Assembly: GCF_001424755.1 (NCBI RefSeq) | Contig: NZ_LMRF01000001.1 | Coordinates: forward strand, 1,210,140 to 1,274,139 | DNA length: 64,000 nucleotides | Reading direction: 5' to 3' | From: Marmoricola sp. Leaf446 | GTDB lineage: Bacteria > Actinomycetota > Actinomycetes > Propionibacteriales > Nocardioidaceae | Shown: positions 1-64,000 of the stretch, piece after piece | Position numbering within the stretch: the first letter of the stretch is position 1 | Layout: each line of letters starts with the position of its first letter | Translations under genes and position numbers: made by a program | Notes under the pieces: generated by a model | The model's input: only the letters and a program-made list of their open reading frames with translations | The model's database searches: none | Told to the model about the DNA's origin: nothing

Positions 1-3000
1 CGTCCTCGAGGTTGAGGAAGGTGACGCCCATGGCGGTGCCGGGCCGCTGCCGGTGGGTGACCAGGCCACCGACGTGGACGCGACGCCCCGACTCGGTGTC
101 GGCGAGCTCGGCGACCGAGCGCACCCCTGCGCGGCGGAGGTCGTCGCGCAGGTGCTCGACGGGGTGCCGCTCGGGCGAGACCCCGGTGGCCCAGAGGTCG
201 GCCAGGGTGATCTCGGGCTCGCTGAGGCCCGGCAGGGTGGGAGCCGCAGGAGCCGGCGTCGTGCCGGGCAGGTGCTCGGCCCCCTCGGCGAAGCCGGCCG
301 CCCAGAGCGCCTCGCGGCGGCCCAGCCCCCAGGCGTCGAAGGCGCCGGCCGTCGCGAGCGCCTCGAGCTGGGTCGAGGTCAGGTCGGCCCGGCGGGACAG
401 GTCGGTGACGCCGGTGAAGGGGGACTGCTCGCGTGCCGCGACGATGCGTCGCGCCACGTCGGGGCCGATCCCGCGCACCGAGTCGAGGCCCAGCCGCACG
501 GCGAGCGAGCCGTCGCGCCGGTGGGCGGGCACGGGGTCGGGGGTGCCCGGCACCCACTCGACGCGCTCGAAGCGAGGCCGGCAGCACGCCTGCATCCCGG
601 TGGGGGCGGTCGCGCCCGCCCGGACGGGTTCGAGGTCGGCCTGGGCGGCGGAGCGGGTGACGTCGGGGCGGCGTACGTCGACGCCGTGCCGCCGCGCGTC
701 GCCCACCAGCGACTGGGGGGAGTAGAAACCCATCGGCTGGTTGCGCAGCAGCCCGGCCAGGAACGCGGCGGGGTAGTGCAGCTTGAACCACGACGAGGCG
801 TAGACGAGCAGCGCGAAGGAGAGCGCGTGCGACTCGGCGAAGCCGAAGTTGGCGAAGGACAGGATCTTGACGTAGATCGAGTCGGCCAGGTCGCCGGTGA
901 TGCCGCGACGCTGCATGCCGGAGTAGAGCTTGTGCTTGACCGACTCGATGCGCTCGACGCCCCGCTTGGACCCCATGGCCCGCCGCAGCAGGTCGGCGTC
1001 GTCGCGGCTGCAGTCGCCGAGCGCCACCGCCATCGCCATCAGCTGCTCCTGGAACAGTGGCACGCCCTTGGTGCGCTCCAGCACCGGCACCAGCTCTGGG
1101 TGGTCGTAGGTGACCGCCTCCTGCCCGGTGGCCCGGCGGACGTAGGGGTGCACGGCGCCGCCCTGGATGGGACCGGGTCGGATGAGGGCGATCTCGATGG
1201 CGAGGTCGTAGAACTCGCGCGGACGCAGGCGCGGCAACGTGCCGATCTGGGCCCGGCTCTCCACCTGGAAGACGCCGATCGAGTCGGCGCGGCACAACAT
1301 GTCGTAGACCGCCGGCTCCTCCTTGGGCATCGTGGCCAGCGTCCACCTCTCGCCGAGGTGCTCCTCGGCGAGCCGCATCGTGTGGTCGAGGGCGCCGAGC
1401 ATGCCCAGGCCGAGCAGGTCGAACTTGACCAGGCCCATCGACTCGCAGGCGTCCTTGTCCCACTGCAGCACCGTGCGCTTGTCCATCCGCGCCCGCTCGA
1501 TGGGGCAGACCTCGCCGATGGGCCGCTCGGTGAGCACCATCCCGCCGGAGTGGATGCCGAGGTGGCGCGGCGCCCCCATCAGCTCCTCGGCCAGCGCGAC
1601 CACCGGGGCGGGGACGTCGTGGGCCGCGGGGTCACCCATGTCGCCCGCGACCACGGACTTCCAACCGTCGATCTGCTTGGACCACGCGTCCTGCTGGCCC
1701 TGGGAGAAGCCCAGCGCCTTGGCGGCGTCGCGCACCGCCATCCGTGGCTGGTAGGCGATGACGTTGGCGACCTGGGCCGCGTTGTGCCGGCCGTAGGTCT
1801 CGTAGACCCACTGGATGACCTCCTCGCGGCGGTCGGAGTCGAAGTCGACGTCGATGTCGGGCTCCTCGTCGCGGTGCGCCGAGATGAAGCGCTCGAAGGG
1901 CAGCCGGTAGAAGACGGCGTCGACCGCGGTGATGCCGAGGGCGTAGCAGACCGCGGAGCTCGCCGCTGAGCCGCGGCCCTGGCACAGGATGCCGCGCTCG
2001 CGGGCGAACGCGACGATGTCGTGGACGATGACGAAGTAGCCGGCGAAGTCCTTCTCGGCCACGACCCGCAGCTCGTGCTCGAGCCGCTCGCGCGCCTCGC
2101 GCTCGTGGGGCACGCCGACGTAGCGCTCGGCGAAGCCGCGCTCGGCCAGCACCCGCAGCCAGGAGTCGGCCGTGTGGCCCTCGGGGATCTGACGCTTGGG
2201 CAGCGCGGGGGAGGCCTTGCGCAGGTCGAAGGCCAGCTCCTGCGCCAGCGACACGCTGCGGGCGACGGCGCCGGGGTGGCCCGCCAGCGCGGCGGCCGTC
2301 TCGGCACCGCTGCGCAGGTGGGCCGACCCCGAGAGGTCGAGCCAGCCGTCGAGCTCGGCCAGGCTGCGGCGGGCGCGCACCGCCGCCATGGCCGAGGCCA
2401 CCCGGTGGCCCGCCGGGGTGGCGTGGTGGGTGTTGCCCGCGGCGACGACGTCGAGGCCATGGTCGGCGGCCAGCCGCGCGAGCGCCGCGTTGGTCCCGCC
2501 TGCCCCCGGTCGCGGCGACAGCTCGACCAGCACGTGCTCGAGCCCGAACAGCGACGTCAGCCGGTCGAGCGCCTCGGCCGCCGCCCGCTCGCCCCCGGTG
2601 GCCAGGGCCTGCTGCACGGTGCCCTTGCGGCAGCCGGTGAGCACCGCCCAGTGGCCGCGGCCGCGCTCGCCCAGCGCCTCGAGGTCGTAGTCGGGACGGC
2701 CCTTCTCATCGCCGCGCAGGTGGGCGTCGGTCATCGCCGCGGCCAGCCGGTGGTAGCCCTCGACCCCACGCGCCAGCACCAGCAGGTGGCTGCCCTCCGG
2801 GTCGGGCACGCCGTTCTGCGGGCCGGACAGACCGAGGGAGAGCTCGGCGCCGAACACCGTCGGCAGGTCGTACGCCGCAGCGGCCTCGGCCAGCATCGGG
2901 GCGCCGTAGAAGCCGTCGTGGTCGGTGATCGCCAGCGCGGTGAGACCGAGCCGCACGGCCTCCTCGACCAGCTCGGCGGGCGAGCTGGCGCCGTCGAGGA

Positions 3001-3181
3001 AGCTGAAGTGGCTGTGGCAGTGCAGCTCGGCGTACGGCGTCACCGCGGCCGGTCGGTCGATGGACCTCGCCGACGTCGCGGCGCGCTTGCGCCGGGACAC
3101 CGGGGCGTCGTCGGCCCCCGGCAGGCCGCTGAGACGCCGCTCGAGCTCGGCCCACTTCATCGCGGGGTTGTTCCAGCCCAT
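1..3181 (-). CDS. dnaE2: Error-prone DNA polymerase III alpha subunit DnaE2 (ImuC), 3' end cut by window edge
   Basis: This is the C-family polymerase of the SOS mutasome, which extends across DNA lesions. About 1,060 codons are visible and the C-terminus runs off the left edge. The start ATG at 3181 opens MGWNNPAMKWAELERRL, the usual DnaE2 beginning. A PHP domain follows, with ELHCHSHFSFLDGAS near residue 50. The polymerase core has GRGSAAS and the catalytic acidic motif PDIDVDFDSDRR, then the helix-hairpin-helix segment (SVRGIGPDVARRI) and the start of the OB-fold region. It is the third gene of a leftward operon, 27 bases after imuB. The order imuA'-imuB-dnaE2 behind a LexA site is the standard damage-inducible arrangement and separates it from replicative DnaE1. 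Confidence 0.95.
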   Translation of the reverse strand, partial: MGWNNPAMKWAELERRLSGLPGADDAPVSRRKRAATSARSIDRPAAVTPYAELHCHSHFSFLDGASSPAELVEEAVRLGLTALAITDHDGFYGAPMLAEAAAAYDLPTVFGAELSLGLSGPQNGVPDPEGSHLLVLARGVEGYHRLAAAMTDAHLRGDEKGRPDYDLEALGERGRGHWAVLTGCRKGTVQQALATGGERAAAEALDRLTSLFGLEHVLVELSPRPGAGGTNAALARLAADHGLDVVAAGNTHHATPAGHRVASAMAAVRARRSLAELDGWLDLSGSAHLRSGAETAAALAGHPGAVARSVSLAQELAFDLRKASPALPKRQIPEGHTADSWLRVLAERGFAERYVGVPHEREARERLEHELRVVAEKDFAGYFVIVHDIVAFARERGILCQGRGSAASSAVCYALGITAVDAVFYRLPFERFISAHRDEEPDIDVDFDSDRREEVIQWVYETYGRHNAAQVANVIAYQPRMAVRDAAKALGFSQGQQDAWSKQIDGWKSVVAGDMGDPAAHDVPAPVVALAEELMGAPRHLGIHSGGMVLTERPIGEVCPIERARMDKRTVLQWDKDACESMGLVKFDLLGLGMLGALDHTMRLAEEHLGERWTLATMPKEEPAVYDMLCRADSIGVFQVESRAQIGTLPRLRPREFYDLAIEIALIRPGPIQGGAVHPYVRRATGQEAVTYDHPELVPVLERTKGVPLFQEQLMAMAVALGDCSRDDADLLRRAMGSKRGVERIESVKHKLYSGMQRRGITGDLADSIYVKILSFANFGFAESHALSFALLVYASSWFKLHYPAAFLAGLLRNQPMGFYSPQSLVGDARRHGVDVRRPDVTRSAAQADLEPVRAGATAPTGMQACCRPRFERVEWVPGTPDPVPAHRRDGSLAVRLGLDSVRGIGPDVARRIVAAREQSPFTGVTDLSRRADLTSTQLEALATAGAFDAWGLGRREALWAAGFAEGAEHLPGTTPAPAAPTLPGLSEPEITLADLWATGVSPERHPVEHLRDDLRRAGVRSVAELADTESGRRVHVGGLVTHRQRPGTAMGVTFLNLED

Positions 3182-3208
3182 CAGCGCACCCCGGCTCGGT
3201 CGTCGTGG

Positions 3209-4777
3209 TCAGTCATACGCCGCCTCCAGCGACCAGCCCTCGGGGGCGCGGAGCAGCAGCCAGGCCCGGCCGTCGGCACCGACGACCTGGAAGCGGGCCG
3301 AGAGGCCGGCCCCGCCGGACCACCAGCCCTCGTCGGTGGGCCACGGGCCCGCCCACGCCTTGACCGGCTGCCACGGCACGTCGCCGCCCTCGACGCGGAA
3401 GCGGGCGGGCTCGCCCGTGACCACGCCGCGCTCGGTGACACGCACGTCGAGGTTGCGCTCGTCGACGACCTCGGCGTCACGGGGGACGGCGAAGACCCGC
3501 ACCGGGGGCGGGCCGGGCACCCGTCCGGGCCAGGGGCGGTCGACCGGACGCAGGTCGACGGCGCGCTCGCCCCAGGGCACCAGCGCCTGCCGGGCCGCCG
3601 GGCTGCGGCCGCCCTGCAGCACGGGGCGCACCACGGCGTCGAAGCCGATCATGCCCTGGACCCGCGCCACGCCCCGCTCGACGAGGTCGTCGGACGCGCT
3701 GCCCCACAACGCCTCCCCGTGGGCGGCGGCGGACTCCACGACCTCGGGCACGAAGCGGATCCGCTCGATCGGCGCGCGCACCACGCCGACGTCCTTGCGG
3801 GCGCGCAGCGAGCCGCCCACGTCGGCCGACTGCAGCTGCCAGTGCACCCGGTCGACGAGGTCGCGGGCCCCGAAGTGGCGCGGGTGCAACCAGGTGCGCG
3901 ACGAGCAGACGACGCCCTCGGACTCGGCCTCGACGCGGACGCCGGTGGCGACGAGCTGGCGGCGCGCCAGCTGCTCGACGAACCGCTCGGCGGTGGTGCG
4001 GACGCTGAAGGTGACCGCCTCGACCGACTCCAGCGGAGGCTCGAACGGCACCTCGGCGTCGAGCTCGGGCGGCGGCTGCCGGGCGGCGAACAGCGTCGGG
4101 TCCTCACCCCGGGCGCGGCGGCGTACGGCGGCACCGTAGGCACCCAGCCGGTGGCCGACCGCCTCGGCCGGCAGGTCGGCGAGGTCGCCGAGCGAGCGCA
4201 TCCCGAGGCGCTCGAGCAGGCTCACCAGCTCGCGGCCCTGCGCGCCCTCGTCGGCCAGCACCGAGACGGGGAGGCCGCGCAGGAAGTCGGGGGAGCCCCC
4301 GGGAGGCACGACCGTCCACGACTGGGCGTCGGCGGTGCGGGCGGCCTGCTCGGCGGTGAAGAGGTCGTCGGCGACGCCGAGACGGACGTCCCTGACGCCG
4401 ATCCCGACGAGCGCCTCCGCGACCGTGGCGGCGGCGTAGGTCTCGTTGCCGTACCACCGGTCGGGCGCCCGGACGGCGAGCAGACCGGGCCGCAGCGCCG
4501 CCACCCCGGGACGCAGGTCCTCGACCGTGGCCAGGACCGGCTCGAAGGCGCGGGCGTCGCGGTCGGGGTTGGCGGGCAGCAGCACCAGGTCGGGGCACCG
4601 GGCCTGCGCGTCGCGGCGCCGCTGGCCGCGGCGTACGCCCTCGGCACGGGCAGGGCCGTTGCAGACCTCGACGAGGTTGGCGTGCAGCACGGCCGCGGGG
4701 GAGCGTGACGACGCCCCGGCCTCCTCGAGCGCGGCGACCACCGACCAGTCGGGGCACCACACGACCATGACCCTCAT
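3209..4777 (-). CDS. imuB: ImuB, Y-family polymerase-like mutasome scaffold
   Basis: ImuB is a catalytically inactive Y-family polymerase relative that links DnaE2, ImuA' and the beta clamp during translesion synthesis. The 522-residue protein opens MRVMVVWCPDWSVVAA, the ImuB form of the Y-family palm start, without the acidic motif of an active polymerase. Helix-hairpin-helix-like sequence follows (LERLGMRSLGDLADLPAEAV), then the little-finger region. The start at 4777 overlaps the imuA' stop by four bases (ATGA), so translation is probably coupled. At residues 354-359, where mycobacterial ImuB carries a QLPLWG-type clamp-binding motif, this protein reads GEALWG, so the usual glutamine is missing. 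Family assignment is firm; the weakened clamp contact is inferred from sequence only. Confidence 0.93.
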   Translation of the reverse strand: MRVMVVWCPDWSVVAALEEAGASSRSPAAVLHANLVEVCNGPARAEGVRRGQRRRDAQARCPDLVLLPANPDRDARAFEPVLATVEDLRPGVAALRPGLLAVRAPDRWYGNETYAAATVAEALVGIGVRDVRLGVADDLFTAEQAARTADAQSWTVVPPGGSPDFLRGLPVSVLADEGAQGRELVSLLERLGMRSLGDLADLPAEAVGHRLGAYGAAVRRRARGEDPTLFAARQPPPELDAEVPFEPPLESVEAVTFSVRTTAERFVEQLARRQLVATGVRVEAESEGVVCSSRTWLHPRHFGARDLVDRVHWQLQSADVGGSLRARKDVGVVRAPIERIRFVPEVVESAAAHGEALWGSASDDLVERGVARVQGMIGFDAVVRPVLQGGRSPAARQALVPWGERAVDLRPVDRPWPGRVPGPPPVRVFAVPRDAEVVDERNLDVRVTERGVVTGEPARFRVEGGDVPWQPVKAWAGPWPTDEGWWSGGAGLSARFQVVGADGRAWLLLRAPEGWSLEAAYD

Positions 4778-5451
4778 CCGATGGCCCGTCGGACGACGGG
4801 CTGCTGCTCGACGGGGTCGACGGGGTCGACGCGGGCGACGTCGGGCCAGCTCAGGTCTATGCGCCGGGGCGGCCGTGACCCGCGGTGCACGAGCACTCCG
4901 GCACGTCGCTCCTGCAGCTCCCCGGGGCCGGTCGTGGGGCCCTCCCACGCGGACTCCACCGTGCTGAGCCGCGCCTCGACGCGAGGCCACCGGCCGTGGA
5001 CCACGAGCACCGCCGAGCGGTTGCGGAGTCGCGAGCCCAGCACGGCCGCGGTCTTCTCGCTCACCGACGCGGGCGGTCGCAGCACCACCACGCGCAGGAC
5101 GTCGACCAGGGCTGCCGTCACCTCCACCCAGTGCTCGCCGGGGTCCGGCACCAGCACCGTGCGCGAGAGCTCGATGCCCAGGCCCGCCGCGGCCTCGGCC
5201 CCGAAGTCGGGGCAGCCGGCGAACCCGACCCACGCCCCGGCCTGGGAGGCACCCGCCGCCAGCGCGAGCGCCAGCGAGGCCGAGTCGACCGCGTAGGCCG
5301 ACCCGGCACGGAGCGGCAGCACGTCGGTGAGCCCGGCGAGCGTGGGCACGACTTCGCCCGTGGTCCTACGCTCCATGGCAGCGACCCGCTCACGCAGCTG
5401 CTCCACGACCGACCGCCCCGGGTCGAGCTGGGCGGTGCTGGCGGCGGGCAT
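4774..5451 (-). CDS. ImuA'-like RecA-fold mutasome protein
   Basis: This 225-residue protein is the first gene of the mutasome operon. ImuA' proteins are shortened RecA relatives that bind ImuB and support damage-induced mutagenesis. The visible RecA-like part includes a central hydrophobic core (AVDSASLALALAAGASQAGAWVGFAG) with no intact Walker A motif, as expected for this family. The ATG at 5451 lies six bases after the proposed -10 hexamer of a LexA-controlled promoter, so the mRNA may be leaderless. The stop overlaps the imuB start by four bases. Sequence conservation in this family is low, so the call depends strongly on the neighbours imuB and dnaE2 and on the LexA box. Confidence 0.85.
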   Translation of the reverse strand: MPAASTAQLDPGRSVVEQLRERVAAMERRTTGEVVPTLAGLTDVLPLRAGSAYAVDSASLALALAAGASQAGAWVGFAGCPDFGAEAAAGLGIELSRTVLVPDPGEHWVEVTAALVDVLRVVVLRPPASVSEKTAAVLGSRLRNRSAVLVVHGRWPRVEARLSTVESAWEGPTTGPGELQERRAGVLVHRGSRPPRRIDLSWPDVARVDPVDPVEQQPVVRRAIG

Positions 5452-5457
5452 GGGTCA

Positions 5458-5486
5458 AGGATCGAACACATGTTCGAACTCGTCAA
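5458..5486 (-). promoter_or_regulatory. SOS promoter with LexA box upstream of imuA'-imuB-dnaE2
   Basis: Positions 5462-5477 read TCGAACACATGTTCGA, a perfect match to the actinobacterial LexA/SOS box TCGAAC-N4-GTTCGA. On the minus strand TTGACG (5486-5481) and GATCCT (5463-5458) form -35 and -10 hexamers with a 17-base spacer, and the LexA box fills almost all of that spacer. The imuA' ATG starts six bases after the -10, where transcription would begin. LexA bound here should block RNA polymerase directly. Confidence 0.9.
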
Positions 5487-5594
5487 GCCGTTCGACCGAC
5501 CCTGTGGACCGGCGTCTCACCGTCCCGTCGGACACCCTGCGCCGCCTGGGGTGCGGGGGTACGGTGACGCGTCGCTGCTCACCGAGGGGATCTC

Positions 5595-6986
5595 ATGCGT
5601 CGACCGGGTCTGCTCGCGGGTGCGGTGCTGGCGCTCGCCCTCGGGGTGCAGGTCGGGGTCGGGCCGTCGTCGTCGGCCGACGACGAGCCGCCGGCCGACC
5701 CCGGTACGGCACCCGCGTGGCGCGTGCTCCGGTCCGAGGACTTCACCAGGACGCTGACCGTCGACCGGGCGCGCTGGGTCAAGGACCCGCAGAGCGCGAC
5801 GAGCCCCTGGGCGGTCGACCAGCTCGACGACAACGGCCGCGTCTGGCACGCGATCAGCGACCCGGCGATGACGCGGCAGCTGCGGACGCTCCACGTCTTC
5901 CGCAAGCGGGTCGCCTTCGGCACCGACGGCTGGCTGACCGCCGAGGTCGCCGCCGTCGACAAGAACCGCGACGGCCGGCCCGACTCCAGCCCCGGCCTGG
6001 CGACCACGGTGCTGCCCGACGGCGAGCGCGCGGCGCGGATCAGCGAGCCCTCGTGGGACGCGGGCGTGGTGATCCGACCCACCCGGCCGCTGCCGGCGGC
6101 GTACCGCGTGGAGATGACGCTGCGCGGCATCGACTTCGGCGGCAAGCGCAACGGCTCGCTGTCGTACGCCGGGAAGACCAACGGCTACCGCACCGGCACC
6201 TGCAAGACGGCGTTCCCGTGGACGTTCACCGGCGCCATCCCGGGCCGGTCGCGCTGCCGCTACCCGAGCGTGACCAAGGAGAACGGGTTCTACTTCCTGA
6301 CGATCCTCGACCACGCCAACGGGGCGCCGCACGGCAACGCCGGCATCCACTACCGCCGCAAGGTGGTGCTCGACTCCTACAACAGCCAGGCGTCGTGGTC
6401 GGCCTCCAACGCGATCTGCAACCCCGCGACCGGCCAGCTCGAGAGCACGCTCAGCGGCACCTACAACGCCGTCAACGCGGCCTTCGTGCGCGGCGACGCG
6501 TTCCGGCGCGAGAACAACAACGTGGGCAACCAGTACTTCTTCCGCACGCCCTGCGGCGACTTCGACGGCGCCGGCCGGTGGGGCCCGGGCGGGAAGTTCC
6601 GCGACCTCGCCTCCAGCGTCGAGCTGCGCCCCGAGCTGCTGCCGACCCAGCGCTACCGGTTCGCGGTCGAGCGCGACGCGAGCGGCTACACGATCGAGCT
6701 GAGCGGGCCGTTCCGCCACGTCAGCCAGGCGACCTACCGGCTGCACCACGACTTCGTCGAGGGCGGTCGCCCGATCTGGCACTACAACCAGAAGCCGGGG
6801 GAGTACGACGGCCGCTTCGACCGCTCGCTCACCCACACCGGACCCGCCGGGAAGTACGTCACCCGCCACACCTGGCCGGCCGGCTCGGCGTACCCCGACT
6901 CGTTCGTCATCGGCGACCCCCACCTCAACTTCTACGAGGGCTCGGCGGTCGTCGACGACGTCCGGCTGCTCGTGCCGACCGGCTGA
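5595..6986 (+). CDS. Secreted protein of unknown function with N-terminal signal peptide
   Basis: A 463-residue exported protein that I do not recognise. Residues 1 to about 29 form a signal peptide (MRRPGLLAGAVLALALGVQ) with likely cleavage near SSSADD. The mature part is rich in aromatic residues and beta-strand-like sequence and has four cysteines (TGTCKT, SRCRY, NAICNP, RTPCGDF) that could form two disulfides. An extended beta-rich fold of the concanavalin A/lamin G kind is possible, but no catalytic motif can be named. The ATG at 5595 has GAGGGG about five bases upstream. It diverges from the mutasome operon across about 110 bases and is followed by a DUF4287 gene on the same strand, so it is probably transcribed alone. 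Confidence 0.8.
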   Translation: MRRPGLLAGAVLALALGVQVGVGPSSSADDEPPADPGTAPAWRVLRSEDFTRTLTVDRARWVKDPQSATSPWAVDQLDDNGRVWHAISDPAMTRQLRTLHVFRKRVAFGTDGWLTAEVAAVDKNRDGRPDSSPGLATTVLPDGERAARISEPSWDAGVVIRPTRPLPAAYRVEMTLRGIDFGGKRNGSLSYAGKTNGYRTGTCKTAFPWTFTGAIPGRSRCRYPSVTKENGFYFLTILDHANGAPHGNAGIHYRRKVVLDSYNSQASWSASNAICNPATGQLESTLSGTYNAVNAAFVRGDAFRRENNNVGNQYFFRTPCGDFDGAGRWGPGGKFRDLASSVELRPELLPTQRYRFAVERDASGYTIELSGPFRHVSQATYRLHHDFVEGGRPIWHYNQKPGEYDGRFDRSLTHTGPAGKYVTRHTWPAGSAYPDSFVIGDPHLNFYEGSAVVDDVRLLVPTG

Positions 6987-7049
6987 GCGATCAGTTCCAC
7001 TGTCGGTGGTGGTCGAATTACTGACACCCCTCGATGACAGGAGCACCCG

Positions 7050-7331
7050 ATGTCCTTCCAGGCCTACCTCGACAACGCGGAGAAGAAGACCGGCAGGACC
7101 CCGCAGGAGCTCGTCGACCTCGCCCGCGCGCGCGGCTTCGGTGCCGACACGAAGGCCGGCGACATCCTGGCCTGGCTCAAGGACGACTTCGACCTCGGTC
7201 GGGGGCACGGCATGGCGCTGGTCCACGTCATCAAGAACGGCCCCGGCATCAGCGACGAGCACGTCGGCAGCTCCGGCGCGCACCGGGACGCATCGTCCGT
7301 GCTGCGGCTGGACGGGATCGCCGCCCGCTAG
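7050..7331 (+). CDS. DUF4287 domain protein
   Basis: A small 93-residue cytoplasmic protein opening MSFQAYLDNAEKKTGRTPQE, the hallmark of DUF4287 proteins of unknown biochemical role. The conserved pieces are the N-terminal helix, a middle segment (KAGDILAWLKDDFDLGRGH) and the C-terminal helix MALVHVIKNG. There is a good ribosome binding site (AGGAG at 7039-7043), about seven bases before the ATG, so this gene has a leader. It converges with the hydrolase gene, their stops only seven bases apart. Nothing in the sequence suggests a partner or substrate. Confidence 0.85.
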   Translation: MSFQAYLDNAEKKTGRTPQELVDLARARGFGADTKAGDILAWLKDDFDLGRGHGMALVHVIKNGPGISDEHVGSSGAHRDASSVLRLDGIAAR

Positions 7332-7338
7332 TCCGGTC

Positions 7339-8121
7339 TCACTCGGTGTTGTCGAGGATCAGCCGGGTGGCCTCGTCCGGTGCGTCCCACTGCGGGAAGT
7401 GCCCGCACCGCTCGAACCAGTGCAGCGCGGCGTCGGGGAAGAGCTCCTGAGCACGGGTGGCCTGCCGGGGCACGGTCACCAGGTCGCGACGACCCCACCC
7501 GATCGTGACCCGGCCGGGCACCGTGCCCGCCGGGGCTCCCTGCTGCGTGGGGCCCGTGGTCAGGGCGTCCAGGGCAGCCGAGGTCGAGGGAGAATCGGCC
7601 AGTCCGCGTACGTCGGGCAGCACGGTCTCGGTCGACAGTGCCCACGGCCGGGCCGACAGCTGAGCCAGCAGCAACGTCCTGCCCACGGGGCTGCCCAGCA
7701 GTGCCGGCAGCCTGTCCCGCAGGACGCGGACCAGGGCGATCGAGGGTCGCAGCGTGGCGCCGAAGACGGCGAGCTGGCGGGGGCTCCAGAAGCCGCCCGG
7801 GTCCAACGCCACGGTGTCGCCGCCGACGCCCCGGCGCGCGAGCTCGAGCACGATCCGCCCGCCCATCGACTGGCCGGCGGTCGAGACGCCGTCCAGGCCC
7901 TGCTCGCGGATGAAGCCCACGACGGAGTCGGTCAAGCTGGCGATCGAGACCTCGCCGTCCAGCGGCGGTGTCTCACCGAACCCGGGCAGGTCGACCGCGA
8001 CGACCCGGCGACTCTTCGCGAGGTCGTCGAGGATCGGGGACCAGGATCTCCAACCAGCACCCAGGCCGTGCACCAGCAGCAGCGGGCTACCGCTCCCTCG
8101 GACCACGTGGTTCAGAGTCAT
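7339..8121 (-). CDS. Alpha/beta-fold hydrolase
   Basis: A 260-residue cytoplasmic hydrolase of the alpha/beta superfamily. The oxyanion-hole segment LLLVHGLGAGWRSW occurs near residue 14 and the nucleophile elbow is GQSMGG. The acid is probably the Asp in GWGRRDLVTVP and the catalytic histidine lies in RCGHFPQWDAP. The overall pattern resembles C-C bond hydrolases and haloperoxidase-like esterases, but the substrate cannot be told. The ATG at 8121 follows TAGCGT (minus strand, 8134-8129) by seven bases, consistent with a leaderless transcript. Confidence 0.88.
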   Translation of the reverse strand: MTLNHVVRGSGSPLLLVHGLGAGWRSWSPILDDLAKSRRVVAVDLPGFGETPPLDGEVSIASLTDSVVGFIREQGLDGVSTAGQSMGGRIVLELARRGVGGDTVALDPGGFWSPRQLAVFGATLRPSIALVRVLRDRLPALLGSPVGRTLLLAQLSARPWALSTETVLPDVRGLADSPSTSAALDALTTGPTQQGAPAGTVPGRVTIGWGRRDLVTVPRQATRAQELFPDAALHWFERCGHFPQWDAPDEATRLILDNTE

Positions 8122-8245
8122 TCCGTCGACGCTAGCGCGTCGTCCCTCGGGTGCGGGCCTCGCTGGTCGTCGGCGGCAGAGCGCTGGCCGCCGAGCGACG
8201 GGACGCCTTTGCCCACCGCTCCCCCCGACCGCTCGGAGCCGGTCG

Positions 8246-8872
8246 TCAGTACCAGCCGACGCGCTCGGAGTGTTCCCACGCGCCCTGGGGGTTGCCGTAG
8301 CGCGCGGCGATGTAGGCCAGCCCCCAGGTGATCTGGGTCTCGGCGTTGGTGCGCCAGTCGGGCGCGACGTCCGCCATCTTCGAGCCCGGCAGCGACTGCG
8401 GGATGCCGTAGGCGCCGGAGGACGGGTTCTCGGCGAGGTGGTTCCAGCCGGACTCGCGCTGCCAGAGCTGGTCGAGGTACTGCCACTGATCGGCTGCCAC
8501 GCCGAACTGGAGCATCAGGCGATATCCGAGCCCGCGGTTGGACTCGGGGTCGACGTCCGTAGGCAGCACCTCGGGAGAGGCGCTGGCCATGGACGCGGCG
8601 ATGCGCTCCGCGCGCTTGGCCAGCTGCTCGATGATGACGGCGCGCGGCACGCTGGCGGCGGCGCCGGTGCGCTCGACCCGGGCTTCAGTCCTCGTGGGGG
8701 TCGGTGCCTCAGGCGTCTGCGTCGCGACCGGTTCCCGGGACGGAGTCCGCGTCGGGGCCGTGGGTGCCTCGGACGCCGTCGGCTCGGCCGCCTCGGGTTC
8801 GGACGCCGTCGGCTGGGCGACCGCGCAACCAGCGGTCATCAGCGCGACGATCAGCAGCGCGGCTGTCTTCAC
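8246..8872 (-). CDS. Lytic transglycosylase-like (SLT-type) lipoprotein
   Basis: A predicted surface lipoprotein of about 208 residues that probably acts on peptidoglycan. The GTG at 8872 gives VKTAALLIVALMTAGC, a signal peptide ending in a lipobox whose cysteine would be lipidated. A longer in-frame start at 8926 is possible but would put a basic stretch before the signal. A Pro/Thr/Glu-rich linker follows, then a helical segment and a C-terminal SLT-like domain. It has the probable catalytic glutamate in WQRESGWNHLAENP, the SSGAYGIPQSLPGSKM loop and a WGLAYIAARYGNPQGAW ending, as in actinobacterial transglycosylases of the resuscitation/aggregation-promoting type. It stands alone. Confidence 0.85.
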   Translation of the reverse strand: MKTAALLIVALMTAGCAVAQPTASEPEAAEPTASEAPTAPTRTPSREPVATQTPEAPTPTRTEARVERTGAAASVPRAVIIEQLAKRAERIAASMASASPEVLPTDVDPESNRGLGYRLMLQFGVAADQWQYLDQLWQRESGWNHLAENPSSGAYGIPQSLPGSKMADVAPDWRTNAETQITWGLAYIAARYGNPQGAWEHSERVGWY

Positions 8873-9110
8873 GGCTGGCCGCCTGGGAACCCCTCCGGGC
8901 CTGCCGTGGTGCCGGCACCACGGCATGGTCGACACCTCGTGCTCACGGTCACCGGCACAGGGTGGCACGGGTCGTTGATCTGCGCACCAACATCCGAATC
9001 TGGGCAGATCGTACGTTCGGCAGGCAGACGCGAGCCTCGGTTCCTCAGGGCTCAGAGCGAGTCAGATGCGGGAGCTGGCCCCGCACGTCTGTCACCGCAC
9101 ACTGAGGCTC

Positions 9111-9494
9111 ATGACCACCATCGGCGACCTTGCCTTCGTGGCCGCCATCTCGATGGGCCCCGGACTGGTCCTCACCACCTTCGTGCTGCTGCTGGTGACA
9201 CACCAGCCTCGGTGGGTCTCCAGGACGGTCATCGTCTGTTGGGGTCGTCGCCGCGACCGCGTTCGTCGCCTACTGGCACACGGGGGAAGAGCCTTCGGCT
9301 ACGCCGACGCGAACCGGTCGGTGCCCGCGGTTCTCGACCAGGCGACCCACGTCGCCATGGCGGCCTGCCTGCTGTCGAGCCTCATCGTGGTGGCGCTCGG
9401 GGCCTCGCGGCTGGTCGCCGCCTGGAACAGCCGCCCGAAACCTGGGTCGGATGTGCCCTTTGACAACGAGGCCCTGGCATTGCGTGTCCGGTGA
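9111..9494 (+). CDS. Small putative membrane protein, possibly with internal frame disturbance
   Basis: A 127-residue reading frame with no recognised family. It has a hydrophobic N-terminal region (LAFVAAISMGPGLVLTTFV) and a second hydrophobic segment near residues 84-105 (MAACLLSSLIVVALGASRL), so it is probably an integral membrane protein. The ATG at 9111 lies seven bases after CACACT, a -10-like hexamer, which favours this start over one at 9066. Between the two hydrophobic parts the frame is oddly Arg-rich. The +1 frame over about 9240-9300 instead reads like another membrane segment (GVVAATAFVAYWHTGEEP). The gene may therefore contain two compensating frameshifts, or the Arg-rich stretch may be genuine. 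Confidence 0.5.
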   Translation: MTTIGDLAFVAAISMGPGLVLTTFVLLLVTHQPRWVSRTVIVCWGRRRDRVRRLLAHGGRAFGYADANRSVPAVLDQATHVAMAACLLSSLIVVALGASRLVAAWNSRPKPGSDVPFDNEALALRVR

Positions 9495-9558
9495 TGCACG
9501 CGTCCGACAGGCGGCGGTGTGTTCCGGGTCTGGGCCAACTGCAGCACCCGAACGCACA

Positions 9559-9597
9559 ACACCCCCGACCGACTGCAGCGGAGTCGTCCGGGGGTGT
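9559..9597. terminator. Bidirectional hairpin terminator between 9494 and glnA
   Basis: ACACCCCCG (9559-9567) pairs with CGGGGGTGT (9589-9597), and the stem continues inward to about 16 base pairs with one disturbed step, leaving a seven-base loop. It lies about 84 bases past the glnA stop and 65 past the small membrane protein gene. There is no clear T-tract, as is common for actinobacterial hairpin terminators. Confidence 0.75.
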
Positions 9598-9680
9598 CGT
9601 GCGGGGCCGCACGTGGCGACCGACGGCAGGGGTGACGACGGGCCCGACCGGAGTGCCGGTCGAGCCCGTCGAAGGGTGGA

Positions 9681-11099
9681 TCAGATGTCGTAGTAGAGCT
9701 CGAACTCGTGCGGGTGCGGACGCAGCTGCACGGGGAGGATCTCCTGCTGACGCTTGAAGTCGATCCAGGTCTCGATCAGGTCGGGGGTGAACACGTTGCC
9801 CTCGGTGAGGAACTCGTGGTCGCGCTCGAGGTTGTCGAGCACCGCGTTGAGCGAGGTCGGGACCTGGTCGATCTCGGCCATCTCGTCCGGCGGCAGCTCG
9901 TAGATGTCCTTGTCGATCGGGTCGGCGGGCTCGATCTTGTTCTTGATGCCGTCGAGGCCGGCCAGCAGCAGCGCCGAGAAGGCGAGGTAGGGGTTGGCCG
10001 ACGGGTCGGGGCAGCGGAACTCGATGCGCTTGGCCTTGGGGTTGGCGCCCGTGATCGGGATGCGCACGCAGGCCGAGCGGTTGCGCTGGCTGTAGACCAG
10101 CGAGATCGGGGCCTCGAAGCCGGGCACCAGGCGGTGGTAGGAGTTCACCGTCGGGTTGGTGAAGGCCAGCAGCGACGGGGCGTGCTTGAGGATGCCGCCG
10201 ATGTAGTAGCGCGCCATGTCGGAGAGGCCGGCGTACCCGGTCTCGTCGTAGAACAGCGGCTCGCCGTTGTTCCAGATCGACTGGTGCACGTGCATGCCGG
10301 AGCCGTTGTCACCGAAGATCGGCTTGGGCATGAAGGTCGCGGTCTTGCCGTTGCGCCAGGCGACGTTCTTCACGAGGTACTTGAACTTCATGACGTCGTC
10401 GGCGGCCTTGAGCAGCTCGTCGAACTTGTAGTTGATCTCGGCCTGGCCGGCGGTGCCGACCTCGTGGTGGGCGCGCTCGACGGTGAGGCCGGACTTCTCC
10501 AGCTCGATGACCATCTCGTCGCGCAGCTCGCCGAAGTGGTCGTACGGCGCGACGGGGAAGTAGCCGCCCTTGTACTTCACCTTGTAGCCGCGGTTGTTGT
10601 CCTCGGAGCCGGAGTTCCAGGCGCCGGCCTCGGAGTCGATCTCGTAGAAGCCGGTGTTGGCCTTGGTCTCGAAACGGACGTTGTCGAAGACGTAGAACTC
10701 GGCCTCGGGGGCGAAGAACGCCTGGTCGCCGACGCCGGTGCTCTGCAGGAACGCCATCGCCTTGCGCGCGATGTTGCGCGGGTCGCGGGAGTAGGCCTCG
10801 CCGGTGATCGGGTCGTGGATGAAGAAGTTCACGACGAGGGTCTTGGCGGTGCGGAAGGGGTCGATGTAGGCCGTGGTGGGGTCCGGGAACAGCGACATGT
10901 CGGACTCGTGGATCGCCTGGAAGCCACGGATCGAGGACCCGTCGAAGCTCAGGCCGTCGTCGAACACCGACTGGTCGAACGACGAGACCGGCACGGTGAA
11001 GTGCTGCATCACACCGGGAAGGTCGCAGAAACGGACGTCGACCATCTCGACGCCCTCGTCCTTGACGTACTTCAGCAGCTCTTCGCTGTTGTTGAACAT
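9681..11099 (-). CDS. glnA: Type I glutamine synthetase GlnA
   Basis: Catalyses ATP-dependent ligation of ammonium to glutamate as a cytoplasmic dodecamer. The protein has 472 residues, the normal GSI length. It starts [19 protein letters not shown] at 11099, with a strong AAGGAGG site seven bases upstream. Visible signatures are NHEVGTAGQ-type metal-site sequence ([12 protein letters not shown]), the ATP-binding [14 protein letters not shown], and NRSACVRIP. Tyr400 lies in [10 protein letters not shown], the adenylylation loop of GSI-beta enzymes, so activity is probably controlled by GlnE. A four-half-site GlnR box sits 90-127 bases upstream of the start. The gene is monocistronic. Confidence 0.98.
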
Positions 11100-11188
11100 T
11101 CGTCCTCCTTGGCCGCCCTGCGACCGCGTGGAAATGGTGAGCGCTGCGCCAGCGTGCTGACGCGACGACGCGAAACTACGTACGGGTG

Positions 11189-11226
11189 GTTGCACGACCG
11201 TATCCACATTGTTTCGGGCACGTAAC
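11189..11226 (-). promoter_or_regulatory. GlnR-type nitrogen regulator binding box upstream of glnA
   Basis: Read on the minus strand, four half-sites follow each other at 11-base intervals: GTTAC (11226-11222), GAAAC (11215-11211), GATAC (11204-11200), GCAAC (11193-11189), each separated by six bases. This fits the actinobacterial GlnR consensus gTnAC-n6-GaAAC repeated twice. The position, about 100 bases before the glnA start, is where GlnR acts in streptomycetes. Confidence 0.8.
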
Positions 11227-11278
11227 ACGACGGTCACCCAGCGGTCGCCCACGACCCCCTCCTGGCTAGGCTCGCGGC

Positions 11279-11665
11279 GTGCCTGAGTACGCCTCGTGGG
11301 GGCGGCGCATCCTCGCCCTCGCCATCGACTGGATCGCCTCGATCCTCGCCGTCGTGGGCATCGTGGGCTTCGGCCGCTACCTCGACGACCCGTCGTCGGG
11401 CTGGTGGGTCCTGGGCGTCTTCGCGGTGCAGGTGACGCTGCTGACGGCGCTGGTCGGCGGCTCGTTCGGCCAGGTCTGCACGGGCGTGCGCGTGCTGCGC
11501 GAGGACGGCCGGCTGCTGCCCTTCGTCCCCACCCTGCTGCGCACGCTCCTGATCTGCCTGGTCGTGCCGCCGATCATCTTCCAGTCGGCGACCGGCCGCG
11601 GGCTGCACGACCTGTGGACCAAGTCCGCGGCGTACGACGCCCGCAGCGCCCGCCGAGCCGCCTGA
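11279..11665 (+). CDS. RDD family membrane protein
   Basis: A 128-residue integral membrane protein of the RDD family, whose role is not established. It shows the family's motifs: Arg in the first segment ([18 protein letters not shown], with the paired Asp) and the C-terminal [15 protein letters not shown]. Three hydrophobic segments are visible (about residues 11-33, 43-62 and 81-97). The GTG at 11279 lies six bases after TAGGCT (11267-11272), so the transcript is probably leaderless. It diverges from glnA and converges with the next gene, whose stop is nine bases away. RDD proteins are frequently found beside glnA in actinomycetes. Confidence 0.9.
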
Positions 11666-11674
11666 CCCGCCTCC

Positions 11675-12196
11675 TCAGGAGGACGGCAGCACGCCCCGCC
11701 GCACCGTCAGGCGCTCGGGCCAGGTCACGACGAGCTCGCCGCCCGGGGGAGTGGCCCGCCAGGCGTCGAACAGCTCGGTCAGCCGCCGCTGCACCCGCGC
11801 GAGCTCGGCGGGCGTGACGAGACCGGCCGGGAGGTCGGGGCGGAGCCGGCCGTCGTGGCCGACGCAGGCGGCCAGCGCCTCCGAGCAAGCGGTGTCGTCG
11901 CGGCCGGCACGGGCCAGGCGCTGCGAGCGCCGCTTGTCCTTCACGGGGCTGCGGTCGGCCGGGGGCGGGGTGAAGAAGCCGCCGAGGTCACCGCCGGCCG
12001 CGACCTGGCCGAAGATGCCGAGCCGCAGCCCCAGCGCCTCCTCGATCGCGAGGTGCACCAGGTCGTGCGGCACGTCGCCGCCCGGGGCGCCGACACCCAC
12101 CCGGGGCGGCACGTCGGGGCCGGTGTCGTGGCGGCCGGAGCGGCGTACGCCCACGCGGTAGCGGCGACCCTCGACGCGCTCGAAGACGACCTCCAC
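11675..12196 (-). CDS. Conserved hypothetical protein
   Basis: A 173-residue soluble protein of unknown function. The middle contains a conserved-looking stretch (GGDVPHDLVHLAIEEALGL) with HDLVH, which superficially resembles a metal-binding helix but is not a true HEXXH motif. A basic region follows (DKRRSQRLARAG). The C-terminal third is helical with a final strand segment (GGELVVTWPERLTVR). There is no signal peptide or membrane segment. The GTG at 12196 is seven bases after TAGCCT (minus strand, 12209-12204), supporting this start and a leaderless mRNA. The gene lies 41 bases after the DUF4191 gene on the same strand but appears to have its own promoter. Confidence 0.75.
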   Translation of the reverse strand: MEVVFERVEGRRYRVGVRRSGRHDTGPDVPPRVGVGAPGGDVPHDLVHLAIEEALGLRLGIFGQVAAGGDLGGFFTPPPADRSPVKDKRRSQRLARAGRDDTACSEALAACVGHDGRLRPDLPAGLVTPAELARVQRRLTELFDAWRATPPGGELVVTWPERLTVRRGVLPSS

Positions 12197-12237
12197 CCGG
12201 GCGAGGCTACGGAGCGACCGTCGGGCAGCGCCAGCGC

Positions 12238-12963
12238 TTAACGGCCGCGCAGGTTGCCGCGCATGCCCTTCATCGAGGTCGGGATCGGGCCCTTGGGCAT
12301 GGGCACGGCCGAGCGGTGGGCGTCGATGGCCTTGATGCGCGCGAGCACGTCGGTCAGCTGGGCGGGCTTGACCTCCTTGCCGAGCTTCTGGACGGTCTTG
12401 GTCAGCTTGGGCAGCGGCACCTGTCCGGGCTCGCGGCCGACGATCAGCTCGTGGATCGGCACCTCGCGGGCGACCCGCTCGTGGCGGCGGCGCTCGGAGG
12501 CCAGCAGGCCCTTGAGGCGGGTCGGGTTGCCCTCGCCGATCAGCACGATGCCGGGACGGCCCACGACGCGCGTGACGATGTCCTGCTGCTTGTTGACCGC
12601 GACGGCCGGATCGGTCTTCCAGCCGCGGCGCAGCTGCTGCAGCGCGGCGGCTGCGGCACCGGGACGCCCCTCGATCTGCTTGTACGCCGCAGTGGCGGCG
12701 CGGCGCCCGAAGACCACCAGCACCGCGAACAGGCCCACGAGCACGCCGATGAGGATCGGGAACCACAGCGTGCGGAAGATCAGCAGCATCAGCGCGAAGC
12801 CAGCGAGGCCCGCGAGCAGGAAGGTGCCCAGCAGGATCAGCCCGATCCGGGGATCGGACTTCTTGGTCATGGTGTAGCTCTGCCGGATCTGTGCGATCCG
12901 ACCGGGCTTGGAGGGGTCCTTGACCTTCTTCGCCTTGGGCTGCTTCTCGAGCTTCGTCGCCAT
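12238..12963 (-). CDS. DUF4191 membrane protein
   Basis: A 241-residue member of the DUF4191 family, an actinobacterial protein of unknown role that is regularly encoded beside lipA. The N-terminus is basic (MATKLEKQPKAKKVKDPSK), followed by RIAQIRQSYTMTKK and two adjacent transmembrane helices at about residues 42-85. A cytosolic C-terminal domain contains VVGRPGIVLIGEGNPTRL and ends in the conserved tail MPKGPIPTSMKGMRGNLRGR. A GAAGG ribosome site precedes the ATG at 12963. It is 64 bases downstream of lipA on the same strand and is probably co-transcribed with it. Confidence 0.9.
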   Translation of the reverse strand: MATKLEKQPKAKKVKDPSKPGRIAQIRQSYTMTKKSDPRIGLILLGTFLLAGLAGFALMLLIFRTLWFPILIGVLVGLFAVLVVFGRRAATAAYKQIEGRPGAAAAALQQLRRGWKTDPAVAVNKQQDIVTRVVGRPGIVLIGEGNPTRLKGLLASERRRHERVAREVPIHELIVGREPGQVPLPKLTKTVQKLGKEVKPAQLTDVLARIKAIDAHRSAVPMPKGPIPTSMKGMRGNLRGR

Positions 12964-13027
12964 GGGTGATGCCTTCGGGTGGTTCGGGTGGGCCGTCGCC
13001 CAGTCTCTCAGACGGGACCGGGGAGGG

Positions 13028-13963
13028 TCAGGACGCGGTCTCGCGCGCCTCGATGGCCTGCTGGTAGAGACGACCGGCGCGGTAGGAGGACCGCACCAGC
13101 GGCCCGCTCAGCACGCCGGCGAACCCGATCTCCTCGGCCTCGGTCGTCATCTCGACGAACTCCTCCGGCTTGACCCAGCGCTCCACGGGGTGGTGGCGCG
13201 GCGAGGGCCGGAGGTACTGCGTGATGGTGATCAGCTCGCAGCCCGCGGCGTGCAGGTCGACCAGCGCCTGGTGGATCTCCTCGCGGGTCTCGCCCATGCC
13301 GAGGATCAGGTTGGACTTGGTCACCAGGCCGAACGCGCGGGCCTGGGTGATCACGTCGAGCGAGCGCTCGTAGGTGAACGCCGGGCGGATCCGCTTGAAG
13401 ATGCGCGGCACCGTCTCGACGTTGTGGGCGAGCACCTCGGGGCGGCTCTCGAAGACCTCGCGGAGCAGCTCGGGGCGGCCGTTGAAGTCGGGGATGAGGT
13501 TCTCCACGCCGGTGCCGGGGTTGAGCTCGTGGATCTGCTTCACCGTCTCGGCGTACAGCCAGGCGCCGCCGTCGGGCAGGTCGTCGCGGGCGACGCCGGT
13601 GATTGTGGCGTAGCGCAGGCCCATCGTCTGCACGGACTCCGCGACACGACGGGGCTCGTCACGGTCGAGCGGCTGCGGCTTGCCGGTGTCGATCTGGCAG
13701 AAGTCGCAGCGACGGGTGCACTGGTCGCCGCCGATGAGGAAGGTCGCCTCGCGGTCCTCCCAGCACTCGTAGATGTTGGGACAGCCGGCTTCCTGGCAGA
13801 CGGTGTGCAGGCCCTCGGACTTCACGAGCTTCTGCAGCTCGGTGTACTGCGGGCCCATCTTGGCGCGCGTCTTGATCCACTCGGGCTTGCGCTCGATGGG
13901 GGTCTCGGCGTTGCGGGCCTCGAGGCGGAGGAGCTTGCGGCCTTCACTTGCTACCTGGGTCAC
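13028..13963 (-). CDS. lipA: Lipoyl synthase LipA
   Basis: A radical SAM enzyme that inserts two sulfurs into the octanoyl group on E2 and GcvH lipoyl domains. The 311-residue protein carries both Fe-S ligand sets: the auxiliary cluster [12 protein letters not shown] and the radical SAM motif CTRRCDFC. Also visible are the N-terminal family segment [13 protein letters not shown] and the C-terminal [12 protein letters not shown], with the Arg-Ser-Ser-Tyr element typical of LipA. The GTG at 13963 is six bases after TACGCT (minus strand, 13975-13970). The partner lipB lies on the same strand about 2 kb upstream, separated by an ABC transporter operon. Confidence 0.97.
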
Positions 13964-14020
13964 CGTCCCAGCGTACGTCGGTGACGCAGGTCTCCCCGAG
14001 CCGGCGGTCGTGCTCGGCGC

Positions 14021-14992
14021 TTAGACGTCGCGACGCGAGAACCACGCCAGCGAGACGACGCAGGCGAGCACCAGGAGCACGCCCAGGAACAGCACCGCCT
14101 CGGTGTGCGTCAGCACCTGCAGCTGCGAGCAGCGGCCCAGCAGCGAGCACGTGGCCGACGGGTCGTCGTAGGTGTAGTCGGTGCGCAGCCAGCCGACCGC
14201 GTTGGTGCCGACGGCCCAGCGGCCGGCGCCGTCGATCGGCAGGAGGCTGACCGCGACCTCGCCGCCCACGGCGTAGACGAACAGCAGCGCGAGCGTGGCC
14301 ACGGTGTGGCGGAAGACCATGGTGAGGGCGAAGGCGCCGAGACCCGCGGCGGCGGACAGGGCGACCCCGCGGCCGACCTGGAGCGCGACGTCGGCCAGCT
14401 CGCCGCCGCCCACGGTCACCCCGCGGGCGCGGGCGACGAGCAGCAGCACGGCCCAGAAGGCCGCCAGGGCAACGAGCGCGGTCACGGCGCAGCCCAGGAC
14501 CACCGCGCCCGCCTTGGCCAGCCAGACCCGTCGCCGGCGGCCCTCGAAGAGCAGCTGGGTGGCCATCGAGCCCGAGCCCCAGTCGCCGCCGGCGAAGGTG
14601 CTGCCGGCGACGATCAGCAGCCCCGCGACCAGCAGCCCGACCTGCACGCCACGACCCTCGCGGACCACGACGGGGTCGAGCGCCTCGCGGGGGTAGAAGC
14701 TGTCGGCGGCGGGCAGCAGCGCCGACGCGCAGTCGGCCGCCTCCGCCTCGGGGCCGAGGTAGTCCGTCGGCGCCTCGCGGCAGGCCCGCAGCTCCGAGCG
14801 CACCTGCGGGTCGCGCCCGGCGAGGTCGACCTGGGCCTGCGCGTCGACGCGCTCGGCCTGGGTCAGCGGGCGCGTCTGGTAGGCCGTCAGGCCGGCCACC
14901 AGGGCAGCGGCGACGACGGTGCCGAGCACCAGCAGGGCGATGCTGCGGCGGGTGCGGAACCGGCTCAGCTCGACCAGCAGCAGGCGCGTCAC
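14021..14992 (-). CDS. ABC-2 type transporter permease
   Basis: A 323-residue membrane subunit of an ABC exporter. The N-terminal MTRLLLVELSRFRTRRSIALLVLG has the usual cytosolic elbow helix and first membrane segment. A large extracellular loop of about 80 residues follows, with cysteines in RACREA and AADCASA. Then come further helices around residues 117-140, 160-180, 205-250 and 295-315, with a late extracellular loop containing CSLLGRCS. Its start overlaps the ATPase stop by four bases (ATGA), so the two subunits are translationally coupled. The exported substrate is unknown; members of this class export peptides, lipids or antibiotics. Confidence 0.9.
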   Translation of the reverse strand: MTRLLLVELSRFRTRRSIALLVLGTVVAAALVAGLTAYQTRPLTQAERVDAQAQVDLAGRDPQVRSELRACREAPTDYLGPEAEAADCASALLPAADSFYPREALDPVVVREGRGVQVGLLVAGLLIVAGSTFAGGDWGSGSMATQLLFEGRRRRVWLAKAGAVVLGCAVTALVALAAFWAVLLLVARARGVTVGGGELADVALQVGRGVALSAAAGLGAFALTMVFRHTVATLALLFVYAVGGEVAVSLLPIDGAGRWAVGTNAVGWLRTDYTYDDPSATCSLLGRCSQLQVLTHTEAVLFLGVLLVLACVVSLAWFSRRDV

Positions 14993-15927
14993 GAGGCCTC
15001 CTCCTGGTCGCGCTGCCCGTCACGACGACCGGTCAGGCCCAGGAAGAACGTCTCCAGCGTCGGGCGCACCTCGGTCAGCTCGCTGACGAAGAGACCGCGC
15101 CCGGCCAGCAGCCGGGTCAGCCCGGCCGGGTCGCCGTGGCCCTCGACGACGAGGGCGGCGCCGTCGCGGGTGACGGTGTGGCCGGCGGTCTCGAGGAAGT
15201 GCTGCGCCCCGCGGGGGTCGGCGACGACGAGGCGGGTGCGCGAGACCGTGTCGCCGAGCAGGTCCTGCACCGGCCCGGAGGCGAGCAGCCGGCCGCGGCC
15301 CACGATCGAGACCGAGTGGCAGACCTGCTGCACCTCGGCCAGGATGTGCGAGCTCAGCAGCACCGTGACGCCGGAGTCGCCGAGGTTGCGCACCAGGTCG
15401 CGGATCGAGCTGATGCCGGCCGGGTCCAGGCCGTTGGTGGGCTCGTCGAGGATCAGCAGGTCGGGGTCCTTGAGCAGCGCCGAGGCGATGGCCAGGCGCT
15501 GGCGCATGCCGCCGGAGTAGGCGGCGTACGACGTGCGGTCGCGGCGCTCGAGCCCGACCTGGTCGAGCGCCGACTCGACGGCGCCGCGGGGGGCGCCGAC
15601 GGTGCGGGCGAGCAGGCCGAGGTTCTTGCGGCCCGAGAGCGTGGGCACGAAGTGGGGCGCCTCGACGACCGCGCCGACCCGGCCCAGCACCTCGGGCAGC
15701 CCGGCGGGCACGTCGGTGCCGAAGAGCCGCATCTCGCCGCTCGTGGGGCGCGCGAGGCCCAGCAGCAGCCGCAGCGTGGTGGTCTTGCCCGAGCCGTTGG
15801 GGCCCAGGAAGCCGTGGACGCCGCCCGCGGGGACGGCGAGGTCGAGCCCGTCGAGCGCGGCGTGGCGGCGGAGCCCGGAGCGGTAGACCTTGCGCAGGTC
15901 GCTCGTCTCGATCACGAGCTCGCTCAT
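14989..15927 (-). CDS. ABC transporter ATP-binding protein
   Basis: A 312-residue ATPase that pairs with the adjacent ABC-2 permease. The nucleotide-binding domain is complete: Walker A GPNGSGKT near residue 42, signature YSGGMRQRL, Walker B DLLILDEPTNGLDP, and the switch histidine in LLSSHILAEV. A C-terminal extension of about 90 residues, common in DrrA/CcmA-like exporters, ends with the conserved PTLETFFLGLTG. The ATG at 15927 has GAGGGG about nine bases upstream. The two-gene operon lies between lipB and lipA, all on the same strand, but nothing suggests a role in lipoate metabolism. Confidence 0.93.
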   Translation of the reverse strand: MSELVIETSDLRKVYRSGLRRHAALDGLDLAVPAGGVHGFLGPNGSGKTTTLRLLLGLARPTSGEMRLFGTDVPAGLPEVLGRVGAVVEAPHFVPTLSGRKNLGLLARTVGAPRGAVESALDQVGLERRDRTSYAAYSGGMRQRLAIASALLKDPDLLILDEPTNGLDPAGISSIRDLVRNLGDSGVTVLLSSHILAEVQQVCHSVSIVGRGRLLASGPVQDLLGDTVSRTRLVVADPRGAQHFLETAGHTVTRDGAALVVEGHGDPAGLTRLLAGRGLFVSELTEVRPTLETFFLGLTGRRDGQRDQEEAS

Positions 15928-15989
15928 GCGACGTGCACCCCTCGTCAGCCGCCCGGTCCTGGACCGGTCCAGCATGGCGCAGCGGTCGG

Positions 15990-16772
15990 TCAGCCCCGCG
16001 GATTGAGCACGGGGACACGCAGGTCCGCGTGCTCCCTCGCCACGGCGGGCCGGCGGCCCGGCTCGGGGCGGGCGTCGTAGTCGGGCGTCGCGGCGTACGG
16101 CTCCCAGGCGAGCAGCTCGGTCAGCCGCGCCCGCACCAGCGGCAGCACCTCGGTGACGGTGACCCGGCGGCCGAGCTCCGCGCTGAGCGTGGTGACGCCG
16201 GCGTCGTCGATGCCGCAGGGCACGAACCGGTCGTACCACTCCAGGTCGACGTCGCAGTTGAGCGAGAAGCCGTGCATCGTGACGCCACGGGCGACGCGGA
16301 TGCCCAGCGCCGCGATCTTGCGCTCGGGGCGGCCGGGGCCGGCGTCGGTCGCGGGGGTCGCGCGCAGCCACACGCCGCTGCGTCCGGGCACCCGCGCGGT
16401 GGTGACGCCGAGGTCGGCGCAGACCAGGATCAGGGCCTCCTCGACGCGGCGCACGTAGTCCACGACCAGCACGTGGTCGGGCAGCGCCACGATCGGGTAG
16501 CCGACCAGCTGTCCGGGGCCGTGGAAGGTGATCTTGCCGCCGCGGTCGACGTCGACGACCTGCACCGGCTCGCCGGTCGCGCTCGAGAGGTCGGTGGGCC
16601 GCTCGTGGGGCTCGGTGCGCTTGCCGGCGGTGTAGACGGGCGGGTGCTCGAGCAGCAGGGTCGTGCCCGGACCACCGGCGACGACCTCGGCGTGCACGGC
16701 TCGCTGCCGCTCCCACGCCTCGAGGTAGTCCACGGGGGCGTCGGTCAGGTCCAGGAACTGCAGCTCGGCCAC
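15990..16772 (-). CDS. lipB: Octanoyltransferase LipB
   Basis: Transfers octanoate from acyl carrier protein to the lipoyl domains of E2 and GcvH, the first step of lipoate assembly. The 260-residue protein shows the family blocks [47 protein letters not shown] with the catalytic Lys, and FVPCGI with the catalytic Cys186. The GTG at 16772 is chosen over an upstream start because TACCGT (minus strand, 16784-16779) lies six bases before it and the extra residues would be Arg-rich. The C-terminus is about 30 residues longer than in enterobacterial LipB, with an unconserved tail. Confidence 0.96.
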
Positions 16773-16854
16773 CCGGCCACGGTATCTCGCTCCGCGGCGC
16801 GATCCGCCTGTGGACGACCGACCACGAACGCCCCGGAGCGGGCAGCCTGGGCGC

Positions 16855-17358
16855 ATGACGGTGTGGCGGGCGGTGGGTCTCGGGCTGTGCGCGGTGCTGG
16901 TCGCGCTGGCGGCGTGGACGGGTCGGGAGACACCCTCGCCGGTCCAGGCGGCCGAGCCCGCGGCGGTCGCGCCGTCCCCTGCGGCCGGGACGGGACCCCT
17001 CGGGGTGCTGCGGGCCTGGGACCGGCGGCGGGCGGCGGCGTGGGCGGCGGGCGACGCCGAGCGGCTGCGGCGGCTCTACGTGCCCGGGTCGCGGGCCGGG
17101 CGGTCCGACGTGCGGTTGCTGGGGGAGTACGCCGCCCGCGGCGTCCGGGTGCGTCGGCTCACCACCCAGGTCTTCGCCGTCGACGTGGTGGGGGCCGCGC
17201 CCGGTCGGTGGCGGCTGCGTGTGGTCGACCGGGTCGCCGGCGGCGAGCTGGTCGAGGACGGACGCGTCCGGGCGCTGCGCAGCGGACCGGTGGTCACCCG
17301 TCGGGTCGAGCTCGTGCGTCGCGGCGACGGCTGGCGCGTGGGCGGGCGGGTCTCGTGA
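16855..17358 (+). CDS. Membrane-anchored or secreted protein of unknown function
   Basis: A 167-residue protein with an N-terminal hydrophobic segment ([18 protein letters not shown]) that is either a signal peptide or an anchor, followed by a Pro/Ala-rich linker. The soluble part ([20 protein letters not shown] through [17 protein letters not shown]) has the helix-then-strands layout of small NTF2-like domains, which is an inference from pattern alone. The ATG at 16855 lies six bases after CAGCCT, a weak -10-like hexamer. The stop falls inside the left arm of a 13-base inverted repeat shared with the convergent epimerase gene. Confidence 0.75.
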
Positions 17359-17433
17359 CAGGCGCTGCGCGCCTTCCCCGACCAGCCGGCTCGGGTGGCC
17401 GAGGAGGTTGCGCAGCAACCGTCACGAGACCCG
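17347..17433. terminator. Multi-hairpin structure between convergent genes
   Basis: CGGGTCTCGTGAC (17347-17359) and GTCACGAGACCCG (17421-17433) are perfect 13-base inverted arms. The 61 bases between them can form three smaller hairpins: GGCG/CGCC just after the left arm, CTCGG-gtgg-CCGAG (17390-17403), and GGTTGC-gca-GCAACC (17406-17420). It covers the stop of the upstream gene and abuts the stop of the convergent epimerase gene, so a two-way terminator is the simplest reading. Confidence 0.6.
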
Positions 17434-18327
17434 TCACCGGCTGGGGGAGAGGCCCTCCGCGAGCACCGCGCGGACGTCCGCGTCGTGCCAGGTGTAGCCG
17501 CTGCGCGTCAGCGCCTCGGGCACGGCGTTGACCGAGTCGAGCACCAGGCCGCCCAGCTCGCCGCCGGCCTTGCGCAGCACCACCGCGGGGGCGGGCACGA
17601 CGGCCGGCCGGTGCAGCAGCGAGCCCAGCGCCTCGGTGAACTCGGCGTTGGTCGGGGTGACCTCGGAGCAGAGGTTCACCGGGCCCTCGACGTCGTGCGT
17701 GGCGGTGTGGATGACGGCGTCGACCCAGTCGCGGGCGCTCATCACCGGCATGTGCTGGGTGCCGTCGCCGAGCCTGCCCCCGAGGCCGGCCGAGAAGAGC
17801 AGCCGCAGCCCCTTGAGCGGCATCGAGCGGCGGTCGAAGACCGGCGAGGTGCGCAGCACGACCACGCGGGCGCCGGCCTGCGACGCGGGCTCGGCGGCGG
17901 CCTCCCAGGCGCGGGAGACGCGGGTCAGCAGGGCGTCGCCGCGGGAGTGGGCCTGCTCGGTCAGCGGCTCGGAGCCGTGGTCGCCGTAGAAGCTGATGCC
18001 GTTGCCGGCCAGGAACACCGGCTTGGCCGACGAGGCGGCGATCGCGTCGGCCAGCACCGAGGTGGTGGTGATCCGGCTGTTCATCAGCTCGCGCGCCCAC
18101 CGGCTCGAGTGGGGGTTGCCGACCAGCGGCGAGCCGGCCAGGTTGACCACCACGTCGTGGTTCTCGACGACCTCGACGCCCAGCGGGGCGGCGTACGGGT
18201 CCCAGCGGAGCTCCTGGCTGCCGGGGGCGCGGCGTACGAGGGAGGTGACGTCGTGGCCGGTGGCGACGAGCCGCTCACGCAGCTGGGTGCCCAGGAAGCC
18301 GGAGGAGCCCGCGATCAGTAAGCGCAT
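17434..18327 (-). CDS. TIGR01777-type NAD(P)-dependent epimerase/SDR protein
   Basis: A 297-residue extended short-chain dehydrogenase-like protein of the TIGR01777 (YfcH-like) group, whose physiological substrate is not known. The Rossmann dinucleotide site is [11 protein letters not shown] at the N-terminus. The group's typical [18 protein letters not shown] (with the active-site Tyr region) and [14 protein letters not shown] are present, as is the C-terminal [14 protein letters not shown]. The ATG at 18327 is used because the protein then begins directly with the Rossmann strand. GACGCT six bases upstream is a weak -10-like hexamer. It is divergent from lpd across 112 bases. Confidence 0.9.
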
Positions 18328-18439
18328 GCCTGAAGCGTCCCACCGGGGTGGTCGGCAGGGCGACCGGGGCCGCGCCCCGTGCCTGCCGCTCGCCCTGCCA
18401 CTTGCCCCGGGCAGACCCCGACGCAATAGGCTCGGCCCC

Positions 18440-19831
18440 GTGAGTGATTTCGATGTCGTCGTCCTCGGTGCGGGCCCCGGTGGCTACGTCGCCGCCATCC
18501 GCGCCTCGCAGCTCGGCCTCAAGGTCGGCGTGATCGAGAAGCAGTACTGGGGCGGGGTGTGCCTCAACGTCGGCTGCATCCCCTCCAAGGCGCTGCTCCG
18601 CAACGCCGAGCTCTCCCACATCCTGACCCACGAAAAGGACGTCTTCGGCATCACCGGCGACGTCTCGATGGACTACAAGCCGACCCACGCACGCTCGCGC
18701 GAGGTCTCGGAGTCCATCGTCAAGGGCGTCCACTTCCTGATGAAGAAGAACAAGATCGAGGAGATCCACGGCTGGGGGACCTTCACCGACGCCAAGACGA
18801 TCGAGGTCGAGCTCGACGACGGGTCGAAGCGCACCGTCACCGCCGACAACGTCATCATCGCGACCGGCGCCACCACCCGCCTCGTGCCCGGCACCTCGCT
18901 CAGCGACAACGTCGTGACCTACGAGGAGCAGATCCTCGACGACAAGCTCCCCGGCTCGATCGTGATCGCCGGCTCCGGCGCCATCGGCGTGGAGTTCGCC
19001 TACGTGATGAAGAACTTCGGCGTCGACGTCACCATCGTGGAGTTCCTCGACCGCATGGTGCCCACCGAGGACGCTGAGGTCTCCAAGGAGCTCGCCAAGC
19101 ACTACAAGAAGCTTGGCGTGAAGGTCCTGCTCAAGACCAAGGTCGAGAAGATCGAGGACACCGGCTCCGGCGTCAAGGTCACCGTCTCCAAGGACGGCAA
19201 GGAGGAGGTCATCGAGACCGACAAGGTCCTCCAGGCCATCGGCTTCGCACCCCGCCTCGACGGCTACGGCCTCGACCAGACCGGCGTGAAGACCACCGAG
19301 CGCGGCGCGATCGAGGTCGACGCCCGCGGCCGCACCAACGTCGACGGCGTCTGGGCGATCGGCGACGTCACCGGCAAGCTGATGCTCGCCCACACCGCCG
19401 AGGCGATGGGCATCGTCACCGCCGAGACGATCGCGGACCACGAGACCATCGAGATCGACTTCGACATGATCCCGCGGGCGACGTACTGCCAGCCGCAGAT
19501 CGCCTCCTTCGGCTACTCTGAGGCGCAGGCCAAGGACAAGGGCTACGACGTCAAGGTCGCCAAGTTCCCGTTCTCGGCCAACGGCAAGGCCAAGGGCCTC
19601 GGCGACAGCGTCGGCTTCGTCAAGATCGTCGCCGACGCCGCGCACAACGAGATCATCGGCGCCCACCTCATCGGCCCCGACGTCACCGAGCTGCTGCCCG
19701 CGCTGACCCTGGCCCAGAAGTGGGACCTCACCGCCGACGAGGTCGCCCGCAACGTCTTCGCCCACCCGACCCTCTCCGAGGCCGTCAAGGAGGCCGTCGA
19801 GGGGATCGCCGGGCACATGATCCACATGTAG
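18440..19831 (+). CDS. lpdA: Dihydrolipoyl dehydrogenase, mycobacterial LpdC-like lineage
   Basis: The E3 flavoenzyme of 2-oxoacid dehydrogenase and glycine cleavage complexes, which reoxidises dihydrolipoamide with NAD. The 463-residue protein has FAD motif GAGPGGY, redox disulfide [19 protein letters not shown] motif [12 protein letters not shown], second FAD motif WAIGDVTG and the active-site base in [10 protein letters not shown]. Segments such as [24 protein letters not shown] and [18 protein letters not shown] closely resemble mycobacterial LpdC. The GTG at 18440 is seven bases after TAGGCT (18427-18432). A second, different Lpd is encoded at 23119-24534. Confidence 0.97.
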
Positions 19832-19857
19832 GTCGCTCGTCACCGGGGCCGGCCCGG

Positions 19858-19937
19858 CCGGTTTCCCAGGTGATGAACCCGAGCTGCCTCCTCGCACACG
19901 TCGCGTCGTGTGCGAGGAGGCAGTTCGCTGTGCGGGG
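19858..19937 (+). repeat. Left copy of 80-base inverted hairpin repeat
   Basis: This block aligns without gaps to the reverse complement of 21017-21096, with 66 of 80 bases identical. The outer 25 bases (19858-19882) are identical. It contains a hairpin with a perfect 17-base-pair stem (19884-19900 with 19907-19923) and a six-base loop. The triplet pair CTC (19891-19893)/GAG (19914-19916) is replaced by TGT/ACA in the other copy, so pairing is kept. It begins 26 bases after the lpd stop and may also act as its terminator. Confidence 0.88.
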
Positions 19938-20042
19938 TACGCCGGGCGCCACCTCGCCTCCACAGGCGAGCTCGGTACCCGCCTCGTCCACAGATCCCGG
20001 CGGCTGCTGGGCCGCGCTGCCCGACCGGCCGACCCTCGTCGC

Positions 20043-20990
20043 ATGGACGACCCCTTGCGCGTCATCGCGCTGACCGACGGAGTGTTCCTGCGCCGCGAGG
20101 CGCTGGAGTGCGGCTACGACGACAAGACCATCGCCCGGCGGGTGCGTGGCGGCGAGTGGCACCGCGTCCGGCACGGCGCCTACTGCTTCGGCGACACCTG
20201 GCGCACGAGCACCCCCGACGAACGGCACCTGCTGCTGGCGCGCGCGGTCCTGCGGACGACACCGGGGCCGGTGGCGCTCAGCCACACCACGGCGCTGCTG
20301 GCCCACGGGGTCGCGGTGTGGGGTGCCGACCTCTCGCGGGTCCACGTCACGCGACTCGACACCGGGGCCGCCCGGCGCGAGAAGGACGTCGTCCACCACG
20401 TCGCGGCGTGCAGCGACGACGACGTCGAGACCGTCGGCGACGTCCCGGTGCTCGGCGTGGCGAGGTCGGTCGTCGAGACCGCGACGGTGACCGGGCTGGA
20501 GTCGGCCCTGGTCTCCGCCGACTCGGCCCTGCACCTCGAGAAGACCGAGCGCGACGAGCTGCGGCGCACCTTCGCGGGCATGACGCACCGTCCGGGAGCC
20601 CAGAAGATCCACGTCGTGCTGCACCACATGGACGGGCGGTCGGAGTCGCCGGGGGAGACCCGCGCGGCGTACCTCTTCTGGCGGCACGGCCTCCCGCGCC
20701 CCGCCCGGCAGCACGCGGTGCGGGACGCCTCCGGGCGCGTGGTCGCGCGGGTCGACTTCGCGTGGCACGAGCACGGCGTGTTCGGCGAGTTCGACGGCCG
20801 CGTCAAGTACGGCCGCTACCTCCGCCCCTGGGAGCTGCCCGGGGACGCGGTGTTCCGGGAGAAGCAGCGCGAGGACCTGGTGCGCGAGCTGACCGGCTAC
20901 CGGTTCGTGCGGCTGGTGTGGGCCGACCTCGAGCACCCGGAGCAGACCGCCGCCCGGGTGCGCGCCGTGCTGGCGCGCCTGGCCGCCTGA
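20043..20990 (+). CDS. AbiEi-like N-terminal domain plus DUF559 (Vsr-like) nuclease-type domain
   Basis: A 315-residue protein with an N-terminal winged-helix/AbiEi-antitoxin-like region (VFLRREALECGYDDKTIARR, then WHRVRHGAYC and ALSHTTALLAHG). It has a C-terminal DUF559 domain related to very-short-patch-repair endonucleases. Candidate catalytic residues of the PD-(D/E)xK kind are ESPGETRAAY, VDFAWHEHGVFGEFDGRVKY and the ending YRFVRLVWADL. Such proteins are widespread in actinomycetes, often annotated as type IV toxin-antitoxin components, with no proven function. The ATG at 20043 follows GACCCT by six bases. The gene is framed on both sides by an 80-base inverted hairpin repeat, and no toxin partner gene is adjacent. 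Confidence 0.85.
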   Translation: MDDPLRVIALTDGVFLRREALECGYDDKTIARRVRGGEWHRVRHGAYCFGDTWRTSTPDERHLLLARAVLRTTPGPVALSHTTALLAHGVAVWGADLSRVHVTRLDTGAARREKDVVHHVAACSDDDVETVGDVPVLGVARSVVETATVTGLESALVSADSALHLEKTERDELRRTFAGMTHRPGAQKIHVVLHHMDGRSESPGETRAAYLFWRHGLPRPARQHAVRDASGRVVARVDFAWHEHGVFGEFDGRVKYGRYLRPWELPGDAVFREKQREDLVRELTGYRFVRLVWADLEHPEQTAARVRAVLARLAA

Positions 20991-21016
20991 GCGTCGTACG
21001 CCGGAGCAGGCGGTCT

Positions 21017-21096
21017 CCTCGCACGCAGAACTGCCTCTGTGCACACGACGTGGTGTGTGCACAGAGGCAGTTCGGGTTCATCACCTGGGAAACCGG
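21017..21096 (-). repeat. Right copy of 80-base inverted hairpin repeat
   Basis: The reverse complement of the block at 19858-19937 with 14 substitutions and no gaps. Its hairpin has an 18-base-pair perfect stem (21029-21046 with 21055-21072) and an eight-base loop. The outer 25 bases (21072-21096) are identical to the left copy. Seen from sucB on the minus strand, the repeat begins 22 bases after the stop, nearly the same spacing as the left copy after lpd. It could serve as the sucB terminator. Confidence 0.88.
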
Positions 21097-21118
21097 ACCG
21101 GCCCAGGCGTGACCAGGG

Positions 21119-23032
21119 TCAGACGTCGAACTTGGCGGCCTCCAGGCGACCCTTGACGTCCTGGAGGAAGCGGCCCGCGTCGGCGCCGTCGACCAGCTGG
21201 TGGTCGTAGGTCAGCGCCAGGTAGACCATGTGGCGCACCGCGATCGTCTCGCCGAGGTTGGGGTCGTCGATGACGACCGCGCGCTTGACGACGGTGCCCG
21301 GCCCCAGGATCGCGACCTGCGGCTTGTTGATGATCGGGGTGTCCCACAGGGCGCCGACGCTGCCGAGGTTGGTGATCGTGAAGGTGCCGCCCGACAGGTC
21401 GTCGGGACCGATCTTGTTGGTGCGCGTGCGCTGCGCGACGTCGGCGATCTTCTTCGCCAGGCCGGCGATGGAGAGGTCGCCGGCGTCCTTGACGACGGGG
21501 GTCAGCAGACCCTTCTCGGTGTCCACCGCGAAGGCGACGTTCTCGCTGTCGTGGTAGGTCACCTCGCCGGCCTCCAGGTCGAAGGTCGCGTTGAGCGCCG
21601 GGTGCGACTTCAGCGCGTCGACCGCCGCCTTGGCGAAGAACGGCAGGTAGGACAGCTTGACGCCCTCGCGGGCCAGGAAGTCGGCCTTCTCCTTGTCGCG
21701 CAGCCGCGCGATGTTGGTGACGTCGACCTCGACGACCTGGGTCAGCTGCGCGGAGGTCTGGAGCGACTCGCGCATCCGGGTGGCGATCACCTTGCGCAGC
21801 CGGGAGACCTTCTCGGTCTTGCCGCGCAGCGGGCTGGGGGTCGACTCCGAGGCGGCCGGGGCCGACTCGGCGGCCGGCTCCTCCGCGGCCGGGGCAGCGC
21901 TGGCCTGCTTGGCCGACTCGGCCGCCGCGAGGACGTCCTGCTTGCGGATCCGACCGCCCACGCCGGTGCCGGTGATGGAGGAGAGGTCCACCCCGTGCTC
22001 GGCGGCCATCTTGCGCACCAGCGGCGTGACGTAGGTGCCGCCCTCGGACGAGGACTGCCCGCCCGACGAGCCGCCCGACGACTGCGCGCCCGACGACGAG
22101 CCGCCCGAGGGCTGCTCCTGCTTGTCCTGCTTGGTCGGCGCGGGGGTCTCCTCGGCCGCCGGCTCGGCCTTGACCGGGTCCTCGCGCTTCTCCGGCTCCG
22201 GCTCGGCGGCCGGCTCCTCCTGCTCGGGCTCCTTCTGGGCCTCGGGCTCGGGCTCCGGCTCCTTCTCGGCCTCGGGCTCCTTCTCGGGCTCCGGCTCGTC
22301 GTCGGAGTCGGAGGCCGCGGAGCCGTCGCCGACCACGCAGAGCTCGGCACCGACCTCGACGGTCTCGTCCTCCTCGACGGAGATGGACTGGAGCGTGCCG
22401 GCCACGGGGGAGGGGATCTCGGTGTCGACCTTGTCGGTGGAGACCTCGAGCAGCGGCTCGTCGACGGCGACCTCGTCGCCGACCGACTTCAGCCAGCGGG
22501 TGACGGTGCCCTCGGTGACCGACTCGCCCAGGGCGGGGAGCGTGACGGGGGTGCCGCCACCGCCGCTCGACTTCTTCGGGGCCGGCTCGTCGTCGGACGC
22601 CGCCTGCTCGGCGGCGGGCTCGTCCTCGGCGCGGGCGTCGTCCTTCTCGGACTCGGGGGTCTCGTCACCGTCGGGGAGCTCGCCGGTCTCCGCGGCGTGC
22701 TCCTCCTCCTGAGCGGCCTTCTTCTCCGACTCGGCCTCGTCCTTGGGCTGGGCCTCGGGCTCCGCGGCGCCGGACTCGTCCCCGCCGCCCTCGCCCTCGT
22801 CGCCGACGACGCACAGCTCGGCGCCGACCTCGACGGTCTCGTCCTCCTCGGCCTTGATCTCCAGCAGCGTGCCGGCGACCGGGGAGGGGATCTCGGTGTC
22901 GACCTTGTCGGTCGAGACCTCGAGCAACGGCTCGTCGACCTCGACGGCGTCACCGACCGACTTCAGCCAGCGGGTGATCGTGCCTTCGGTGACGGACTCG
23001 CCCAGTGCGGGGAGGTTCACGGGAGTCGACAT
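21119..23032 (-). CDS. sucB: Dihydrolipoamide acyltransferase (E2), SucB-type, with two lipoyl domains
   Basis: The 637-residue E2 core of a 2-oxoacid dehydrogenase complex. In actinobacteria this gene product usually serves pyruvate and possibly 2-oxoglutarate dehydrogenase. Two nearly identical lipoyl domains occur (about residues 1-78 and 162-240), each with the lipoylation site [12 protein letters not shown]. They are joined by acidic Glu/Pro/Ala linkers. A peripheral-subunit-binding domain follows ([20 protein letters not shown]), then the catalytic domain ending [15 protein letters not shown]. The catalytic motif reads DHQ rather than the common DHR. AAAGGAA precedes the ATG at 23032. 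The gene is 86 bases downstream of the second lpd. Confidence 0.96.
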
Positions 23033-23118
23033 CGGGTTCCTTTGCTCGTGGTGCGAAACGGGTGCTGAACGGGGTGGGGACGGATGCGGGTGGGGCGGGG
23101 TGGTCCAGGGCTATCAGG

Positions 23119-24534
23119 TCAGGAGTGGGCGTGCAACGGCTTGCCCGCCAGGGCGAGGTGGGCCTCGCCGAGCGCCTCGTCCTGGGTCGGGTGGGCGTGC
23201 AGGAAGGGGGCGACGTCCTCGGGGTGGGCGTCCCAGCCGACGATCAGCTGTGCCTCCCCGATGAGCTCGCCGACGCGGGAGCCGACCAGGTGGACGCCGA
23301 GGACGGGGCCGTCGGTGCGGCGCACGAGCTTGACGAAGCCCTGGGTCTTGAGGATCTGGCTCTTGCCGTTGCCGCCGAGGTCGTAGGTCAGCGTCTCGAC
23401 CTCGTCGCCGTGGCGCTCGCGCGCCTGTGCCTCGGTGAGGCCGACGGAGGCGACCTCGGGCTCGGAGTAGGTCACCCGCGGGATGGTCGACTCCTCGACC
23501 GGGCGCGGGTCGAGGCCGGCGACCTGCTCGGCGACCAGGACGCCCTGGGCGAACCCGCGGTGGGCGAGCTGGAGGCCGGGGACGATGTCGCCGACGGCGT
23601 ACACGCCCTCGACGGAGGTGCGGCAGCGCTCGTCGGTGACGACGAAGCCGCGGTCGAGGGTGACGCCCTGCTCGGCGTACCCCAGGCCGTCGGTGACCGG
23701 GCCGCGGCCGACCGCGACCAGCAGCAGGTCGGCCTCGTGGGTGGCGCCGCCCTCGACGGTGACCACGACGCCGGCGTCAGTGGCCTTGACCGACTCGACG
23801 CGGGTGCCGAGGTGGAAGCGGATGCCGCGCTTGCGGAACGCCCGCTCGAGCGACTTGGAGGACTGCTCGTCCTCGCTCGGCACGAGGTGGGGAAGCGCCT
23901 CGAGGATGGTGACCTCGGCGCCGAAGGAGCGCCACACGCTGGCGAACTCCACGCCGATCACGCCCCCGCCGAGCACGACCACCGAGCGCGGCACCTCGGT
24001 CAGCCCGAGCGCCTGCTCGGAGGTCAGCACGCGGGTGCCGTCGACCTCGACGCCGGGCAGGGTGCGGGAGAAGGAGCCGGAGGCGAGCACCACGCTCCTC
24101 CCGGTGTACGACGCCCCGTCGACCTCGACCGTGCGCGGACCGGTGAGGCGCCCGGTGCCCTGGACGACGGTGATGCCGCGGCTGGACACCAGGCCGGTGA
24201 GGCCCTTGTGCAGCCGGGACACGACGCCGTCCTTGTAGGCGTTGACGCCGGCCATGTCGATGCCTTCGAGCGTGGCGCGGACTCCGAACTGCTCGGACTC
24301 CCGCGCGGAGTCGGCGACCTCGGCGGCGTGGAGCAGGGCCTTGGTGGGGATGCAGCCGACGTGCAGGCAGGTGCCGCCGACCTTGTCCTTCTCGACGAGG
24401 GCGACGCTCAGGCCGAGCTGGGCTGCGCGCAGCGCACAGGCGTAGCCGCCCGAGCCAGCCCCGAGCACGACGACGTCGAACTCACCCGAGCCCTCTGGCA
24501 CGTCGAACCTCCCCTGTCGCATGTCCGCGTCCAT
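23119..24534 (-). CDS. lpd: Dihydrolipoyl dehydrogenase, Streptomyces-type lineage
   Basis: A second E3 flavoenzyme of 471 residues. Motifs in order are FAD site VVVLGAGSGGYACAL, disulfide VGGTCLHVGCIPTKALLH, NAD site VLGGGVIGVEFAS, second FAD site YAVGDIVPGLQLAH and the base in LHAHPTQDEALGEAHLA. The sequence resembles the Lpd encoded beside pepA and sucB in streptomycetes, and clearly differs from the LpdC-like protein at 18440-19831. Starts at 24534 or 24522 are both possible; an AGGTGG sequence favours 24534. It is upstream of sucB with 86 bases between, so the two are probably one operon supplying E3 and E2. Confidence 0.96.
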   Translation of the reverse strand: MDADMRQGRFDVPEGSGEFDVVVLGAGSGGYACALRAAQLGLSVALVEKDKVGGTCLHVGCIPTKALLHAAEVADSARESEQFGVRATLEGIDMAGVNAYKDGVVSRLHKGLTGLVSSRGITVVQGTGRLTGPRTVEVDGASYTGRSVVLASGSFSRTLPGVEVDGTRVLTSEQALGLTEVPRSVVVLGGGVIGVEFASVWRSFGAEVTILEALPHLVPSEDEQSSKSLERAFRKRGIRFHLGTRVESVKATDAGVVVTVEGGATHEADLLLVAVGRGPVTDGLGYAEQGVTLDRGFVVTDERCRTSVEGVYAVGDIVPGLQLAHRGFAQGVLVAEQVAGLDPRPVEESTIPRVTYSEPEVASVGLTEAQARERHGDEVETLTYDLGGNGKSQILKTQGFVKLVRRTDGPVLGVHLVGSRVGELIGEAQLIVGWDAHPEDVAPFLHAHPTQDEALGEAHLALAGKPLHAHS

Positions 24535-24630
24535 CCAACCACCTCGCCCCGACGGCGCGGAGGAGCCCTGGTGACCCGTCGGTAGCCGCCGACCCCGAGT
24601 CGCGCCGTCTGCCCGCGCGGTCACCGGCGA

Positions 24631-24649
24631 TGCCGCACACTGTGCGGCA
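24631..24649. promoter_or_regulatory. Perfect 19-base palindrome overlapping a start codon
   Basis: TGCCGCACA-C-TGTGCGGCA has nine-base perfect arms around one central base. Its last base is the A of the ATG at 24649, and its centre contains CACACT (24636-24641), the -10-like hexamer seven bases before that ATG. A repressor bound here would cover both promoter and start. It could also fold as an RNA hairpin only if transcription began further upstream. Confidence 0.5.
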
Positions 24650-25029
24650 TGAGGTTGCGCGACCGCTTCCGACGTGGCCGGCGCCGGGTCTCCGGTGACG
24701 GTCCCGTGGTGCGTGCCTCCGACGCCGCCGACGAGCAGCACCTGCGCGAGTTCATCGCGGCCCGCCGTGGCGTCGAGGGCTTCGTCGAGCCGCGGACGAC
24801 GGTCACCGACGTGACCCTGCTCCTCGTGGCCCACGACGGGGAGTGGACCCGGCGACGGGTGCCGAGCGTGCGCTGGGCGCACGACTTCTGCAACCGCCAC
24901 GGCGTCCCGTCGTACGACGCGGGGCTGGTCGGCATCCCGCAGCGGATGCGGGAGTGGAACCACCGGCAGTCGCAGGCCCGCAAGGACCTGCTGCGGCGCA
25001 GCGTCCAGGACGACGACGCCGGTCGCTGA
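24649..25029 (+). CDS. Conserved actinobacterial hypothetical protein
   Basis: A 126-residue soluble, basic protein with no recognised domain. The N-terminus is Arg-rich (MRLRDRFRRGRRRVSGDG). A conserved-looking core follows (DEQHLREFIAARRGVEGFVEPRT-like, then TLLLVAHDGEWTRRRV) and a segment with one Cys and His (AHDFCNRHGVPSYDAGLVG). The C-terminal helix is charged. The ATG at 24649 is embedded in a 19-base palindrome and lies seven bases after CACACT. The gene diverges from lpd and converges with pepA, with six bases between the stop codons. Confidence 0.75.
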   Translation: MRLRDRFRRGRRRVSGDGPVVRASDAADEQHLREFIAARRGVEGFVEPRTTVTDVTLLLVAHDGEWTRRRVPSVRWAHDFCNRHGVPSYDAGLVGIPQRMREWNHRQSQARKDLLRRSVQDDDAGR

Positions 25030-25035
25030 GCCGGC

Positions 25036-26562
25036 TCAGTCGGTCGACGGCTCCGCGGGCACGAGTCCGGCGGCGTACTCCACCAGCGTGGTGACGGCGT
25101 AGCCGGTCGCCCCCGTCGGCACGTGTCCCGAGGCGCCGCCGCCGTTCCAGGCCGGCCCGGCGATGTCGAGGTGCGCCCACGGGACGTCGCCGGTGAAGCG
25201 CTCCAGGAACGCCGCGGCGTACAGCGTGCCGCCCCAGCGCACCCAGTTGGCCTGCAGCACGTCGGCGATCTCGGTGTCGACGACCGCCTTGCGCGACTCC
25301 TCGGGGATCGGGAGCCGCCACAGCTTCTCGCCGCTGCGGCCGGCCGCCTCGGTGAGGGCCGCGGTGGTGGCGTCGTCGCCCATCAGGCCCGCGACCTTCT
25401 CGCCGAGCGCGACGACGCACCCGCCGGTCAGGGTGGCGACGTCGAGCAGCACGTCGGGCGACTGCTCGACCGCCAGCGCCAGCGCGTCGGCCATCACCAG
25501 CCGGCCCTCGGCGTCGGTGTTGGTGACCTCGACGGTCTGGCCGTCGCGCATCGTCAGCACGTCGCCGGGGCGCATCGCGCCGCCGCCGGGCATGTTCTCG
25601 GCCATCGGGGCGTACGCCGTGACCGCGACGGGCAGCCCGAGGGCGCCGATCGCCAGCGTCGCGGCGATCACGGCCGCCGCCCCGCCCATGTCGTTCTTCA
25701 TCGTCGCCATGCCGGCGCCGGACTTGATGGTGAGGCCGCCGGAGTCGTAGGTGATGCCCTTGCCGACCAGGGCCACGTGGGAGGTCGCGCCGGGCGGTGC
25801 CCAGGTCAGCCGCACCAGCCGCGGCGGCCGGTGGGAGCCCTGGCCGACGCCCAGGATGCCGCCGCAGCCCAGCTCGGCGAGCTCGTCGGGGCCGAGCACC
25901 TCGACCTCGACCCGGGGGCCCTTGCCCCGGCGGCCCTCGACCAGCTCGACGACACGATCGGCGAACGTCTCGGGGTAGAGGTCGTTGGGCGGGGTGTTGA
26001 CCCAGTCGCGGGCCTGGTCGACGTGCTCGGCGACGGTGCGGGCCCGCTCGAGGGCCGCGACGGCGTCCTCGTCGCGGGCGACCGGGCTCAGCAGCAGCAC
26101 GTCGGAGACCGCGGTCGGCTCCGACCCGGACTTGTAGGTGGTGAAGGAGTAGAGGCCGGAGATGAATCCCTCCGCGACCGCCGCGACCAGCGTCGGGTCG
26201 TCGGCCGGCAGCGCGAGCGCGACGGAGGCGGCGTTGCCCAGCGAGCGGGCGGCGGTCCCCGCGGCCCGGCGTACGACGTGGGCGTCGACGGCGTCCTCGG
26301 CTCCCAGGCCCACCAGCAGCAGCTGGCCGGCGCGGACGCCGTCGGGGCTCGGCACCCGCAGCGTCTCGCCGGGCTCGCCGCGGAAGGTCATCGAGCTGAG
26401 CAGCGGCTTGAAGCGACGGCCGTACGCCGCGGCGACGTCCTCGCCGCCCGACGCGACCCTGACGTCACCCCCGGCGGAGCGCACCGCTCCGACGACGACC
26501 ACGTCGGTCCGGGTCTTGGCGGGGCTTCCCTTGCGCAGCGTGTACGTCGTCACCCTGGGCAT
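25036..26562 (-). CDS. pepA: Leucyl aminopeptidase PepA (M17)
   Basis: A cytosolic hexameric two-metal aminopeptidase that removes N-terminal residues. The 508-residue length is usual for the family. The N-terminal macro-like domain runs to about residue 170. The catalytic domain has VGKGITYDSGGLTIK (metal ligands Lys and Asp), MKNDMGGAAAV, the family signature NTDAEGRL from residue 348, and LDIAGPAWNG near the C-terminus. The ATG at 26562 lies 47 bases from the divergent gcvT start, so the two promoters share a short region. Position beside lpd and sucB matches the streptomycete order. Confidence 0.97.
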   Translation of the reverse strand: MPRVTTYTLRKGSPAKTRTDVVVVGAVRSAGGDVRVASGGEDVAAAYGRRFKPLLSSMTFRGEPGETLRVPSPDGVRAGQLLLVGLGAEDAVDAHVVRRAAGTAARSLGNAASVALALPADDPTLVAAVAEGFISGLYSFTTYKSGSEPTAVSDVLLLSPVARDEDAVAALERARTVAEHVDQARDWVNTPPNDLYPETFADRVVELVEGRRGKGPRVEVEVLGPDELAELGCGGILGVGQGSHRPPRLVRLTWAPPGATSHVALVGKGITYDSGGLTIKSGAGMATMKNDMGGAAAVIAATLAIGALGLPVAVTAYAPMAENMPGGGAMRPGDVLTMRDGQTVEVTNTDAEGRLVMADALALAVEQSPDVLLDVATLTGGCVVALGEKVAGLMGDDATTAALTEAAGRSGEKLWRLPIPEESRKAVVDTEIADVLQANWVRWGGTLYAAAFLERFTGDVPWAHLDIAGPAWNGGGASGHVPTGATGYAVTTLVEYAAGLVPAEPSTD

Positions 26563-26609
26563 CGTAGGGGCAGCCGGTGAGCCACTCGCGCTGCGGTAAC
26601 TTGCCGACC

Positions 26610-27734
26610 ATGCCCGCCTCGCCGTCCGCCTCGCTCCAGCACTCGCCCCTGCACGAGCGCCACGTCGCCCTCGGCGCCAAGCTGGCCGAGTTCGGCGGGT
26701 GGGAGATGCCCCTGGAGTACACCGGCGTCCTCAAGGAGCACGCGGCCGTGCGCGAGGCCGTCGGCGTCTTCGACGTCAGCCACCTCGGCAAGATCGACGT
26801 GCGCGGCCCCGGTGCGCTGGAGCTGCTCAACCGCTGCCTGACCAACGACCTGCGCCGGATCGGGCCCGGCCAGGCGCAGTACACCCTGGTCTGCGACGAC
26901 GCGACCGGTGGCGTGGTCGACGACCTGATCGCCTACGTCCACGACGACGACCACGTGCTGCTGGTGCCCAACGCCGCCAACACCGCCGAGATCCTGCGCC
27001 GCCTCCGGGCGGCCGCCCCGGCCGGAGTCGAGGTCACCGACCAGCACACGACCCACGCGGTGCTGGCCGTGCAGGGTCCGCTCGCGGACCAGGTGCTCGA
27101 GGCCGTGGGCCTGCCGACCGGCCACGACTACATGTCCTTCCGCGTCGCTCGCCTCGACGGGGTCGAGGGTGCCGAGGTGGTGGTCTGCCGCACGGGCTAC
27201 ACCGGCGAGCGCGGCTACGAGCTCGTCGCGCCGGCCGAGGTCGCCCCGGCCCTGTGGGACGCCCTGCTAGCCGCGGGAGGACCGGTCGGGCTGGTGCCCT
27301 GCGGGCTCGGCGCCCGCGACACGCTGCGCACCGAGATGGGCTACCCGCTCCACGGCCAGGACATCTCCCTCGACGTCACCCCGGTGCAGGCCCGGCTCGG
27401 CTGGGCCGTGGGCTGGGACAAGCCGGAGTTCTGGGGTCGCGAGGTGCTCACCGAGCAGCGTGCGGCCAGGCCCCGGGTCGTGCTCCGCGGCCTCGTGGCC
27501 ACCGGGCGCGGCATCGCCCGCCCCGGCATGAGCGTCAAGATCACCCGCGACCTGCCCGTCGGGCACGTCACCTCGGGCACCTTCAGCCCGACGCTGCGCA
27601 AGGGCATTGCCCTGGCCCTGGTCAACGCGCAGGTCCAGCTGGGCGCGGAGGTCCTGGTCGACGTCCGCGGCCGCGGCGAGGTCTTCGTCGTCACCAAGCC
27701 GCCGTTCGTCGAGGCCGGCGTACGCAGCTCCTAG
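26610..27734 (+). CDS. gcvT: Glycine cleavage system aminomethyltransferase GcvT (T protein)
   Basis: Transfers the methylene group from the aminomethyl-lipoyl arm of GcvH to tetrahydrofolate and releases ammonia. The 374-residue protein shows [29 protein letters not shown], the catalytic-region segment [17 protein letters not shown] (with the conserved Asp), [29 protein letters not shown] and [12 protein letters not shown]. The ATG at 26610 is seven bases after TAACTT (26597-26602), which suggests a leaderless transcript. This leaves no room for the glycine riboswitch that some bacteria place before gcv genes. gcvH and gcvP are not in the window. Confidence 0.97.
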
Positions 27735-27771
27735 AGGCACCCGGACCACCCCACCCCCCGAGAGGCACGAC

Positions 27772-28020
27772 ATGAGCGAGACCCACGAGAACGCCTTCGC
27801 CTCCACCGCGAGCGCCGACACCGTCCCGTGGTGGTGGCAGCTGCTCGACGCCGACGGCCGGGTGGTGACGGGCGAGCGGCGCGAGTTCCCGACGCGCAGC
27901 GACGCCGAGAGCTGGGTGGGCGAGGCCTACCCCGACCTCGCCGAGGACGGGGTCGCCTCGGTGACCCTCTTCGAGGGCGACCGCGAGGTCTACGGCCCGA
28001 TGTCGCTCGCTGCGGAGTGA
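27772..28020 (+). CDS. Small conserved hypothetical protein
   Basis: An 82-residue acidic protein whose function is unknown. The recognisable core is VPWWWQLLDADGRVVTGE followed by FPTRSDAESWVGEAYPDL and VTLFEGDREVYGPMSL, giving strand-helix-strand order. Short actinobacterial proteins with this layout are common and uncharacterised. A GAGAGG ribosome site is eight bases before the ATG. It lies 37 bases after gcvT on the same strand and is probably in its transcript, and it converges with the DUF3043 gene. Confidence 0.8.
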   Translation: MSETHENAFASTASADTVPWWWQLLDADGRVVTGERREFPTRSDAESWVGEAYPDLAEDGVASVTLFEGDREVYGPMSLAAE

Positions 28021-28040
28021 CGCAGCGGTAGGGCGAGCGG

Positions 28041-28640
28041 CTACTTCGGCCGGCCGCCGATGCGCACCTGGGGCTTGGGGGAGCGCAGCGGACGCACCTG
28101 CAGCGCGCGCAGCACGGCGTAGAACACGGTGCCGCGCTGGCTCTCCTCGGGGAAGCGCTCGCGCAGCGCCCGCTTGAGGCGGAAGACCAGCCACAGGGTG
28201 TCGATGAGGACCACGAGGATCGTGGTCGTCCACAGCGCGCCGCCGAAGCGGACCAGCGCCGCGTTGCCCGAGGCCTGCAGCACGAAGGTCAGCAGCAGCA
28301 GCGGGAGCAGGAACTCCGCGATCGAGACCCGGGCGTCGACGAAGTCGCGGACGAACCGCTTGACCGGGCCCTTGTCGCGGCTCATCAGGTAGCGCTCGTC
28401 GCCGTTCTTCATGCCCTCGCGCATCCGGCGGCTCTCCGCGGCGCGCTTGTCCCGGGCCTGGCGACGGGCCTCCTTACTGTCCGTCACCGCGCGGGCCCGC
28501 GCCTTGGCGGCTGCCTCGGCCTCGCGCCGCGTCGGCGTCGGGCGTCCCTTGCCGGAGCCGGTGGTGGTGCCGGAGGGGGAGGCGGCAGAGGAGGCGGTGG
28601 GCTGGGTGGCGGGCTCGTCGGCCTTGCTGCGGCGGAACAC
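28041..28640 (-). CDS. DUF3043 membrane protein
   Basis: A 199-residue protein of the actinobacterial DUF3043 family, function unknown. The basic N-terminal region contains the family segment GRPTPTRREAEAAAK, then GDERYLMSRDKGPVKRFVRDFVDAR. Two transmembrane helices follow (about residues 108-126 and 134-152), and a basic cytosolic tail ends QVRPLRSPKPQVRIG. It starts at the GTG at 28640, with GAGGGG upstream. It is divergent from pspA across 119 bases and convergent with the small protein gene. Confidence 0.9.
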   Translation of the reverse strand: MFRRSKADEPATQPTASSAASPSGTTTGSGKGRPTPTRREAEAAAKARARAVTDSKEARRQARDKRAAESRRMREGMKNGDERYLMSRDKGPVKRFVRDFVDARVSIAEFLLPLLLLTFVLQASGNAALVRFGGALWTTTILVVLIDTLWLVFRLKRALRERFPEESQRGTVFYAVLRALQVRPLRSPKPQVRIGGRPK

Positions 28641-28759
28641 GGGGCGATCCCCTCGGAAGGTGGCGGTGGGCGGTCAGCGTACCCGTCGGCCCGTGTCCCT
28701 CGGCCGTGGCTCTGCGCGGGACCCTCGTCCTCGGTGGTGGGGGCCGGTACCGTTGCTCC

Positions 28760-29560
28760 ATGAGCCTCATGAAGCGGATCAGCACGGTCTTCCGGGCCAA
28801 GGCCAACAGCGCCCTGGACAAGGCGGAGGACCCGCGCGAGACCCTCGACTACAGCTACCAGCGCCAGCTCGAGATGCTCACGAAGGTACGCCGCGGCGTG
28901 GCCGACGTCGCCACGAGCCGCAAGCGCGTGGAGCTGCAGATGAACCAGCTGCAGAACCAGAGCGACAAGCTCACCTCCCAGGCGCAGAAGGCCCTCGACA
29001 TGGGCCGTGAGGACCTCGCCCGCGAGGCGCTCACCCGCAAGTCGGCCCTCACCGGGCAGCTCAACGACCTGCAGGCACAGCACGCCCAGCTCCAGGGCGA
29101 GGAGGAGAAGCTGACGCTCGCCTCGCAGCGCCTGCAGGCCAAGGTCGAGTCCTTCCGGACCCGCAAGGAGACCATCAAGGCCACCTACACCGCCGCCGAG
29201 GCCCAGACCCGGATCGGCGAGGCCTTCTCCGGCATCTCCGAGGAGATGGGCGACGTCGGCATGGCGATCCAGCGGGCCGAGGACAAGACGCTGCAGATGC
29301 AGGCCCGGGCCGGTGCCGTGGACGAGCTCATCGCCTCCGGTGCGCTCGACGACGCCAGCTCCATCAACCGAGGCGACGACATCTCGCGCGAGCTCGAGGC
29401 CATGAGCAGCCAGTCCGACGTCGAGTCCGAGCTCGCCGCGCTCAAGGGCGGCAGCAGCAGCGCCCCGACGCCCCAGCTCGACGCGCCCGACGCCGCGCCC
29501 GCCCCCGGGGCCCAGGCCCAGGGCCAGGCGGCGCCCCGGACCGAGGGGGAGCAGCGGTGA
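28760..29560 (+). CDS. pspA: PspA/IM30 family envelope-stress protein
   Basis: A 266-residue coiled-coil protein of the PspA/Vipp1 (ESCRT-III-like) family that binds and stabilises the inner face of the cytoplasmic membrane. The N-terminus MSLMKRISTVFRAKANSALD is the amphipathic membrane-binding helix. Long coiled-coil helices follow through about residue 200, then an Ala/Pro/Gln-rich tail. The ATG at 28760 follows TACCGT (28748-28753) by six bases, so a leaderless mRNA is likely. It is the first gene of a run with PspAA, HtpX and PspAB, a set conserved in actinobacteria. Confidence 0.95.
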   Translation: MSLMKRISTVFRAKANSALDKAEDPRETLDYSYQRQLEMLTKVRRGVADVATSRKRVELQMNQLQNQSDKLTSQAQKALDMGREDLAREALTRKSALTGQLNDLQAQHAQLQGEEEKLTLASQRLQAKVESFRTRKETIKATYTAAEAQTRIGEAFSGISEEMGDVGMAIQRAEDKTLQMQARAGAVDELIASGALDDASSINRGDDISRELEAMSSQSDVESELAALKGGSSSAPTPQLDAPDAAPAPGAQAQGQAAPRTEGEQR

Positions 29561-29835
29561 TCGTCCGCATCCTCACCGAGGGCCAGCTCGAGGTCGCCGA
29601 CGACCGCGTCGAGGCGCTCAACGCCCTCGACGCCGCCGTCGAGCAGGCCGTGGAGGCCGGTGACCACGAGGCCTTCGCCGACGCCCTTGCGGCCCTCCTC
29701 GAGGGCGTGCGCTCTTCCGGCAGCCCGCTGCCGGCCGACGTGCTGCACGACTCCGACCTGATCCTCCCGCCCGCGGACGCGACGTTGGAGGAGGTCCGCG
29801 AGATGCTGGGTGACGAGGGCCTCATCCCGGGGTGA
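29557..29835 (+). CDS. pspAA: PspA-associated protein PspAA
   Basis: A 92-residue protein matching the PspAA domain, which is encoded next to PspA in many bacteria and archaea and is thought to modulate it. The strand-helix core MIVRILTEGQLEVADDRVEALNALD is followed by an acidic helix and the C-terminal LPPADATLEEVREMLGDEG. The GTG at 29557 overlaps the pspA stop (GTGA), so translation is coupled. Its biochemical activity is unknown. Confidence 0.9.
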   Translation: MIVRILTEGQLEVADDRVEALNALDAAVEQAVEAGDHEAFADALAALLEGVRSSGSPLPADVLHDSDLILPPADATLEEVREMLGDEGLIPG

Positions 29836-29873
29836 GCGGGAACGACGCATGACCGTCCGCGCGTTCACCTGAC

Positions 29874-30794
29874 ATGGCCCGCACCCGCTTCGTCAACGAC
29901 TCCGGACTGACCGTCCGGATGACCGCCGTCATGTTCATCCTCGGCGCGCTGTTCGTCGCCCTGGTCGTCGGACTGATGTACGCCGTCGGCGGGGGCCTGG
30001 CCATCGTGATCGGCCTCGCGGGCATCGGCATCGCGTTCTTCCAGTGGTGGCGCTCGGACACCGTGGCGCTGCGCGCGATGGGGGCCCGGATCGTCACCCC
30101 CGAGCAGGCGCCCGAGCTGCACGGCATGATCGACCGGCTCTGCGCCATGGCCGACATGCCCAAGCCCCGCGTCGCCATCGCCGACACCCACATCCCCAAC
30201 GCGTTCGCCACCGGCCGCTCCCCGGAGCGCTCCGCGGTCTGCGTCACGACCGGCATCCTGCAGCTGCTCACCGTCGAGGAGCTCGAGGGCGTCCTGGCCC
30301 ACGAGCTCTCCCACGTCGCCCACCGCGACGTGCTGGTGATGACCGTGGCCTCCTCGGCCGGCATCGTCGCCGGCATGGTGACCCAGGGCGCCCAGTTCGG
30401 CGGCTTCGGCCTGGCACGCTCGCGCGGCAACAACGACAACGGGGGCGGCGCCGCCGCCCTGGTGCTGGCCCTGGTCGTCTCCCTGGTCGTGTACGCCGTC
30501 AGCTTCGTGGCGCTGCGGCTGCTCTCCCGCTACCGCGAGCTGTGCGCCGACCGGTCGGGTGCCTACCTGACCCAGAAGCCCAACGCACTGGCCTCGGCGC
30601 TGACCAAGATCAGCGGCCAGATGAACGCCGTGCCCGAGCGCGACCTGCGCGCCGCCCAGTCGATGAACGCCTTCTTCATTACCCCCGCCGTGCGCGGCGT
30701 CTCGATGAGCACCCTGACCGCGACCCACCCGCCGCTCGAGCAGCGCCTCGACCAGCTCGCGAAGATCGCCACCACGCTCGGCAAGACGTACTGA
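29874..30794 (+). CDS. htpX: M48B membrane metalloprotease HtpX
   Basis: A zinc protease embedded in the membrane that degrades misfolded membrane proteins. The 306-residue protein has two N-terminal helices (about residues 18-60), the zinc site H143-E-L-S-H147 within EGVLAHELSHVAHRDV, two further helices around residues 155-215, and the third-ligand region SRYRELCADRSGAYL. It ends SMSTLTATHPPLEQRLDQL, as HtpX proteins do. The gene is 38 bases after PspAA and two bases before PspAB, supporting a single membrane-stress operon. Confidence 0.95.
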   Translation: MARTRFVNDSGLTVRMTAVMFILGALFVALVVGLMYAVGGGLAIVIGLAGIGIAFFQWWRSDTVALRAMGARIVTPEQAPELHGMIDRLCAMADMPKPRVAIADTHIPNAFATGRSPERSAVCVTTGILQLLTVEELEGVLAHELSHVAHRDVLVMTVASSAGIVAGMVTQGAQFGGFGLARSRGNNDNGGGAAALVLALVVSLVVYAVSFVALRLLSRYRELCADRSGAYLTQKPNALASALTKISGQMNAVPERDLRAAQSMNAFFITPAVRGVSMSTLTATHPPLEQRLDQLAKIATTLGKTY

Positions 30795-30796
30795 CC

Positions 30797-31363
30797 GTGG
30801 GCTTCTGGGACGCCCTCCGCGGCCGCACCACGCCCCGGGCGGCCACGCTGGACGCCCTCTTCGCCCTGCCGTCGGCCGCACTGACGCTGGAGGCCGGGCT
30901 CGGGCTGCGCCCGACCGGCGCCGGCTCGGTGTGCTTCCGGGCCGCCGAGGGGGCGGCCTCGGTGCGCAGCCAGACCGAGGCGGCCGAGCTGGTCGGCCAC
31001 GACGGCGGCCCGCCGACCGAGTCCACCGTCGACGACTACGGCTACACCTGGCTGACGGTGCGCACCGACCCGCCCGACCCGTCGACGCTGGTGACCGACC
31101 TGCACGCCGTCAACTCCGCGCTCGAGGCGCAGGGGTTCTCCTCGAGCCTGCTGTGCTCGGTCATCGCCTTCGTCGACGACCAGGGGGCGCGGGCCTACCT
31201 CGTCTACCTCTACAAGCAGGGCACCTTCTACCCGTTCGTGCCCTCGGGTCCCTCGACGCGGGACGCGCTGCGCGAGCGCCAGCTGCGCGACGAGGTGGCC
31301 TCCGACCTGCCGTTCGAGCCCGACCCGGGCCGGTGGATGCCGATCTGGGGACTCCCCGTCTAG
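30797..31363 (+). CDS. pspAB: PspA-associated protein PspAB
   Basis: A 188-residue soluble protein of the PspAB family, known mainly from its linkage to HtpX and PspA in actinobacteria. It opens with the characteristic MGFWDALRGRTTP, followed by LDALFALPSAALTLEAGLG. The central part contains DDYGYTWLTV and the C-terminal half has YLVYLYKQGTFYPFVP. The start is a GTG at 30797, two bases after the htpX stop. No enzymatic motif is visible. Confidence 0.9.
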   Translation: MGFWDALRGRTTPRAATLDALFALPSAALTLEAGLGLRPTGAGSVCFRAAEGAASVRSQTEAAELVGHDGGPPTESTVDDYGYTWLTVRTDPPDPSTLVTDLHAVNSALEAQGFSSSLLCSVIAFVDDQGARAYLVYLYKQGTFYPFVPSGPSTRDALRERQLRDEVASDLPFEPDPGRWMPIWGLPV

Positions 31364-31397
31364 CGCCGAAATCGAGCCCACCCCGCGACGAAGCGCC

Positions 31398-31403
31398 TAG
31401 AAT
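31398..31403 (+). promoter_or_regulatory. -10 element of a probably leaderless promoter
   Basis: TAGAAT matches the TAnnnT form of the principal sigma -10 element and ends seven bases before the ATG at 31411. An earlier in-frame ATG at 31402 overlaps the hexamer itself and has no ribosome site, so 31411 is the better start. No convincing -35 hexamer is visible. Confidence 0.55.
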
Positions 31404-31410
31404 GCCCGAT

Positions 31411-32664
31411 ATGGGAGTTGCGGAGCGGATGCGTGACGCCGAGATCGCGGCGTTGGACCTCGTCGACAACCACCCCCCGGGTGTGCTGGACCACCTCGTG
31501 AGGACGGCGGCGCTCGTAACGGGCGCGGCCGGGGCCCGCATCAACGTGCTGACCTCCTCGGCCCAGCACACCATCGCCGACTCCAACGGTGCCGTGGGTC
31601 GTTCCGACATCGAGGCCTCGTTGTGCGCCCGGGTGATCGGCACCAGCCCCACCGGTCGTCACGTCGTGCCGGACGCCACGGTGGACCCGCGGTTGCGCGA
31701 CAGCGAGTGGGTCACCTCGGGGGCCGTGACGACCTACGCCTCGACCGAGCTCGTCAGCTCCCACGGCGTCGCGGTCGGCACCCTGTGCATCTTCGCCCCG
31801 CAGCCGGTCGAGGTGGCCGAGAGCACGATGCTCGCGCTGCAGGAGCTCGGGGCCGCCGCCATGGAGGCGCTCGAGACGCACCGTCGCGACGTCGACATGC
31901 AGCGCCTGCTCTCCGAGCTCGCCGGCGGCAGCCGCGAGCTGCGCCGCTCCAACGAGCACCTGGCCGCCTTCGCGGGGCAGGTGAGCCACGACGTGCAGGG
32001 CCCCCTGGCCGCCGTGCAGATGTCGCTCCAGCTGCTCGAGGAGGAGGTCGCCACCGACGGCGAACCCGTCCAGGACCCCGACGCGGTGGCCATGCTGATG
32101 CGCAGGGCGATGTCGGGCGCGCAGCGGATGCGGGCCACCGTGGCCGGACTGATGGACTTCGCCGTCCTCGGCGGCCGGCTCGAGGTCGCGAGGCTCGACA
32201 CCGGCGTCCTCGTCGAGGAGGTGCTGCAGGACCTCTCCGCCCGGCGCGGCCGCACCGAGGTGGTCGTCGAGGACCTGCCGCCGGTGCACGGCGACGGGGT
32301 GCAGGTCCGGGCGGTGCTGCAGAACCTGTTGGCCAACGCGATGAAGTACGCCGTGGCGGAGCGCCCGGTCGTCCGGGTCAGCGGCCGCACCGTGGACGGC
32401 GTGACGCGCGTGAGCATCACCGACAACGGCCCCGGCGTGCCCGTGGCCCAGCGGAGCCGGGTCTTCGACCTGATGGTCCGCGGCGACGGGGTGAGCCAGA
32501 CCGGGGTCGAGGGCCTCGGCATCGGGCTGGCGACGTGCCGCCGTGTGGTGGAGTCCCACGGCGGCCGGATCGGCGTGGGCGAGGCCCCCGGTGGCGGGGC
32601 GGACTTCTGGTTCGAGCTGCCTGACCAAACCGACCAAGCGGACCAACCGGGCGCGGTCGCCTGA
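31411..32664 (+). CDS. Cytosolic GAF-domain sensor histidine kinase
   Basis: A 417-residue kinase without membrane segments. A GAF domain covers about residues 25-165 (GAAGARINVLTSS through VAVGTLCIFAPQPVEV). A HisKA helix pair follows with the phospho-accepting His in AGQVSHDVQGPLAAVQ. The ATPase domain has N box LQNLLANAMKYA, G1 DNGPGVP and G2 GLGIGLATCRRVV. A second kinase of the same architecture follows 73 bases downstream, and no response regulator is adjacent. The starting signal and the target regulator are unknown. Confidence 0.92.
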   Translation: MGVAERMRDAEIAALDLVDNHPPGVLDHLVRTAALVTGAAGARINVLTSSAQHTIADSNGAVGRSDIEASLCARVIGTSPTGRHVVPDATVDPRLRDSEWVTSGAVTTYASTELVSSHGVAVGTLCIFAPQPVEVAESTMLALQELGAAAMEALETHRRDVDMQRLLSELAGGSRELRRSNEHLAAFAGQVSHDVQGPLAAVQMSLQLLEEEVATDGEPVQDPDAVAMLMRRAMSGAQRMRATVAGLMDFAVLGGRLEVARLDTGVLVEEVLQDLSARRGRTEVVVEDLPPVHGDGVQVRAVLQNLLANAMKYAVAERPVVRVSGRTVDGVTRVSITDNGPGVPVAQRSRVFDLMVRGDGVSQTGVEGLGIGLATCRRVVESHGGRIGVGEAPGGGADFWFELPDQTDQADQPGAVA

Positions 32665-32737
32665 TCGGACCGCGTCGTCCGGGTGCGCGGTCGCCGGACG
32701 TGGGTCACACTGCTTCCTGACCAGGTCAGGGGGCCCG

Positions 32738-33973
32738 ATGAGCGAAGCCGACGAGGCGTCGTCCCGCTCCGCTCTCGACCGGGTCCGCGACGCCCAGGTC
32801 GACGCCTATCGGGTGGCAGGCCTGCCGCAGGCGGAGCTGACCGACCTCGCCCGGCTGGCGGCCCAGATCGCCGGGGTCCCGGCGGCCGCGGTCAACCTGA
32901 TGCGCTCGGGCGACCAGACCACCGTCGCGGCGTACGGCACGGAGACCGAGGTGTGCGCCCAGGAGGACGCGATGTGCGCCGCGATCCTCTACGACGGCCA
33001 CCCGGTGCGCGTCGCGGACGCGTCCACCGATCCCCGGTGGGCCGACAATCCCTACGTCTCGGGGGAGCGCAACGTCTTCCGGTTCTACTGCGCCCACCAG
33101 CTGGTCACCCCCGGCGGCGTGGTCTTCGGGACGCTGTGCGTCTTCGACCACGAGCCGCGCGAGATCACCGACGAGGTCGACGACCTGCTCGGCGACCTCG
33201 CCCACCGGGTGGTCGACCTGCTGGAGCTGCGGGTGCGCACCCGGCAGCTCGAGGACGCGGTCCGCGACCTGACCCAGACCCGCGGCCAGCTCGAGCGCTC
33301 CAACGAGCGGCTCAGCCTCTTCGCCGCCCAGGTCGCGCACGACCTCAAGGGTCCGCTGGCCTCGCTCTCCTTCGCCCTCGGCGTGCTCGACGACCACGAC
33401 GGGTCGGTCGCCCCGGAGGACGCCTGGCTGGTCGCGCGCGCCCGCGGCAGCGTCGACCGGATGGACGCGCTGATCGGTGACATCCTGCGGTTCGCCACGG
33501 TCCAGGGCGGCGTCGTGCTCGACGAGGTGGACCTCGCCGGCCTCGTGCGCGAGGTCTGCGAGGACCTGCAGCTGCAGCTGCAGCGGGTCGAGGTCGTGCT
33601 GGGCGAGCTGCCGGCCGTGAGCGGTGACCGCACCCAGCTGCGCCTGGTGGTGCAGAACCTCGTCGCCAACGCCGCCCGCTTCACCCGCGACCGCCGGCAC
33701 GCCCTGGTGCGGGTCTCCGCCGGGCTCGGCGACGACGTCGGCCGGGCGGGACGACGCGGCTGGTGGCTCGAGGTCGGCGACAACGGCCCCGGAGTGCCGG
33801 AGCAGGACCGCGACCGCGTCTTCGAGCTCATGGTGCAGGGCACCGCCTCCGACGGGCTGGGCATCGGCCTGGCCACGGCCCGGCGGCTCGTCGAGGCCCA
33901 CGGCGGCACGGTCCGCATCGGTGACGCACCCGAGGGCGGTGCGCTGCTGCGCATCGACGTCCCCGCGGGCTGA
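32738..33973 (+). CDS. Second cytosolic GAF-domain sensor histidine kinase
   Basis: A 411-residue paralogue of the preceding kinase. The GAF domain spans about residues 25-165 (VPAAAVNLMRSGDQT, CAQEDAMCAAILYDGHPVRV, GVVFGTLCVFDHEPREI). This type binds small ligands or cofactors, and the cysteines in this stretch are a feature the first kinase lacks in part. The HisKA motif is AAQVAHDLKGPLASLS, N box VVQNLVANAARFT, G1 GDNGPGVP, G2 GLGIGLATARRLV. The ATG at 32738 has a purine-rich AGGGGG site. No receiver protein lies nearby, so the pair looks like orphan kinases from a local duplication. Confidence 0.92.
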   Translation: MSEADEASSRSALDRVRDAQVDAYRVAGLPQAELTDLARLAAQIAGVPAAAVNLMRSGDQTTVAAYGTETEVCAQEDAMCAAILYDGHPVRVADASTDPRWADNPYVSGERNVFRFYCAHQLVTPGGVVFGTLCVFDHEPREITDEVDDLLGDLAHRVVDLLELRVRTRQLEDAVRDLTQTRGQLERSNERLSLFAAQVAHDLKGPLASLSFALGVLDDHDGSVAPEDAWLVARARGSVDRMDALIGDILRFATVQGGVVLDEVDLAGLVREVCEDLQLQLQRVEVVLGELPAVSGDRTQLRLVVQNLVANAARFTRDRRHALVRVSAGLGDDVGRAGRRGWWLEVGDNGPGVPEQDRDRVFELMVQGTASDGLGIGLATARRLVEAHGGTVRIGDAPEGGALLRIDVPAG

Positions 33974-34007
33974 GCCGCCCGCGGGCGACGCGGGCTAGGG
34001 TCCGGGC

Positions 34008-35102
34008 ATGCGCGTCGTCATCGCTCCCGACAAGTTCGCCGGCACGCTGAGCGCGGTCGAGGCGGCCGCCGCGATCGCGGAGGGCTGGTCGCGACGTGCC
34101 CCCGACGACGAGCTGGTGCAGGTGCCGATGTCCGACGGCGGCCCGGGGTTCGTCGACGTGCTCCACGCCGCGCTCGGCGGCGAGCTCCAGGCCGTGACCG
34201 TCGACGACCCGTACGGCGCCCCCGTCCCCGCCGCGGTGCTGCGCGTGGGCGACACCGCCTACCTCGAGTGCGCGCAGGCCGTCGGCCTGCACCTGACCGA
34301 GCCCGACCGGCGGCGGCCCGAGGACGGCACCACCGTCGGCCTCGGACAGCTGCTCGCCGCGGCGGTCGAGGGCGGTGCGCGCCGGGTGGTGGTCGGCCTC
34401 GGCGGCTCGGCCACCAACGACGCCGGCGCCGGCCTGCTGGCCGCCCTCGGGGCCACCGCCGGGGCGGGCTCGCTCACGCAGGGTGCCACCGGGCTCGCCG
34501 AGGTCGGCGACGTCGACGTGAGCGCCGCCCGGGCCGCGGTGGAGGGGGTCGAGCTGGTCGTGGCCAGCGACGTCGACAACCCGCTGCTCGGCATCACCGG
34601 CGCCACCAAGATCTTCGGTCCCCAGAAGGGGCTCCCCGACGAGCGCCTGGTCGTCGTCGACGGCTGGCTGCAGCGCTTCGCCGAGCAGACCGACCGCAAG
34701 CTGGCCGCCCGCAAGGGCACCGGCGCCGCCGGCGGGCTCGGCTTCGCCCTCCAGCTCCTCGGCGCCGAGCAGACCAGCGGGGTGGTGGTGGTCGCCGAGG
34801 CCGTCGGGCTCGCCGACCTGGTGCGCGGCTCCGGGCTGGTGCTCACCGGCGAGGGCGCCTTCGACTTCCAGTCCCGCTCCGGCAAGGTGCCCTACGGCGT
34901 GGCCGAGGTGGCGGCCGCGGCGACGGTGCCGTGCGTGGCGCTGGCCGGCCAGGTGCTGGTGGGGTCCCGCGAGATGCGCGCCCTCGGCGTGGAGTCGGCG
35001 TACTCCCTCGTCGACCTGGTGGGGGAGGAGCGCGCCTTCGCCGCGCCCGCGGACGCCCTGGCCGAGCTGGCCGAGCGCACCGCCCGCACGTGGTCGCGCT
35101 GA
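34008..35102 (+). CDS. glxK: Glycerate kinase (GlxK/GarK family)
   Basis: Phosphorylates D-glycerate, normally to 2-phosphoglycerate in this family. The 364-residue protein has the family's N-terminal IAPDKFAGTLSAVEAA, the VPMSDGGPGFVDVL site, GLGGSATNDAGAGLLAALG, ASDVDNPLLG with FGPQKG, and LVLTGEGAFDFQSRSGKVP. The ATG at 34008 follows TAGGGT (33996-34001) by six bases. The gene stands between the kinases and erpA with no pathway partner adjacent, so its carbon source is unclear. Confidence 0.95.
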   Translation: MRVVIAPDKFAGTLSAVEAAAAIAEGWSRRAPDDELVQVPMSDGGPGFVDVLHAALGGELQAVTVDDPYGAPVPAAVLRVGDTAYLECAQAVGLHLTEPDRRRPEDGTTVGLGQLLAAAVEGGARRVVVGLGGSATNDAGAGLLAALGATAGAGSLTQGATGLAEVGDVDVSAARAAVEGVELVVASDVDNPLLGITGATKIFGPQKGLPDERLVVVDGWLQRFAEQTDRKLAARKGTGAAGGLGFALQLLGAEQTSGVVVVAEAVGLADLVRGSGLVLTGEGAFDFQSRSGKVPYGVAEVAAAATVPCVALAGQVLVGSREMRALGVESAYSLVDLVGEERAFAAPADALAELAERTARTWSR

Positions 35103-35175
35103 TGGCTCGGAATATCCGGTCGTGTGCGACGATTGAGACGTCGTATCGCGCACCCGATCAGCACTGGAGAGCCAC

Positions 35176-35538
35176 ATGACCGAGCAGGTCGACACCGCTA
35201 GCGAGATCCGCACCGACGGCATCAACGTCACCGACACCGCGTCGAGCAAGGTCAAGAGCCTCCTGGAGCAGGAGGGTCGCGACGACCTCCAGCTGCGCAT
35301 CGCCGTGCAGCCCGGCGGCTGCTCGGGGCTGCGCTACCAGCTCTTCTTCGACGAGCGCACCCTCGACGGCGACGTCGTCACCGACTTCGACGGCGTGTCC
35401 GTGGTGGTGGACCGCATGAGCGTCCCCTACCTCAACGGCGCCACCATCGACTTCATGGACTCGATCGAGAAGCAGGGCTTCACCATCGACAACCCCAACG
35501 CCACCGGCTCCTGCGCCTGCGGCGACAGCTTCCACTGA
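35176..35538 (+). CDS. erpA: HesB/IscA/ErpA-type iron-sulfur cluster insertion protein
   Basis: A 120-residue A-type carrier that delivers Fe-S clusters to apoproteins. The three conserved cysteines are present: GGCSGLRY and the C-terminal pair in SCACGDSFH. The family strand IAVQPGGCSGLRYQLFF is intact. The N-terminus is slightly longer than in enterobacterial ErpA. GGAGAG eight bases upstream supports the ATG at 35176. It lies just before the respiratory gene region, where QcrA needs a Rieske cluster. Lipoyl synthase is another potential client. Confidence 0.93.
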   Translation: MTEQVDTASEIRTDGINVTDTASSKVKSLLEQEGRDDLQLRIAVQPGGCSGLRYQLFFDERTLDGDVVTDFDGVSVVVDRMSVPYLNGATIDFMDSIEKQGFTIDNPNATGSCACGDSFH

Positions 35539-35609
35539 GCTGACGGCCCTCCGGGGCCACGGATTTCCAAGGCCGGTCCCCACCGGCGCCCCGCGCCCTG
35601 TCGGACGCG

Positions 35610-35646
35610 ACGAGAGGCGGTTCCCCTCGAGGGAACCGCCTCTCGT
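35610..35646. terminator. Hairpin terminator between convergent erpA and small-protein gene
   Basis: ACGAGAGGCGGTTCCC (35610-35625) pairs perfectly with GGGAACCGCCTCTCGT (35631-35646), 16 base pairs with a five-base loop. It lies between two convergent stops and has no T-tract, so it probably works in both directions. Confidence 0.85.
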
Positions 35647-35673
35647 GCTGTCCGGACCGGCGACCGGTCGCGG

Positions 35674-35913
35674 CTAGTCGAGGTGCAGGTGCAGCCGCGA
35701 GGCCAGGTGGGCGGCCGCCTGGCTGACCGACACCTGCGGCTTGCGCACCTCGCGCGGCTGCGCGTCCCAGGCCAACGAGGGAGCCGGGCGCCCGAGGGCC
35801 CCGTCGAGGACCCGCTGCTCGGGGAGGCGGACGCGCTCCGCGCAGGCGGCGCAGTCGGTGGTCATCGTCGGGGCGGGGTCCTGGTCGGCGTAGGCGAGGC
35901 GCTCGTAGGTCAT
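35674..35913 (-). CDS. Small hypothetical protein with CxxC motif
   Basis: A 79-residue protein of unknown function. It contains one CxxC pair (TTDCAACAERV), which might bind a metal, and a C-terminal helical stretch ending HLASRLHLHLD. Support for it being real comes from TAGCGT (minus strand, 35926-35921), seven bases before the ATG at 35913, and from the shared terminator on its 3' side. No similar domain is recognised. Confidence 0.6.
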   Translation of the reverse strand: MTYERLAYADQDPAPTMTTDCAACAERVRLPEQRVLDGALGRPAPSLAWDAQPREVRKPQVSVSQAAAHLASRLHLHLD

Positions 35914-36059
35914 GTCCGCGACGCTAGGGGCTACTGGGGGGTACTCCGCGGTGTACCGCTGGGTAGTGTTCGGGGCGCGTCGCGCGGGTCCGTCCCAGCG
36001 TCCCCGGGGCGTCCGAGACCCGATCTCCCCACCCGCGAAGCCCTCCCCGAAGGACGCCC

Positions 36060-37037
36060 ATGTCGCTGCTGATCGCCGGATCCATCGCCACCGACCACCT
36101 GATGAGCTTCGGGGGCAAGTTCGCCGACTCGCTCGTCGTCGACCAGCTCGACAAGCTGTCGGTGTCCTTCCTGGTCGACGACCTCGAGATCCGACGCGGC
36201 GGCTGCGCCGGCAACATCTCCTTCGGCCTGGGCCAGCTCGGGCTGCGGCCGGTGCTGGTGGGGGCGGCGGGGGAGGACTTCGCCGGCTACCGCTCCTGGC
36301 TGGAGCGTCACGGCGTGGACTGCGAGTCGGTCCGGATCTCCGAGGACAAGCACACCGCGCGGTTCGTCTGCACGACCGACACCACGATGGCGCAGTTCGC
36401 CAGCTTCTACCCCGGCGCGATGAGCGAGGCCCGGCTCATCGAGCTCGGGCCGATCGCCGCCCGGGTCGGTGAGCCCACCTTCGTGCTCGTCGGCCCCGAC
36501 GACCCCGAGGGCATGGTCCGCCACACCCAGGAGTGCCGCCAGCGGGGCTACGCCTTCGTCGCCGACCCGAGCCAGCAGCTGGCCTTCGGCGAGGGCGACA
36601 TGATCCGCGAGCTGGTCGACGGAGCGGCGTACCTGTTCTGCAACGAGTACGAGTCGCACATGATCGCCCAGAAGACGGGGTGGACGCCCGAGGAGATCCT
36701 GGCCCGGGTCGGCACCCAGGTGGTCACCCTCGGCAAGGACGGCGTCCGCGTGGAGTCCACCACGGCCGAGACCGTGACGGTCACGGCCGTCCCCGACGTC
36801 ACCGCGGTGGAGCCCACCGGTGTCGGCGACGCGTTCCGGTCGGGCTTCCTGGCTGCGCTGGAGTGGGGCCTGGGCCACGAGCGGGCCGCTCAGGTCGGCT
36901 GCGTGCTCGCGGCGTACGTCGTGGAGCGGGTCGGCACGCAGGAGTACTCCTTCACCCACCAGCAGTTCGTCGACCGCGTCGCCACGGCGTACGGCGACGA
37001 CGCGGCCGCCGAGGTGCGCCCGCACCTGCTGGGCTGA
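36060..37037 (+). CDS. PfkB-family carbohydrate/nucleoside kinase
   Basis: A 325-residue ribokinase-fold kinase. The N-terminal MSLLIAGSIATDHLMSF, the glycine-rich RRGGCAGNISFGLGQLGL, and the C-terminal anion-hole motif VEPTGVGDAFRSGFLAALEWG with the catalytic Asp are all present. The pattern is close to the adenosine-kinase-like proteins (often called CbhK or AdoK) encoded just upstream of ctaC in actinomycetes. The substrate could be adenosine or another nucleoside or sugar; the sequence does not decide. A GAAGGA site precedes the ATG at 36060. A short hairpin follows the stop. Confidence 0.88.
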   Translation: MSLLIAGSIATDHLMSFGGKFADSLVVDQLDKLSVSFLVDDLEIRRGGCAGNISFGLGQLGLRPVLVGAAGEDFAGYRSWLERHGVDCESVRISEDKHTARFVCTTDTTMAQFASFYPGAMSEARLIELGPIAARVGEPTFVLVGPDDPEGMVRHTQECRQRGYAFVADPSQQLAFGEGDMIRELVDGAAYLFCNEYESHMIAQKTGWTPEEILARVGTQVVTLGKDGVRVESTTAETVTVTAVPDVTAVEPTGVGDAFRSGFLAALEWGLGHERAAQVGCVLAAYVVERVGTQEYSFTHQQFVDRVATAYGDDAAAEVRPHLLG

Positions 37038-37042
37038 GGCCT

Positions 37043-37062
37043 CCCGCACCTCCGGGTGCGGG
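37043..37062 (+). terminator. Short hairpin after the PfkB gene
   Basis: CCCGCACC (37043-37050) pairs with GGTGCGGG (37055-37062) around a four-base loop, six bases after the stop. It is short and lacks a T-tract, so it may only weaken read-through toward ctaC. Confidence 0.5.
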
Positions 37063-37187
37063 TTCACAGCGAGAACCCACCCACGACCCGGACGTCTCTC
37101 AGGAGGGGCGGGTAGTAGGCTCAAGGAGTCCGTAGTTGGCTCCGTCGACCACCGTGTCCGCCGGTCACCACACGAAAGGGCTCGTCC

Positions 37188-38075
37188 GTGAGTCTGCAGT
37201 TCCCCACCCGCCTGCGCCGGTCCTCGGCGACGGGTCTGCTGGTCGCCGTCGCGCTGGTGCTGAGCGGCTGCTCGGCCGAGACCGACACCCAGCTCAAGCG
37301 GCTCGCGATGCCCGAGGCGGCCACCGCCGAGGCACCGGCCGTGCACACGTTGTGGATCTGGGCCTGGGTCGCCGCGATGATCACCGGCGTCCTGGTCTGG
37401 GGCCTCATCCTCTACGCCTCCTTCCGCTACCGCCGGCGCAACGAGTCCGAGATCCCCGTGCAGACGCGCTACAACCTGCCGATCGAGGTCATGTACACCA
37501 TCGCGCCGGTCATCATGGTGCTGGTCTTCTTCGTCTTCACCCTCCGCGCGCAGGCCGACGTCCTCAAGGACGACGACAACGCCGACAACGTGGTGACCGT
37601 GGTCGGGCAGCAGTGGTCCTGGTCGTTCAACTACAACCTGGGCTACGACGAGGAGTCCGAGCAGTACGAGCCCCGTGACGGCGAGGACGTCGTCTACGAC
37701 GTCGGCACCGCCGCGGAGCCGCCCACGCTGTGGCTCGTCAAGGACCAGTCGGTGCAGTTCAACCTCACCTCGCCCGACGTCATCCACTCGTTCTGGGTGC
37801 CGGCGTTCCTGTTCAAGATGGACGTCATCCCCGGCCGCCACAACAGCTTCAGCGTCACCCCGACCCGGACGGGCACCTTCGAGGGCAGGTGCGCCGAGCT
37901 GTGCGGCGTACGCCACACCCGGATGCTCTTCAACGTCAAGGTCGTCGACCAGCAGGAGTACGACGATCACCTGGCCTCGCTCGCCGAGCGCGGCAACACC
38001 GGCCCCGCCCTCGGTGGCGCCGAGGTCAACACCGTCACCGGCCTCGAGGCCGAGAGCAACGGAGGAGAAGAGTGA
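37188..38075 (+). CDS. ctaC: Cytochrome c oxidase subunit II CtaC
   Basis: Carries the CuA centre that receives electrons from the bcc complex in the aa3 oxidase. The 295-residue precursor has a lipoprotein signal ([14 protein letters not shown]) and two transmembrane helices (about residues 45-70 and 92-115). A periplasmic cupredoxin domain follows, with [12 protein letters not shown] and the CuA ligands in [17 protein letters not shown], plus the upstream His in [10 protein letters not shown]. The start is the GTG at 37188. TAGGCT (37116-37121) could be a -10 for the operon, leaving a leader. The stop overlaps ctaD by four bases (GTGA). Confidence 0.97.
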
Positions 38076-39820
38076 CCGCCGTCTCCGACGCGCCCAGCAC
38101 CACGCAGCGCGTCACCACCCCCCGCAAGCCCAGCCTGGGCCAGCAGGTCGTCCGGATCCTGACGACCACGGACCACAAGCTCATCGGCAAGCTCTACCTG
38201 ACCACCAGCTTCGCGTGGTTCCTGGTCGGCGGCCTGCTCGCGCTCGTCATCCGCTCCGAGCTCGCGTTCCCGGGCTCCCAGGTGGTCAGCGACGAGGTCT
38301 ACAACCAGCTGTTCACCATGCACGGCACGATCATGCTGCTGCTGTTCGCGACGCCACTGTTCTTCGGCTTCGCCAACGTGCTGGTCCCGCTGCAGATCGG
38401 TGCGCCCGACGTGGCGTTCCCGCGGCTGAACATGCTCGCCTACTGGTTCTACCTCTTCGGCGGCATCATCACCTTCTCCGGCTTCTTCACCCGTGAGGGC
38501 GCCGCAGACTTCGGCTGGACGGCGTACACCCCGCTCAGCGACGGCGTGCGCTCCCCGGGCGTCGGCGGCGACCTGTGGGTGATGGGCCTGTGGCTCGCCG
38601 GTCTGGGCACCATCCTCGGTGCGGTCAACTTCACCGTGACGATCATCTGCATGCGCGCGCCCGGCATGACGATGTTCCGGATGCCGATCTTCGTCTGGAA
38701 CTCGCTGGTCACCAGCCTGCTGGTCCTGATCGCGTTCCCGATCTTCGCCGCCGCGCTGCTCGCGCTGGCCGCCGACCGCACGCTGGGGGCCCAGGTGTTC
38801 GCCCCGGAGCACGGAGGCGCCATCTTGTGGCAGCACCTGTTCTGGTTCTTCGGCCACCCCGAGGTCTACATCCTCGCGCTGCCGTTCTTCGGCATCATCA
38901 CCGAGATCCTCCCGGTCTTCAGCCGCAAGCCGATCTTCGGCTACGTCGGCCTGGTGGCCGCCACCCTGGCCATCGCCGTGCTCTCCGTCGCCGTGTGGGC
39001 CCACCACATGTTCGTCACCGGGGCGGTCGACCTGGCGTTCTTCTCCGGCATGACCTTCCTGATCGCCGTGCCCACGGGCGTGAAGTTCTTCAACTGGATC
39101 GGCACGATGTGGGGCGGATCGATCAGCTTCGACACGCCCATGCTCTGGTCGGTCGGCTTCCTGACGACCTTCCTCTTCGGTGGTCTCACCGGCGTCATCC
39201 TGGCCTCGCCGCCGCTGGACTTCCACGTCTCGGACTCCTACTTCGTGGTGGCCCACTTCCACTACGTCGTCTTCGGCACCGTCGTGTTCGCGATGTTTGC
39301 CGGCTTCTACTTCTGGTGGCCCAAGATGACCGGCCGGATGCTCGACGAGACCCTCGGCAAGGTCCACTTCTGGCTGCTGTTCCTCGGGTTCCACACCACC
39401 TTCCTCGTCCAGCACTGGCTCGGCGTCGAGGGCATGCCGCGGCGGTACGCCGACTACGCCGCCGGCGACGGGTTCACCACCCTCAACCAGATCTCCACCA
39501 TCGGTGCCTTCCTGCTGGCGTTCTCCACGCTGCCGTTCCTGTGGAACGTCTACGTCAGCTCGCGCTCGCCGAAGGTGTCGGTCGACGACCCGTGGGGCTG
39601 GGGCCGCTCCCTGGAGTGGGCCACCTCCTGCCCGCCGCCGCGCCACAACTTCGTGACGCTGCCCCGGATCCGCTCGGAGTCCCCGGCCTTCGACCTCCAC
39701 CACCCGGAGATCGCCGCGCTGGAGTACGCCGACAACGACCTCAGCGGTGCCGCTGACGCGCCCGACATGGACGGCCGCTTCGGCAACCTCGCCGAGAACG
39801 ACAAGGGGGAGGGTCGATGA
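38072..39820 (+). CDS. ctaD: Cytochrome c oxidase subunit I CtaD
   Basis: The 582-residue catalytic subunit holding heme a and the heme a3-CuB centre. It has the expected twelve hydrophobic helices. Key motifs are [12 protein letters not shown] (low-spin heme ligand His), [18 protein letters not shown] (CuB His and the cross-linked Tyr region), WAHHMFVTG (CuB histidines) and [10 protein letters not shown] (heme ligands). A C-terminal hydrophilic tail of about 60 residues is typical of actinobacteria. The start GTG at 38072 overlaps the ctaC stop and is preceded by GGAGGAG. The ctaF start overlaps its stop. Confidence 0.98.
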
Positions 39821-40212
39821 AGGCCGAGACCTGGATGTTCGTCTTCTGCAGCGTCTTCTTCGTCCTGGTGACGCCGCTGTACTACCTCTCCAGCGGTGAC
39901 CTGACCGGCACCACCGCCCTGGTGATGACGTTCCTGCTCACCACCCTGATCGCGTTCTACCTTGGCTTCCACGCCCGCAAGATGGAGCCGCGCCCGGAGG
40001 ACCGCAAGGACGGCGAGATCGCGGAGGGCGCCGGAGAGCTGGGGTTCTTCCCGCCCTACAGCTGGTGGCCGCTGTGGTGCGCGCTGTGCCTCTCGGCGAT
40101 GGTGCTCGGCGTCGCGATCGGGTGGTGGCTGTTCCTCATCGGTGCCGCGCTCGGTGCGATCGCCCTGTGCGGCCTGATCTTCGAGTACTACCGCGGCGAG
40201 TACGCCCACTGA
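39817..40212 (+). CDS. ctaF: Cytochrome c oxidase subunit IV CtaF
   Basis: A 131-residue actinobacterial-type subunit IV of the aa3 oxidase. It opens [23 protein letters not shown] and has four hydrophobic helices: two near the N-terminus, and two in [21 protein letters not shown] and [18 protein letters not shown]. The hydrophilic loop between the pairs contains [14 protein letters not shown] and [11 protein letters not shown], both characteristic. The ATG overlaps the ctaD stop (ATGA). Confidence 0.95.
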
Positions 40213-40233
40213 GGTCGGCGTACGCCTGACGTC

Positions 40234-40250
40234 GTGTGACACGGCTCACG
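40234..40250. promoter_or_regulatory. Possible CRP/FNR-family regulator site
   Basis: GTGTGA-cacggc-TCACG resembles the CRP palindrome TGTGA-N6-TCACA with one mismatch. It lies 22 bases after ctaF and about 85-100 bases before the L,D-transpeptidase start. TAGCCT at 40291-40296 is a possible -10 element for that gene. One site in GC-rich DNA could occur by chance. Confidence 0.35.
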
Positions 40251-40333
40251 TCGGCAGCGAGACCTGGGAGTCTCGTAATGCGTGAGTTGCTAGCCTGAAC
40301 GCGGTTCTGCCCGACGTTCTCTGGAGTCATGCG

Positions 40334-41560
40334 ATGTCCTCACGGACACTTCGATCCCGTTCTGCCCTGGCCGGTGTGCTCGCCTCGGCCCTGGCCATCT
40401 CCGGCTGCTCGCTCACCGCGGGCGGCGGCTCCGACGACGCCGGTGCCCGCACCTCCAGCGGTGGTGAGGCGCCCTCGGCCCAGGAGGAGCGCGAGTCCGC
40501 CGCCGTCGTCGTCAGCAACATCCGGCGCGGCGCCCAGGACGTCGACCTCACCCGCAAGCTGCGGCTGAGCGTGCAGGACGGCACCTTCGAGGACGTCACC
40601 GTCACCACCCGGCGGGGCGAGCCCGTCGAGGGTCGGCTCTCGGCCGACAAGACCCGCTGGGTCTCCCAGCAGCTGCTGACCTCCGGCACCCGCTACCGGG
40701 TGGCCAGCACGGCCGTCGACGCCGACGGCTTGGCGAAGACGTTCGACTCCGGCTTCCGGGCCCGCACCCTGAGCCTCGACGAGCAGACCTACCCCAGCTT
40801 CGTGGGTGACGGTCAGACCGTCGGCGTGGGGATGCCCGTCATCGTCCGCTTCGACGTGCCGGTGAGCGACAAGGCCGCCATCGAGGAGCACCTCCAGGTG
40901 ACCAGCAAGCCGGCCCAGGTCGGCTCGTTCCACTGGATCAGCGACAACGAGGTCCACTGGCGTCCGCGCACCTACTGGAAGCCCGGCACCCAGGTCGACG
41001 TGACCGCCGACGTGGGCGGCGTGCCCGCTGGCAACGGCATCTACGGCCAGGTCGACCGCAGCATGAACATGACCATCGGCAGCGCCATGGTCTCCAAGGT
41101 CGACATGAACTCCCACCAGATGAAGGTGTTCCGCGACGGTCGGCTGCTGCGCACCATCCCGATCACCACGGGGGAGCAGCCCAAGTTCACGACGCGCTCG
41201 GGCACCAAGGTCATCGTGGAGAAGTTCCGGCAGAAGCGGATGAACTCCGAGACCGTCGGCATCGACCCCGACAGCGCTGACGGCTACGACATCGACGACG
41301 TCGAGTACGCCATGCGCGTCACCTACTCCGGCGAGTTCATCCACGCCGCCCCGTGGTCGGTCGGCAGCCAAGGCTCCGCCAACGTCAGCCACGGCTGCAC
41401 CGGCATGAGCACGGCCGACGCCGGCTGGCTCTACGAGAACTCCAAGGTGGGTGACGTCGTGGAGTACACCGGCACCGACCGCGGCACCGACCTCACCAAC
41501 GGCTTCGGCGACTGGAACACCTCCTTCGCCGACTACAAGACGGGTTCCGCCCTCAGCTGA
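40334..41560 (+). CDS. L,D-transpeptidase lipoprotein with Ig-like domains
   Basis: A 408-residue cell-wall enzyme that makes 3-3 cross-links in peptidoglycan. The signal ends in a lipobox (ASALAISGCSL), so it should be membrane-anchored. Two beta-rich Ig-like domains fill about residues 60-255, as in mycobacterial Ldt proteins. The C-terminal YkuD domain has the catalytic HAAPWSVGSQGSANVSHGC ending at Cys355, followed by TGMS and the STADAGWLYE helix. GGAG lies upstream of the ATG at 40334; an out-of-frame ATG five bases earlier is not used. Confidence 0.95.
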   Translation: MSSRTLRSRSALAGVLASALAISGCSLTAGGGSDDAGARTSSGGEAPSAQEERESAAVVVSNIRRGAQDVDLTRKLRLSVQDGTFEDVTVTTRRGEPVEGRLSADKTRWVSQQLLTSGTRYRVASTAVDADGLAKTFDSGFRARTLSLDEQTYPSFVGDGQTVGVGMPVIVRFDVPVSDKAAIEEHLQVTSKPAQVGSFHWISDNEVHWRPRTYWKPGTQVDVTADVGGVPAGNGIYGQVDRSMNMTIGSAMVSKVDMNSHQMKVFRDGRLLRTIPITTGEQPKFTTRSGTKVIVEKFRQKRMNSETVGIDPDSADGYDIDDVEYAMRVTYSGEFIHAAPWSVGSQGSANVSHGCTGMSTADAGWLYENSKVGDVVEYTGTDRGTDLTNGFGDWNTSFADYKTGSALS

Positions 41561-41585
41561 CCCCGACGGTCGACCCAGGCTCCCC

Positions 41586-41625
41586 GACGCCCCCAGCACG
41601 GTCCCACGGTCGTCCTGGGGGCGTC
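41586..41625. terminator. Hairpin terminator after the L,D-transpeptidase gene
   Basis: GACGCCCCCAG (41586-41596) pairs with CTGGGGGCGTC (41615-41625) over 11 base pairs, with an 18-base loop that can form a small inner hairpin. It lies between two convergent genes. Confidence 0.8.
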
Positions 41626-41659
41626 GTACGTCCCTGGTTGGCGGCGGGTGCCGGGCTCG

Positions 41660-42067
41660 TCAGCCGCTCACCGCTCCGTCGACCCAGAACGGCCCGGCGA
41701 AGCCGACCAGGGTGCACGCCAGCGCCAGGCCGACGAGTCCCCACCCGCCCGGCCGTGGCTCGACTCCTCGCAGGACGTGGTCGACCCGCCGGAGTCGCCG
41801 CCGGAAGCCGAGGGTGAACAGCACGGCTCCGACGACGGTCAGCGGGACGCCCCATCCCATCGCGCGCCAGGCGTCGGCCGTCGCGAGCAGGTAGAGCTGG
41901 AACGGCACGAACCCGTAGAACAGCACGAAGAAGGGCGACACCCGGACGAGCAGCTGCCACCGCTCGGCGCGCGCCGCCGCGACCACCGCGGCCCGCTGCC
42001 CCCGGGCGCGCTCGAGGCCGACGTCCCCGTCGCCGGGACGGTCCCCTGCCCGTTGCCCGTCGCTCAT
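41660..42067 (-). CDS. Small integral membrane protein of unknown function
   Basis: A 135-residue protein with a charged N-terminus (about 35 residues) and three predicted transmembrane helices: VRVSPFFVLFYGFVPFQLYL, WGVPLTVVGAVLFTLGF and GLVGLALACTLVGFAGPFW. The loop between helices two and three is Arg-rich (RRRLRRVDHVLRG), placing it in the cytosol. No family is recognised. The ATG at 42067 is six bases after TACCCT (minus strand, 42079-42074). It lies downstream of the qcr operon but is separated from it by a strong terminator. Confidence 0.8.
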   Translation of the reverse strand: MSDGQRAGDRPGDGDVGLERARGQRAAVVAAARAERWQLLVRVSPFFVLFYGFVPFQLYLLATADAWRAMGWGVPLTVVGAVLFTLGFRRRLRRVDHVLRGVEPRPGGWGLVGLALACTLVGFAGPFWVDGAVSG

Positions 42068-42133
42068 GGACCGAGGGTAGGAGGGGGCGCTGCTCCGGGG
42101 GCCGGTTTGCCCGCAGTGCCGCCGCCCGGGACG

Positions 42134-42170
42134 GCGAAGGGCCCCGGGACGGTGTCCCGGGGCCCTTCGC
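42134..42170 (-). terminator. Strong hairpin terminator downstream of qcrB
   Basis: A perfect 17-base-pair stem (42134-42150 with 42154-42170) closes on a three-base loop, starting 12 bases after the qcrB stop on the minus strand. It ends the ctaE-qcrCAB transcript. Confidence 0.9.
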
Positions 42171-42182
42171 GTCGTGCTGGTG

Positions 42183-43937
42183 TCAGCGGCTGCTGAGCTG
42201 GTTGTCGCTGACGGACTCGGCACGGCCGTCGAACTGGTGTCCGTCGGCGGCGTGGCCGCTCATGGCGACCTCGTGCGCGTGCTCGAGCTCGGCGTGGTGA
42301 TGGGCCTCGTCGAGCTCCGCCCGGGTCGGCGCCTGCACGTTGTCGCCGTACCAGAGCTGCGAGAGACGGCCGCGCAGCTTGTCCTTGCGCGCGGTGGGGG
42401 AGGAGACCCCGTTGTCGTCGGTCGTCAGCTGCGGGACGAAGATATCGTCACGGTCGCGGGCGGTCAGCGTGTAGGCACGCTCCAGGGGCAGCGGCAGGTG
42501 ACGCTCGCTGTAGCCGCCCTGGGCGTCCCGCATGATGATGCCGCTCTCGTAGCCGTGCAGCAGCTTCTCGTTGTCGTGACGCTGGAGCGAGATGCACCAG
42601 CGGCGCGTGATGATGAACGCGATCACCGGGCCGATGAAGACGGCGGCCCTGATGAAGTAGGTGATCTGGTTGATGCTGAGGTTCATCTTGATGGCGATGA
42701 TGTCGTTGCCGCCGGCGGCCCAGAGCAGACCGATGAAGGTCATCAGCGCGACCATGGTGGCCGTGCGCGTCGGGGCGTTGCGGGGGCGCTGCAGCAGGTG
42801 GTGGTCCCGCTTGTCCTGGGTGATCCAGGACTCGATGAACGGCAGCATCAGCAGGATCGTGAACATCACGCCGGGCAGCACGATGATCGGCAGCAGCACG
42901 TTCCACGACAGCGTCAGGCCGAAGAAGTGCGACTCGATGCCGGGCATGATGCGCAGCGCGCCGTCGGGCCAGCCCATGTACCAGTCGGGCTGCGAGCCTG
43001 CCGTCACCTCGGCCGGGTTGTAGGGGCCGTAGGCCCACACCGGGTTGATGCTGATGATGCCGCCCATGAGGGTCAGCACGCCAAAGACGATGAAGAAGAA
43101 CCCGCCGGCCTTGGCGGCGTACACCGGGAGCATCGGGAAGCCGACGACGTTGCCCTCGGTGCGGCCGGGGCCGGGCCACTGCGTGTGCTTGTGGTAGACG
43201 AGCAGCAGCATGTGGGCCGCGATCAGGGCCAGCAGCACACCCGGGATCAGCAGCACGTGGACGGTGTAGAGGCGCGGGATGATCGAGTCGCCGGGGAACT
43301 CGCCGCCGAAGAGGAAGAACGAGGCGTAGGTGCCGATGACGGGGATCGACTTCATGAACCCGTCGGCGGCGCGGATGCCGGTGCCCGAGAGCAGGTCGTC
43401 GGGCAGCGAGTAGCCGGTGAAGCCCTCGAGCGTGCCGAGGATGAGCAGCAGGCAGCCGATCACCCAGTTGAGCTCGCGGGGCTTGCGGAAGGCACCGGTG
43501 AAGTAGACGCGCATCATGTGCACGAACATCGAGGCGATGAAGATCATCGCGGCCCAGTGGTGGACCTGGCGCATCAGCAGGCCGCCACGGATGTCGAAGG
43601 AGATGTGCAGGGCCGACATGTAGGCCTCGGACATCTCGAGCCCGCGCAGCGGCGAGTAGGAGCCGTCGTAGACGACCTCGGCCATGCTCGGGCGGTACCA
43701 CAGGGTCAGGAAGACGCCCGTGAGCAGCAGCACGACGAAGGACCACAGGGCGATCTCGCCGAGCATGAAGGACCAGTGGTCGGGGAAGACCTTGCGGAGG
43801 TTCTTCTTGGCCAGCCCGGCGAGGCCGAGCCGGTCGTCGGCCCAGGTGGCGGCGGCGCCGACCTTCGAGGGCTTCTCGGGCTTGGCGGCAGTCTTGCCGT
43901 TGGTGCGAGCGACGGTGTCAGCGCTCATCTCGGTCAC
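42183..43937 (-). CDS. qcrB: Cytochrome bc1 complex cytochrome b subunit QcrB
   Basis: The 584-residue membrane subunit with two b hemes and the quinol sites of the bcc complex. Recognisable segments are FPDHWSFMLGEIALWSFVV, the heme-ligand helix GGLLMRQVHHWAAMIFIA, LNWVIGCLLLILGTLEGFTGYSLPDDLLSG split over the loop, and HVLLIPGVLLALIAAHMLLL. PDWYMGWPDGALRIMPG marks the Qo region. The C-terminal hydrophilic extension of about 100 residues, His/Glu-rich at its end, is typical of actinobacteria. The GTG start at 43937 overlaps the qcrA stop (GTGA). Confidence 0.97.
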   Translation of the reverse strand: MTEMSADTVARTNGKTAAKPEKPSKVGAAATWADDRLGLAGLAKKNLRKVFPDHWSFMLGEIALWSFVVLLLTGVFLTLWYRPSMAEVVYDGSYSPLRGLEMSEAYMSALHISFDIRGGLLMRQVHHWAAMIFIASMFVHMMRVYFTGAFRKPRELNWVIGCLLLILGTLEGFTGYSLPDDLLSGTGIRAADGFMKSIPVIGTYASFFLFGGEFPGDSIIPRLYTVHVLLIPGVLLALIAAHMLLLVYHKHTQWPGPGRTEGNVVGFPMLPVYAAKAGGFFFIVFGVLTLMGGIISINPVWAYGPYNPAEVTAGSQPDWYMGWPDGALRIMPGIESHFFGLTLSWNVLLPIIVLPGVMFTILLMLPFIESWITQDKRDHHLLQRPRNAPTRTATMVALMTFIGLLWAAGGNDIIAIKMNLSINQITYFIRAAVFIGPVIAFIITRRWCISLQRHDNEKLLHGYESGIIMRDAQGGYSERHLPLPLERAYTLTARDRDDIFVPQLTTDDNGVSSPTARKDKLRGRLSQLWYGDNVQAPTRAELDEAHHHAELEHAHEVAMSGHAADGHQFDGRAESVSDNQLSSR

Positions 43938-44989
43938 TCATCTCCAGGCTCATCGTTGTTGCGCTCCCAGAAGGACGGGCCTACGGCCTCGGTGAAGTCG
44001 CGGGTGGCGACCAGGTAGCCCTCGTCGTCCACGGCCAAGGGTAGCTGCGGCAGGTGACGGGCCGCGGGGCCGAAGATGACCTTGCCGTTGTCGGCGAGGT
44101 CGAACGTGGACTGGTGGCAGGGGCACAGCAGGTGGTGCGTCTGCTGCTCCCACAGGGAGATCGGGCACCCGACGTGGGTGCAGATCTTGGAGTAGCACAG
44201 GATGCCGTCGACGCCCCAGTTCTCCCGACCGGGCCAGGGCTTGATGTCGTCGGGCTGCATGCGGACGATCACCACGGCGGCCTTGGCCTTCTCCTGCTGG
44301 AGCTCGATGCCGTGGTAGATCGGCTCGCCCTCGGCGTCCTCCTCGAAGAAGACCGCGGGCTCGCCGTTGACGAGCTGACCCACCTCCATGTCCTGGGGGC
44401 GGATCGGGGTGCCGCTGACGTCCTGGACGACGCGCATGCCGCGCTTCCAGACCGTCGTGTAGAGCTTGTCACCGGGCAGCGGACCGAGGTCGCGGAGCAT
44501 GATGACGGCCGGGGCGCCGAGCAGCAGCACGGAGCCCAGGAGGCTGTTGCGGATCAGCGGGCGCCGGGCGATGCCCGACTCCTCGGTGCCCTGGCGCAGC
44601 GCCGCGAGCGTCTCGACCTTGTCCTCCTCCGAGGACGAGGCCGCGTGGCGGTACTCGACGATCTCGGTGTCGGCCATGAGCTTGCGGGCCCACTGGATTG
44701 TGCCGACGCCGATGAGGGTCAGCGCCAGGCCCAGGAACAGGCCCATCGTGAGGTTGGAGGCGCCGAAGCCGAGGAGCTCGGTGGGGTTGTCGCCGATCTC
44801 GAAGACGAAGTAGGAGACGCAGAACAGCACCGTGCACACGGCCGACAGCGCGAACATCAGCGCGACCTGGCGCTCGGCGCGCTTCTCGAGGTGGTCGTCG
44901 ACGTCGGTGGGCCGCGGCTCGTGGGCCGGCAGACCCGGGTCGTCGAACAGGTCGTTCTCGACCCGCTCGAGCTCGCCCTTGGCCGTCAT
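43934..44989 (-). CDS. qcrA: Rieske iron-sulfur subunit QcrA
   Basis: A 351-residue Rieske protein passing electrons from quinol to the diheme cytochrome. Three transmembrane helices (about residues 44-66, 80-100 and 150-170) precede the 2Fe-2S domain, with ligand motifs CTHVGCPI and CPCHQSTFD and the third conserved segment FGPAARHLPQLPL. The long acidic N-terminus and the three helices, rather than one, are the actinobacterial form. The start at 44989 overlaps the qcrC stop (ATGA). Confidence 0.97.
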   Translation of the reverse strand: MTAKGELERVENDLFDDPGLPAHEPRPTDVDDHLEKRAERQVALMFALSAVCTVLFCVSYFVFEIGDNPTELLGFGASNLTMGLFLGLALTLIGVGTIQWARKLMADTEIVEYRHAASSSEEDKVETLAALRQGTEESGIARRPLIRNSLLGSVLLLGAPAVIMLRDLGPLPGDKLYTTVWKRGMRVVQDVSGTPIRPQDMEVGQLVNGEPAVFFEEDAEGEPIYHGIELQQEKAKAAVVIVRMQPDDIKPWPGRENWGVDGILCYSKICTHVGCPISLWEQQTHHLLCPCHQSTFDLADNGKVIFGPAARHLPQLPLAVDDEGYLVATRDFTEAVGPSFWERNNDEPGDE

Positions 44990-45858
44990 GCCGTGCCGCC
45001 CTTCTTCTTGGTCGATCGGGTGGAGTGCGCGGCGATCCACACCGCGAAGCCGACCAGCGCGCCCATGCCGACCAGCCAGGCCGCGAGGCCCTCGGTGACC
45101 GGTCCCAGGGAGCCGAGCTCGAAGCCGCCGTACTTGGGCGACTCCTCACGCTCGTTCAGGTAGGCGATGATGTTGCGCTTGTCCTCGGGGGTGAGGACCT
45201 CGTCGGAGAAGACCGGCATCTGCTGCGGGCCGGTGAGCATGGCCTCGTAGATGTGCTTGTTGGAGACGCCGTCCAGCGACGGGGCGAAGCGGCCGCGGGG
45301 GAGCGCCCCGCCGGCGCCGGCGAAGTTGTGGCAGGCGGTGCAGTTGGTGCGGAAGAACTCGCCGCCCTCGACCACGCCCTCCTCGTCGACGTCCTCGGTG
45401 CTGGTCTCGGACTCCGCGGGCACGGCCGGGCCGGGGCCGAGCGTGGCGACGTACGCCGCCAGCGCCTCGGTCTCCTCCTCGGAGTAGACGGGGGGCTTGC
45501 GCAGCGCCTGGGTGCCGGGCTGGGCCATCGGCATGCGGCCGGTGCCGACCTGGAAGTCGACCGAGGCGGCGCCGACGCCGACCAGGCTGGGGCCGTACTG
45601 GTTGCCCTGCTCGGTGGGGACGCCCTCGCCGTTCTTGCCGTGGCAGGACGAGCAGCCGACCAGGAACAGCGCGCGGCCCTTGGCCACGAGGTCCTCGTCG
45701 GCGGTCTTCTGCTCCGCCGAGGCGGGAGCGAGCAGCGAGAACATCCCGCCCGTGAGGATGAGCGCCAGCAGCACGACCACGGGGCCGGCGAGGCGGCTGC
45801 GGCGGTGTGCCGAGAGGCGGCCGGTGATCCGGCTGCCGAGCTTCTGCGTGAGTCGCAC
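44986..45858 (-). CDS. qcrC: Diheme cytochrome c subunit QcrC
   Basis: A 290-residue membrane-bound cytochrome with two c-type heme sites, CSSCH and CTACH, that connects the bc complex directly to the aa3 oxidase in actinobacteria, which lack soluble cytochrome c. An N-terminal hydrophobic segment (VVVLLALILTGGMFSLLA) acts as export signal, and a C-terminal helix (WLVGMGALVGFAVWIA) anchors the protein. Axial Met candidates lie in GTGRMPMAQPG and GPQQMPVFSD. The start is the GTG at 45858. Confidence 0.97.
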   Translation of the reverse strand: MRLTQKLGSRITGRLSAHRRSRLAGPVVVLLALILTGGMFSLLAPASAEQKTADEDLVAKGRALFLVGCSSCHGKNGEGVPTEQGNQYGPSLVGVGAASVDFQVGTGRMPMAQPGTQALRKPPVYSEEETEALAAYVATLGPGPAVPAESETSTEDVDEEGVVEGGEFFRTNCTACHNFAGAGGALPRGRFAPSLDGVSNKHIYEAMLTGPQQMPVFSDEVLTPEDKRNIIAYLNEREESPKYGGFELGSLGPVTEGLAAWLVGMGALVGFAVWIAAHSTRSTKKKGGTA

Positions 45859-45895
45859 CAGGGAACCCTTCGGGGAAGTCAGGACTGCGGGGGAG

Positions 45896-46534
45896 CTACT
45901 TGATGAGGTAGACGGTCGCGAACAGACCGACCCAGACCACGTCGACGAAGTGCCAGTAGTAGGACACGACGATCGCGGTGACCGCCTGCTCGTGCGTGAA
46001 CTTGCGGGCGAGGTAGGTGCGCCCGAGGACGAAGAGGAAGGCGACGAGGCCGCCGATGACGTGGATGCCGTGGAAGCCGGTCGCGAGGTAGAACACCGTG
46101 CCGTACGCCGAGGACGGGATCGTCAGGCCCTCGTGGACCAGCTCGGCGTACTCGAAGGCCTGGCCGCCGATGAACACGGCGCCCATGACGTAGGTGAGGA
46201 TGAACCACTCCCGCAGGCCCCACTGCTTGAACTGCCACAGCTTGCCGGTGCGACCGACGATGCCGTCCTCGGCCTTGAAGACGCCGAGCTGGCAGGTCAC
46301 CGAGGAGGCCACCAGGATGATCGTGTTCACCGTGGAGAACGGCACGTTGAGCAGCTCGGTCTCCTGGGCCCACAGCTCGGGGCTCACGGAGCGGATCGTG
46401 AAGTAGGCGGCGAAGAGGGCCGCGAAGAACATCAGCTCGCTCGAGAGCCACACGATCGTGCCCACGCTGACCATGCTGGGTCGGTCGTGGTGCCCGTGGA
46501 GTCGGGATGCCGGGATAGCCGTTGCTGTCGCCAC
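45896..46534 (-). CDS. ctaE: Cytochrome c oxidase subunit III CtaE
   Basis: A 212-residue membrane subunit with five helices. Signatures are [77 protein letters not shown] and the C-terminal [19 protein letters not shown]. The GTG at 46534 begins [19 protein letters not shown], as in other actinobacteria, and lies six bases after AATAAT (minus strand, 46546-46541). It heads the ctaE-qcrC-qcrA-qcrB operon and is divergent from the CtaG-like gene. Confidence 0.97.
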
Positions 46535-46615
46535 CCGATCATTATTGCCCCACCCTGTGAATCGGCCATCCCTGACCCCGGTGTTTTGCTGAGAAGCACC
46601 ACCTAACCTGGAGGA

Positions 46616-47569
46616 GTGCCGCCCTTCTCCCCGTCCGCCGTCGTCACCGAGTGGGGCCTCTCGCCCGTGCTGTTCGTGCTCGTCGTGTGGGCCGCGGGGC
46701 TCTACATGTACGCCGTGTGGCGGCTGCACGACCGGGGCGACCGGTGGCCGGTGGGGCGCACCCTCGCCTTCGTCGGTGGTGGTCTGGGGACGTTCTTCTT
46801 CGCGACCAGCTCGGGCCTCGCGGCGTACGACACGACGCTGCTGAGCGTGCACATGGTCCAGCACATGCTGCTCTCGATGGTCGTGCCGGTGATGTGCGCC
46901 CTGGGTGCGCCCGTGACGCTGGCGCTGCGCACGCTGCCCGCCCGGCCCCGCCGGGTCCTGCTGTCGGTGCTGCACTCCCGGTTCGCCCGGGTGCTGACCT
47001 TCGCGCCGCTGACCCTGGCGGTCTACGTGATCAGCCCCTGGGCGCTCTACTTCACCGGCTGGTACGACGCCACCCTGCGCTCGGACCTGCTGCACGAGCT
47101 GATGCACGTGCACCTGGTGGCCGTGGGTGCGTTGTTCTTCACACCGATCCTCGGCGTCGACCCCGTCCCCGGTCGCGTCAGCCACCCGTTCCGGCTGCTG
47201 ATGCTGATGCTGACGCTGCCCTTCCACGCCTTCCTGGGCGTCACCGTGATGGGCCAGACCACGCTCATCGGCGGCGACTGGTACCCCTCGCTCAAGGCGC
47301 AGCTGCCGTGGCTGCCCGACCCGATGGCCGACCAGCACCTCGCCGGCGGGATCCTCTGGGGCTCGGGCGACCTGATCGCGCTCATGATGTTCGTCACGCT
47401 GTTCGTGCAGTGGGTCCGGGCCTCGCAGCAGGAGGCGCGACGCGAGGACCGACGGCTCGACCGGCTCGCGCGGGCCGAGGAGCGGACCCGGGACCGCGAC
47501 GAGCAGGACGCGCACCCGCGGGAGCAGGCGAGCACCGCCCCGAGCGCCCCGAGCGCCCCCAGGCGGTAG
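46616..47569 (+). CDS. Caa3_CtaG-family cytochrome c oxidase assembly protein
   Basis: A 317-residue membrane protein of the caa3_CtaG family, implicated in assembling the CuB or aa3 oxidase centre. About seven helices are visible. Conserved histidines lie in [36 protein letters not shown] and [15 protein letters not shown], a possible metal relay. The C-terminus is a charged helix ([20 protein letters not shown]). The GTG at 46616 follows TAACCT (46604-46609) by six bases. A GGAGGA directly abuts the start and is too close to be an effective ribosome site. Confidence 0.9.
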
Positions 47570-47579
47570 CATCCGCGAC

Positions 47580-48002
47580 GTGACCTCCGCCTCCTCCAGC
47601 GCCGGCAAGACCCTGAGGGTGCTCGTCTACAGCGACGACGTCGACACGCGGGAGCAGGTGATCCTCGCGCTCGGCCGTCGGCCGCACCCGGACCTGCCCG
47701 AGGTGGAGTACGTCGAGGTGGCGACCGAGCCCGTGGTGATCCAGCAGATGGACGCCGGCGGCGTCGACCTGGCCGTCCTCGACGGCGAGGCCGCCCCGGC
47801 CGGGGGCATGGGCATCGCCAAGCAGCTCAAGGACGAGATCTACCGGTGCCCGCCGCTGCTGGTGCTGACCGGCCGGGTCCAGGACAACTGGCTCGCGACC
47901 TGGTCGCGCGCCGACGCCGCGGTGTCCCACCCGCTGGACCCGATCGAGCTGGCCGAGGCCGTCATCCGGCTGCTGCGCTCGCGGGTCCCGGCCACGACGT
48001 GA
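47580..48002 (+). CDS. Receiver-like protein lacking the conserved lysine
   Basis: A 140-residue protein folding like a stand-alone response-regulator receiver domain. The acidic pair is in [14 protein letters not shown], a candidate phospho-acceptor Asp in [15 protein letters not shown] and the Thr in [10 protein letters not shown]. The lysine normally found before the last proline is replaced: the segment reads [14 protein letters not shown]. There is no output domain. The GTG at 47580 is seven bases after TAGCAT (47567-47572), a hexamer that includes the stop codon of the preceding gene. Its stop overlaps the trpD start by four bases. Confidence 0.8.
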
Positions 48003-49054
48003 GCCCGGCCCCGACGTCGACCGGCGGGACCGCACCCACCTGGCCATCGGTGCTCGGCGGCCTCGTCGCCGGCCGCGACCTGGACGCGGGGGAGACCGCG
48101 TGGGCGATGGGCGAGGTCCTGGCCGGCGCCGCGACCCCGGCCCAGGTGGCCGGCTTCGCGGTGGCGCTGCGCGCCAAGGGCGAGACGGTGGCCGAGATGG
48201 AGGGCCTCGTCGCCGCGATGTACGACGCCGCGACGCCGCTCTCGGTGCCCGGCCGCCTGCTCGACGTGGTCGGCACCGGCGGTGACCGCTCGTTCTCGGT
48301 CAACATCTCCACCATGGCCGCGATCGTGGCGGCCGGCGCGGGTGCGACCGTGGTCAAGCACGGCAACCGCTCGGCGTCGTCCAAGGCGGGCAGCGCCGAC
48401 GTGCTCGAGCGGCTCGGCATCCGCCTCGACCTGCCGGCCGCCGACGTCGCGCGGGTCGCCGAGGAGGCCGGCATCACGTTCTGCTTCGCCGCGGCCTTCC
48501 ACCCCGCCCTGCGCCACGCCGCCACCGCGCGCAGCGAGCTCGGCATCGGCACCACCTTCAACTTCCTCGGCCCGATCGCCAACCCGGCCAGGCCGGCCGC
48601 CCAGGCGATCGGGTGCGCCGACGTCCGGATGGCGCCGGTGATGGCCGGCGTCTTCGCGCGGCGGGGCGTCGACGCCTGGGTCTTCCGCGGCGACGACGGC
48701 CTCGACGAGCTCACCACGACCACGACGTCACGGGTGTGGCTGGTCCGCGACGGCGAGGTGACCGAGCACGTCCTCGACCCCGAGGCGCTCGGCCTGGCCC
48801 GCGGCACCGCGGAGGGGTTGCGCGGCGCCGACGCGGCGTACAACGCCGAGGTGGTGCGCCGGACCCTCGACGGCGAGGCGGGCCAGGTGCGCGACGCGGT
48901 GCTGCTCAACGCCGGCGCCGCCCTGGCCGTGCACGCGCGGGACGACGGCACCCTCGAGGAGCAGCTGGCCGCCGGTCTCGCCCGCGCCACCGAGGCCGTC
49001 GACTCCGGGGCCGCTCGGGCTGCGCTCGACCGCTGGGTGGCCGCGACCCGCTGA
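47999..49054 (+). CDS. trpD: Anthranilate phosphoribosyltransferase TrpD
   Basis: Second step of tryptophan synthesis, joining anthranilate to PRPP. The 351-residue protein has the glycine-rich [37 protein letters not shown], the FFAAAFHP-like segment [29 protein letters not shown] and a metal site in [14 protein letters not shown]. All other trp genes are absent from the window. The GTG at 47999 overlaps the stop of the receiver-like gene, so the two are translated together, an association worth noting for regulation. Confidence 0.96.
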
Positions 49055-49063
49055 GGTCCCGGC

Positions 49064-49942
49064 TCACCGCCAGCTGGTCGCGGCCCTCACCGAGACGGGG
49101 AGACCGGCCCGGTCGCCGCGGCGCAGGGCTGCTGCGACGTTGGCCAGGGCATGGGCTCGGCTGGTCGGTCGCACGAGGGCGGCCCGGCGGGCACGACGCC
49201 AGCCCAGTTCAGCGCACGACCGTGCCACCTCCTGGGAGATCTGGCTCTCCTCCGCGAACCGGGCCGCGGTGCGAGCCGTCGACGACGACGCACTCGCCGC
49301 GTGCCGCCGGTAGCTGAAGGTGACGTGGTCGTCGACGACGAGCTGGTGGCCGGACAGCACCAAGCGCATCACCAGCTCGAGATCGAGCGCGGTCTCCAGG
49401 CCGGGCCGGAAGGACAGCGCGGCCGCCTCCCGACGCCAGAGCATCGATGGGAAGTACAGCCAGTTCCCCGTCATGAGGCTGCGTGCCAGCTCCTCGCCCC
49501 CCAGGTAGCGGGGCCCGCCGGCGGGCCGCAGGAGCATCTTCACCCGGTCGGCCAGGCCGGCGTGGGTCGCCCCCTGAGCGTCGATGACCTCGACGCCGGG
49601 CTGGTACATCGATGCCTGCGGGCAGGCCTCGACCATCGTCAGCAGGTGCGCCAGGTGGTCCGGTCGCATGAGGTCGTCGCACCCCATGAACGTCACGAAC
49701 GGGGCCTGGCCGAGAGCGGCGCAGTGGCGGAACACGGCATTGACGCCCAGGCGTCGAGGACTGCGCCACACCGAGACCCGGGGGTCCTCGTGGTCGTGCA
49801 ACCAGGCGTGGACCGAGGGATCGGGGTCGGCGTCGTCGACGACGTGGAGACGCCAGTCGTCGTGGGTCTGGTCCAGGACGCTGGTCACGGCGGCCCGCAT
49901 CAGCCCCGCGTCTCCCCGGTAGGGCAGGACCACGTCGATCAC
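49064..49942 (-). CDS. Glycosyltransferase family 2 protein
   Basis: A 292-residue GT-A fold transferase. The nucleotide-sugar site opens VIDVVLPYRGDAGLMRAAV with SVLDQTHDDWRLHVVDDADPD. The DxD-like region is FVTFMGCDDLMRPDHL, and the acceptor region holds LETALDLELVMRLVLSG. The C-terminal Arg/Ala-rich region has no membrane segment. The GTG at 49942 overlaps the stop of the DUF2142 gene. It is the last gene of a four-gene operon that probably builds or modifies a surface glycan; sugar specificity cannot be read from sequence. Confidence 0.9.
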   Translation of the reverse strand: MIDVVLPYRGDAGLMRAAVTSVLDQTHDDWRLHVVDDADPDPSVHAWLHDHEDPRVSVWRSPRRLGVNAVFRHCAALGQAPFVTFMGCDDLMRPDHLAHLLTMVEACPQASMYQPGVEVIDAQGATHAGLADRVKMLLRPAGGPRYLGGEELARSLMTGNWLYFPSMLWRREAAALSFRPGLETALDLELVMRLVLSGHQLVVDDHVTFSYRRHAASASSSTARTAARFAEESQISQEVARSCAELGWRRARRAALVRPTSRAHALANVAAALRRGDRAGLPVSVRAATSWR

Positions 49943-51417
49943 GCGACCACCTCCCGGGCGTGCACCCGGGTGGGCGAGGACGGGCCCGCGTCGCGACGCC
50001 GTGTCGTCCCCCAGACGACCACCGACACCCCGGCCACGGCCAGCAGGACGGTGGTCGCCAGCCCCCCGGGCGCCGCGGCCGCCGTCCCCGGCCATCCGCT
50101 GCCCCGCTCCGTCCAGGCCACGTCGACCACCGAGGAGACGTGCACGAGAGCCATCAGGACCACCGCCGCCGCGGCGGCCGCCCGCGGTGGCGCCGCACCC
50201 CAACGGTCGAGGGCCAGGCCGCACAGCGCCGGGATCCCGACGGCCAGCGGCAGGGCGTAGCGACCCTGCCAGGCATACCCCTCGGAGGCGTACGACGCCG
50301 CGGTGAGCGCGAGAGGGACCGCGACCCAGAGCAGGGCGACGAGCAGCAGGGAGACCCGGGTACGTCGCTCGGCCGCGCGCACGCCGAGCCAGGCGACCAT
50401 CCCGAGGAGACCCAGCCACACCGGGTAGATCCACGCCGGTGCCATCTCGTTGCGCAGCGGGAAGGCGGCGACGGTCTGCAGGAGCCAGGCGAGCTGTGAG
50501 GACGCCAGGCCCGCCGCGTCCATCGGAGGCATGGCCGGGCTGGGTGCCCCGAGCCGGTTCGTGTCGGCCACCAGGACCCAGCCCAGGCACGCCGACGCCA
50601 CGAGTCCCGAACCCAGCACCGTGCGCAGCAGCGCCCGGTGGTGGTGGCGCGCCAGGGCGAGCCACTCGCCCCGCGACCGGAGGCTCAGCACGACGAGCAC
50701 GATGCACACGCCCCAGAGCATCCCGGTGGTGTGCGTGACCAGCACCGTGCATGACCCCACCAGCAGGGGGGCCCACCAGCCGGGGTCGCTCGGGCGCCGG
50801 ACGAGCCCGGTGGCGGCGGCCCAGACCAGGCAGCCCGCGGCGTACCCGACGGCGTTCGGCGCGGCGACACCGGCGCTCTGGACCAGGACGGGGGTGCACG
50901 CGACCGCGAGCGCGAGCAATGGCCACGACGTCGTCGCCCAACGGGTGATCACCAGGGCCGAGGTGGCGAGCAGCAGGCTGGTCAGCACCGCGGTCGCCAC
51001 CCGCATGGCCATCAGTGCCGACACGCCCTCGAACGGGGCGGCGACAGTGCCTGCGACCACGTAGAAGGTGGGGTTGTAGGACGCGGCGGCGGAGGCCACG
51101 AGCACCCGGCCGGGGGCGGACGCCGCGACGGGGGTGCAGTTGTCCGGCCCGGTGTAGGGGTAGGAGGAGCACAGCGGCCCCGCGGCGTCCACGAGCGCGG
51201 AGTCCACGGCGAGCAGCTGCCCGCGACCGTCCTGGGCCTCGACGGTGCCCCGGAGCTGCCCGTGGGCGACGGCGTCGGCCTTGTAGGCGTGGTCGAACTC
51301 GTCGGCACCGCGGAACGCGGGAAGCGCGAGCACCCACGCGAGCTCCAGCAGCAGGGTGCCGGCGAGGACAGCCCAGAAGACGCGACGGGGGGACGTGGCC
51401 CGGGCCGGCTCAGCCAT
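49939..51417 (-). CDS. DUF2142-like polytopic membrane protein (probable GT-C type)
   Basis: A 492-residue protein with about ten to twelve hydrophobic helices. The first extracellular loop carries the acidic motif FRGADEFDHAYKAD, like the DE-containing loop of GT-C glycosyltransferases and DUF2142 proteins, followed by a loop with two cysteines (LCSSYPYTGPDNC). Such proteins use polyprenyl-phosphate sugars outside the membrane. The presence of a dolichol-phosphate-mannose-synthase-like GT2 and a DUF2304 protein in the same operon fits that role. Its ATG overlaps the DUF2304 gene end by eight bases. Confidence 0.82.
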   Translation of the reverse strand: MAEPARATSPRRVFWAVLAGTLLLELAWVLALPAFRGADEFDHAYKADAVAHGQLRGTVEAQDGRGQLLAVDSALVDAAGPLCSSYPYTGPDNCTPVAASAPGRVLVASAAASYNPTFYVVAGTVAAPFEGVSALMAMRVATAVLTSLLLATSALVITRWATTSWPLLALAVACTPVLVQSAGVAAPNAVGYAAGCLVWAAATGLVRRPSDPGWWAPLLVGSCTVLVTHTTGMLWGVCIVLVVLSLRSRGEWLALARHHHRALLRTVLGSGLVASACLGWVLVADTNRLGAPSPAMPPMDAAGLASSQLAWLLQTVAAFPLRNEMAPAWIYPVWLGLLGMVAWLGVRAAERRTRVSLLLVALLWVAVPLALTAASYASEGYAWQGRYALPLAVGIPALCGLALDRWGAAPPRAAAAAAVVLMALVHVSSVVDVAWTERGSGWPGTAAAAPGGLATTVLLAVAGVSVVVWGTTRRRDAGPSSPTRVHAREVVA

Positions 51418-51796
51418 CGACCTGCTCGTGGCCGCCGACGCGCAGCTCGGGGGCGGATGCCGGGTGCGCGGGACGCACCGGGGCGGCGAGGGCGAGCTCG
51501 CGGACCACCACCGTCAGCTGGGACTGCAGCGACTGGACGCGCTGGTAGAGCGAGGCCGTGGTGAAGAGGAAGAACATGACCATGACGTAGAGCACGAGGT
51601 CGGTGCCGCGTCCGACGCCGACGAGGTGGGCGACCCAGGTGACGGCCGAGGGCCACAGCACGGCCACCACGCCACCGAGGGCCAGCGAGGCGCCGAGGAG
51701 TCGTCTGACGGCGAGCTGTCGGTGCCCGGCGCCTCCCCGGAGCACGAGACCGGCCAGGGCGAGGGTGGCGGCGACGAGCAGCACCTGGACGATCAC
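51410..51796 (-). CDS. DUF2304 membrane protein
   Basis: A 128-residue protein with three predicted helices (VIVQVLLVAATLALAGLVL, LLGASLALGGVVAVLWP, TDLVLYVMVMFFLFTTASLY) and a coiled C-terminal tail (QRVQSLQSQLTVVVREL), the layout of DUF2304. These proteins sit next to polyprenyl-phosphate glycosyltransferases and may help anchor them. The GTG at 51796 overlaps the upstream GT2 stop (GTGA). Confidence 0.88.
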   Translation of the reverse strand: MIVQVLLVAATLALAGLVLRGGAGHRQLAVRRLLGASLALGGVVAVLWPSAVTWVAHLVGVGRGTDLVLYVMVMFFLFTTASLYQRVQSLQSQLTVVVRELALAAPVRPAHPASAPELRVGGHEQVDG

Positions 51797-52476
51797 AGGG
51801 CCACCCGCAACCGCTGGAGGACGAGGTCGAAGACGATGTTGACCGCGTTCGCGTTGCTCTGGCCCTTGGCGCGTGAGTAGTCGGTGTAGAGCACCGTCGT
51901 CGCCACCTCGGCCCACGGCAGGCCCGACCGGGCCACGCACGCCTCGAGCTCGCTCGCATAGGCCATCCCGGGGAACTCCAGCCGGATCGCCCGCAGGGCG
52001 GTGAGGCTGAGCACGCGCAGGCCGTTGTGGGTGTCGGTCAGGGGGAGCCCCGTCGAGCGCCGGGAGAACCAGACCGCCGCCCGGAGCAGGGCCAGCCGCG
52101 AGGCGGGGATCGACCGGCACTCGCCGAGGAAGCGTGAGGCGAGCACCACGTCGAGGTCGTGCGTCCGGGCGTGCTCGACCATCCGGACGGCATCGAGGGG
52201 GAGGTGCTGCCCGTCGGCGTCGAAGGTCACCACGTAGCGGGCCCCACCTGCGCGCAGGACGAGGTCGAACCCGGTCTGCAGGGCGGCCCCCTGGCCCCGG
52301 TTGAGGACGTGGCGCACCACGGTGGCACCGGCCGACCGGGCCAGTGACGCCGTGTCGTCGGTGCTGCCGTCGTCCACGCAGACGACGCGGTCGAAGTGGG
52401 CGAGCAGGGCCTGCACGACACCGACGATCGTCGAGGCCTCGTTGTACGCCGGAACCACCACCCACGTGTCCTGCAC
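51793..52476 (-). CDS. Polyprenyl-phosphate-type glycosyltransferase family 2
   Basis: A 227-residue GT2 enzyme resembling dolichyl-phosphate mannosyl/glucosyl synthases. It has WVVVPAYNEASTIVGVV, VVCVDDGSTDDT, RHVLNRGQGAALQTGFD, the DxD motif YVVTFDADGQHLP, SRFLG and LTDTHNGLRVLS. No C-terminal membrane helices are present, so a partner (the DUF2304 protein) may locate it. The GTG at 52476 has GGGAG upstream. A TTG at 52572 would add 32 Arg/Gly-rich residues and is less likely. It is the first gene of the operon; a 16-base palindrome lies about 100 bases upstream. Confidence 0.92.
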   Translation of the reverse strand: MQDTWVVVPAYNEASTIVGVVQALLAHFDRVVCVDDGSTDDTASLARSAGATVVRHVLNRGQGAALQTGFDLVLRAGGARYVVTFDADGQHLPLDAVRMVEHARTHDLDVVLASRFLGECRSIPASRLALLRAAVWFSRRSTGLPLTDTHNGLRVLSLTALRAIRLEFPGMAYASELEACVARSGLPWAEVATTVLYTDYSRAKGQSNANAVNIVFDLVLQRLRVAL

Positions 52477-52573
52477 CGGCCCGCTCCCGCCCTCGTCCTT
52501 GGCGACCCAGACTGTCCTGCCGCGCCCGCCGCGACGGGCTTTTCGAGGAGAATGTCCGTTTTCAGGACCCAAA

Positions 52574-52589
52574 TAGTCCGAACGGACTA
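52574..52589. promoter_or_regulatory. Palindrome TAGTCCG-AA-CGGACTA upstream of the glycosyltransferase operon
   Basis: Seven-base perfect arms around AA, about 100 bases before the first glycosyltransferase start. The same arms recur at 59488-59503 upstream of the Flp pilin gene. An additional half-site GTCCG is at 52554-52558. The surrounding 50 bases are more AT-rich than the rest of the region, as expected for a promoter. Confidence 0.65.
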
Positions 52590-52617
52590 CGAGCCGGGCT
52601 ACCTCGCCCGGTCGCGG

Positions 52618-52896
52618 TCAGTCGAGGCCGAGGGAGAACGCGGACTCGAGGTCGTGCTTGGAGTAGGTGCGGAAGGCGATGTGGGTCTCGGTCTCCTGGA
52701 CGCCGGGCACCTTGTTGAGCTGGTCGGCCACGACCCGGGCGACGTCGTCGTGGCCGGCCACACGCACCATGGCGATCAGGTCGATCTGGCCGGTGACGCT
52801 GTAGACCTCGCTGATGCCGTCGAGCGCGGCGATGGCCTCGGCCACCTCGGGGATGCGCGCGACGTCGGCCTTCACGAACACGATGGCGGTGATCAT
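52618..52896 (-). CDS. Stand-alone Lrp/AsnC ligand-binding (RAM) domain protein
   Basis: A 92-residue protein made only of the Lrp/AsnC effector domain. It has MITAIVFVKADVARIPEVAE, VYSVTGQIDLIAMVRVAGHDD and VPGVQETETHIAFRTYSKHD. The helix-turn-helix half is absent and not frameshifted nearby, so it cannot bind DNA alone; short Lrp proteins may bind amino acids and join partners. The ATG at 52896 follows TACGTT (minus strand, 52908-52903) by six bases. Such genes often lie near trpD in actinomycetes. Confidence 0.93.
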   Translation of the reverse strand: MITAIVFVKADVARIPEVAEAIAALDGISEVYSVTGQIDLIAMVRVAGHDDVARVVADQLNKVPGVQETETHIAFRTYSKHDLESAFSLGLD

Positions 52897-52932
52897 GGGG
52901 TCAACGTACCGCCGGGGCGCCGCCGCGGCGCG

Positions 52933-54690
52933 TCAGCGCGTCGGCTGGTGCACCGTCGCGACCTGGCGACGGTCGTCGAAGGGGACCAGCTCGGAGCGCG
53001 AGGTGGCGACGGCGTCGTGGACCTCGAGGTGACGCCCGGCGCCGTGGAGCGGGCAGGTCCACTCGCCCTCGACGTGGACGAGGCGGACCCCCGGCTGCTC
53101 GAGCCAGCGCAGGATCAGCTCGGACTCCTCGGCGGTGGCCGCCGGCGTCGGGCCCGGGCCGCCGACGACCGTGTCGGCCGACTCGCGCAGGCCACGCACC
53201 CAGTCTCCCGCGTGGGCGTCGCTCGGGATGATGCCGGCGGCGGCCAGCCGACCGTGACGCACGACGTGGACGGCCCAGCGACGGTCGTCCTCACGGCGGG
53301 CCGCGACCAGCTCGCTGCAGCTCGCGAGCGACCCCAGTCGCTGGGTGCGTGAGGCGGCACGCACGAACGCCGCCAGCCGGTCGCGGTGCACCCCCGCCTC
53401 CTCGAAGCGCTCGCCCCCGGACAGGGTGGCCATCCGCTGGGTCAGGGTCTCGACCACGCGGTCGGCGTCCTGTCGGAGGGCGTCCCTCAGCCGGGCGACC
53501 TCGGAGGCGTAGGTGTCGACGTCGACACTGCCGTCGCAGGGGGACAGGCAGCGCTGCATCTCGGCCAGGACGCACGGGGTGCGGGTCGGCGTCAGCGGCA
53601 ACCGGTCGGTGCACTGGCGAACGGGGAAGGTCTCGTGGAGGGCGGCGAGGCAGCGCTCGGCGGTGCGTCGCGAGGAGAAGGGGCCGAGGTAGTCGGCGCC
53701 GTCGTCGGCCACCTTGCGGACCAGGGAGAGGCGGGGCCAGGGCTCGACGGTGAGCTTGAGCCAGGTGACCTTGTCGGGGCGGCGGCTGCGGCGGTTGTAG
53801 CGCGGCCGGTGTGCGGCGATCAGCCGGAGCTCGCGGACCCCCGCCTCGAGCGGGGTCGCGCACTGGACGTGGTCGACCGAGCCGGCCAGGTTGACCATCT
53901 CGCCCATCCGGGCCCGGGACTCCGAGGCCGTGAAGTAGGACCGCACCCGGGTGCGGAGGTCGCGGGAGGTGCCGACGTAGAGCACCTCGTCGCGCTCGTC
54001 GCGGAACAGGTAGACCCCGGGGGCGTGGGGCAGGTGCTCGGCGAGGTGACGCTTGCGCCGCACGGCCGGGCTGACCCGGGAGCTGAAGGTGCTCAGCTCC
54101 TCCAGGGTGTGCACGCCGAGGCCGCCGAGCCGCTCCATCAGGCCGTGCAGCACGTCGACCGTGGCCCGCGCGTCGGACAGCGCCCGGTGGTCGGGCGTCG
54201 TGGTGGAGCCGAAGGCGACGGCGAGCGAGCTGAGCTTGCAGTTGGGGGCGTCGTCGCGGGTGATCACGCGGCGAGCGAGCCGGGCGGTGTCCAGCACCTC
54301 GAAGCGCGGCCACGGGCGTCCCTGCCGGGCCGCGAAGTGCTGGAGGAAGCCCACGTCGAAGGGCGCGTTGTGCGCGACGAGGACGCAGCCGTGCGCGAAC
54401 TCCAGGAACGACGGCAACGCCGACTCGATGGACGGAGCCGTGGCCACCATCGAGTTGGTGATGCCGGTGAGCACGGCGATGAAGGGCGGGATGGCCGCGT
54501 GGGGGTTGACCAGGGTCTGGAACTCGCCGAGCACCTCGCCGCCACGCACCTTGACCGCGCCGATCTCGGTGATCATCGACCCCTGAGCGGCGGACCCTCC
54601 GGTGGTCTCGAGGTCGACGACGCAGAAGGTGGTCTCGCGCAGCGGGCGCCCGAGCTCGTCGAAGCTCATCTGGGTGTCCCACCTGCTCAT
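52933..54690 (-). CDS. DEDDh 3'-5' exonuclease fused to GIY-YIG (UvrC-like) nuclease
   Basis: A 585-residue two-part nuclease found in actinobacteria. The N-terminal DnaQ-like domain (about residues 15-185) has CVVDLETTGGSAAQGSMITE (ExoI), LVAHNAPFDVGFLQ (ExoII) and DHRALSDARATVDVL (ExoIII). A GIY-YIG domain follows at about residues 235-310 (PGVYLFRDERDEVLYVGTS, then RPRYNRRSRRP), with cysteines in CTDRL, CVLAEMQRCLSPC. The rest resembles the UvrC middle region, without its C-terminal RNase H part. It probably trims or incises damaged DNA. The ATG at 54690 is seven bases after TAGCGT. Confidence 0.93.
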   Translation of the reverse strand: MSRWDTQMSFDELGRPLRETTFCVVDLETTGGSAAQGSMITEIGAVKVRGGEVLGEFQTLVNPHAAIPPFIAVLTGITNSMVATAPSIESALPSFLEFAHGCVLVAHNAPFDVGFLQHFAARQGRPWPRFEVLDTARLARRVITRDDAPNCKLSSLAVAFGSTTTPDHRALSDARATVDVLHGLMERLGGLGVHTLEELSTFSSRVSPAVRRKRHLAEHLPHAPGVYLFRDERDEVLYVGTSRDLRTRVRSYFTASESRARMGEMVNLAGSVDHVQCATPLEAGVRELRLIAAHRPRYNRRSRRPDKVTWLKLTVEPWPRLSLVRKVADDGADYLGPFSSRRTAERCLAALHETFPVRQCTDRLPLTPTRTPCVLAEMQRCLSPCDGSVDVDTYASEVARLRDALRQDADRVVETLTQRMATLSGGERFEEAGVHRDRLAAFVRAASRTQRLGSLASCSELVAARREDDRRWAVHVVRHGRLAAAGIIPSDAHAGDWVRGLRESADTVVGGPGPTPAATAEESELILRWLEQPGVRLVHVEGEWTCPLHGAGRHLEVHDAVATSRSELVPFDDRRQVATVHQPTR

Positions 54691-54857
54691 GGGAGGGACG
54701 CTAGGCGGGGGCACCGACAAGGAGGTGCAGGGCGTCCCCGGCGTGGCGCGGGACAGGGCCGGGGGAGGGTGTCCCGCGACCGGGGTCGGTGGAGTTGTCG
54801 GTGGGGGGTGCTGGAGTGCTCGTGACCGGCCTTCCCCCGCTCTGCAAGGAGACCCCG

Positions 54858-55064
54858 ATGAGCGTCCACATCGACTGCGACACCTGCCTGGTGCGCGGCC
54901 TGGCCTGCCACGACTGCGTGGTGACGGTGCTGCTGGGCCCGCCGCCCGAGCTCGGGTTCGACGCTGAGGAGGCCCAGGCGCTCGAGGTCCTGGCGGGGTC
55001 GGGGCTCGTCCCGCCGCTGCGCATGGTGACCCCGGTGAGCGGTCCGGAGATCGAGTCGGCGTGA
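54858..55064 (+). CDS. Small actinobacterial protein with two CxxC motifs
   Basis: A 68-residue protein with cysteines in CDTCLVRGLACHDC (two CxxC pairs), which could form a zinc site. The remainder is acidic and leucine-rich (LGFDAEEAQALEVLAGSGLV, then PPLRMVTPVSGPEIE). Similar small proteins are conserved beside NlpC/P60 genes in actinomycetes, but the function is unknown. A clear AAGGAGA ribosome site supports the ATG at 54858. Confidence 0.8.
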   Translation: MSVHIDCDTCLVRGLACHDCVVTVLLGPPPELGFDAEEAQALEVLAGSGLVPPLRMVTPVSGPEIESA

Positions 55065-55096
55065 ACAACGCCACACCGCCCGTCCACAGCCTCGAC

Positions 55097-55126
55097 TTGG
55101 ACCCACAGCGGGCCCTGACCTAGGGT
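55097..55126 (+). promoter_or_regulatory. Promoter for the c-di-AMP riboswitch leader
   Basis: TTGGAC (55097-55102) and TAGGGT (55121-55126) are separated by 18 bases, a good principal-sigma promoter. Transcription would start near 55133, before the leader hairpin and the riboswitch. Confidence 0.65.
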
Positions 55127-55137
55127 CGAGCGCTATT

Positions 55138-55178
55138 GGCCGTCGTCAGCGGGCACCGACCGGGTGCCCACGACGGCC
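55138..55178 (+). other. 5' leader hairpin before the riboswitch
   Basis: GGCCGTCGT (55138-55146) pairs with ACGACGGCC (55170-55178), and inside it GGGCACC (55151-55157) pairs with GGTGCCC (55163-55169), with a bulge of four bases on one side. It would be the first structure in the mRNA and may protect its 5' end. Confidence 0.6.
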
Positions 55179-55197
55179 GCGCCGAGTCCGGACTCGT

Positions 55198-55342
55198 CTC
55201 CTGGGGGGAGAGGGGTGGCCGGAGCCGGGGACCCATGTTCCTGGGGTGAATCCAGGCGCCGACAGCACCGATCGTGCCGTCACAGCCTGGTAGGGCGTTC
55301 TTTGGGCCCGAACCCGTCAGCTCACCTGGTAGGCGTCCAGAC
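55198..55342 (+). ncRNA. ydaO/yuaA cyclic di-AMP riboswitch
   Basis: The leader contains the hallmark conserved blocks of the c-di-AMP aptamer in order: GCCGGGGACCC (55224-55234), GGGGTGAATCC (55243-55253), and the 3' block CCCGAACCCGTCAG followed by CTCACCTGGTAGGCG (55307-55335). In actinobacteria this RNA class typically precedes NlpC/P60 wall hydrolases and lowers their expression when c-di-AMP is high. The start codon follows at 55363. The outer limits are approximate. Confidence 0.92.
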
Positions 55343-55362
55343 AAAGAGGAGACCGGCCGCTC

Positions 55363-56382
55363 GTGAACGACGGTTGGAAGTACCCCCATGCCCGCGCATC
55401 AGTAGGAGTGGCCCTGGCCCTGGGCCTCACCGGCCTCGGCGTCGTCCAGGCCGCTCCCGCCACCGCGGCACCCGACGACAAGCTCAAGACCCGCATCGAC
55501 GCCGCGCAGGCCGCGGTCGACGACGTGGCGCCGGCGGCCGCCGCCGCCGAGCGCCGTCACGACCGGGCCCAGGCCCTGGTGACCCGCGACAGCAAGCGCG
55601 TCAAGGCGCTGACGAAGCGCATCGTCCGCGCCAAGACCCTGGCCGAGACCGTGCGCGAGCAGGTGGCGGCCGACGTGCTCGCCGAGCACCAGGTCACCGG
55701 TGGCGCCGCCGCTCCGGCGGCGCGGTCGCTCCCGGCCGACTCCGAGGTCCTGCTCAGCAACGTGAGCGTCGTGTCCGAGGACACCGACGGTCGCATCGAG
55801 CAGGTCGCGCAGTCGCTCGCCACGGCGCAGCAGCTCACGCAGCGCCGCGCCCATGTCCGTGAGGCGCTCGTGGACCAGCGGGCCACCGCCAAGAAGCTCG
55901 CCGCCCGGGAGGCCACGGCCGCCGGGGTGGTCGACCGTGCGCAAGGGGAGGTCGACGCCCTCGAGGCCGAGCTCGCGGAGCGCCAGGAGGAGCGGGAGGC
56001 CGAGCAGGCCGCCGCTGCTCCCGCGGCGCCCGACGGCTCCGCCAGCTCCGCGGTGTCCTACGCCATGGCGCAGGTCGGCAAGTCCTACGTCTGGGGTGCC
56101 TCCGGCCCGAGCTCCTTCGACTGCTCCGGGCTGACGATGGCCGCCTGGGCGACGCAGGGCGTCTCGCTGCCGCACAACTCCGGTGCCCAGTACGCTTCGG
56201 GCACGCCCGTCTCCGAGAGTGAGCTGCAGCCCGGTGACCTCGTCTTCTACTACAGCCCGATCAGCCACGTCGGCCTCTACGTCGGCAACGGCCAGGTCGT
56301 CAACGCGCTGAACCCCGGCTCCGGTGTCCAGGTCTCGGGTCTGCACGACATGCCCTACTCCGGCGCGGTCCGCCCTGGCTGA
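55363..56382 (+). CDS. Secreted NlpC/P60 peptidoglycan endopeptidase (RipA-like)
   Basis: A 339-residue exported hydrolase that cleaves peptide stems in the cell wall. The signal peptide spans residues 1-36 (ASVGVALALGLTGLGVVQAA), ending at an AxA site. A long coiled-coil region (about residues 40-220) precedes the NlpC/P60 domain. That domain has AMAQVGKSYVWGASGPSSFD leading to catalytic Cys254 (DCSGLTMAAW) and His302 in ISHVGLYVGNG. The GTG at 55363 has GAGGAG at 55346-55351. Expression is controlled by the upstream c-di-AMP riboswitch, and a terminator follows directly. Confidence 0.95.
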   Translation: MNDGWKYPHARASVGVALALGLTGLGVVQAAPATAAPDDKLKTRIDAAQAAVDDVAPAAAAAERRHDRAQALVTRDSKRVKALTKRIVRAKTLAETVREQVAADVLAEHQVTGGAAAPAARSLPADSEVLLSNVSVVSEDTDGRIEQVAQSLATAQQLTQRRAHVREALVDQRATAKKLAAREATAAGVVDRAQGEVDALEAELAERQEEREAEQAAAAPAAPDGSASSAVSYAMAQVGKSYVWGASGPSSFDCSGLTMAAWATQGVSLPHNSGAQYASGTPVSESELQPGDLVFYYSPISHVGLYVGNGQVVNALNPGSGVQVSGLHDMPYSGAVRPG

Positions 56383-56395
56383 CCGCCACCGCGTC

Positions 56396-56431
56396 GACGC
56401 CGCCCGTCCCCCCGCTGGGACGGGCGGCGTC
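56396..56431 (+). terminator. Hairpin terminator directly before the next start codon
   Basis: GACGCCGCCCGTCCC (56396-56410) pairs perfectly with GGGACGGGCGGCGTC (56417-56431), 15 base pairs with a six-base loop. The right arm ends at the base before the proposed GTG start at 56432. Confidence 0.8.
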
Positions 56432-57682
56432 GTGCGCTCCGGCGTCGTCACGTGCCGGCACCGCCGTGGTGCCGTCGTCGCAGCACTGGTCGCCGCGCTC
56501 GGGGTCCTCTCGATGAGCGCGTGCGAGCAGGAGGTGGACCTCGAGCCGCCGCGCGCGCAGCCCCGTGCGTCGCTGGACGCCGACCAGGCGCAGCGCGCCC
56601 TGGACGGACTGGTCGCGGCGCTCGACGGAGACCGGCGGGGGGACGCCACCGCCCTGGCGGCTCCGGCGGGTGCCGAGGCCGTCGGAGACGCGTGGGACAA
56701 CGCCAGGTCGCTGCGGCTGGAGGACCTCGCGATGCGCTACGTCGACGACGCGGCCCCGCTGACCGCCGGCGAGCGCGAGCGCTGGGGGAGGACCGCCGTG
56801 CCCGTCACCGTCCGGCTGTCCTTCGCCTACGGTGGCGTCGACACCGGTCCGGCGGAGGTCGAGACGCGGGTGGCGCTCGTGCCTGACGGCGGCTCGGCGC
56901 GGGTGGCCGGTTTCGGCGGCGGCGGACGGACCCCGTTGTGGCTGGCGGAGCGGCTGAGCGTCGTACGCACTCCGGAGACGTTGACCGTGGTCGCGGGCCC
57001 GGTCGGGCGGTACCCGCGGCTGACCGAGCGTGCGGTCGCCCAGGTGCGCCGGGTGCTGCCGCGCTGGCGCGGACCGCTGGTCGTCGAGGTGCCCCGCACC
57101 CGCGCCGAGCTCGACGCCGCCCTGGACGCACCCGCGGACCGCTACGACGAGATCGCCGGCATCACCACCACCGTCGACGGCTCTACCGAGCGCGGAGCAC
57201 CCGTGCGGGTCTACCTCAACCCGGAGGTCTTCGCCGACCTGTCCGGTGCGGGGGCCCAGGTCGTGGCCAGCCACGAGGCGGTGCACGTCGCGACCGACTC
57301 GAGCTCCACCTCGGTGCCGACCTGGCTGCTGGAGGGGTTCGCCGACTACGTCGCCCTCGACGACGCGGGCGTGCCGGTCGAACGTGCCGCGGCGCAGGCG
57401 CTCGGGCAGGTGCGGCGCGACGGGCCGCCCGACCGGCTGCCGACGTCGGCCGACCTCGACCCGACGGCGACCGGCCTCGGTGCGACCTACGAGCTGGCCT
57501 GGTTGGCGTGCCGGTTCCTCGTCCAGGAGCACGGCACCGGCCGGTTGGTCCGGCTCTACGACGCCGTGGCCGACGGGACGCCGGCGGCGGCCGCGTTCCG
57601 GGAGGTCCTGGGCACCACGGAGGGGGCGTTCCTCAGCGCCTGGCGTGCGGACCTGCGACGGTTGGCCCGCGTGGCAGGCTGA
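56432..57682 (+). CDS. Lipoprotein with gluzincin-type metallopeptidase motif
   Basis: A 416-residue predicted lipoprotein with a signal ending in a lipobox (VAALGVLSMSACEQE). The C-terminal half contains H281-E-A-V-H285 (VVASHEAVHVATDSSS) and, 20 residues on, the glutamate of LLEGFADYVAL, matching the zinc ligands of gluzincins such as the MA-clan peptidases. The first half (about residues 40-190) resembles a small alpha-beta domain of unknown role. The GTG at 56432 is the only sensible start before the signal. It abuts a terminator hairpin and lies five bases before the M48 gene at its other end, suggesting a two-peptidase operon. Confidence 0.8.
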   Translation: MRSGVVTCRHRRGAVVAALVAALGVLSMSACEQEVDLEPPRAQPRASLDADQAQRALDGLVAALDGDRRGDATALAAPAGAEAVGDAWDNARSLRLEDLAMRYVDDAAPLTAGERERWGRTAVPVTVRLSFAYGGVDTGPAEVETRVALVPDGGSARVAGFGGGGRTPLWLAERLSVVRTPETLTVVAGPVGRYPRLTERAVAQVRRVLPRWRGPLVVEVPRTRAELDAALDAPADRYDEIAGITTTVDGSTERGAPVRVYLNPEVFADLSGAGAQVVASHEAVHVATDSSSTSVPTWLLEGFADYVALDDAGVPVERAAAQALGQVRRDGPPDRLPTSADLDPTATGLGATYELAWLACRFLVQEHGTGRLVRLYDAVADGTPAAAAFREVLGTTEGAFLSAWRADLRRLARVAG

Positions 57683-57686
57683 GGCC

Positions 57687-58928
57687 GTGTCGTCGGCCCG
57701 TCGTTCCGCTGCGGTCCTGCTGCTCGTCTCGGTCGTCGCCTTCGCGGTGGTGGCTGCACTGCTCGTTCCCTGGGACTGGGTGCCCGGTGGACGGGTGCTG
57801 CCGGTGCCGCCCGGTGAGCTGTTCACGGGCCGGGAGGTCGAGCGCGCCACGGCGTACTCCTCGGCGCAGCGGCACCTCGGCTGGGGATCGCTCGTGGTCT
57901 CGCTGCTGGTGGGCCTGGTGCTCGGCCTGACGCCGCTGGGCGCCCGCGTCGTACGCCGGCTCCATGGCTGGTGGTGGTGGCGCGTCCTGCTGGCGACGCT
58001 GCTCGTGCTGGTCGTGGGCGTCCTCGCGACCGCTCCGTTCGCGGTGCTGGTGCGGCGCAACGCGCTGGAGGCGGGGCTGAGCACGCAGCCGTGGTCGGGC
58101 TGGCTGCGCGACCAGGTGGTCTCGCTCGGCCTGTCCTGGGTGTACGCCGGCTTGGTGGTGCTGCTCGTCGTCGGGGTTGCCCGCCGGGTGCCGCGGCGGT
58201 GGCCGCTGGTCGTCGGGGCGGTGGCGGCGCTGCTCGTGGTGGTCGGGTCGTGGGTCTACCCGGTGGTCGTCGAGCCGCTGTTCAACCGGTTCACCTCGCT
58301 GCCCGACGGGCCGCTGCGCTCCGACGTGCTGGCGCTGGCCCGGGAGGAGGGGGTGCCTGTCTCCGACGTGCTGGTGGCGGACGCGTCGCGTCGTACGACC
58401 ACGCTGAACGCCTACGTCTCCGGGTTGGGCAGCACCCGTCGGGTGGTGCTCTACGACAACCTCGTCGACGACGTGCCGCGGCGCGAGACCCTGGTGATCG
58501 TGGCGCACGAGCTGGGGCACGCCAAGAACCACGACGTGGCGGTGGGGACGACGCTGTCGGCTCTCGGGGTCGCCGCGGGGGTGGGCCTGCTGGGCCTGGT
58601 CGCGGGGCCGGTGCTGCTGCGGCGGTCGGGCGCGGACTCCCTCGGCGTGCCCGAGGTGGTGCCGCTGGTGCTGGCGCTCGTCACGGTCGGGACGCTGCTG
58701 GCGAGCCCGGTGGAGAGCACCATCAGCCGGGCGGTCGAGGCCAGGGCCGACCGGGAGTCGCTGGCGGCCACCGGCGACCGTGCCGCGTTCGAGCGCATCC
58801 ACGCACGACTGGCCGTGCGGTCGCTGGCCGACCCGGAGCCGCCGGCGTGGAGCCAGCTGTGGTTCGGCTCGCACCCCACGGCCCTGCAGCGGATCGGGCT
58901 GGCACGGGGGCTGGAGCGGGTGCGGTGA
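57687..58928 (+). CDS. M48 family membrane metallopeptidase (Ste24-like)
   Basis: A 413-residue zinc protease with several membrane helices: an N-terminal one, a group at about residues 60-190, and a pair after the active site. The zinc motif is H274-E-L-G-H278 in LVIVAHELGHAKNHDV, and the third ligand is in SRAVEARADRESL. The segments EEGVPVSDVLVADASRRTTT and NAYVSGLGSTRRVVLYDNL are typical of Ste24/CAAX-prenyl-protease relatives. In bacteria lacking prenylated proteins the substrate is probably a membrane protein. It starts with the GTG at 57687, four bases after the preceding stop. Confidence 0.93.
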   Translation: MSSARRSAAVLLLVSVVAFAVVAALLVPWDWVPGGRVLPVPPGELFTGREVERATAYSSAQRHLGWGSLVVSLLVGLVLGLTPLGARVVRRLHGWWWWRVLLATLLVLVVGVLATAPFAVLVRRNALEAGLSTQPWSGWLRDQVVSLGLSWVYAGLVVLLVVGVARRVPRRWPLVVGAVAALLVVVGSWVYPVVVEPLFNRFTSLPDGPLRSDVLALAREEGVPVSDVLVADASRRTTTLNAYVSGLGSTRRVVLYDNLVDDVPRRETLVIVAHELGHAKNHDVAVGTTLSALGVAAGVGLLGLVAGPVLLRRSGADSLGVPEVVPLVLALVTVGTLLASPVESTISRAVEARADRESLAATGDRAAFERIHARLAVRSLADPEPPAWSQLWFGSHPTALQRIGLARGLERVR

Positions 58929-58956
58929 TGCGGAGGCGGTGGCCCGGGACGCAGCA

Positions 58957-58995
58957 CGCGCCCGACCCGGTCAGCGAGTGACCGGATCGGGCGCG
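58957..58995. terminator. Hairpin terminator after the M48 gene
   Basis: A 17-base stem (58957-58973 with 58979-58995) with one mismatch closes on GCGAG, 28 bases past the stop. It is followed at once by a second structured element. Confidence 0.8.
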
Positions 58996-58998
58996 CGT

Positions 58999-59067
58999 GA
59001 CGGCGGCTCACCACCCCCCGGCAGTGCGGGTGCGTTGCTCGGGCGCACCCGCTGAGAAGCCGCCGTC
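58999..59067. other. Nested double hairpin
   Basis: GACGGCGGCT (58999-59008) pairs with AGCCGCCGTC (59058-59067), enclosing a second hairpin GCGGGTGCG (59026-59034) with CGCACCCGC (59044-59052). Lying between the convergent M48 and Flp pilin genes, it probably terminates the pilin transcript. Its size and nesting are unusual for a simple terminator. Confidence 0.6.
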
Positions 59068-59142
59068 GGGCCCACGCGCGTGGTCGCGTGGGACGTCAGG
59101 CCGTCTCAGACGGTCGGTGCGTGTCCGAGGGTGCGGGAGTGG

Positions 59143-59352
59143 CTAGGCGCACGTGGCCGAGGTGGTGGCCTTCGAGGCGACGGTGGTGCAGGTGTCGGTG
59201 AAGACCTCCTTGATGACCCCGCCGAGCAGGAAGACGATGGCGACGACGAGGGCGGCGATGGCGGCGACGAGCAGGCCGTACTCCACAGCGGAGGCGCCCT
59301 CCTCGTCACGGCGCTCCTTGAGCATCTGCAGGGCGACGTAGAGCTTGATCAT
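59143..59352 (-). CDS. flp: Flp/Fap-type pilin
   Basis: A 69-residue pilin precursor for Tad pili, used in adhesion. The charged leader MIKLYVALQMLKERRDEEG is followed by ASAVEYGLLVAAIAALVVAI, with the predicted prepilin-peptidase cut after Gly and the conserved Glu at position +5. The remaining helix and a short Ser/Thr-rich tail with two cysteines (DTCTTVASK, TSATCA) form the mature subunit. The ATG at 59352 follows AAAGAGAT. The upstream 180 bases are unusually AT-rich and carry several CGGAC half-sites and a 16-base palindrome. Confidence 0.95.
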   Translation of the reverse strand: MIKLYVALQMLKERRDEEGASAVEYGLLVAAIAALVVAIVFLLGGVIKEVFTDTCTTVASKATTSATCA

Positions 59353-59487
59353 CGTGATCTCTTTTCGTGAGCAGCGAGTGTTGTCGTGCTGACCGGGAGG
59401 CCAGTGGGATAACTCTCCCAAATCGGACAGATCCGGACATCGTGCTCACGGACGATTCATCGTGACCATTATGGGTCATTTGCGGAG

Positions 59488-59503
59488 TAGTCCGGACGGA
59501 CTA
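59488..59503. promoter_or_regulatory. Palindrome TAGTCCG-GA-CGGACTA upstream of the Flp pilin gene
   Basis: Same seven-base arms as the site at 52574-52589, with GA in the centre, about 135 bases before the pilin start. Further CGGAC half-sites lie at 59424, 59434 and 59449, and another imperfect palindrome, TGACC-N6-GGTCA, at 59463-59478. The cluster looks like a multi-site operator. Confidence 0.65.
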
Positions 59504-59532
59504 CCCGACCCCGTGCCGGGATGGCCGTTCGG

Positions 59533-60171
59533 TCAGCCCGGCGGGGTCGCGTCGGCGATCAGGCCCATTCGCATCGCGGTGACCAGGGCCTGGGCCCGGT
59601 TGGCGGCGCCGAGCTTGTCGTAGATGCGGCCGATGTGGCTCTTGGCCGTGGACTCGCTGAGGTAGAGCTTGGCGGCGATCTGGCTGACCCCGAGCCCTTC
59701 GGCGAGCAGGTCGAGCACCTGCCGCTCGCGGTCGGTCAGGCGCGGGGCGCCGGAGCGCATCCGGCGCATCATCGCCTCGGCGAGCCCGGTGCAGGTGAAG
59801 GTCAGCGGTGCCACCGAGGCCTGCTTGGCGGCGGAGACGACCGTCGAGGTGGGGGCGTCCTTGCCGACGAAGGCCGACGCGCCGGCGTCCATGGCCGCGA
59901 ACAGCTGCTCGTCGCCGGCGTACATCGTCAGGACCACCAGCCCGATCTGCTTGTCCTCCTTGCGCAGCGTGCGCACCACGTCGAGGCCGGAGCCGTCGGG
60001 GAGCCGCACGTCGGTGACCACGACGTCGGGCCGCAGCCGCTCGACCTGGGCGAGACCGTCGGCCACCGATCCGGCCTGGCCCACCACCTCGAAGCGGTCG
60101 TCCTGGGCGAACGCTCCGGCGAGACCCTGGCGGATCAGCTCGTGGTCGTCGATCAGCAGCACCGTGGTCAT
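59533..60171 (-). CDS. NarL/FixJ-family response regulator
   Basis: A 212-residue regulator. The receiver domain has the acidic pair LLIDDHELI, phospho-acceptor Asp in VVTDVRLPDGSGL, and the Lys in SAFVGKDAPT. The LuxR-type helix-turn-helix is LTDRERQVLDLLAEGLGVSQ then LSESTAKSHIGRIYDKLGA. It is 39 bases downstream of its partner kinase. Positioned between tadC and flp, it probably controls pilus genes. The palindrome just downstream (59488-59503) is a candidate target. Confidence 0.95.
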   Translation of the reverse strand: MTTVLLIDDHELIRQGLAGAFAQDDRFEVVGQAGSVADGLAQVERLRPDVVVTDVRLPDGSGLDVVRTLRKEDKQIGLVVLTMYAGDEQLFAAMDAGASAFVGKDAPTSTVVSAAKQASVAPLTFTCTGLAEAMMRRMRSGAPRLTDRERQVLDLLAEGLGVSQIAAKLYLSESTAKSHIGRIYDKLGAANRAQALVTAMRMGLIADATPPG

Positions 60172-60210
60172 CGCTCACGCGGGCAGGGAGCCCGGCCTCC
60201 GGTCGAGACG

Positions 60211-61731
60211 CTACCGCGCGGGCGCCCCGACCCTGACCTGGACACGGGTGCCGGGGCGCTGCGGGGTCGGGGCCTCGATGCCCAGCTCGGCCCCGATCGC
60301 CACCGAGCGCTCGCGCATGATCTTCAGGCCCTGGGAGTCCGCGCGCGGTCGGTGGCCGCGGGTGCCGTCGTCGCGAACCTCGACCTCGGCGAACGGCGCC
60401 CGGACGGTGCACCGCAGCCACAGGTTGGCGGCGCCGGAGTGCTTGCGGGCGTTGTTCATCGCCTCCTGGGCGATCCGCATCAGCTCGAACTCCTGGTCGC
60501 GGGGGAGCCGAGGCCCCTCCTCGTCGAGGGTGACGTGCACGGTCATCGTCGAGGTCGTCCCGACCTGGTTGGCGTACGCCGAGAGGCTCTCGCCCAACCC
60601 GGAGCTGGCCGCCAGCTCGTGACGCAGGTCGAAGATCGAGTGGCGCAGCTCGGCCACCACCCGCGTCACCTCCTCGCGCAGCTCCACGATGCGGTCCAGC
60701 TGGTCGGGGTCGCGTGTCCCGGAGGCGAGGTTGTCGACGAGGTAGCCCAGCCCGGCGACGTCCTGGGCCACCCCGTCGTGGACCTCACGGGCGATGCGTT
60801 GCCGCTCCTGCGCGGTCGCGCTGTCACGCACCCGCCCGAAGAGCAGGGCGGCCTGGAGCTGGACGGCGAGCCGGGACAGGCGCGTGCGGAGGGCCAGGGC
60901 GTCCGCCGACTCCACGGGCCGCAGCGCCTCCACGACCAGCACCGCGATGGTCTCGTCGTTGGCGACGAGCGGCAGCGCCAGCCGTCGCTCGCGCAGCATC
61001 ATCGCCTCGTACTCCCAGCACCGGGCCGAGAGCTCCTCGGCCCACATCATCGCGCCGGGCTCGGTGCCGGCGGTGTAGCGCAGCGGGACCATGGCCCCGG
61101 TGGCGGAACGGGTGAACACGCCGGCGGCGCGGAGCGGAACGGTCTCGTCGGCCTCCTCCATCACCTGCTCGGCGATGCCCACCGCGTCCAGGCCGCCGCT
61201 CAGCCTGCCGGCCAGCGCCTCGAGCCGACGGATCAGGCCCACGGCGCTGCGGTAGGACGAGTCGGTGTCGGTCGTCGCCTGGGCCGTGCGCAGGGTGCTG
61301 CCCAGCAGGCCGAGGCCGATGCCGGTCACGAGCCACATCAGCGCGTTGGTCGCGAACTCGGTGTTCCAGTCGCGGACCACACCCAGCCGGGCGAGCACCA
61401 TGACGGCCAGCTCGAGGACCACCACGCGGGTGAGCCCCAGCCGGCCGCTGTCGAGCGCGGCGACGAGGGCGGGGACCACCAGGTAGGGCGTGACGGTGGC
61501 GTGGTCGGGGAAGACCAGTGCGGCCGTGACGGCGACGACAGCCGCCTCCAGCAGCGCGACGACCGTCTGCGACCAGCTCGTGCGGGTCCCGGCGAGGAGC
61601 GCCAGCACCGCGGTGGCCACGACCACGGCGACGCCGATCAGGTCCTCGGCACCAGCCAGGACCGTCAGCGGGATGAGCGCTGCCAGGGTGAAGACGCGAG
61701 CGGCCAGCGCCACGCGGCCGATGTCGGTCAC
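60211..61731 (-). CDS. NarL-type sensor histidine kinase (HisKA_3) with membrane and GAF-like domains
   Basis: A 506-residue kinase. About five or six N-terminal transmembrane helices fill residues 10-150, followed by a GAF-like segment (about residues 165-300). The dimerisation/phosphoacceptor motif is RQRIAREVHDGVAQDVAGLG. The HATPase has an N box in RIAQEAMNNARKHSGA, a G1-like DDGTRGH and the family's GLKIMRERSVAIGAEL. It begins three bases after the tadC stop (tadC ends at 61735 on the minus strand), so it belongs to the pilus transcript. The signal is unknown. Confidence 0.94.
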   Translation of the reverse strand: MTDIGRVALAARVFTLAALIPLTVLAGAEDLIGVAVVVATAVLALLAGTRTSWSQTVVALLEAAVVAVTAALVFPDHATVTPYLVVPALVAALDSGRLGLTRVVVLELAVMVLARLGVVRDWNTEFATNALMWLVTGIGLGLLGSTLRTAQATTDTDSSYRSAVGLIRRLEALAGRLSGGLDAVGIAEQVMEEADETVPLRAAGVFTRSATGAMVPLRYTAGTEPGAMMWAEELSARCWEYEAMMLRERRLALPLVANDETIAVLVVEALRPVESADALALRTRLSRLAVQLQAALLFGRVRDSATAQERQRIAREVHDGVAQDVAGLGYLVDNLASGTRDPDQLDRIVELREEVTRVVAELRHSIFDLRHELAASSGLGESLSAYANQVGTTSTMTVHVTLDEEGPRLPRDQEFELMRIAQEAMNNARKHSGAANLWLRCTVRAPFAEVEVRDDGTRGHRPRADSQGLKIMRERSVAIGAELGIEAPTPQRPGTRVQVRVGAPAR

Positions 61732-61734
61732 GGG

Positions 61735-62673
61735 TCAGAGTCTGCCCGAGAACGTCCCCAGCATGGAGATGCCGGCCGGCCCGAGGACCGCGATGAACAG
61801 GCACGGCAGGATGCAGAAGATCAGCGGGACCAGGATCTTCACGGGCACCTTCTGTGCCGCGGCCTCGGCCCACTGCCGGCGCTTGACCCGCATCTCCGAG
61901 GACTGGACCCGCAGCACCTGGCCGACCGGGATGCCGAACGCATCGGCCTGCACCATGGCGCCGACGAAGGTGCGTACGTCGGGCAGGTCGGTGCGCTCGC
62001 CGACCGAGCGCAGCGCCTCGGCGCGCCCGCGCCCGATCTGCATCTCCTGCAGCATCCGGGCGAACTCGTCGGACAGCGGGCCCTCGGTGTTCTTGGCCAC
62101 CTGGGCCACGGCCGCGTCGAAGCCGAGCCCGGACTCCACGGAGATGGTCAACAGGTCGATGGCGTCGGCCAGCGCCTTCTGCATCTGCTCGTTGCGGTCG
62201 TGGGCGCGCTGGTAGAGGTAGAGGTCGGGGGTGCTGTAGCCGATCAGCGCGAACACGACCACCAGGCCCAGGGTCACCGGGAACGACGTGCCCATCAGCA
62301 CCAGCAGCAGCAGGGAGAGTGCGAGGGCGACGACGAATCCGACCACCTTGCCGGCGATCACCCGGTCGACGGTCCACCCGGCCGGGTTGCCCGCCTTCTC
62401 CAGCTTCTCGCGCACCCGCAGGTGGGCGTCGGCGGGGCTCATCCGGCGCCCGATCCCCTGGGTGCGGGCCAGCAGCGGGACGAGCACGCGCTCGGCGAAC
62501 GAGGCGTCGCCCTCGGCGCGCATGTCGTCGGGCACCGAGGTCATCGCCTCGAGCACCTCGAGCGAGCGACCGACGCCGGTGGCCTCCTTCGTCAGTCCGC
62601 CGACGGCGCCGAGGACGAGGAACAGGCTGAGGAAGATCAGGCCGATGCCCGCGGCCAGCACGAGCGTCGTCAT
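61735..62673 (-). CDS. tadC: TadC-like type II secretion F-domain protein
   Basis: A 312-residue inner-membrane platform protein of the Tad pilus. It has an N-terminal helix, two helices around residues 110-145, the T2SSF cytosolic domain (LADAIDLLTISVESGLGFDA, FARMLQEMQIGRGRAEALRS, DLPDVRTFVGAMVQADAFG) and two C-terminal helices (ILVPLIFCILPCLFIAVLGP). The start overlaps the tadB stop by four bases. The long linker before the F domain is typical of actinobacterial TadC. Confidence 0.93.
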   Translation of the reverse strand: MTTLVLAAGIGLIFLSLFLVLGAVGGLTKEATGVGRSLEVLEAMTSVPDDMRAEGDASFAERVLVPLLARTQGIGRRMSPADAHLRVREKLEKAGNPAGWTVDRVIAGKVVGFVVALALSLLLLVLMGTSFPVTLGLVVVFALIGYSTPDLYLYQRAHDRNEQMQKALADAIDLLTISVESGLGFDAAVAQVAKNTEGPLSDEFARMLQEMQIGRGRAEALRSVGERTDLPDVRTFVGAMVQADAFGIPVGQVLRVQSSEMRVKRRQWAEAAAQKVPVKILVPLIFCILPCLFIAVLGPAGISMLGTFSGRL

Positions 62674-64000
62674 ATGTCCACCTTCGCGACCTTCATCATC
62701 CAGGTGAAGCCCACGACGAGGAGCACTGCCATCAGCCCGATCAGGACGTAGCCGATGGGAGTCGTGTAGAGCACGCTCACGTAGTCGGGGTTGCTCAGGG
62801 AGAGGTAGAGCAGGAACATGGGCGGCAGCGCACCGAGGATCCAGGCCGAGAGCCGGCCCTCGGCGCTCAGGGCGAGGACGTGACGGCGGAGGTACTCCCT
62901 CTCACGCAGCGTGGCCGCGACCTGGAGCAGCAGCTCGGCCAGGTTGCCGCCCACCTGGCGCTGGATGCGGATGGCCATCACGACCCACTCGAAGTCCTTG
63001 CTCTCCATGCGCTCGGCGACACCGCCCAGCGACTCCTCCAGGGGCACGCCGAGCCGGCTCTCGACGATGACGCGTCGGAACTCGCCGGCGATGGGGTCGG
63101 CCCCCTCCTTGACGATGGTGTCGACCGACTGGGCCAGCGACAGACCCGCCGACAGGCTGCCCGACATCAGCTGGAGGGTGTCGGCGAGGCCGGACGAGAA
63201 GGCCTTGAGCCGTCGCGACTTCTTCAGCCCCAGGAACAGCCATCCGCCGACCGCCCCGAGTGCGAGGAAGACCAGCGCGACGAGGATGTTGCCGCGGCTG
63301 AGCAGCATCCCGAGCACGGCGGCCAGGACGGTCGTCCCGGCGTGGACGAGCAGCCACTCGGCGGGCTTCAGGGACATGCCGGCGGCGTCGAGGCGGGCCG
63401 CGATCCTGGCCTCGAGGCCCTCGTTGCCGGCCAGTGCCTTCTCGGCCACGCTGCGGGCCTGGGCACCGAGGCCCTGGTCGCCGGGCGCGGCCTGGTCGAC
63501 CCGGGGTGCGCCGTACACGCCGTAGGCCTCGAGCTGCTTGCGCAGCTTCTCGTCCTTGGACGCGCCCGGGCGCACCAGGAACAACGCCGCCACGATGCCG
63601 AGCAGCCCGAGCCCGATGGCCCCGACACCGACGCCGACGGCGGAGGGGGGAAGGTCGATGCGCGGCCCGGCGGCCGCGACCGGGCCGGCGGCCGCGGGGG
63701 CCTCGACCGGCTCCGCCCGCGCCTCGGCCGACCCGACCGTCAGGTAGGCGCTGGCGATCACGGGCCGCCCGTCGACGGGCACGGTCACCGTCACGTCGGC
63801 CTGTTGCTCGGTGCCCTCGGGGAGGGTGACGTCGACGGCGAGCTGGCGTCGCAGTGCGTCGGCCTCGCCCGCGAAGGTGGCGCTCAACGAGGCCGGGTCG
63901 GCGTCCATGACCCGGCCCCCGCCGGCCTGGGCGATGAGCTGCAGCGGCTGGCTGGCCGCGTCGGCCTGCTGGAGCGAGACGACGTCGACGGACACGTCCT
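62670..64000 (-). CDS. tadB: TadB-like protein with N-terminal VWA-like region, 5' end cut by window edge
   Basis: At least 443 residues are visible, and the frame is open to the right edge with no start. The visible N-terminal part (VDVVSLQQADAASQPLQLIA, GGGRVMDADPASLSATF) looks like the end of a von Willebrand A domain. A beta-rich piece and a transmembrane helix (VGVGAIGLGLLGIVAALFLV) follow. The TadB F domain has LADTLQLMSGSLSAGLSLAQ, EFRRVIVESRLGVPLEESLG and IQRQVGGNLAELLLQVAATL. Two C-terminal helices finish it. It couples to tadC by a four-base overlap and is the other platform protein of the Tad pilus. Confidence 0.9.
   Translation of the reverse strand, partial: DVSVDVVSLQQADAASQPLQLIAQAGGGRVMDADPASLSATFAGEADALRRQLAVDVTLPEGTEQQADVTVTVPVDGRPVIASAYLTVGSAEARAEPVEAPAAAGPVAAAGPRIDLPPSAVGVGVGAIGLGLLGIVAALFLVRPGASKDEKLRKQLEAYGVYGAPRVDQAAPGDQGLGAQARSVAEKALAGNEGLEARIAARLDAAGMSLKPAEWLLVHAGTTVLAAVLGMLLSRGNILVALVFLALGAVGGWLFLGLKKSRRLKAFSSGLADTLQLMSGSLSAGLSLAQSVDTIVKEGADPIAGEFRRVIVESRLGVPLEESLGGVAERMESKDFEWVVMAIRIQRQVGGNLAELLLQVAATLREREYLRRHVLALSAEGRLSAWILGALPPMFLLYLSLSNPDYVSVLYTTPIGYVLIGLMAVLLVVGFTWMMKVAKVDI

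Follow-up and report, generated by a model that had tools for sequence, protein, structure and literature searches.

Why does a gene for an AbiEi-type protein with a nuclease-like C-terminal part lie between two inverted copies of one hairpin repeat, in the gap between two convergent ORFs of the lpd and sucB type? Here, we take up this question for the window, i.e., the whole 64,000-nucleotide stretch of the Marmoricola sp. Leaf446 genome that was analysed, and follow the gene and its repeats through the window genome (G000), the related genomes of the genus, and a wider set of Actinobacteria. The evidence suggests that the unit represents a hitherto undescribed form of self-spreading DNA, in which a nuclease of the repair type takes the place of a transposase.

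The unit is 1,239 bp long and its two arms are inverted copies of each other, identical at 66 of 80 positions in an ungapped alignment and exact over the outer 25 bases (i.e., as far as 19882 on the left), a geometry that the earlier note had described and that our analysis reproduced to the base. In each arm, a terminal repeat of 20 bases precedes a hairpin (Table 1), and none of 200 dinucleotide shuffles equaled either hairpin in DNA folding (z −6.46 and −5.48). Only one gene is enclosed. The flanking ORFs carry Pyr_redox_2 and 2-oxoacid_dh domains, respectively, and their names, lpd and sucB, are taken from the earlier note together with this domain content. With flanks of 400 bp, the inverted-repeat score of the window gene was 40, and a score of ≥20 arose in 1 of 3,000 random placements, the pool for which included regions with real elements, such that this single match may be real itself. 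A comparison with known RNA families returned nothing but sub-threshold microRNA hairpins.

Table 1 Features of the gene-bearing unit and the adjoining ORF ends, in window positions
Feature	Positions	Strand	Remark
End of lpd-type ORF	19831		
Whole unit (gene between two arms, each with terminal repeat and hairpin)	19858–21096	+	Gene-bearing counterpart at the same site in G002
Left arm, 80 bases	19858–19937	+	
Left terminal repeat, 20 bases	19858–19877	+	Common to the other 15 genome copies with ≤1 mismatch, left side
Left hairpin	19880–19927	+	DNA folding
Gene, 315 aa, AbiEi-type and predicted Vsr-like parts	20043–20990	+	
Right arm, 80 bases	21017–21096	−	
Right hairpin	21028–21073	+	DNA folding
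Right 20-base terminal repeat, matching the left one in inverse orientation	21077–21096	−	
End of sucB-type ORF	21119		

The encoded protein combines an AbiEi-type N-terminal part (residues ~1–185) with a predicted Vsr-like PD-(D/E)XK nuclease (~200–311). For the former, PADLOC AbiEi models match residues 6–184 (E 3e-20), AbiEi_4 is the sole Pfam match, and the confidently predicted structure (mean pLDDT 92.7, pTM 0.88) retrieved the Streptococcus agalactiae AbiEi (E 1.8e-5) and Rv2827c (E 3.2e-5) in Foldseek searches. The earlier designation as an AbiEi/DUF559 gene is refined in that the window protein matches AbiEi_4 only; among 80 homologs, AbiEi_4 was found in 71 and DUF559 in 3 at E ≤ 0.1. 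For the C-terminal part, Foldseek found Vsr with a probability of 0.99 and a TM score by target of 0.53–0.55, yet with weak E-values of 0.08–0.12. The catalytic-type residues are E205, D238, E249, D251, and K255, and four positions (E205, E249, D251, and G252) do not vary among the 80 aligned sequences, with D238 and K255 kept in ≥90% of them; together with the predicted structure, this conservation suggests a Vsr-like nuclease. The 80 homologs matched 12 Pfam families, and neither a Y1 (HUH) tyrosine transposase nor a DDE transposase family was among them. Sequence searches against solved structures gave only the Bax1 nuclease (E 0.14), NCBIfam gave no family for the four proteins searched, and PHROGs gave none. 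A phage or plasmid origin was considered and rejected, as none of 50,697 phage records had a homolog and only 2 of the 72,556 plasmid records did. One homolog, L180:4001–4927, has one in-frame stop and is possibly a decaying copy.

Bracketing by inverted repeats goes with the gene family, beyond the window gene. In the genus set (36 homologs, two of them at loci too short to score), 30 of 34 scored genes reach an inverted-repeat score of ≥22 with 400-bp flanks, and in the wider actinobacterial set (the best 80 loci from a scan of species genomes, four of which were too short) 52 of 76 reach ≥20 against 0 of 1,599 control placements drawn from those loci. Some genes belong to both sets, and when the 78 bracketed genes were collapsed at 97% identity, 68 were left. 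Bracketed genes occur in Nocardioidaceae, Propionibacteriaceae, Aeromicrobium, Jiangellaceae, Nakamurella, Pseudonocardia, and Blastococcus, among others, with the arms at a median distance from the matched frame of 129 bases upstream and 61 downstream. The 24 of 76 loci below threshold in the wider set include all those of Rhodococcus, Prescottella, and Tomitella; a gapped search of these 24 loci, in which two Prescottella loci rose to 19, brought three more to ≥18, above all 206 controls. No bracket was found around L038, a paralog in the window genome. When the flanks of different genes were crossed, 35 of 1,122 pairs still scored ≥20, because some ends are related.

The window's own ends are dispersed. 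In the 3.8-Mb window genome, the terminal repeat stands at 16 places, 15 of which enclose no gene, and the reversed pattern, used as a control, had no match there. Ten copies are exactly 92 bp long, two are 112 bp, one is 156 bp, one is the gene-bearing unit, and two are single-armed; each 92-bp copy is a single long palindrome, made of two opposed ends with a hairpin between them. Among 24 genus genomes, the repeat (≤1 mismatch) was confined to G000 and G002, apart from one lone match with one mismatch in G023. For 26 copies, gene orientation was read roughly from G+C at third positions; the neighbouring genes were convergent at 11 copies, in line at 12, and divergent at 3. The outside flanks of the 16 copies seemed complementary, as if insertion had been into pre-existing hairpins, but this was rejected, as own pairs averaged 8.56 and crossed pairs 8.93, and 3,864 of 5,000 permutations were as high as the own pairs.

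All six of the end families searched are likewise dispersed in their own genomes. The ends of the paralog L034 recur at ~20 places in G000 and those of L032 at no fewer than 35, while the ends of L073 (the G001 gene at the lpd-sucB junction) gave 22 matches at ~11 places in G001, none in G000 or G002, and three weak ones in G014. Further afield, gene L241 of Blastococcus has ends that recur at 8 places in the genome that carries it and at none in three others, and the ends of L236 from Pseudonocardia spinosispora gave 80 matches at ~40 places (both strands counted) in its own genome and none in three others. The association also runs from repeat to gene: two inverted pairs of L032-type palindromes ~1.2 kb apart, chosen from the repeats alone (G000 C1:706928/708105 and G002 3693520/3694685), each enclose a gene of the same superfamily. 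Elsewhere in G000 (L256, C1:1013241–1013733), three L032-type palindromes stand in a row with a spacing of ~225–230 bp, which recalls a BIME-like array.

Genes and ends co-diverge. Over the 68 non-redundant genes, protein identity correlated with end similarity (Spearman 0.316; 0 of 2,000 permutations as high), and end similarity falls to near the shuffled background below ~50% protein identity. Strict cognate specificity of gene and ends is doubtful, because L032 and the distant L036/L255 group carry the same palindrome within one genome (three G000 genes, with L262:977–2174 and L255:1429–2642), a sharing that may reflect exchange of genes between ends. G002 has L034-type copies, and no L034-like gene was among the matches listed there at a cut of 1e-60.

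Comparison of G000 with G002 revealed presence and absence of the element at orthologous places. Seven of the 16 G000 sites are common to G002; of the rest, the tracing covered four of nine G000 sites and one of the two sites found in G002 alone (L006, L012, L013, L016, and L021 in G000 and L053 in G002 lay outside the tracing), and at five of five traced sites the element was absent from the other species. L010 is the sole clean short empty site among the five, with L005 and L045 diverged. At the place of L008, which in G000 is a 92-bp copy, G002 has a different AbiEi-type gene (L099:3497–4815, G002 C1 near 536.5–537.8 kb) with inverted repeats of its own (score 54) that are unrelated to the window type, and where G000 has the single-armed copy L019, G002 carries a short tandem array (L097:11650–11793). 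At the five traced sites, most of which are diverged or hold other sequence, we saw no target-site duplication, and a search there for a precise empty site bearing such a duplication found none.

The lpd-sucB junction itself also varies. The gene adjoins sucB in 3 of the 23 genomes in which sucB was found, namely G000, G001, and G002. G002 carries the same gene-bearing unit, with 98.5% identity to G000 in lpd, 99% in sucB, and 88% in the nuclease, while the G001 gene is bounded by a different repeat family absent from G000; here identity is 91% for lpd, 94% for sucB, and 58% for the nuclease, and the nuclease gene therefore evolves faster than its neighbours. In six further genomes lpd lies outside the stretch covered. 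Among the 14 visible gene-less junctions, six have a hairpin (score ≥12) of differing sequence, at L285 (G018), L269 (G013), L281 (G019), L286 (G022), L280 (G011), and L284 (G004), and eight have none. By eye, the G018 unit resembles the window's left arm, and the units in G013 and G004 resemble the ends of genes that these genomes themselves carry, L075 and L086, respectively. Single palindromes of differing families occur at this junction as if it were a preferred landing place. The earlier note had named two findings as speaking against its reading, i.e., repeat copies with no link to such genes and gene-less junctions that always carry both repeats. The first is borne out to the extent that 15 of 16 copies are gene-less; the second is not, given that the gene-less junctions have a single hairpin (6/14) or none (8/14) instead of both repeats.

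We consider the unit to be, more likely than not, the gene-bearing member of a REPtron-like family of elements with a different enzyme, because all of the features by which Nunvar and colleagues tied the spread of REPs to RAYTs are found here with a protein that has no Y1 domain. As set out in PMC2817692, these features are inverted flanking palindromes, dispersed cognates, co-divergence, fast evolution, and a repeat abundance tied to the gene. As in RAYT systems, the gene lies between two inverted palindromes whose cognates are dispersed (6/6 families), gene and palindromes diverge together (with the exception of L032 and L036/L255, which share ends), the gene changes more quickly than those beside it, and repeat abundance goes with the gene; the earlier remark that the layout recalls REP-associated transposases thus gains support from the family-wide bracket, the dispersed ends, and the AbiEi and Vsr fold matches. 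Unlike REPtrons, the units here have long ends of ~80 bp and an AbiEi protein with a predicted Vsr-like nuclease, and a Y1/HUH domain was found in none of the 80 homologs.

Other known systems each share part of this arrangement. MITEs that accompany a DDE insertion sequence resemble the present family in that short copies lacking a gene share terminal repeats with a longer unit that has one, but no DDE family was among the Pfam matches of the 80 homologs. The predicted nuclease fold resembles that of the Vsr repair endonuclease (probability 0.99, but weak E-values of 0.08–0.12), which acts in T:G mismatch repair and is found beside a cytosine methyltransferase; the neighbours here are lpd and sucB. 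Vsr-like (EDxHD) homing endonucleases couple a nuclease gene to sites through homing as well, and both they and Vsr differ from the present case, a standalone gene with an AbiEi part and ends dispersed as palindromes. TIRtrons, in which a TIRYT transposase gene has long terminal inverted repeats that may form repeat families, according to PMC3733652, are similar in both of these respects and differ in that theirs is a tyrosine transposase, to which the enzyme here is unrelated.

Under the REPtron-like reading, the AbiEi-type part would recognise the hairpin ends of its own element, and the Vsr-like nuclease would nick or cut them, whether as duplex, as cruciform, or as single-stranded hairpin. 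The repair or replication machinery of the host would go on to copy the ends, either alone or along with the gene, to further intergenic positions, such that gene-less copies would build up as short palindromic units, here mostly of 92 bp, and gene and ends would diverge together, faster than neighbouring genes. That the protein binds and cuts its ends is suggested by its nuclease residues and by analogy with the S. agalactiae AbiEi, which binds inverted repeats, as described in PMC3985639; we infer further that the nuclease itself drives the copying and spread of the repeats. As the earlier note proposed, the unit may move, or the nuclease may act on the hairpins. More broadly, we lean, with reserve, toward a class of mobile or self-propagating DNA, widespread in actinobacteria, whose palindromic ends are recognised and spread by the element's own AbiEi-Vsr nuclease in place of any transposase; this would be an invention independent of REP/RAYT, with several families within a single genome.

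A rival explanation is homing, with the nuclease cutting gene-less palindromes at other places, homologous recombination copying the gene-bearing unit in, and the palindromes spreading by other means. Gene-bearing and gene-less states at one site (the gene in 3 of 23 genomes at lpd-sucB and a single hairpin at 6 of 14 gene-less junctions) and the likeness by eye of the G018 unit to the window's left arm would suit it, but the G002 gene at the L008 place has ends unrelated to the window-type palindrome found there in G000 and so did not home into that palindrome, and homing leaves the 15 gene-less copies at unrelated sites unexplained; we regard it as rather unlikely. The palindromes might also be spread by an unrelated activity, or be terminators or chromosome sites, with the protein a host regulator that binds them and its nuclease irrelevant. 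AbiEi proteins are DNA-binding repressors acting on inverted repeats, according to PMC3985639, and the placement of copies (11 of 26 convergent, 12 in line, 3 divergent) is such as terminators might show. Against this stand the catalytic residues conserved over 80 homologs (E205, E249, and D251 invariant), the repeat families that track particular genes and differ between species with a common site, and the lack of any Y1 or DDE family among the homologs' Pfam matches, and we hold this explanation to be unlikely.

It is very improbable that the gene belongs to an AbiE type IV toxin-antitoxin or phage-defence system with operator inverted repeats at its promoter. Though the N-terminal part is of AbiEi type in fold and sequence (PADLOC, residues 6–184, E 3e-20), the 1,239-bp unit holds no second gene, neither an AbiEii nucleotidyltransferase nor another partner toxin; the repeats flank both sides of the gene and recur at 15 gene-less places, and the C-terminal part is predicted to be nuclease-like. 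Ordinary terminator hairpins around an unrelated gene by coincidence would find some footing in the convergent neighbours, as intergenic hairpins are common in such places, but this is already contradicted by the control placements (0/1,599 vs 52/76 genes), and the chance left to it is negligible.

In our searches of a library of open-licence papers, 12 of which mention DUF559, we found no description of AbiEi/DUF559 genes bracketed by dispersed palindromes. If the REPtron-like reading is true, dispersed bacterial palindromes can arise via a nuclease unrelated to transposases, and the families described here would offer many natural pairs of enzyme and site for biochemistry. One REP superfamily (CGTC) apparently has no dedicated transposase, according to PMC3733652, and the AbiEi-Vsr arrangement would show another kind of enzyme to look for in such cases. 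The many standalone AbiEi/DUF559-type genes that are at present annotated as antitoxin or unknown would also gain a role. The window genome has four further DUF559 matches, at C1:1342279, C2:454108, C3:95454, and C6:165368.
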